In this document: positions 1 to 24,697 of the stretch, in pieces
Layout: every line of letters starts with the position of its first letter
How positions within the stretch are numbered: the stretch's first letter is position 1
From: a virus
Virus record (IMG/VR): IMGVR_UViG_3300032334_000286
Location: 1 to 24,697 of that record
Reading direction: 5' to 3' (one strand)
DNA length: 24,697 nucleotides
Position numbers and translations under genes: made by a program
Notes under the pieces: generated by a model
The model's input: only the letters and a program-made list of their open reading frames with translations
The model's database searches: none
Told to the model about the DNA's origin: nothing

Positions 1-2
1 CC

Positions 3-1256
3 TATATGGTAAACTCCGCACGTTCCCCTATATTCTATGATTCTGAGGATACATCATTCTACTTTGATGGAAACGGAACTACTAGATGGCAGGGAACTGA
101 TGATTACTCTAAAATGAGAATCGGTTTGACTGGTAAAGGTAACTTCCGTAGAAACAACTACACTGGTGATAGTAACTATTGGATTGGTTCAATGGGTTGG
201 GGTACAACTGACTTGAATGATGTTTGGAACTGGGGTAGTGGATTCTTTGATACTTGGTCTAATCCGGGCAACCAACCTCCGGGAACTTCACACTGGGTAG
301 GGGTTCAAGCAGCTCACTATACTTGTGGATATGGTTGCGGATATGGATGGCAGTTAGCAAGTGGGCCGGTATCAACAATGTACTTTAGAAATACTTGGTC
401 TTCATTCACTGGATGGAGAGGTATGTTGGATAGTGGTAACTATTCTAACTGGGCAATTGCTAGAGGTGGTGATACTATACAGGGTAGAATTTACTTCCAA
501 TATGAAAGAGGATATTATGGAACTTCTACCGATTCATCAACATTACAGGCTTACACTACTGGAAACAATGGTGCATTCATGTCTTATCATAAAGGTGGAT
601 ACTACGCTATTAACTTAGGATTGGATGGTGATAACGTATTCCGTTTAGGTGGTTGGTCTTCTAGATGGCCTCGTATGTATTGGGATGCAGATGGTGCAAC
701 TACTGTTGGTGTACCATATGTAGTACGTTCAAACTTTGATAACTATGGTGGCGGTGGTATTTGGGTATCTGATGATGGTGACCTTTGTGACTTGAATGAT
801 GGTTACTTAGCATTGAGAGCTTCGTATGGTTTAAGAATTCATACTGGTAATAGAGGTGGTGGTGCTACGATTGCATTAAGATATGATGGACAAATTATAG
901 CATCAAACAACATTATTGCATATGGTTCTCCATCGGATATTAGATTAAAAGAAAATATTAAACCTTTAGAAAACTCATTAGAAAAAGTAATGAAAATGAG
1001 AGGGGTTGAATATGATTGGAGAGAAGGTACTGATGAATATGAAACTACTAAACTAAGACATGATATCGGATTCATCGCTCAGGAAATAGAAGATGTTGTT
1101 CCTGATTTAGTAAGAGCAGGTGAGGATGGTTATTTGGCAGTTAGAGATAGAGGTATTCCAGCATTATTGTTAGAAGCTATCAAAGAATTAAAAGCTGAGT
1201 TAGATGAAACTAAAAAAGAATTAAAAGAATTAAAAGAAAAAATGAGTTTTGAATAA
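3..1256 (+). CDS. Tail fibre / receptor-binding protein, C-terminal part, with S74 chaperone (5' partial)
   Basis: The frame is open to the left window edge. The ATG at 6 is only the first one visible, so the true start probably lies outside. About 300 residues of low-complexity beta-rich sequence, full of Gly, Trp, Tyr and Asn, are typical of a trimeric fibre shaft or tip; an early motif (ARSPIFYDSEDTSFYFD) is a repeat type common in phage fibres. From Ser310-Asp311 (counted from the ATG at 6) the sequence SDIRLKENIKPLENSLEKV, then IGFIAQEIE and a C-terminal coiled coil (KELKAELDETKKELKELKEK), matches the peptidase S74 intramolecular chaperone of endosialidase-type fibres. In that family the domain folds the trimer and then cuts itself off at the Ser before Asp. 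Receptor binding is inferred. A late-promoter motif follows the gene. Confidence 0.9.
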   Translation, partial: YMVNSARSPIFYDSEDTSFYFDGNGTTRWQGTDDYSKMRIGLTGKGNFRRNNYTGDSNYWIGSMGWGTTDLNDVWNWGSGFFDTWSNPGNQPPGTSHWVGVQAAHYTCGYGCGYGWQLASGPVSTMYFRNTWSSFTGWRGMLDSGNYSNWAIARGGDTIQGRIYFQYERGYYGTSTDSSTLQAYTTGNNGAFMSYHKGGYYAINLGLDGDNVFRLGGWSSRWPRMYWDADGATTVGVPYVVRSNFDNYGGGGIWVSDDGDLCDLNDGYLALRASYGLRIHTGNRGGGATIALRYDGQIIASNNIIAYGSPSDIRLKENIKPLENSLEKVMKMRGVEYDWREGTDEYETTKLRHDIGFIAQEIEDVVPDLVRAGEDGYLAVRDRGIPALLLEAIKELKAELDETKKELKELKEKMSFE

Positions 1257-1263
1257 AAACTAT

Positions 1264-1271
1264 ATATTTAT
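1264..1271 (+). promoter_or_regulatory. Candidate late promoter motif ATATTTAT
   Basis: Copy of the RTATTTAT motif, 20 bases upstream of the ATG at 1292, in an almost pure A/T gap after the fibre gene. Assigned because the same octamer recurs before most transcription units in this window. Confidence 0.55.
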
Positions 1272-1291
1272 ATATATAAAATAGAATAACT

Positions 1292-1717
1292 ATGGCAATT
1301 AAAATTAATACAACAATAGGAACATCGCAAGGTGTTACAGACGAAGCTTATGTAAGAATTTATCGTTATGTTGTAGATAGAAACAAAGGAGCTCTTGAAT
1401 TATATGTTAATGTATTTAAGAGTGAAGAAGAAGCTAATTTAATTGAAACATCAATAGCTTCTAGAGTTGGTTCTCCGATACATGATAGATTTCTTGCAAA
1501 AGTTGATGCAATACCACATTGGCATTCTATTCCAATGACAGCATCTATAACAGAAGTAATTGATGGTAGGTCATATCAAAAAACAGTAGCTGATTTTTCA
1601 TCTTTACAAGGAGCTGATATATTTGCACAAGCATATCCACTTTTAAAAGCAAAATTAGCAGATGATTTAAAAGAAAGAAATGTTATATCATCTACATCTC
1701 AATTGGAAGATTGTTAA
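1292..1717 (+). CDS. Hypothetical virion-associated protein, 141 aa
   Basis: I do not recognise this family. It starts MAIKINTTIGTSQG after the motif at 1264-1271 and encodes a soluble protein of mixed alpha/beta character with no signal peptide or membrane segment. Residues about 15-55 look like beta strands with a helix (YVRIYRYVVDRNKGALELYVNVF), and the C-terminus is helical and charged. It sits between a tail fibre gene and the sheath/tube genes, so a structural or fibre-attachment role is plausible but is inferred from position only. The start is the first ATG in the frame after the promoter motif, and there is no Shine-Dalgarno sequence. Confidence 0.75.
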   Translation: MAIKINTTIGTSQGVTDEAYVRIYRYVVDRNKGALELYVNVFKSEEEANLIETSIASRVGSPIHDRFLAKVDAIPHWHSIPMTASITEVIDGRSYQKTVADFSSLQGADIFAQAYPLLKAKLADDLKERNVISSTSQLEDC

Positions 1718-1730
1718 TCCTTATAATTAA

Positions 1731-1738
1731 ATATTTAT
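1731..1738 (+). promoter_or_regulatory. Candidate late promoter motif ATATTTAT, 5 bases before a start codon
   Basis: Exact motif ending only 5 bases before the ATG at 1744. If transcription starts about 6 bases past the box, as at T4 late promoters, the mRNA would begin at or next to the ATG. Confidence 0.5.
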
Positions 1739-1743
1739 AAACA

Positions 1744-2034
1744 ATGATACTAACAACAATACAAAATAAAAACTTATTTGGAAAAACAATTAATGTTGTT
1801 TTGACTAATATTATGAGTTATGATTTAGGAAAGGATGAATGTAGATTAAGATATGAATTAAGATTCAGAGACCCTAATAGAGAATCTGACGCAGTTCCTG
1901 ATACTATTATAAGTAGTGGAATATGGGATGTACCGGTTAATGTATTAAATGCATGGAGTGGTAGTAATACTTATTTAGCAGATAAAATGTGTGAGGAATT
2001 TCAATTAACAAAAATTGCACATACATTATCATAA
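1744..2034 (+). CDS. Hypothetical protein, 96 aa
   Basis: Small protein of unknown family. The sequence MILTTIQNKNLFGKTINVVL followed by LRYELRFRDP suggests beta strands, and the C-terminal half has a short helix (LADKMCEEFQLTKI). There is no membrane segment. The ATG at 1744 lies 5 bases after a promoter motif, so either the mRNA is leaderless or translation begins at the in-frame ATG at 1813 (MSYDLGKDE). I prefer 1744 because the residues before Met24 continue a plausible beta strand. Its position among tail genes suggests a virion component, without further support. Confidence 0.7.
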   Translation: MILTTIQNKNLFGKTINVVLTNIMSYDLGKDECRLRYELRFRDPNRESDAVPDTIISSGIWDVPVNVLNAWSGSNTYLADKMCEEFQLTKIAHTLS

Positions 2035-2048
2035 TTTTCAAAAAAGAA

Positions 2049-2056
2049 ATATTTAT
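2049..2056 (+). promoter_or_regulatory. Candidate late promoter motif ATATTTAT
   Basis: Exact motif 14 bases before the ATG at 2071, in the 36-base gap between two small genes. Confidence 0.5.
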
Positions 2057-2070
2057 TAAAAAGAAATACT

Positions 2071-2469
2071 ATGGCATTAACATATGAGTGGAAAATAACT
2101 CAAATTAAAAAAACAACTAATAATAGTGTTGATAACGCTATAATTGGTACTAGATGGGAAGTTAAAGGAACTGATGCAGATGGAAATGAAGCTACATTTG
2201 CTGGAGCAACTCCATTTACATTGGACCAAATTAATCCTGATAACTTTATTCCATACAGCGAATTGACAGAAGAAGTTGTATTAAATTGGATTAAAGAATA
2301 TGTTAGTGGTTCAAATAGAGTAACTAATTATTGGGACCATATATCTAAGAAAATAAATGACCAACTAGAAGAAAAAACATCTGTTATCAACAATGTTGAT
2401 GCAGTTAATTTACCTTGGTCACCAATGTCTGGTTCAGCAGATGCTGCTACTGGTTCTTTAGTGGTTTAA
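2071..2469 (+). CDS. Small virion-type protein, 132 aa (resembles short cyanophage structural proteins)
   Basis: Begins MALTYEWKITQIKKTTN and contains GTDADGNEATFAGATPF, then a helical ELTEEVVLNWIKEYV, and ends with a Pro/Ser-rich tail (NLPWSPMSGSADAATG). This layout (strand, TDxDGNExxFxGATPF, then EExVLxWI) resembles short hypothetical proteins encoded near structural genes of T4-like cyanophages; this is from memory and I cannot verify it by search. No catalytic motif is visible. It is the last gene before a long hairpin at 2487-2534 that separates it from the sheath gene. Confidence 0.75.
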   Translation: MALTYEWKITQIKKTTNNSVDNAIIGTRWEVKGTDADGNEATFAGATPFTLDQINPDNFIPYSELTEEVVLNWIKEYVSGSNRVTNYWDHISKKINDQLEEKTSVINNVDAVNLPWSPMSGSADAATGSLVV

Positions 2470-2486
2470 TTGAAAATATTAAGTTT

Positions 2487-2534
2487 AAATGTCCAAAGTG
2501 CAGATTTATAAACAAATTTGTGTTTTGGACATTT
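2487..2534 (+). terminator. Long two-part hairpin between small-gene cluster and sheath gene
   Basis: Outer stem AAATGTCCAAA (2487-2497) pairs perfectly with TTTGGACATTT (2524-2534). An inner stem CAGATTT/AAATTTG (with one G-U pair) sits on a short internal loop. It is followed by TTTTCTTTA, a weak U tract. It could be a terminator, an RNA-stability element protecting the upstream 3' end, or both. Confidence 0.6.
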
Positions 2535-2539
2535 TCTTT

Positions 2540-2547
2540 ATATTTAT
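2540..2547 (+). promoter_or_regulatory. Candidate late promoter motif ATATTTAT for sheath
   Basis: Exact motif directly after the hairpin at 2487-2534 and 59 bases before the sheath ATG, giving the sheath mRNA a leader of about 53 bases if transcription starts 6 bases past the box. Confidence 0.55.
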
Positions 2548-2606
2548 ATAAGTAATTAATAGGATTTTCTTAATTACAAACTTAAAATACAAATTCGAAA
2601 AATAAA

Positions 2607-4925
2607 ATGGCAGAAAGAATCGTATCACCCGGCGTATTCACAAGAGAAAATGACCTTTCCTTCCTAGCGCAAGGAGTTGGTGAGATTGGAGCAGCATTTA
2701 TAGGACCTTTTAAGCAAGGACCTGCATTTGTTCCAACTATTGTTAGAACGCAATCAGAATTCGAAGATATCTTTGGAACTCCTGATGGAACTTATTATAC
2801 TGAATATGCAGTACAAAACTATTTAAGAGAAGCTGGAAGTGCTACCATCGTAAGAGTTGGTGGTATTGGTGGATATACTCAAAATTTACCTGTTGGTATT
2901 TTTGCATCTGGTGGTTTAGTTGGTCAAAAACTTATTGGAGTTTTATATTCAACTGAAACTGGAGATGAAGCGGTAGGATTTAAAACACCAACCATAACAG
3001 CAGCTGGACCTGGATTTGCATCTGGTTCTTTTGTATTATCTTCTTCATTTGGATTTGTATCGGCTTCTATTTTAGAAACTGCTACTAACGATGTGGTAGA
3101 TACATTTGGTTCTTCACCATTTGGAGCTAAAACAGCATATACTTACGCTTATTTTAAAGATACAGCAACTAATAATTACACTAACGCTGCAATAGGAATT
3201 GAAGGAGGTACATATGTATCAGCATCAGGATTACCATCGCAAGTGTATGGTGATATAAGTTCAGCTGAAACTCCATATGTTAAATCTCAAAAAGATAATA
3301 ACAATGTTAGATACGATTTATTTAAGTTTGTAACTTTAGGACATGGTACTCCATATAACACTAAATTTAAGATTGGTATTTCTAATGTTAAAGCAGCTGG
3401 TGAAGATGGAGCAACTGATTATTCAACATTCACTGTAACTGTAAGAGGATTTAGTGATACCGATAAGAGAAAGACTGTAATTGAAACATTTAATAATGTA
3501 AATTTAGACCCTGCTTCTCCTAACTATATAGCTAGAAGAATAGGTGATAGATGGAATACGATTGATTCTGATGGTAAGATAACCGAAAATGGCGATTACA
3601 CAAATAAATCAAAGTATGTAAGAGTAGTGGTAGCTGAAGCGGGTTCATTCCCAATTTCATCAGCACCATTTGGACATGCAGCATATGTTAATCCAATTGC
3701 ATTGGCAGCTGGAGATGTAAATAAAGTACCTGCAGTAGTTTACCAAACTGGTTCAGCAAATAACACATCATCATCTCCTGTATATTATTCTGGATTTGAT
3801 TTTGAAACTATTGGAACATCAGATGATAACAAACAATACTTAAAACCAATTCCTGCTGGAGTAGTAACTGGAGCTAACACAGCATTCGCATTTGATTCAC
3901 AATTAACTTATCAAATGACAGGTTCGGCAGCTGGTGATATGGTTAAAAGACAATTTGTATTAGGATTCCAATATGGATTTGATGGTAACGCACCAACTGT
4001 AAAAATCAACTTGGGTTCAAATATTACTGGAGCAAATACGCAAGGATTTAATTGTTCAAACAATTCAACTAATGGTTCAATTGCATATACAAAAGCAATT
4101 AACGCTGTATCAAACGCAGATGAGTGGGATATCAACTTAGTTGTAACTCCTGGTATCATTCGTTCTTTACACCCATCTATTACTACAAAAGTAATTGATA
4201 TGGTTGAAAATAGACAAGATTGTTTCTATATCGCTGATTTTGTAGCAGCAAATGCAACAATTACTGAAGCAACCGAAGAAGCAAATTCAGTAGATTCTAA
4301 CTATGTTGGAACTTACTACCCTTGGGTTAAGACAGTTGATACAAATAGTAATAAATTAATGAGTGTACCTCCATCAGTATTGATGCCGGCTGTATTCGCT
4401 TCTAATGATAGATTAGCAGCTGAATGGTTCGCACCTGCTGGTTTAAACAGAGGTGGTATTACTGGAGCAGTTTCAGTATTGAATAGATTAACACATTCTG
4501 AAAGAGATACTCTATATGAGAACAAAGTAAACCCAATCGCAGCATTCCCTGGACAAGGTATTGTAGCATTCGGACAGAAGACATTGCAAGATAAGGCATC
4601 AGCTTTAGATAGAATCAATGTTAGAAGATTACTTATCACTCTTAAGAAGTTTATCGCTTCAACATCTCGTTTCTTAGTGTTCGAACAAAATACTTCTACA
4701 ACTCGTCAAAGATTCTTAAACACTGTGAACCCTTATTTAGAGGCAGTTCAACAAAGACAAGGTTTATACGCTTTCAGAGTTGTGATGGATGAATCAAACA
4801 ACACACCTGATGTAATTGATAGAAACATATTAGCAGGACAAATTTTCTTACAACCGGCTAAGACAGCTGAATTCATAGTAATTGATTTCAACATCTTACC
4901 AACTGGAGCAAGTTTTAACGCATAA
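2607..4925 (+). CDS. Contractile tail sheath protein (T4 gp18-like)
   Basis: The 772-residue product forms the contractile outer tube of the tail, polymerising around the tail tube and shortening at injection. The N-terminus (SPGVFTRENDLSFLAQGVGE, then AAFIGPFKQGPAFVPTIV and FEDIFGTPDGTYYTEYAVQN) is the usual sheath opening. The C-terminal third carries the conserved sheath core: WFAPAGLNRGGITGAV, LYENKVNPIAAFPGQGIVAF, GQKTL and INVRRLLITLKKFI, ending in a beta strand (EFIVIDFNILPTGASF) that in the family links subunits. Length is in the normal range for T4-like sheaths (659 in T4), with extra surface-domain sequence in the middle (about residues 100-450). The next gene is the tail tube. The codon choice in its C-terminal part looks optimised, as expected for an abundant protein. 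Confidence 0.96.
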   Translation: MAERIVSPGVFTRENDLSFLAQGVGEIGAAFIGPFKQGPAFVPTIVRTQSEFEDIFGTPDGTYYTEYAVQNYLREAGSATIVRVGGIGGYTQNLPVGIFASGGLVGQKLIGVLYSTETGDEAVGFKTPTITAAGPGFASGSFVLSSSFGFVSASILETATNDVVDTFGSSPFGAKTAYTYAYFKDTATNNYTNAAIGIEGGTYVSASGLPSQVYGDISSAETPYVKSQKDNNNVRYDLFKFVTLGHGTPYNTKFKIGISNVKAAGEDGATDYSTFTVTVRGFSDTDKRKTVIETFNNVNLDPASPNYIARRIGDRWNTIDSDGKITENGDYTNKSKYVRVVVAEAGSFPISSAPFGHAAYVNPIALAAGDVNKVPAVVYQTGSANNTSSSPVYYSGFDFETIGTSDDNKQYLKPIPAGVVTGANTAFAFDSQLTYQMTGSAAGDMVKRQFVLGFQYGFDGNAPTVKINLGSNITGANTQGFNCSNNSTNGSIAYTKAINAVSNADEWDINLVVTPGIIRSLHPSITTKVIDMVENRQDCFYIADFVAANATITEATEEANSVDSNYVGTYYPWVKTVDTNSNKLMSVPPSVLMPAVFASNDRLAAEWFAPAGLNRGGITGAVSVLNRLTHSERDTLYENKVNPIAAFPGQGIVAFGQKTLQDKASALDRINVRRLLITLKKFIASTSRFLVFEQNTSTTRQRFLNTVNPYLEAVQQRQGLYAFRVVMDESNNTPDVIDRNILAGQIFLQPAKTAEFIVIDFNILPTGASFNA

Positions 4926-4945
4926 TACGAAAATCAATAAAGTAG

Positions 4946-4953
4946 ATATTTAT
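4946..4953 (+). promoter_or_regulatory. Candidate late promoter motif ATATTTAT for tail tube
   Basis: Exact motif 24 bases before the tube ATG at 4978. The same leader has AAAGGA at 4965-4970, seven bases before the ATG: one of the few Shine-Dalgarno-like sequences in this window, before what should be a very abundant protein. Confidence 0.55.
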
Positions 4954-4977
4954 TAATACAAATAAAAGGAATAAAAA

Positions 4978-5466
4978 ATGGCAGAAATATTAGAGTTTGA
5001 TAAGATGTTCTATACGAACTTCGAACCGAAGATGAAAAATAGATATGTGATGGAAATCGATGGGATTCCTTCATATCTTGTAAAGGCAGCAAATAGACCT
5101 ACAATTCAATTTGAAACCGTAACTTTAGACCATATCAACGTAAAGAGAAAGTTAAAAGGTAAAGGTGAGTGGCAAGATATCACTATCACTCTTTATGACC
5201 CAATCGTTCCTTCTGGAGCACAAGCGGTAATGGAGTGGGTTCGTTTAGGACATGAATCAATCACTGGTAGAGATGGATACGCTGATTTCTATAAGAAAGA
5301 TGTTGATTTCTATCTTTTAGGACCAGTTGGTGATAAGATTGAACAATGGAAGTTAAAAGGTGCATTTATCTCTCAAGCAAACTTTGGAGATTTAGCATTC
5401 GATTCTAACGAACCAGCAACAATCGAATTAACACTATCTTATGATTACGCAATCTTAGAATTCTAA
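4978..5466 (+). CDS. Tail tube protein (T4 gp19-like)
   Basis: The 162-residue protein matches the tube family in length (163 in T4 gp19) and content. Signs are NRYVMEIDGIPSYLVKAANR, then FETVTLDHINVKRKLKGKGE and WQDITITLYDPIVPSGAQAV near the middle, and a C-terminal strand pair (EPATIELTLSYDYAILEF). It forms the stacked hexameric rings of the inner tail tube through which DNA passes. It lies directly after the sheath gene, the usual order, and is closed by a strong terminator at 5485-5513. The AAAGGA element upstream and frequent use of AAC, ATC and TTC codons fit high expression. Confidence 0.95.
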   Translation: MAEILEFDKMFYTNFEPKMKNRYVMEIDGIPSYLVKAANRPTIQFETVTLDHINVKRKLKGKGEWQDITITLYDPIVPSGAQAVMEWVRLGHESITGRDGYADFYKKDVDFYLLGPVGDKIEQWKLKGAFISQANFGDLAFDSNEPATIELTLSYDYAILEF

Positions 5467-5484
5467 TCTAAAAATAATAAAAAT

Positions 5485-5513
5485 AAGGGGATATCAAAAG
5501 TATCCCCTTTTTT
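5485..5513 (+). terminator. Intrinsic terminator after tail tube gene
   Basis: Perfect 9-bp stem AAGGGGATA/TATCCCCTT with a 7-base loop, followed by a T run (5508-5513), starting 19 bases after the tube stop codon. Confidence 0.92.
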
Positions 5514-5539
5514 ATGCTTTCTAATTTTTTAATTTCTAT

Positions 5540-5547
5540 GTATTTAT
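5540..5547 (+). promoter_or_regulatory. Candidate late promoter motif GTATTTAT
   Basis: The only copy with G in the first position; 24 bases before the ATG at 5572 and just downstream of the tube terminator, so it would start the hub-chaperone transcript. Confidence 0.5.
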
Positions 5548-5571
5548 ATATACAAATAAATAAACAACGTT

Positions 5572-6381
5572 ATGGCAGAAATGGCAAATACATCAAAGGT
5601 GCAAATGCAAACCGCACCTAAACAAAGTGAGTTTCCAACAGAAACAATCGAATTACCTTCACAAGGATTAGTTTATCCAGAAGGACACCCATTAAGAAAG
5701 GGTACAATTGAAATTAAATATATGACAGCAAGAGAAGAAGATATTCTTGCTTCACAAAACCTTATCAAAAAAGGTATTGTTTTGGACAAATTATTTGAAT
5801 CAGTTGTAGTTGAACCTGGTGTAAATCCAAATGATATTTACATTGGTGATAAAAACGCAATCTTATTAGCAACTCGTATTTTAGGATATGGTGCTGATTA
5901 TGAAGTAGAAATAACTGACCCATTTAGTTTAGAAAAACAGGCAGTAACTATTGATTTGGGTAAAGTTCAAACAAAAGATATTGATGTAAGTACTTTAAAT
6001 GCGGAAAACACATATAAATTTTCATTACCTTCAAATGGCAAAGAAATTGAATTTAAATTGCTTACACATGGTGATGAGCAAGAAATAACAAAAGAAACAC
6101 AGGCTTTAGAAAAGTTAAATAAAAACGCAGCTACTCAATATGATGTAACAACTAGATTGAAGTATATGATTAAATCCGTTGATGGTAATACTGATAGAGG
6201 ATTTATCAACAGATGGGTGTATAATGGGTTTTTAGCAAAAGATACAAAGGCTTTTAGAAAATACGTTAAGGAAATAAGTCCTGATTTGGATTTAACATTC
6301 CAATTTACATCACAAATAACTGGTGAATCGGAGGCGCTTGATATACCCTTCGGGATTAACTTTTTTTACCCTACCGCTTGA
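5572..6381 (+). CDS. Baseplate hub assembly protein (T4 gp26-like, T4_baseplate family)
   Basis: The 269-residue protein has the family signature PTETIELPSQGLVYPEGHPL followed by IEIKYMTAREEDILASQNLI and KKGIVLDKLFESVVV. This is the conserved N-terminal half of gp26-type baseplate hub assembly proteins of T4-like phages. In T4 gene 26 is followed by 51, 27, 28 and 29; here it is followed by a gp51-like frame and the tape measure gene, in the same relative order. Its C-terminus (LDIPFGINFFYPTA) stops at TGA 6379-6381 just after a run of seven T (6361-6367). The gp51-like frame starts in the +1 register at that point, so a frameshifted fusion is possible. The protein probably acts as an assembly chaperone rather than a major virion component. 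Confidence 0.85.
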   Translation: MAEMANTSKVQMQTAPKQSEFPTETIELPSQGLVYPEGHPLRKGTIEIKYMTAREEDILASQNLIKKGIVLDKLFESVVVEPGVNPNDIYIGDKNAILLATRILGYGADYEVEITDPFSLEKQAVTIDLGKVQTKDIDVSTLNAENTYKFSLPSNGKEIEFKLLTHGDEQEITKETQALEKLNKNAATQYDVTTRLKYMIKSVDGNTDRGFINRWVYNGFLAKDTKAFRKYVKEISPDLDLTFQFTSQITGESEALDIPFGINFFYPTA

Positions 6382-6571
6382 TTATAGGATACAATTACAT
6401 TCTCAAATTTGGGAAATGGTTCAGTTCAGTAATGGATTTACTTGGTCTGAAGTCTACCATATGCCTGTATATTTAAGAAGGTTTTATTTCAATAAATTGA
6501 TTGAAATGAAGAAAAAAGAAGCTGAAGAGATTAAAAAATCTCAAAGTAAATCTAAAGTGAGGATGCGTTAA
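6380..6571 (+). CDS. gp51-like hub assembly chaperone, +1 frame, no ordinary start (possible frameshift product)
   Basis: About 64 residues beginning DYRIQLHSQIWEMVQFSNGF, then TWSEVYHMPVYLRRFYFNKL, and ending in a Lys/Glu-rich helix. The pattern DYRxQLHxQIWEM-FTWxxVYxMPxxLRxFY resembles short tail-assembly chaperones encoded next to gp26 in T4-like phages, the gp51 position. In this frame the open region runs from a GTG at 6323 inside the upstream gene. The only in-frame ATG (6416) would remove a large part of the conserved block, so neither is a convincing start. A +1 shift at GCT-TGA (6376-6381), or a -2/+1 slip on the T7 run at 6361-6367, would fuse it to the gp26-like protein. The coordinates given are the non-overlapping part only. 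An assembly error in the T run must also be considered. Confidence 0.7.
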   Translation, partial: DYRIQLHSQIWEMVQFSNGFTWSEVYHMPVYLRRFYFNKLIEMKKKEAEEIKKSQSKSKVRMR

Positions 6572-6584
6572 TCCTCACTTTTTT
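6555..6584 (+). terminator. Intrinsic terminator containing the stop codon of the gp51-like frame
   Basis: Perfect 10-bp stem AAGTGAGGAT (6555-6564) / ATCCTCACTT (6571-6580), 6-base loop, then TTTT. The TAA stop at 6569-6571 lies in the loop and stem edge, so the last codons are part of the terminator. Confidence 0.9.
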
Positions 6585-6592
6585 ATTATCCA

Positions 6593-6600
6593 ATATTTAT
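6593..6600 (+). promoter_or_regulatory. Candidate late promoter motif ATATTTAT for tape-measure/baseplate operon
   Basis: Exact motif 19 bases before the ATG at 6620. No further copy occurs upstream of the next five genes, which are packed closely and probably share this transcript. Confidence 0.6.
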
Positions 6601-6619
6601 ACAATATAAAGAATAAACC

Positions 6620-6826
6620 ATGGGAAAAAAATTAAACGAAGGAATTGTTGATAAATTTATAGATAGTTTTTTTGATTCGTACAAAAAAGGATTAGACCAG
6701 CAATTTATTAATAAAACAAAAGAAAGAAGTCCTGAACTTGCTAAAGGGTTGCAAGATGCTACTGAGCAAATGGATGATATTGTGAAATATCTTCAAAAAT
6801 TAGATAAACAAAACCCAAATAGATAA
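6620..6826 (+). CDS. Hypothetical small helical protein, 68 aa
   Basis: Short, strongly charged and predicted to be all-helical (for example KLNEGIVDKFIDSFFDSYKK and EQMDDIVKYLQKLDKQ). It has no signal peptide or membrane segment and I know no family for it. It is the first gene after the promoter motif at 6593, and the tape measure gene begins 5 bases after its stop, so the two are probably co-translated. A role as a small partner or chaperone of the tape measure protein is possible but rests on position alone. Confidence 0.75.
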   Translation: MGKKLNEGIVDKFIDSFFDSYKKGLDQQFINKTKERSPELAKGLQDATEQMDDIVKYLQKLDKQNPNR

Positions 6827-6831
6827 TTTAA

Positions 6832-9312
6832 ATGGCTGAAACTTTAAAAGCGATAGAAGCACAAGCAAAGGCTACTGAAAGATTAATTCAATTACAACAA
6901 CAATTGAATACTGCTACTGGTGCGCAAAAGACCGCTATTGAAGAAAATATAGCTAAAATAGGTAAGTTTATAGATAAAGCAAATACATTACAAAATACTG
7001 TAAAAGATAATGTTGATGATTTTGTAGAATTATCATCTCAAATATCATTATCATCTAGGTCATCGGATGGATTGGTAGCAGCATTAAAAATGGCAGACAG
7101 GCAAATGAAATCCTTGTCAAAAGTTCAAGTAAGTATAACAGATGAAAGTGCAGCTGAATTAAAATATGTTGAAAATATAACAGATGTATCTAGACAAATA
7201 TTAAGAGCACAACAAGATGTATTTTCAGCAGCAGATGGTACTACTGAGGAGCAATTAGCGGCAACTGAAAATTTAAAATTTCATAATGATTTATTTAAAT
7301 CATATCTTAAAGATAATGAAGTACTATTAACAACAAATTCACACTTAAATACTATAACTCAGGATATTGCAAAAAACTTTGCAAGAATGTCACAGGAAAT
7401 GCAAGTTACTGCAGGATTAACAACAGAGGAATTAGAAGCATATAAAGAATTGACAGCTGAGGCAGATAGAATGGCAGCTAGGTTGAAAGGTATTGGTGCT
7501 ATGATTACAACAGCTTTGAAAAAACCTATGGTTCTTTTAGGATTAGGAATAACAGCAGTTGGGCAAGGTATAAGTAAGTGGGGAGAAAGTGTTAGAAGTT
7601 TTGGTGGATATGTTGATTCGGCACAAATATCATCATTTGCATTAGGAGCTGTATTCAAAGATGCTGAGCAAGTAACTAAATCATTATCTAAGGAATTTGG
7701 TGGTTTAAAAGATATAACGTTCCAAACACAACTTAATACCAACTTAATGGCCACAAATATGGGCATTAGTGGTGAAGAAGCGGCTGGTGTAGTTGGTAAC
7801 TTTGCAAGAATGAATGATGGTTCAGCTGCAACTGCTATGGATATGGCAGCAACTACAAAATCATTAGGTAAAGCGGCCGGTGTTCCTATTGATTCTTTAA
7901 TGAAAGATGTTGCTAATTCATCGCAAGCATTTGCTGAGTATGGTAAAGATGGTGGTATTAATATAGCTAAAGCAGCAGTAGCGGCCGCTAAGTTAGGCGT
8001 TGGTATGAATTCATTGACAAAAGTAACTGATTCACTTTTAGATTTTGAAACATCTATTAATGGTGAATTAGAATTAGGTGCAATGCTAGGTAAACAACTT
8101 AACTTAGATAGAGCAAGAGGTTTGGCATATGAAGGAAATATTGGAGGAGCTGTAAAAGAAACATTACAACAATTAGGTGGTATAGAGGCATTCAATAAAA
8201 TGGATATCTTCCAAAAGAGAAAAGCAGCAGAATTATTAGGATTATCAGTTGATGAATTCCAAAAAATGGCAGCTAATTCTGATAAATTAAATGATGATGG
8301 AAGTGTTCAACTATCTCGATTTGATAGTATGAAAGAAACTTTGACAGCTATTGCAACTGGTCCTATGGGTAGTATGGTTAAAGGATTGGGTACTGGTGTA
8401 ATAATGGCAGGTCAAATGGGAGCTGGATTTAAATCATTAGGTATTGATTTAAAAGGAATTGCAAGTAAAATACCTGGTATTAATAAATTGATGGGAGGTA
8501 TGGGAGCACCTAAGGCCGGTGGATTAACGCCTAATAAAATAGAAGCACCTTCTGGTGGTGATTTGAATAAAAAGGGTGGCCTTATGGAATCTATGGGCAA
8601 AATAAAAATGAGTGAAGTTCTCAAAGGAGCAGCAGCTATGTTAGTAGTAGCAGCTGCAGTATTTGTATTTGGGAAGGCAGTTCAGGAATTTATGAAAGTT
8701 AGTTGGGAATCCGTTGGTATGGCTGTTGTATCTATGTTAGCATTAGTTGGTGCAGTTGCTTTATTAGGAGCTATTATGAGTAGTGGAGTAGGTGCAGTTG
8801 CAATATTAGCAGGTGCGGCAGCAATGTTAGTAATAGCAGCATCGGTATTGGTATTAGGAAATGCACTTCAAGCAATTGGAACTGGATTTCAAATGATGGG
8901 AGCTGGGATAGCAACTTTAGTTCCAAATTTAACAGCAGTTGGGACAGCAATATCATCTATGGTAACATTCATTCCAGCAATCGCAGCATTATCATTAGCT
9001 ATGATGGGATTGGCAGCATCACTTACCGCAGTTGGTATAGCTGGTGTATTAGCATTGCCTGGTTTATTAGCTGTATCGGCAGTTGGAGCAGTTGCTAGTG
9101 GTGTTGGTAGTATATTAGGAATCGGTGGAGGTGAAGGTGGTGCTGGTGGTGATAAGGCAGATAGAACAGGTGAGTTAATAGAGGAAATAAAAGGTTTAAG
9201 AGCAGATTTAAATGCTGGTAAGGTATCCGTTCATATGGATGGACAAAAGGTTACATCAAGAATATCAGCAATTGTTGATAAAGGTAGTAAAAATTCATAT
9301 GGTAAAAACTAA
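6832..9312 (+). CDS. Tail tape measure protein (gp29-position)
   Basis: 826 residues. The N-terminal 230 residues are coiled-coil-like and rich in Gln, Lys and Ala. The middle is Ala/Gly-rich helix, and residues about 593-775 hold several strongly hydrophobic segments, typical of tape measure proteins, which fix tail length and enter the host membrane at injection. Two hydrophobic segments repeat the same pattern (KGAAAMLVVAAAVFVFGKAV and AGAAAMLVIAASVLVLGNAL). After a Gly-rich linker the C-terminus reads ELIEEIKGLRADLNAGKV followed by SVHMDG, an ending I associate with tape measures of this kind. Its position after the gp26/gp51-type genes matches tail-assembly logic. Length determination is family knowledge, not visible here. 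Confidence 0.88.
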   Translation: MAETLKAIEAQAKATERLIQLQQQLNTATGAQKTAIEENIAKIGKFIDKANTLQNTVKDNVDDFVELSSQISLSSRSSDGLVAALKMADRQMKSLSKVQVSITDESAAELKYVENITDVSRQILRAQQDVFSAADGTTEEQLAATENLKFHNDLFKSYLKDNEVLLTTNSHLNTITQDIAKNFARMSQEMQVTAGLTTEELEAYKELTAEADRMAARLKGIGAMITTALKKPMVLLGLGITAVGQGISKWGESVRSFGGYVDSAQISSFALGAVFKDAEQVTKSLSKEFGGLKDITFQTQLNTNLMATNMGISGEEAAGVVGNFARMNDGSAATAMDMAATTKSLGKAAGVPIDSLMKDVANSSQAFAEYGKDGGINIAKAAVAAAKLGVGMNSLTKVTDSLLDFETSINGELELGAMLGKQLNLDRARGLAYEGNIGGAVKETLQQLGGIEAFNKMDIFQKRKAAELLGLSVDEFQKMAANSDKLNDDGSVQLSRFDSMKETLTAIATGPMGSMVKGLGTGVIMAGQMGAGFKSLGIDLKGIASKIPGINKLMGGMGAPKAGGLTPNKIEAPSGGDLNKKGGLMESMGKIKMSEVLKGAAAMLVVAAAVFVFGKAVQEFMKVSWESVGMAVVSMLALVGAVALLGAIMSSGVGAVAILAGAAAMLVIAASVLVLGNALQAIGTGFQMMGAGIATLVPNLTAVGTAISSMVTFIPAIAALSLAMMGLAASLTAVGIAGVLALPGLLAVSAVGAVASGVGSILGIGGGEGGAGGDKADRTGELIEEIKGLRADLNAGKVSVHMDGQKVTSRISAIVDKGSKNSYGKN

Positions 9313-9314
9313 AA

Positions 9315-11714
9315 ATGGGCAAGACGATAGAAGAACTATTTAAGACCAAAGTATTAAACGATGGTAAAACGGCTGAGCAAAAATATGACATCCGTAATAG
9401 TAAAGATATACCATTACGTTCATCTACCGGTGCTATGGATTTACCATTTAAAGCAGTACAAATAGCAAGAAGAAATTTATCATCAAAAACATCAGAAACA
9501 AGACTTGAAGGTGAAGTAACTGGATTAAGAGTAATATCAAAATTAGGAGCACCTATAATATATGGTACTGATATTTTAAAATTAAGTACGCAAAAAACTG
9601 AAATGGTTACCGAAATGAAAAATTCGGTAAATCCAAATAATTCTACTGATAATGGTTTACTTGGTAATTTATTTGAAAAGGGTAAAACAAAAGGATTAGA
9701 ACTATTAAATAAAATAGGTGTACAATTACCAACAAAATTAATACCAACTCGTGTATCATTAAATTCAGATTTTAAAGCAGGTAAAGAGCCAGATACAATG
9801 GTAACACTTGCTAAAATTAAAGGTGATGGTGCTGGTAATTTAGTTGGAAAGTTTTTAGCTCAAAATGCAAAAGGAAGTATTAAACAAATTGGAAATCAAA
9901 TATTAGGTGGTGGTATTAATTTACTAAAAGGAGAGATTAAGAAAAAATTATTTGGAGCACCAAAGCAAGGAGCACAAAATTTTGCTAAAAAGAGTGAAGA
10001 TGAAATACAATACGATAGTAGTGCTAGATATTCCGATACTATAAATCCAACGGATGATGATTATTTTAAAAGAAATGACCTTTCATCTATATTAGTAGCT
10101 AAAGAAACAAAAGATTTAGGAGGTGGACCGGCTGTTAATAAAAGAATAGATGAATTAGTTCCAAGAGCTAAAGATATATTAAATACATCACAAAATCCAT
10201 TTGCTAAAATTGGTGATACATTAAAAAATGTAAAACAATCAGCTGAACAAAAATTATCGGAAGCTAAAAAGCAAGGACAGCAAGAACTATCTACTGGTAA
10301 AAAAATTGGAGATAGTAAAGATGGTACTTCAATAGCATCATCTAATTCAACTATTAAATATTCCGATACAATTGATGAAACTCAAGATGATATTAAATTA
10401 AGAAATGATTTATCATCTAAATTAGAAGCATTGAATGCTGCAACTGCAACACTAAATACAAGCGGAACATCGGTTAGTAGAGAAGCAGTTGGTATTAATA
10501 CTTATTCATCAATAAAAGATGGACAAATTCCCAAAGTTAGTTTAAAAACAAAATATGGTATTGATAGTAAAACTAAAAGTGATATTGTAAATGAAAAAAC
10601 ACAATATAATGGTAGTGAATTAAAAATAGAGGGCGGTGATACATTAGATGATTATGATTTTATAACTTTAAAATTTACATCAATTGCTAAAAAACAATCT
10701 GTAAACTTTAGAGCAACATTATCTGGAATTACCGAAACTACATCGCCAAGTTGGGACCCTGCTAAATTTATTGGTTCACCATTTAATTATTACACATATA
10801 GTGGAATAGAAAGAAGTGTATCTTTTAATTTTAAAGTGTACTCAACAACTCCGGCACAGCATATAGCAGCTTGGCAAAGATTAAACTTTTTAACATCATT
10901 AGCATATCCACAAGGATATAATTCTGGTATAGCTGTATTAGCACCATTCCTTAGAATTACAATTGGTAATTTATATAAAAATAAAGAATGTTTCATTTCT
11001 CAACTATCTTATACCGTTGATGATAATGGTACTTGGGAAATTGGTCCTACTGCTGGTATGGGTATCGCTGATAATGAATCATTTAAAATAAATTCAGAAA
11101 AAACATCAATTGATAATTATAAATTACCAAAAATAATAGATGTAAATGTATCATTAACTTTTGTAGAATCAAAGAGTAGTACACAACATGGTTATTTATA
11201 TGGATTTGATAAATTACCAAGAGAAGTTAGAAAGGGAAAAACTAAAGATGGAAAGGAAACAAGCGGAATATATACAACAGAAAATACATCATCTCCCGCT
11301 GAAGCAGCATCTGATGCAAATAATAAACAAAGTGTAGCACAAACGGGTGCACCTATTAATACATCTACGCCAAAGGTAGATACAACATCAGTAGCAGCAA
11401 ATGTTAATAATCCAGCACAATCAACATCAGCAAATTCAAATGCTGGTATGGAAAACTCAGCAGCTCCAAAAGCAGACCTACCACCAACATATAAAATAGA
11501 AGTAAAAGATATTGGAGATGGTTTTAGTGGACAGGTTTATGCAAATGGTGTATTGGTTGAGGACCAAAAATATGTAAGTACTTATGCAAACATTGGTGAT
11601 AATGGTACTGTGAAAGGACTTGAAGGAGTTAGAGCTTCTTTAATGTGGCAAGCAAAGCATATGGGATTTTATAAAGAAGGTAAAAAATATGCAGCAAGTA
11701 ATAATGTAAGTTAA
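9315..11714 (+). CDS. Baseplate / tube-initiator protein (gp48/gp54 position), 799 aa
   Basis: Starts 2 bases after the tape measure stop. The first ~430 residues are Lys/Ser/Asn-rich and look flexible. They contain a repeated segment: YSDTINPTDDDYFKRNDLSS (about 239-258) and YSDTIDETQDDIKLRNDLSS (about 349-368). Residues about 435-620 form a compact beta-rich domain (YDFITLKFTSIAKKQSVNF, FNYYTYSGIERSVSFNFKVY, ITIGNLYKNKECFISQLSYT) similar in style to tail-tube-fold baseplate proteins. A Ser/Asn/Ala-rich linker and a small C-terminal domain follow. Position right after the tape measure corresponds to T4 genes 48 and 54, which cap the baseplate and start the tube. Assignment is by position plus fold impression only. 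Confidence 0.6.
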   Translation: MGKTIEELFKTKVLNDGKTAEQKYDIRNSKDIPLRSSTGAMDLPFKAVQIARRNLSSKTSETRLEGEVTGLRVISKLGAPIIYGTDILKLSTQKTEMVTEMKNSVNPNNSTDNGLLGNLFEKGKTKGLELLNKIGVQLPTKLIPTRVSLNSDFKAGKEPDTMVTLAKIKGDGAGNLVGKFLAQNAKGSIKQIGNQILGGGINLLKGEIKKKLFGAPKQGAQNFAKKSEDEIQYDSSARYSDTINPTDDDYFKRNDLSSILVAKETKDLGGGPAVNKRIDELVPRAKDILNTSQNPFAKIGDTLKNVKQSAEQKLSEAKKQGQQELSTGKKIGDSKDGTSIASSNSTIKYSDTIDETQDDIKLRNDLSSKLEALNAATATLNTSGTSVSREAVGINTYSSIKDGQIPKVSLKTKYGIDSKTKSDIVNEKTQYNGSELKIEGGDTLDDYDFITLKFTSIAKKQSVNFRATLSGITETTSPSWDPAKFIGSPFNYYTYSGIERSVSFNFKVYSTTPAQHIAAWQRLNFLTSLAYPQGYNSGIAVLAPFLRITIGNLYKNKECFISQLSYTVDDNGTWEIGPTAGMGIADNESFKINSEKTSIDNYKLPKIIDVNVSLTFVESKSSTQHGYLYGFDKLPREVRKGKTKDGKETSGIYTTENTSSPAEAASDANNKQSVAQTGAPINTSTPKVDTTSVAANVNNPAQSTSANSNAGMENSAAPKADLPPTYKIEVKDIGDGFSGQVYANGVLVEDQKYVSTYANIGDNGTVKGLEGVRASLMWQAKHMGFYKEGKKYAASNNVS

Positions 11715-11718
11715 AAAT

Positions 11719-12009
11719 ATGGAAAGTAGATATTACGAATTAGAAACTAAAAAAACTCACGATGGTAGAGAAGTATATAGACCAAAAATATATCCTAATA
11801 TTCCATTAAGAGATGATGATGTGTATGTAATGACAGAATTGGGTGATAGATTAGATACATTAGCATTTCAATATTATCAAGACCCAACTTTATGGTGGAT
11901 TATAGCATCTGCAAATAATATACACGACGCACCATTAGGATTTCCAGAAGAAACTGTGTTAAGAATTCCATTAAATTATATATCAATAGTAGCCGATTTT
12001 ACAAATTAA
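11719..12009 (+). CDS. Baseplate wedge protein with LysM-like motif (gp53-like)
   Basis: The 96-residue product contains RLDTLAFQYYQDPTLWWIIA followed by SANNIHDAPLGFPEETVLRI. This is the LysM-like arrangement (a low-complexity start, 'LA..YY.dp.lWW.Ia..N', then '.l..G..l.IP') seen in T4 gp53 and other small baseplate proteins. In contractile tails it bridges hub and wedge. It begins 4 bases after the preceding stop and 13 bases before the next gene, inside the baseplate operon. The short length fits a minimal gp53-type subunit; T4 gp53 is about twice as long. Confidence 0.8.
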   Translation: MESRYYELETKKTHDGREVYRPKIYPNIPLRDDDVYVMTELGDRLDTLAFQYYQDPTLWWIIASANNIHDAPLGFPEETVLRIPLNYISIVADFTN

Positions 12010-12022
12010 ATAAATAAAGTTT

Positions 12023-14314
12023 ATGTCATCATTTCCAAATTTTTCCAATATAGCAGATTATGTTCAAACAGAACTAGCTCTTAGAAAAGGAGATACTATG
12101 AGAGTATCTAACTTAAATGCTTGGGTTAGAGTTGCATCTGGTGTAGGTGGTGGTTGTCAAATAATATCCAATCCTAATTTTTCTTTATTTGGTGATAATG
12201 GTTCAATATATGGTAACAATACAATGAGTGGTACAATCGGTACTACTTGGTTTGGTAATTATATTAATGCTGGTGGTGAGTTTCACGGATTTAGACCAAA
12301 GCCAAATATAACTTCTATTGAAATTGATGAAGGTGCTGGAGCTCTTTCTAGAAAAGCAACATTTTCTATAACTTGCTACACTAGAGCTCAATTAGATACT
12401 ATGTGTAAATATTATTTAGAGCCAGGCTATACTATATTTTTAGAATGGGGGTGGAATACAGATAAAGGAGTATCTCAATATAAACAACGATTAACAGGAG
12501 AAAGTGTTGGTGATAATCAATCATTTACTGTTGTAAATAAAAAGAGAAAGGCAGCTGGTGGACATTATGATAACTATTTGGGATTTATAACTGGTGGTAG
12601 TGTTGCTATGAGTGGGCAGGAATGGACAATAACAGTTAAATGTACGGGATTTACAGAACTACCGGCATTCCTTATGGTAGCAGATAATACCGAATCAAAT
12701 GATGAAAAATTAGAAAGAAAAGCGGAAGCATTTGAGGCATCTGCTATTTCAGCTGAAACTGATTTGGGTAAGCAAAGATTTATGATGGCGTTTAATAGAT
12801 TAGCTAGTAATAAACAAAGTTTAGAAGTAGCCGCTTTATTAAAAGATGTAAATTACGCATCTCCGTTAAATTACATAAATGTAGATGAGACTGTAAAAGC
12901 TGAGATGAATAGTAAAATGAAAAGTAGTAGCTTTTTAGGATTTACATGGGGTGGTGCTACTACCGCAGATAAAAATACGGACGCCGCAACAGTTGCAATT
13001 CCAGAAGGTACTGAATTAATTGGAGATAGTGGATTTATAAGATTTGGTGTATTATCAGAAATATTAAATAAAATAGGATTTCAAGCTTTTAAAGTTGGAA
13101 ATAAAATAGTTAGTGTAAAAGTAAATACAAAAAATACGGTATGTACAGCATTTCCAAAAATATTCAGTACAGACAAAAATAAATTATTTATACCAAACCC
13201 AAATACACCAAAGTTTTCTTTATTACAGGCATCTGAAGCAAAGGCTCAGACAGATTTTTCAGAAGCATATGATAATTCAATTAGTGATGGGACTACTATT
13301 GTTAGATTCCCATACGATGAGGATATTCAAAATGGATCTGTTGCAAGTAGAGGAAAAATTCAATTTGGAGATGATGGTACATTTGTTGGATTGAATAAAG
13401 AAAAATACAAATATGGATTTTTAGAAGACCTTTATGTTAATATGGAATTTGTAAAGGGTATTATGGAAACAAAAAACTTTTCTATTAAAGATGCACTTTA
13501 TCAAATTTTAAATGGCATATCTGGTGCAGCAGGTGGTATTTGGGATTTTCAAATACAAGAACAAAATGCAGATGGTGGTTCTACCGAATTGGTTGTTGTT
13601 GATATGAATATGACTCCAAAAACCGAAGGAGAACCATATACATTTGATGTAGTTGGCGCAAATTCTATTTTTATGGATGCTTCATTGGATTTAGATATTA
13701 GTGGTGCAAAAATGAATCAAATTATTGGAAACCGATTGGGGCAAAAAGTAAATGGTTCTAACCCAACAACAAATACTAAAACAAAACAGGGTTTATTCAC
13801 AAATCTTGAGGATTTAGTATTGAAAGCATTGGAAGCTAAACGAGGTGAATCTCTTGATAAAGGGCAAGGGCCAGCAAAACCAACCAAAAGTGAAAAAGAA
13901 GCAGCTGCAAAAAAAGCAAAAGAAAAATCAATGCAAATGTTCTTAAGTAAAATTGGATACGCACCAAAGATAAACTTAACAGAAGCAGGTCCATTTGATG
14001 GTAAGCTGGAAGATATGACATATATTACAGCATATAATGACCAATTGGTTTTTGAATCTTTAAAAAACGGACAAGATAAATTACCACCCGAAGCTAGTGA
14101 AGTATCCGCATTGATGCCAATACAATTTAGTTTTACTGTTCATGGTGTTAGTGGTATTAAAAGAGGTGATAAATTTAAAGTAAGTGGTATTCCAAAAGCA
14201 TACGCAACTAGAGGATTCTTTCAAGTAACATCAGTTAAACATACAATAACTGATATGATTTGGAAAACAGAAGTTACTGGTGGATTTAGAGTTCAAAATA
14301 AAGTTGGTAAATAG
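12023..14314 (+). CDS. Putative baseplate hub protein, 763 aa
   Basis: N-terminal residues 1-230 hold beta-rich sequence with PNITSIEIDEGAGALSRKAT and YYLEPGYTIFLEWGWNTDKG, reminiscent of hub proteins that build the platform below the tube (gp27/gpD type). A middle region of about 350 residues is mixed, and an Ala/Lys-rich linker lies near residues 605-640. The C-terminal part has PIQFSFTVHGVSGIKRGDKF followed by FFQVTSVKHTITDMIWKTEV, a closing beta motif like that of hub and gpD-type proteins. It is encoded between the gp53-like protein and a small unknown gene. The hub call is inferred from these patterns and position and has not been tested by structure prediction. Confidence 0.5.
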   Translation: MSSFPNFSNIADYVQTELALRKGDTMRVSNLNAWVRVASGVGGGCQIISNPNFSLFGDNGSIYGNNTMSGTIGTTWFGNYINAGGEFHGFRPKPNITSIEIDEGAGALSRKATFSITCYTRAQLDTMCKYYLEPGYTIFLEWGWNTDKGVSQYKQRLTGESVGDNQSFTVVNKKRKAAGGHYDNYLGFITGGSVAMSGQEWTITVKCTGFTELPAFLMVADNTESNDEKLERKAEAFEASAISAETDLGKQRFMMAFNRLASNKQSLEVAALLKDVNYASPLNYINVDETVKAEMNSKMKSSSFLGFTWGGATTADKNTDAATVAIPEGTELIGDSGFIRFGVLSEILNKIGFQAFKVGNKIVSVKVNTKNTVCTAFPKIFSTDKNKLFIPNPNTPKFSLLQASEAKAQTDFSEAYDNSISDGTTIVRFPYDEDIQNGSVASRGKIQFGDDGTFVGLNKEKYKYGFLEDLYVNMEFVKGIMETKNFSIKDALYQILNGISGAAGGIWDFQIQEQNADGGSTELVVVDMNMTPKTEGEPYTFDVVGANSIFMDASLDLDISGAKMNQIIGNRLGQKVNGSNPTTNTKTKQGLFTNLEDLVLKALEAKRGESLDKGQGPAKPTKSEKEAAAKKAKEKSMQMFLSKIGYAPKINLTEAGPFDGKLEDMTYITAYNDQLVFESLKNGQDKLPPEASEVSALMPIQFSFTVHGVSGIKRGDKFKVSGIPKAYATRGFFQVTSVKHTITDMIWKTEVTGGFRVQNKVGK

Positions 14315-14321
14315 ATAAAAA

Positions 14322-14690
14322 ATGAGTTTAGATAGATATAAGCAAATAGAAAAAGCTGCATTTACATTTAATGAAAAAAGAATAACTCCACATATTCCTA
14401 CTTTAACTGATTTGGATTATGAAAGGGGATACATAGTTAGATATTTTATTCAAAAAGCAAATGATATAAAATCAAGAATAGTGGAAGTTGATTATATTGC
14501 TTATAAGAAATTTTTAGGAGATGTATTCCATACAGCAGTTTCATTGGATTGGAAAGTTATCGGAACTGATGAAGAAATTAAAGAAGCAAATTTTAAATCA
14601 ATAAAGACCGTTGTTGATAAGATACCATTAATACAATCATATCTTCCAAATTTAATTCAATTTAAAAAGAAGAAAGATTTGGTAATCTAA
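14322..14690 (+). CDS. Hypothetical protein, 122 aa, last gene of baseplate operon
   Basis: Seven bases after the hub-like gene, so translationally linked to it. The sequence has DLDYERGYIVRYFIQKANDI and a helical centre (YKKFLGDVFHTAVSLDWKVI), ending in basic residues. I recall similar small proteins next to baseplate genes in marine T4-like phages, but cannot name the family. A structural role is suggested by position. The promoter of the tmRNA gene overlaps its last codons (TTTG at 14678-14681). Confidence 0.75.
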   Translation: MSLDRYKQIEKAAFTFNEKRITPHIPTLTDLDYERGYIVRYFIQKANDIKSRIVEVDYIAYKKFLGDVFHTAVSLDWKVIGTDEEIKEANFKSIKTVVDKIPLIQSYLPNLIQFKKKKDLVI

Positions 14691-14709
14691 ATTATTATTC
14701 GTATATTTA
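14678..14709 (+). promoter_or_regulatory. Host-type (Bacteroidota sigma-A) promoter for tmRNA
   Basis: TTTG (14678-14681), 20 bases, TATATTTA (14702-14709) preceded by CG. This fits the Bacteroidota consensus TTTG / TANNTTTG. Transcription would start a few bases before the mature tmRNA 5' end at 14723, leaving a short leader for RNase P to remove. Confidence 0.75.
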
Positions 14710-14722
14710 CATAAACAAACTT

Positions 14723-15105
14723 GGGGGTGCCTTGGAATTGATTGTGATGAGAATGGTAGTATCACACGTAGACAGAAGTGCTAGATGTCTTTAAATCTGT
14801 ACAAAACAATAACTGACGTAGAATTATCTACTTGGACCTACGAAGACTTAATGTCTTTTATGGGTGCTGATTTAGCTGTAGCAGCTTAATCCCTTCCGCA
14901 TCACTCGTGGAATTTAAATAGAAGTGAACAAAACGGAGCTCTACCTATCGGCTCTTTAAAACTGATAGGATGGTGGAATCGCTGAATTAACCATTCGGCC
15001 CCAATTATTTTGGAAAGTTAATAAGATTAAACTTTATCCTAAACGTGTAATTCGTTGGTATTACGATTACTTTGCAAGACATGGGTTCGAATCCCATCAC
15101 CTCCA
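14723..15105 (+). ncRNA. ssrA: Transfer-messenger RNA (tmRNA), phage-encoded
   Basis: tmRNA frees ribosomes stalled on broken mRNAs and adds a degradation tag. The acceptor stem pairs GGGGGTG (14723-14729) with CACCTCC (15098-15104); position 3 gives a G-U pair, the alanine identity element, and A15105 is the discriminator. CCA is not encoded. The T arm is ATGGG-TTCGAAT-CCCAT (15081-15097). The 5' part TGGAATTGAT matches the usual TGGATTCGAC. The resume site AATAACTG precedes codon GAC at 14815, 93 bases from the 5' end (90 in E. coli). The tag frame 14815-14886 has 24 codons, ends GADLAVAA and stops at TAA 14887. After it, CCTATC (14944) pairs with GATAGG (14964) while GAGC (14936) pairs with GCTC (14951), an H-type pseudoknot. 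The total is 383 bases. A dedicated promoter and terminator flank it. Confidence 0.93.
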
Positions 15106-15109
15106 CAAT

Positions 15110-15141
15110 AATCCCGAACTACAATAGTTTGGGATTTTTTT
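15110..15141 (+). terminator. Intrinsic terminator of tmRNA gene
   Basis: 11-bp stem AATCCCGAACT / AGTTTGGGATT (one G-U pair), 5-base loop, then a run of T to 15141. It starts 5 bases after the mature tmRNA end. Confidence 0.93.
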
Positions 15142-15149
15142 ATATTTAT
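15142..15149 (+). promoter_or_regulatory. Candidate late promoter motif ATATTTAT, 4 bases before a start codon
   Basis: Exact motif immediately after the tmRNA terminator. It overlaps the in-frame ATG at 15148, which makes the ATG at 15154 the better start and suggests a leaderless or nearly leaderless mRNA. Confidence 0.5.
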
Positions 15150-15153
15150 GTGT

Positions 15154-15555
15154 ATGATATCGTTAAAAGCATTATTAGAAGAAAAAAATAATATTAAATA
15201 TATCCATCCAAACTTTGATAGTGAATGGGATGAGGCTGAACGTTACCCTGAATTTGTTGAAATGGGAAGACTTCAATGGATTAAGAGAGGTAAGGCTGGA
15301 TATGTAATTGATTTTAATTCTATAAAAGATATGCTTGGTAATGTTGATTTAAATTTTAATTCATTAGAACCAAAAAAAATTAAATTTGTAAAACAATACA
15401 TTCAAGATGGATTAGTAGAATATCCAATTGTAGTAAAGTTTTCAGATAATGATTATGATTTAGTTGCAGGTAATACTCGTTTATCTGGATTGGTACATTA
15501 TGGATATAACCCAAAATTATGGGTAGTTGATATATCCGATATTTTTAAACAATAA
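15154..15555 (+). CDS. ParB/Srx-fold protein, 133 aa, with capsid-targeting-like N-terminus
   Basis: The C-terminal half reads EYPIVVKFSDNDYDLVAGNT followed by RLSGLVHYG: the strand-(V/I)xGxxR-helix core of the ParB/sulfiredoxin fold, which occurs in nucleotide-using or DNA-related proteins. The start is taken at 15154 because the in-frame ATG at 15148 lies inside the promoter motif; this gives MISLKALLEEKN. That N-terminus resembles T4 capsid-targeting peptides cut by the prohead protease after (L/I)xE. The segment WDEAERYPEFVEMGRLQWIK is, from memory, shared by ParB-like proteins of other marine T4-like phages. Substrate and activity are unknown. It sits alone between the tmRNA terminator and the polymerase promoter. 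Confidence 0.75.
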   Translation: MISLKALLEEKNNIKYIHPNFDSEWDEAERYPEFVEMGRLQWIKRGKAGYVIDFNSIKDMLGNVDLNFNSLEPKKIKFVKQYIQDGLVEYPIVVKFSDNDYDLVAGNTRLSGLVHYGYNPKLWVVDISDIFKQ

Positions 15556-15587
15556 TTTGGTAGTTTAAGATAATTTTCGTATCTTTA
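15556..15587 (+). promoter_or_regulatory. Host-type promoter for the family A polymerase gene
   Basis: TTTG (15556-15559), 20 bases, TATCTTTA (15580-15587) preceded by CG. Only 5 bases separate it from the ATG at 15593, so a start point about 5-7 bases beyond the box would give a leaderless mRNA. Confidence 0.78.
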
Positions 15588-15592
15588 CACCT

Positions 15593-16879
15593 ATGAAGGT
15601 TATTGAGTCTATCGAAGAAATTAATCAATTAAAAGAAAAGCTGGAAACGGAAGCATCTATTTGGTATCCATTGTGGGTAGATAATAGTAAGCATCCCCTA
15701 AACACTTCTCTTTCGCTCGTAATTGTACGATGTTCTGATGGACTATACATTCTACCACATAAACATACAGACGCTCTATCGTTATCTAATGAGCAAATAG
15801 AATCTATTATAAATACCAACGGACAAAAGTGGGTATTCCAAAAGAAAAAGATATTACACTCACTTAATATTTCCGTAAATCTATATGATGTAGACTCAGC
15901 ATACTTTAGAAAGGAAGCAAAGGTAATTGATTATGAAGCCCCTTTAAATCCTCTCCTTTCAACGCTAACTCACAAAGGGTATAGAGATGACTTGATACAA
16001 TCCCTTCCTCTAATGAAGATTGTAGAGGTAATAGAACCGCAATTTGGTAAGTACTTCCATAAAGAACCTTATACTCCTACACTTAAGTGGTACAACGAAG
16101 TGTTTATACCTACCCTTTCAGATATTGAACAATTCGGAATCCGTGTCGATGGGAAAAAATTTATTGATAGATGGCCTCAAGCTCTTAAGCAGATATCCTC
16201 CGATAATTTAGTTTACACCGAATACAATCCATTTACGGTGACAGGTAGACCATCCAATAGACATGGTGGTGTGAACTATGCCGCCCTAAACAAAACCGAT
16301 GGTAGTAGAGAGTGTTTCATTTCCGATGGGATATTTCTACAAATGGATTACAACGCATATCACCCTCGTCTTATCGGTAAGTTGGTGAACTTTGAACTCC
16401 CAACAACCAGTGTGCATGAGTGGTTAGCCGAACAATATGGTTGTAGTGTGGATGAATCAAAGGGAATTACTTTCCAATTACTTTATGGTGGTATCGATGA
16501 TGATTTCCGTCAAATCCCATATTTTAATGCGGTAGCTGATTATATTGATAACCTATGGATTGATGTACAAAATAAAGGATTCCTACAAACACCACATAGA
16601 GAGATTCCGTTGGAGTGGATAGAACAACCAAATGCACAAAAGGTATTTAACTACTTATTACAAGCCGTTGAGACTGAAATGAATATTGAGGTTATGAGAA
16701 AGATATTAGATTACATAAAAGGGAGCGGTATTAACTTTTGTTTATACACATATGACTCGTTCCTTTTTGATGTTCCGACTGATGTTAATAAGGATTTGAT
16801 TAAGGGATTAAAAGAAATAATTGAAGGAAGTGGTTTCCCTGTTAAGGCTAGTTGGGGTTTGGATTACGGAAAACTATAA
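15593..16879 (+). CDS. Small divergent family A DNA polymerase, 428 aa
   Basis: The palm motifs are visible in order. TVTGRPSNRHGGVNYAAL corresponds to the T-GR-S-PNLQNIP block. Motif A is MDYNAYHPRLIG (Asp252). Motif B is SKGITFQLLYGG (Lys290, Tyr298-Gly299). Motif C is LYTYDSFLFD (Asp388), so both catalytic aspartates are kept. Motif A has His257 where PolI has the Glu steric gate, and motif C has Tyr-Asp-Ser instead of His-Asp-Glu. Residues 1-130 look like a remnant of the 3'-5' exonuclease domain (GLYILPHKHTDALSLS, WVFQKKKILHSL) without its DxE and downstream Asp, so proofreading is unlikely. It is short for the family (about 600 for Klenow fragment). It has its own host-type promoter and uses more C-ending codons than the structural genes. 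Role in replication or repair is not decided by sequence. Confidence 0.85.
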   Translation: MKVIESIEEINQLKEKLETEASIWYPLWVDNSKHPLNTSLSLVIVRCSDGLYILPHKHTDALSLSNEQIESIINTNGQKWVFQKKKILHSLNISVNLYDVDSAYFRKEAKVIDYEAPLNPLLSTLTHKGYRDDLIQSLPLMKIVEVIEPQFGKYFHKEPYTPTLKWYNEVFIPTLSDIEQFGIRVDGKKFIDRWPQALKQISSDNLVYTEYNPFTVTGRPSNRHGGVNYAALNKTDGSRECFISDGIFLQMDYNAYHPRLIGKLVNFELPTTSVHEWLAEQYGCSVDESKGITFQLLYGGIDDDFRQIPYFNAVADYIDNLWIDVQNKGFLQTPHREIPLEWIEQPNAQKVFNYLLQAVETEMNIEVMRKILDYIKGSGINFCLYTYDSFLFDVPTDVNKDLIKGLKEIIEGSGFPVKASWGLDYGKL

Positions 16880-16885
16880 GAATCC

Positions 16886-16893
16886 ATATTTAT
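16886..16893 (+). promoter_or_regulatory. Candidate late promoter motif ATATTTAT for nuclease operon
   Basis: Exact motif 25 bases before the ATG at 16919, just after the polymerase stop codon. Confidence 0.55.
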
Positions 16894-16918
16894 AGTATAT
16901 ACAAAAACATGCTATAAT

Positions 16919-17521
16919 ATGAAGAAAATCGGTATCCTTTTTAGTTTTTTAATCCTTTCTTTGGTTTCGTTTGGACAAAATGTAAGAATTAAAAACAATG
17001 TATTTGAGGTTTTATACTCACAATCATTAGAACAACCCTTAGTAATTAAGTATCGTTCAACAAACCGTCCTACAAATGTGAATAGAGGGGCTATGGATTT
17101 TTATAAAGAATCAAACACCAAAACATCAGATGGTGAAGATTACAAAGCAAATATATACGATAAAGGGCATGGCGCTCCTGCTGCAACATTTTCTGATAAT
17201 ATGGAAAATCTAAAACAAACATTTTCTTACCTAAATTGTATAATGCAGGACCAGTACCTTAATAGAGGTGAGTGGAGATTGTTAGAGGAGCAAGAAAGAA
17301 AATGGGATGATACTGAAAACTTAACAATATTAATAAAAACATTCTTTGATACTCCTGCTAAAAGAGTACCAACTGGAGCGGCAGTTCCTTCACACTTACA
17401 AAAACATATCTATTTTGAAAAACAAAAGAAATGGAAGTGTTATGTATTTCTAAATGAAAAACCTAAATTTCATTGGGATGAATTAGAAATGATATGTGAA
17501 CCCGCTGACCATAAATTTTAA
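16919..17521 (+). CDS. Exported DNA/RNA non-specific endonuclease (beta-beta-alpha metal, NucA/EndoG type)
   Basis: 200 residues with a signal peptide at 1-20 (MKKIGILFSFLILSLVSFGQ; Lys-Lys, hydrophobic core, cut probably near SFG-Q, a form common in Bacteroidota). The catalytic block is YDKGHGAPAATF (His84; family DRGH, here DKGH), followed by TFSYLNCIMQDQYLNRGEWR with Asn106 as the metal-binding Asn and the NRGxW-LExxxR pattern. Family members cleave DNA and RNA with a bound divalent metal through this His and Asn. The domain is small for the family but ends in a strand/helix (YVFLNEKPKFHWDELEMICE). It is under a late-type motif and its stop TAA overlaps the ATG of the next gene by one base. 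Export implies action in the periplasm or outside the cell. Confidence 0.85.
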   Translation: MKKIGILFSFLILSLVSFGQNVRIKNNVFEVLYSQSLEQPLVIKYRSTNRPTNVNRGAMDFYKESNTKTSDGEDYKANIYDKGHGAPAATFSDNMENLKQTFSYLNCIMQDQYLNRGEWRLLEEQERKWDDTENLTILIKTFFDTPAKRVPTGAAVPSHLQKHIYFEKQKKWKCYVFLNEKPKFHWDELEMICEPADHKF

Positions 17522-20500
17522 TGAATATGAATATATCTGAATTAATAAACGAAATAGTATCTGATTGGGCATATCGAGTAAATGATGGTATGCCTGATGT
17601 AAAAAATCCAACTCACTTAAAAGAGTTGCGTATTGTGTTAAAAGAAATGGGAATATCTCAAATAGAAGATATCCTAATTGAAAATCTTTTAACTGAAAAG
17701 GGAAAGACTCCTGAAAAAACAGTAGTAGAAGCTGATAAAAATTTTACTAATCCAATCTTAAATAAAACAGTACGTTATAAAGCAAAGGATGGTAGTGATA
17801 AAGAAGGTATTGTTGGAAATCTATTAAGACAGCCAGAAGGAAGTCCAGCTAGAGATGCAGCTGAAAAAATGTTACCACCAGAAGGTTCTCCAGAAAGAGA
17901 AAAATTAAATCAGGAATTAGGTGGTGAAGGTCAACCAAAAAAACCTGAAGGTGGTGAAGGTGAAAAAGCCGGCGGCGCTGAAGCTGAAAAGGAAAAACAA
18001 CAAAAAGCAGCAGCAATGTTTGACCCAAAAGCAGACCCTGCTATGGGAGCAAGAATGGATAGAGAGAAAGCAGCAAATGATAAATTGGCACAAAAGGATA
18101 AAGAAGCTGATGCTGAAAAAGCAAAAGAAGAACCAAATCCATTAGATGCTAAATTTAATCCAATTGATATTAAAGATGTAGCAAAGGAAATGCCACAAGC
18201 CGATACGGATACATTTAGTGGTGGTAGTGATATTCCAGATGCAATAGACCCAAAAGAGTTAGAACAATTCAATACTGATATTAACAAAGTAGCACAGCAA
18301 GTAGCTGATGCAAAAGCTAAAGGAGAACCAGCACCAAACATTAACTTATGTGATGTGACTGTGCCAGGTACAAACTTATATTGTGATGATAACTTAGGAA
18401 TACCAAGAGATGAGATGCCACAATTCAAAGGTAAAGCTGAACCCGGTAGTAGAGCAGCTGGAATGGATGCGGATGCTAGTGGTGAAGTAGATACTGAGCC
18501 GGTATTCAAAGAAATGTTAGCACAAAAAGGAATTAAGACCCTTCAAACCGAAGTACCTGCTGATAAATTAAAAGCAACACAAAAAGATTTAGTTGGAGCA
18601 AAGGTAGTTGGTATGATGGGAGCTTTAGAGAAAGACCCTAATCATCCAAAAATTACCGCACCAATTTATGTAAGTAGAGATGGATATGTAATAGATGGAC
18701 ATCACCGTTGGGCAGCAATAGTAGCATATAATGCACAAAATCCAGACAAACAAATACCAATGAAAACAACGGTATTGGACCAGGATATTAAAGATGCAAT
18801 CCCAATGGCAAATAAGTTTGCGGAGGATATGGGTATTGCAGCTAAGAAAGCAGATGCAAATAAAGAAACACCATCTACACCAACATCAGCACCAAAATTA
18901 ACTGATAAGATAAAAAAGAATATAGAAAATTGGACAGCTAAAGAAAAAGAATTCTTTGAAAGAAATGATGGTGCACCTGGTTCTGATATGAGAAGAAGTT
19001 TAGGAGAAACTTTAAAAGCAAAAGCAGCTGGTGTTTGGAAAGCAATTAAAAAAGGAGCTAAACACGAAGTTGAAGAATTTAAAGCAGCTGGAGAAGGAGT
19101 TGGTAAATTCTTTAAAGGAGAAAAATTAACAGGCCACGAAAAGAAAGCCCTTAAAGCAGTTGCTATTAAAGTAGCAACAACGGCAATCTTTGGAGCAGCA
19201 ACTGGTGGATTACATCATGGTGTAGCTGCATTTGGAAAACACGTAGCAATGGAGTTTATACCTCACGTTGTTGGTGAAACTATTTTAAAAGGAGCAGGTA
19301 GGGCTGCACTATTCGCTGATATGGAAGGTGAAGCTGAGATGGATGCAAATATGGCTAAGTTTGCTGAAATGGTTGCAAAAGGACTTGAAGAAATGGAAAT
19401 AACTCCTGAAATGATGGAGCAAATGGTTGATTCATATAATAAGAAAAAAGAAAGTGGTGAAATTGATAACGTTGAAACCCCAATAGAACCTAAAATGAAA
19501 GAAGAAAGTATAGATTTAGCAAATGAGTTAATGTTAGAAATGATTTACGGATTTATTGATGAAGCAAGTACAACAACTAGTGATTGGAAATTGGCTGCAA
19601 GAAAAGGCGGACCAGAAGGTAAGATAGTATATTTTGGTAGTAAGGAAAAAAAGCAAGCTGCAATAAATAGCGGTTCTCATATTGATGTTGATAAAAATTT
19701 AAACGCAAAACAAGCAGATACCACCACAACACCACCGGCTAAAAAATTGGCAGCAAATGATTTTAGAAAAACTAAAGAAAAAGAATTAGAACCAACTATT
19801 GAAAAACCTAAAAAAGTAAGAACACCACAGGAATTAGAATCGATACGAGCAAGTGCATTCGGTGATAAGAAAGGAGTTGTTGTAGGTGAAAAAGGAATGG
19901 CCGATAATGATGTAAAAAATAATTTATTAAAATTTGGATATAAGGGATACCTAAAAGCAACTGGTAAAAAACCAGCACCTGGTTCAGAAGGTTCTGCATT
20001 TAATGAAATTGTTTCCGGTACTGCAGCCAAATTACTTCAAAAAAATCCTGATTTATCCGAAGAAGAATTGACAAGAATTATAACATCGCAATTTTGTGGA
20101 ACTAAATTAGGAAAAGAACAAACTGTAACACAAACAGTTATTAAAGATTTACCAAATGATTTGAAAAAAATTCCTTGTGCATCTAAAGCATTGATATGTG
20201 CAAGGTCAGCTAGGAAAAAATACGATAATTCAATAAGTAGAGCAAATAGTTTAACTGAAAAAGGACTATTTGGAAAACAAAGAAATTTAGAAACTTATTA
20301 TGGTGCAGAAGAATCATTAGATGCGCAAGTTAAAGCTATACAAAACGCTAAAACAATTTTAACACCAAAAGGTGATGTGGTTGATAAAGAAGATGCTATT
20401 GCATTTGTATTAATGGGTGGTGGTGGACCAAATCCATCGGATACTGCTACATTCGTTACAGATGAAAAAGGTAATTTAATGTTACAATTCCATTCAGATA

Positions 20501-21657
20501 AAACTTCAACTGGTGATATTCAAGATAATTCAACTCTTAAAAAGGAAATTGATAAAAAATTAGAACAAGTTGATGGTATGGTTGCTAGAGGAATAATTAC
20601 TGATAGAGAATCTAAAAGAATTAAATCAATTATTTTAGCACATGCTAAAGATATAGAAGAAGTTGAATCAACTTATAATGACGGAGTTTCTTTGGTTGCA
20701 AAAAATTTAATTAAAAGTGATACAAAACAAGGAGCATCGTTTAAAGAGCAAGTCGATGTTATTGTAAATGGTGGTGAACCAACAATAGTAAAAAATATAG
20801 ATGCAGCATTATTTGGTAAAAAAGGATTAAAACCTGAAGCTCTTAAGTATCTTCCACAAAAATATAAAGATAAAAACGGAAACCCAAAATCAGAATTGAC
20901 AGAGGATAATATTGCATTACAAGATAAGTATTTAATGGTAAGGGCTGTTGCTGCAGAAGGTGGAGGTGAAGCTTATAATAAAGTTCTTGTTAAAGTTTCT
21001 AAAATGTTAGTTTCAAAATCAATCAGAGAAGGTAAAAAACCTGTAAGTGGAATTGATGTAAATAATATACTATCATTTCAACGTAAAAAAGTTGTTGAAT
21101 CTCATTTTAAGCAATTTAAAGAAATGGATAAAACAACTGTAAATTATAGAGGTAAAAAGATGGGACTTGGAACTTACTTACAAGGAATAGATGTAGTTGA
21201 TTCATTCCATTTAAAAATGATGGATAGTGATACTAGGAAATATGAAAAAGGAAAACCTGAGAGTTTGGTGTTTTCTACATTGGATGTAAATATGGGTGGT
21301 ACAGTTGTGACTGGTGATGTAATGAAAAGTTGCTTTGGTGTAAGTTCATCTAGAGAATTTTTACAAAACTTTAGTGTTCAAGAAAAAGCTACACTAACTT
21401 ATGAATTTAATGAAAAACAAGCTATTGCAAAATTAGCTAATGCTGGTATTAAAAAACCAACATCTGAACAAATAGCAGATGCTAGAAATGTAACTGGGAT
21501 GAACATATTCACATATGCCATCAATAAGAAAAGTGGAGAACAAACTGATGTTGGGTATAAAACATATAGGCCAAAAAGTGGCAAATCTGGCAGAACAAGT
21601 ACAACAATGCAATATTCACCAAAAATGCAAGACTGTTTTAAAAATAAAAATAAATAA
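17521..21657 (+). CDS. 1378-aa multidomain protein with ParB/Srx domain; probable internal virion protein
   Basis: Coupled to the nuclease gene (TAATG overlap). Residues 1-60 are helical; MNMNISELINEIVSD resembles a capsid-targeting peptide with an (I)NE cut site. Residues 100-220 are charged and low-complexity. About 270-300 carries CDVTVPGTNLYCDDNLGIPR. A ParB/Srx-like core is at about 380-430 (APIYVSRDGYVIDGHHRWAA). An Ala/Gly-rich possible membrane segment lies at about 545-580. Residues 661-682 (IDLANELMLEMIYGFIDEAS) form a second targeting-like helix with an IDE-Ala site. It is followed at 689-724 by WKLAARKGGPEGKIVYFGSK and a GSH motif, a module also present in the 309-aa protein at 23049. 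The remaining ~650 residues, including LMLQFHSDKTSTGDIQDNST, belong to no family I can name. Injection with the genome is inferred. Confidence 0.7.
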   Translation: MNMNISELINEIVSDWAYRVNDGMPDVKNPTHLKELRIVLKEMGISQIEDILIENLLTEKGKTPEKTVVEADKNFTNPILNKTVRYKAKDGSDKEGIVGNLLRQPEGSPARDAAEKMLPPEGSPEREKLNQELGGEGQPKKPEGGEGEKAGGAEAEKEKQQKAAAMFDPKADPAMGARMDREKAANDKLAQKDKEADAEKAKEEPNPLDAKFNPIDIKDVAKEMPQADTDTFSGGSDIPDAIDPKELEQFNTDINKVAQQVADAKAKGEPAPNINLCDVTVPGTNLYCDDNLGIPRDEMPQFKGKAEPGSRAAGMDADASGEVDTEPVFKEMLAQKGIKTLQTEVPADKLKATQKDLVGAKVVGMMGALEKDPNHPKITAPIYVSRDGYVIDGHHRWAAIVAYNAQNPDKQIPMKTTVLDQDIKDAIPMANKFAEDMGIAAKKADANKETPSTPTSAPKLTDKIKKNIENWTAKEKEFFERNDGAPGSDMRRSLGETLKAKAAGVWKAIKKGAKHEVEEFKAAGEGVGKFFKGEKLTGHEKKALKAVAIKVATTAIFGAATGGLHHGVAAFGKHVAMEFIPHVVGETILKGAGRAALFADMEGEAEMDANMAKFAEMVAKGLEEMEITPEMMEQMVDSYNKKKESGEIDNVETPIEPKMKEESIDLANELMLEMIYGFIDEASTTTSDWKLAARKGGPEGKIVYFGSKEKKQAAINSGSHIDVDKNLNAKQADTTTTPPAKKLAANDFRKTKEKELEPTIEKPKKVRTPQELESIRASAFGDKKGVVVGEKGMADNDVKNNLLKFGYKGYLKATGKKPAPGSEGSAFNEIVSGTAAKLLQKNPDLSEEELTRIITSQFCGTKLGKEQTVTQTVIKDLPNDLKKIPCASKALICARSARKKYDNSISRANSLTEKGLFGKQRNLETYYGAEESLDAQVKAIQNAKTILTPKGDVVDKEDAIAFVLMGGGGPNPSDTATFVTDEKGNLMLQFHSDKTSTGDIQDNSTLKKEIDKKLEQVDGMVARGIITDRESKRIKSIILAHAKDIEEVESTYNDGVSLVAKNLIKSDTKQGASFKEQVDVIVNGGEPTIVKNIDAALFGKKGLKPEALKYLPQKYKDKNGNPKSELTEDNIALQDKYLMVRAVAAEGGGEAYNKVLVKVSKMLVSKSIREGKKPVSGIDVNNILSFQRKKVVESHFKQFKEMDKTTVNYRGKKMGLGTYLQGIDVVDSFHLKMMDSDTRKYEKGKPESLVFSTLDVNMGGTVVTGDVMKSCFGVSSSREFLQNFSVQEKATLTYEFNEKQAIAKLANAGIKKPTSEQIADARNVTGMNIFTYAINKKSGEQTDVGYKTYRPKSGKSGRTSTTMQYSPKMQDCFKNKNK

Positions 21658-21692
21658 AAATAACCTGTTTTTATCCTTCCTTTTGATTTTTG

Positions 21693-21700
21693 ATATTTAT
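21693..21700 (+). promoter_or_regulatory. Candidate late promoter motif ATATTTAT for lysis-region genes
   Basis: Exact motif 26 bases before the ATG at 21727. It follows a T-rich gap after the 1378-aa gene in which I see only a weak A/T hairpin. Confidence 0.5.
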
Positions 21701-21726
21701 GAGTAATAAAAGAAACAAGAGGAAGG

Positions 21727-22158
21727 ATGAAGACACAGTTACTTTGTACATTTACAACAAAAGAGGAGTTACAAAACACTCTACAACAAATAAGAGAGAC
21801 TTATCATATAGTCTACAACTATATCTATATACTACAAAACAAGTCCAATTTAGAGGAATTGTTTGTAACATATAACATAGATACAGCTTTCCAACCGGAT
21901 ACACCATTGGAAAATACAATCTTAATACATAGAAAGAAAGAATCTAATTCACTTTACACTATTAATGCTCTTAACGAATTGGTTAAAGAGGAAAATGGTG
22001 GGGTGTTAGATACATCTTTTGTCATCAATTGGCAGAAGTTTAAAAATTCAATCATATTAACAAACGCCGAAGGAACTAAGAAAATTCAGACAAGAGTTTT
22101 TGAAGTAATTGATTTTGGACAAGGAAATAAAGAAGTTACGGAAGGACAATCTAAATAA
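21727..22158 (+). CDS. Conserved T4-like phage protein of unknown function, 143 aa
   Basis: Begins MKTQLLCTFTTKEELQNTL and contains YNYIYILQNKSNLEELFVTY, then ENTILIHRKKESNSLYTINA, LNELVKEENGGVLDTSFVIN and WQKFKNSIILT. I recall this arrangement (LLCTF-ILQNK-TYN-HRKK-LYTINALN-NW) from short proteins of several T4-like phages; their function is not known to me. It is soluble, without signal peptide or catalytic motif. The overlapping ORF beginning at the ATG at 21699, read in another frame, is not credible. The endolysin gene follows 8 bases later, so the two are co-transcribed. Confidence 0.85.
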   Translation: MKTQLLCTFTTKEELQNTLQQIRETYHIVYNYIYILQNKSNLEELFVTYNIDTAFQPDTPLENTILIHRKKESNSLYTINALNELVKEENGGVLDTSFVINWQKFKNSIILTNAEGTKKIQTRVFEVIDFGQGNKEVTEGQSK

Positions 22159-22166
22159 TTTTTATT

Positions 22167-22997
22167 ATGTTATTAAAAAAAGGTGATAACAACGAAAACG
22201 TAAAGTTAATGCAACAAAAGCTGGGTATCGAACCAGCAGTAACTAATTTTGGACCTAAAACTGAAGCAGCTGTAAAAGAATGGCAAGCAAAGAATGGTTT
22301 AATTGCAGATGGTATTGTAGGACCTGAAACTTGGGCAAAAATTATGGGTGAAACAACAACACCAGTTGCATCAGCACCAATAGTACCAGTAGGTGGATTA
22401 AAATTACAAAATCTAAAAGGACATATTCCTGATGCAGTAATTGCAATGATTCCCGATACGGCAGCTAAGTTTCAAATTAACACTCCGTTAAGATTGGCAC
22501 ACTTCTTAGCGCAATGTGGACACGAAAGTGGAGGTTTTCGTTTAACAAAAGAAAACTTAAACTATTCAGCTAAAGGTTTGAATGGTATCTTTAAGAAATA
22601 TTTTCCAACATTAGAATCAGCATTACCTTATGAAAGAAAGCCTGAAAAGATTGCAAACAAAGTATACGGTGGCAGAATGGGTAACGGAACTGAAGCAAGT
22701 GGTGATGGTGCAAAGTTTTGTGGTCGTGGTTACATCCAATTAACAGGTAGAGATAACTACACTGCATTTGGTAAATCAATTGGAGAAGATGTAACAGCAA
22801 ACCCACAAATTGTAGCTGAGAAATATGCATTATTATCAGCAGCATGGTTCTTTAACAAAAACAAATTACATATAATGGCTGATGGTGGTGCAACTGATGC
22901 AGTTGTAACATCAATTACAAAAAGAGTAAATGGTGGTACTATTGGTCTTGCTGACAGGATAAAACATTTTCGTGAGTACTATACTTTACTTTCATAA
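22167..22997 (+). CDS. Endolysin: peptidoglycan-binding domain plus GH19 glycosidase
   Basis: 276 residues. Residues 1-60 are a PG_binding_1 domain (KKGDNNENVKLMQQKLGI, then FGPKTEAAVKEWQAKNGL and ADGIVGPETWAKIM). After a short Val/Ala/Pro linker, residues about 90-276 form a chitinase-like GH19 lysozyme: LRLAHFLAQCGHESGGF with Glu120 in the catalytic HES motif, then NYSAKGLNGIFKKYFPT and KFCGRGYIQLTGRDNY, the family signature. In phages such proteins cut the glycan strands of peptidoglycan at lysis. No signal peptide is present, so a holin or other release is needed; none is seen in this window. The 3' end is followed by a host-type promoter. Confidence 0.95.
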   Translation: MLLKKGDNNENVKLMQQKLGIEPAVTNFGPKTEAAVKEWQAKNGLIADGIVGPETWAKIMGETTTPVASAPIVPVGGLKLQNLKGHIPDAVIAMIPDTAAKFQINTPLRLAHFLAQCGHESGGFRLTKENLNYSAKGLNGIFKKYFPTLESALPYERKPEKIANKVYGGRMGNGTEASGDGAKFCGRGYIQLTGRDNYTAFGKSIGEDVTANPQIVAEKYALLSAAWFFNKNKLHIMADGGATDAVVTSITKRVNGGTIGLADRIKHFREYYTLLS

Positions 22998-22999
22998 TA

Positions 23000-23031
23000 T
23001 TTGGTAGATTTAAAAAAATTTTGTATATTTA
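23000..23031 (+). promoter_or_regulatory. Host-type promoter for the 309-aa gene
   Basis: TTTG (23000-23003), 20 bases, TATATTTA (23024-23031) preceded by TG. The surrounding bases (ATTTGGTAG-TTAA-ATTTT) also resemble the polymerase promoter at 15556, suggesting common descent. The box overlaps a late-type motif at 23025-23032. Confidence 0.72.
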
Positions 23032-23032
23032 T
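23025..23032 (+). promoter_or_regulatory. Candidate late promoter motif ATATTTAT overlapping a host-type box
   Basis: The octamer overlaps the -7 box of the promoter at 23000-23031. The same DNA could serve both polymerase forms, early and late; or the match may be incidental because the -7 box itself ends in TATTTA. Confidence 0.35.
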
Positions 23033-23048
23033 AGTATAATAGTAAAAA

Positions 23049-23978
23049 ATGGCAAATATCAGATTAAAAGAATTATTAGAAGCTAATGTAGACCCTAAGT
23101 TAGTGGCTCGTAGCAAAGAGAGTGGAAAGTTAGTTTATTTCAAAACACCACAAGCTAAAGATGCAGCAATGAAAGCTGGTTCTCATGAAGACCCTAAAGC
23201 TAAAAAAGGTGGACAACCCAAAGCAGATGCAAAACCAAATGATATGTTTGGTGGAGATTATACAAAGGATAGAGGTGGTAAAGCAGCTTCTAAATCAAAC
23301 ACCAATTGGATAGATGATTTGGATTCAATTGATGTATCTGATGTTAAAGGAAAAGCTGACCCAAATGCAGATAGTTGGACACATGGTGATGTATTTGGAG
23401 CAACATTTAAAGACCCTCAAACTGGTAAAACTATAACTGTTGGAGATGCATATGATAGAGAAGATGATTCCCCAGCATACCAAAAAGCATTTGCTTATGT
23501 GAGTAAGTTTGACCCTGATGCTGAAGCTGTTATGGGAACACAAGCATACGATGATTTAAATAAAAAAGAAGCTCCTAAAGTTAATCTACCAAAGAAAGCA
23601 TCTCAATTGGATTATAATCATGCTACATACTTAGAAAAAGCTGTAAATGCGGAAACGGGATTAAACGGATATGTTGATACTGATGATAACTCCGATGCTA
23701 TTATGTACAATGCTAGTTCTGGTGCTCACCCAACATATACATTGTATTTTGGTGATAATATTGATTATAACAAACCTGATGAATTTAGAGTATCATTGGC
23801 ACCTACATATGGTAATGACCCGGCAAATTTAGGATATGATATTGATAAAACTTTCAAAAATGGTGATGATGCTATGAAATATATGATAGCTGTTGCTAAG
23901 AAATATAAGAAAGAATTAGAAATGGATGATGAGGATGCAAACGAATCAACGAAACTAACACAAATGATAAAAAAATAA
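23049..23978 (+). CDS. Probable internal virion protein, 309 aa, with capsid-targeting-like N-terminus
   Basis: Starts MANIRLKELLEANVDPKLVA, in which LLE-Ala is a good T4-type prohead protease site. Next is the module KLVARSKESGKLVYFKTPQA, then KDAAMKAGSHEDP, also found around residue 690-724 of the 1378-aa protein. Residues 40-100 are Lys/Gly/Asp-rich and likely disordered. The C-terminal 140 residues (about 170-309) look folded, with TYTLYFGDNIDYNKPDEFRV and a helical end rich in Asp/Glu/Lys. I recognise no enzyme. The highly charged, low-complexity composition and N-terminus fit a protein packed inside the capsid. It is transcribed alone between a host-type promoter and the terminator at 23981. 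Confidence 0.65.
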   Translation: MANIRLKELLEANVDPKLVARSKESGKLVYFKTPQAKDAAMKAGSHEDPKAKKGGQPKADAKPNDMFGGDYTKDRGGKAASKSNTNWIDDLDSIDVSDVKGKADPNADSWTHGDVFGATFKDPQTGKTITVGDAYDREDDSPAYQKAFAYVSKFDPDAEAVMGTQAYDDLNKKEAPKVNLPKKASQLDYNHATYLEKAVNAETGLNGYVDTDDNSDAIMYNASSGAHPTYTLYFGDNIDYNKPDEFRVSLAPTYGNDPANLGYDIDKTFKNGDDAMKYMIAVAKKYKKELEMDDEDANESTKLTQMIKK

Positions 23979-23980
23979 CT

Positions 23981-24013
23981 AAAAGGGAGAAACTAAAAAT
24001 TCTCCCTTTTTTA
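23981..24013 (+). terminator. Intrinsic terminator after 309-aa gene
   Basis: Perfect 11-bp stem AAAAGGGAGAA (23981-23991) / TTCTCCCTTTT (24000-24010), 8-base loop, then TT-A. Confidence 0.93.
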
Positions 24014-24045
24014 TTTGGTGGTATCGGATATTTTTCGTATCTTTG
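24014..24045 (+). promoter_or_regulatory. Host-type promoter 1 upstream of ssDNA-binding gene
   Basis: TTTG (24014-24017), 20 bases, TATCTTTG (24038-24045) preceded by CG: an exact match to the Bacteroidota consensus. It abuts the terminator of the preceding gene and would give a leader of about 170 bases. Confidence 0.82.
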
Positions 24046-24104
24046 AGTAAATCTCAAACCCGTATAAATGCTTAAATCGGTTATAAAATATACTTCAAAA
24101 AAGA

Positions 24105-24136
24105 TTTGGAAAGTCCAATAATTTGTCGTATATTTG
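24105..24136 (+). promoter_or_regulatory. Host-type promoter 2 upstream of ssDNA-binding gene
   Basis: TTTG (24105-24108), 20 bases, TATATTTG (24129-24136) preceded by CG, again an exact consensus match. In tandem with the promoter at 24014. Confidence 0.82.
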
Positions 24137-24146
24137 TAATCTCTTA

Positions 24147-24154
24147 ATATTTAT
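24147..24154 (+). promoter_or_regulatory. Candidate late promoter motif ATATTTAT upstream of gp32-like gene
   Basis: Exact octamer 11 bases downstream of the second host-type promoter and 68 bases before the ATG. It would add late transcription to a gene already served by two early-type promoters. Confidence 0.5.
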
Positions 24155-24163
24155 ATACATAGA

Positions 24164-24182
24164 GGGTGAAGGACACTCACCT
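24164..24182 (+). promoter_or_regulatory. Leader hairpin, possible translational operator of the gp32-like gene
   Basis: GGTGA (24165-24169) pairs with TCACC (24177-24181), extended by a G-U pair, around a 7-base loop. It is followed by about 40 A-rich, unstructured bases up to the ATG. T4 gene 32 has a folded leader element followed by an unstructured A/U-rich stretch where gp32 represses its own translation; the layout here is similar, though I could not find a convincing pseudoknot. Confidence 0.4.
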
Positions 24183-24222
24183 AAATAAAACCATAAAACA
24201 TAAACTCTTAAAACGTAAAAAA

Positions 24223-24697
24223 ATGGCTATTAACTTAGACGCAATCAGAGGTAGACTGAACAAACTACAAAGCACAACTTCAAAGAAAGTAGAACTTTGG
24301 AAACCAGCTCCGGGCAAACACACTATTCGTTTAGTCCCTTACAAATTCAATAAAGAGAATCCTTTTATTGAATTATTCTTTCACTACAACATTAACAACA
24401 AATCTTATCTATCTCCATCTTCTTTTGGCAGACCTGACCCTATCGTTGAGTTCGCTGATAAGTTGAAAAGAATGGGTGATAAAGAAGATTGGAAAGCTGC
24501 CAAAAAAATGGAGCCGAAACTTAGAACATTCGTACCAGTATTGGTAAGAGGTGAAGAAGGTGAAGGTGTAAGATTTTGGGGCTTTGGAAAGACAGTTTAT
24601 CAGGAAATCTTAGGTTACATCGCTGACCCAGATTATGGTGATATTACTGACCCAAATGAAGGTAGAGATATTACTGTTGAAGTAGTATCAGCAGAAG
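24223..24697 (+). CDS. Single-stranded DNA-binding protein, T4 gp32-like (3' partial)
   Basis: The first 158 residues are visible. They read MAINLDAIRGRLNKLQSTTS, a basic, helical N-terminus like the cooperativity domain of gp32, then ELWKPAPGKHTIRLVPYKFN and a core with FIELFFHYNINNKSYLSPSS and FGRPDPIVEFADKLKRMGDK, then RTFVPVLVRGEEGEGVRFWG. This pattern (WKP--GKxxIRLxP, FxEl-FHY, PxxE, GVxxWxfGKxxYxxIL) is that of T4-type gp32, which coats single-stranded DNA in replication, recombination and repair. The Cys/His zinc motif of T4 gp32 is not evident in the visible part. Codons are rich in AAC, CTT and ATC. The gene runs off the window; it has two host-type promoters and a long leader. Confidence 0.92.
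   Translation, partial: MAINLDAIRGRLNKLQSTTSKKVELWKPAPGKHTIRLVPYKFNKENPFIELFFHYNINNKSYLSPSSFGRPDPIVEFADKLKRMGDKEDWKAAKKMEPKLRTFVPVLVRGEEGEGVRFWGFGKTVYQEILGYIADPDYGDITDPNEGRDITVEVVSAE

Follow-up and report, generated by a model that had tools for sequence, protein, structure and literature searches.

The stretch of DNA analyzed here (the window) is a whole IMG/VR record of 24,697 bases, and its contents are those of a T4-like myovirus tail module. Tail-fibre matches were found at its left end, and a GH19 endolysin gene lies 4.6 kb downstream of the nuclease gene that is the subject of this work. When the entire window was compared with phage records by megablast, no close named relative emerged at the DNA level. 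The nuclease gene sits in a slot flanked by a compact polymerase-like gene and a much larger one, and the features used below are as follows.

2607–4925, gene for a tail-sheath-like protein, named from sequence reading
15593–16879, plus strand, compact DNA-polymerase-like gene of 428 aa, the left edge of the slot (PHROG 17 DNA polymerase, E 7.2e-13)
16886–16894, plus strand, ATATTTATA element, candidate late-type promoter of the nuclease/large-gene unit, 33 bases before the nuclease start
16919–17521, plus strand, Endonuclease_NS nuclease gene with a predicted signal peptide, 200 aa, ATG start, stop included
16919–16975, plus strand, predicted Sec signal peptide, residues 1–19, cleavage G19/Q20 by the Q-rule
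17159–17170, plus strand, DKGH motif, D81–H84, invariant in 69 of 69 relatives, H84 being the predicted general base
17234–17299, plus strand, the other catalytic residues, N106, N115, E123 and R127, invariant in 69 of 69 relatives, N115 a metal ligand by homology
17438–17497, plus strand, C174 and C193, each a cysteine in 68 of 69 relatives, both lacking in phage immuto
17521–21657, plus strand, large gene of 1378 aa, sharing one base with the nuclease gene, relatives 657–2484 aa long

The one-base overlap between the nuclease gene and the 1378-aa gene, which the sequence-only reading had taken to link the two in expression, is real (TAATG at 17521) and recurs in 35 of 50 distinct cases. That link holds up. 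The 1378-aa protein includes a ParB-like DGHHRWAA stretch. On the other side of the slot, the 428-aa protein covered only part of PHROG 17 and had no match in a Pfam search; it looks like a small enzyme of the PolA kind. A phage-encoded tmRNA lies in the gap upstream of the polymerase-like gene (window 14723–15108, plus strand; Rfam RF00023, 75 bits; ARAGORN tag VNKTELYLSAL).

The 200-aa protein scored 67.5 bits with the Pfam profile PF01223, Endonuclease_NS, for which the cut-off is 23 (E 1.7e-18), and it also matched PHROG 14168, "nuclease" (E 2.3e-18). In structure comparisons with its AlphaFold2 model (mean pLDDT 83), mouse EndoG gave E 6.5e-11 in Foldseek and Z 18.1 over 183 residues in VIA, Serratia nuclease reached Z 15.9, and EXOG and NucA matched as well. 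The nuclease-like domain of autotaxin was likewise matched (Z 13.8), so the fold alone is no proof of activity. The identification as a nuclease was nevertheless borne out by family, PHROG, fold and catalytic residues taken together, and the product is putatively a Mg-dependent beta-beta-alpha metal-finger nuclease of the EndoG/Serratia type. The term "non-specific" comes from the PF01223 family name and here describes a predicted activity. Residues 44–125 also gave weak matches to PHROG 4900, tail fibre (E 0.0047), and to gp47 in PDB 9b45 (E 0.56); these may be chance.

Across 69 distinct relatives, no change was found at D81, K82, G83, H84, N106, Q110, N115, R116, W119, E123 or R127, and the mature part of the protein showed a dN/dS of 0.11, indicating strong purifying selection. 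In the alignment, DKGH falls on the DRGH of Serratia nuclease, and N106, N115, E123 and R127 are spaced 9/8/4, identical to the spacing in that enzyme, where the counterparts are presumably N110, N119, E127 and R131. C174 and C193 are present or absent together, which makes them a candidate disulfide. The sequence-only reading had suspected that the motif might be DKGH instead of DRGH and that the enzyme might then be inactive. The motif does read DKGH. Loss of activity on that account was rejected because K82 is kept in all 69 relatives and because DKGH is also found in phage K64-1, in cellular enzymes and in group B streptococcal NucA, a listed secreted nuclease whose effect is lost in a His mutant (PMC9294136, PMC4733049). 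The cellular frequency comes from a survey of 28 readable Flavobacteriaceae-type enzymes (3 with DKGH, 25 with DRGH), and not from the search whose pattern contained DKGH.

The N-terminus of the nuclease consists of MKKIGILFSFLILSLVSFG followed, after the predicted cleavage site, by QNV. This is the pattern of the Q-rule, under which Bacteroidota signal peptides have Q directly after the cleavage site (PMC5837995, PMC10653852). Signal peptides were called with a rule of our own and not with SignalP, requiring K or R near the start, a hydrophobic core and small-x-small before Q. By this rule and with the start codons chosen, on both of which the counts depend, a Q-rule signal peptide was present in 63 of 64 distinct full-length relatives versus 27 of 775 other phage ORFs from the same loci, so its occurrence is not chance, and the Bacteroidota-type Sec signal peptide proposed earlier is confirmed to that extent. 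Q20 is kept in 65 of the 69 relatives despite a fast-evolving signal region (dN/dS 0.39, versus 0.11 for the mature part). Proteins with Q-rule signals are few overall in two long relatives (5 among 381 ORFs in one, 3 among 130 in the other). Of the cellular relatives, many have the look of lipoproteins, or of enzymes with a signal peptide or a membrane anchor.

Other proteins with export signals cluster around the nuclease in other phages. Clusters of proteins with Q-rule or lipoprotein signals were seen in loci L077 (10527–15868), L208 (5358–7976), L219 and L239; they include signal-peptide proteins of 237–242 aa, CsgG-like by eye, and Ser/Lys/Glu-rich proteins of 450–475 aa, both without a Pfam match. 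The curli channel CsgG was considered as an export partner and rejected after a PF03783 search of 12 relatives gave no match. In phage immuto, gp15 (L077, 12691–13422) is a cohesin-domain protein that carries a Q-rule signal peptide and, at its C-terminus, a type IX sorting domain (PF18962, over the cut-off); it is apparently addressed to the host type IX secretion system. An S-adenosylmethionine decarboxylase gene stands directly 3' of the nuclease in L208 (8620–9033, PF02675), L213, L219 and L233. A 274-kb relative (G002, 28749–32009; L242, 8749–12009) encodes a 1086-aa TonB-dependent-receptor-like protein with a signal peptide and carboxypeptidase-regulatory, plug and outer-membrane beta-barrel domains (PF25183, E 1.7e-40).

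Seven exact copies of ATATTTATA were found in the window, all on the plus strand and each followed by a gene start within 70 bases. The expected number is 1.77 copies, and none of 100 shuffles reached seven. Copies in the window precede tail genes, the tail-sheath-like gene included. The element is kept upstream of both nuclease types described below, and the contig that lacks the nuclease has it ahead of the large gene. In the 274-kb relative it is 18-fold enriched 15–60 bases before ORFs, and the ORFs behind it encode sheath, fibre-like and exported proteins. A ribonucleotide-reductase-like gene is also preceded by it, so the element may not be strictly late. By inference ATATTTATA would be a promoter element and, by association, one of late type; with the one-base overlap, it makes the nuclease and the large gene one unit. 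The earlier label "late-expressed" is therefore upheld only indirectly, through an element at 16886 common to tail genes.

The slot itself is widely conserved. The polymerase-like gene lies upstream of the nuclease in about 119 viral loci and the large gene downstream in about 120; these locus counts include near-copies, and distinct sequences are consequently given where it matters. When loci were surveyed from the polymerase gene, the nuclease came next in 66 of the 67 with enough sequence. The exception was L340, in which the polymerase gene is followed directly by the large gene. Among the 66 filled slots, 53 held the DKGH type found in the window and 13 a DRGH type, which is 27–31% identical to it, matches PF01223 more strongly and carries its own Q-rule signal peptide (62 of 62 sequences of this type, with start codons chosen in the signal's favor). 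A fully supported branch of the nuclease tree separates the two types, with cellular enzymes on both sides. Reduced to 38 distinct polymerases, the survey gave 29 with DKGH, 8 with DRGH and one empty slot; the polymerase tree requires four changes of state, and given its well-supported branches at least three switches between nuclease types are unavoidable. Both trees are quick-search trees with support from one test only.

The exchange can be followed at the DNA level between L326 and L329, whose polymerase proteins are 94% identical. Their DNA is mostly 85–97% identical up to the first nuclease codons, falls to about 40–60% over most of that gene and climbs again within the large gene. The simplest reading of these sequences would be that one exported nuclease has repeatedly been exchanged for another in the same slot. 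Because what replaces the nuclease is the other exported type, the target of selection would seem to be the exported activity and not any single protein. The new result is a slot between the polymerase-like and large genes that keeps a predicted exported nuclease, swapped in place. Exported phage nucleases are mainly known as prophage cargo; here, one is nearly fixed in a lineage of T4-like aquatic Bacteroidota phages.

Beyond the slot, DKGH-type nucleases were found in at least 155 viral loci and DRGH-type nucleases in at least 89. Klebsiella, Xanthomonas, Yersinia and Sinorhizobium phages also encode members of the family, there with signal peptides of the Proteobacteria style, so exported nucleases are recurrent in large phages, and the view that such an enzyme is unusual in a phage was half right.

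We infer that the nuclease is secreted, active and made late. Taken as a whole, the best explanation, which is putative and which we hold tentatively, is that the exported nuclease destroys foreign DNA outside the cytoplasm as an added barrier, with the exclusion role as its least certain part. Synthesis of the nuclease would fall in the latter half of infection of a Bacteroidota cell and would start from a phage promoter common to tail genes. The host Sec pathway would export it and signal peptidase I would cut after G19, giving a periplasmic enzyme with an N-terminal (pyro)glutamine and possibly a disulfide bond, probably released in part at lysis. Export would keep the enzyme away from the phage's own replicating DNA. 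Its targets would most likely be foreign DNA at the envelope, either the genomes of later phages trapped in or leaked into the periplasm or free DNA, and the occupied cell would thereby gain a further barrier.

Several points weigh on this barrier. Because myoviruses deliver their DNA by way of the tail tube, incoming DNA may rarely come within reach of a periplasmic enzyme, and Anderson and Eigner are said to have found in 1971 that T4 exclusion has no need for periplasmic DNA breakdown. The host may already be supplied, as 108 of 149 genomes of one Flavobacteriaceae-type family carry an enzyme of the PF01223 family. Neither the window nor either type of slot showed an immunity gene adjoining the nuclease, and without one the enzyme would strike sibling phages too. 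On the other side, superinfecting DNA is trapped in the periplasm in T4 (PMC12642591), and Campylobacter prophage DNases sharply cut natural transformation (PMC3995785, PMC10893306). A broader proposal, possible but doubtful, is that such a dedicated slot is a standing feature of large and probably virulent phages across several host phyla. They would reserve it for a Sec-exported nuclease, recruited anew from distant branches of the family, and the exported enzymes would act as a general "DNA moat" in the envelope against rival genomes while the phage's own DNA stays safe in the cytoplasm.

The exported nuclease could instead feed the phage, cutting DNA and RNA, in the periplasm or beyond the cell, to nucleotides for phage DNA synthesis and phosphorus, a use that we regard as conceivable though rather doubtful. 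Nucleotide genes adjoin the nuclease in different phages: here the polymerase gene, in immuto a ribonucleotide reductase and a resolvase, and in L220, L227 and L072 a thymidylate-kinase-like gene that overlaps the nuclease start. The hosts are aquatic, and the cellular family is widespread. However, such phages carry many nucleotide genes, so this adjacency may be chance; no transporter or nucleotidase lies beside the nuclease, and a late-type promoter would come late for feeding replication. A late-type promoter also speaks for clean-up at lysis, in which released nuclease would cut host DNA and RNA and biofilm DNA, lower viscosity and free progeny from debris. The endolysin gene 4.6 kb downstream points the same way, and streptococcal phage DNases have been proposed to help phage particles disseminate (PMC9294136). 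The transcription unit of the nuclease contains no lysis gene, however, and a cytoplasmic nuclease would also be freed at lysis, though phage DNA would be cut first. Clean-up appears unlikely. The timing, and the fact that a different nuclease type takes over the slot, make the barrier to foreign DNA a slight favorite over both scavenging and clean-up.

Two further alternatives bear on where the protein goes. The N-terminus might be an uncleaved anchor, with the enzyme acting in the cytoplasm or on its membrane, perhaps to break down host DNA; the AlphaFold2 model has a helix over residues 2–17, and the N-terminal signal of the T4 antiholin RI was reportedly taken for an anchor at one time. 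Yet small residues at −3 and −1 and Q at +1 are kept in almost all members of both types, a cleavage consensus that a plain anchor would not keep, and phage DNA would be endangered, which makes this reading very improbable. Equally far-fetched, if not slightly more so, is a nuclease that is part of the virion or injected together with the DNA: the one-base overlap and conserved pairing tie it to a large variable gene possibly of virion origin, but the signal peptide leads out of the cytoplasm, where virions are assembled, and the gene has other neighbors in other phages.

Among known systems, the closest in kind are the DNases of Campylobacter jejuni prophages CJIE1, CJIE2 and CJIE4 (dns, dns2, dns3), which are likewise phage-encoded and extracellular or periplasmic; the CJIE4 product is annotated as a DNA/RNA non-specific endonuclease (PMC3995785, PMC10893306). 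These DNases are carried by temperate prophages and are active in lysogens against natural transformation. Our window has T4-like tail genes, and a prophage origin appears less likely, with no PF00589 (tyrosine) integrase found in 11 relatives, several of them fragments. Spd1 of a Streptococcus pyogenes prophage is also encoded by a phage and secreted, and this DNase has an active site of the His/Asn/Glu kind (PMC9294136), a likeness drawn from its description, but it is lysogenic cargo in a Gram-positive host. Serratia nuclease, Anabaena NucA and EndoG share the fold and the catalytic residues, whereas they are cellular, longer and of the DRGH form. The Klebsiella jumbo phage K64-1 and its relatives resemble the present case in phage size, signal peptide, PF01223 family and DKGH; their "periplasmic DNA/RNA non-specific endonuclease", known by annotation only, is very distant in sequence and has a Proteobacteria-type signal peptide. 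Flavobacterium phage vB_FspM_immuto gp12 (NC_055915) has the same kind of signal peptide and DKGH and is about 45% identical, but it lies in another gene context and groups with cellular enzymes, so it is probably a separate acquisition. As immuto is a cultured phage with a relative of the nuclease, the role of such an enzyme in exclusion, nutrition or lysis is directly testable there.
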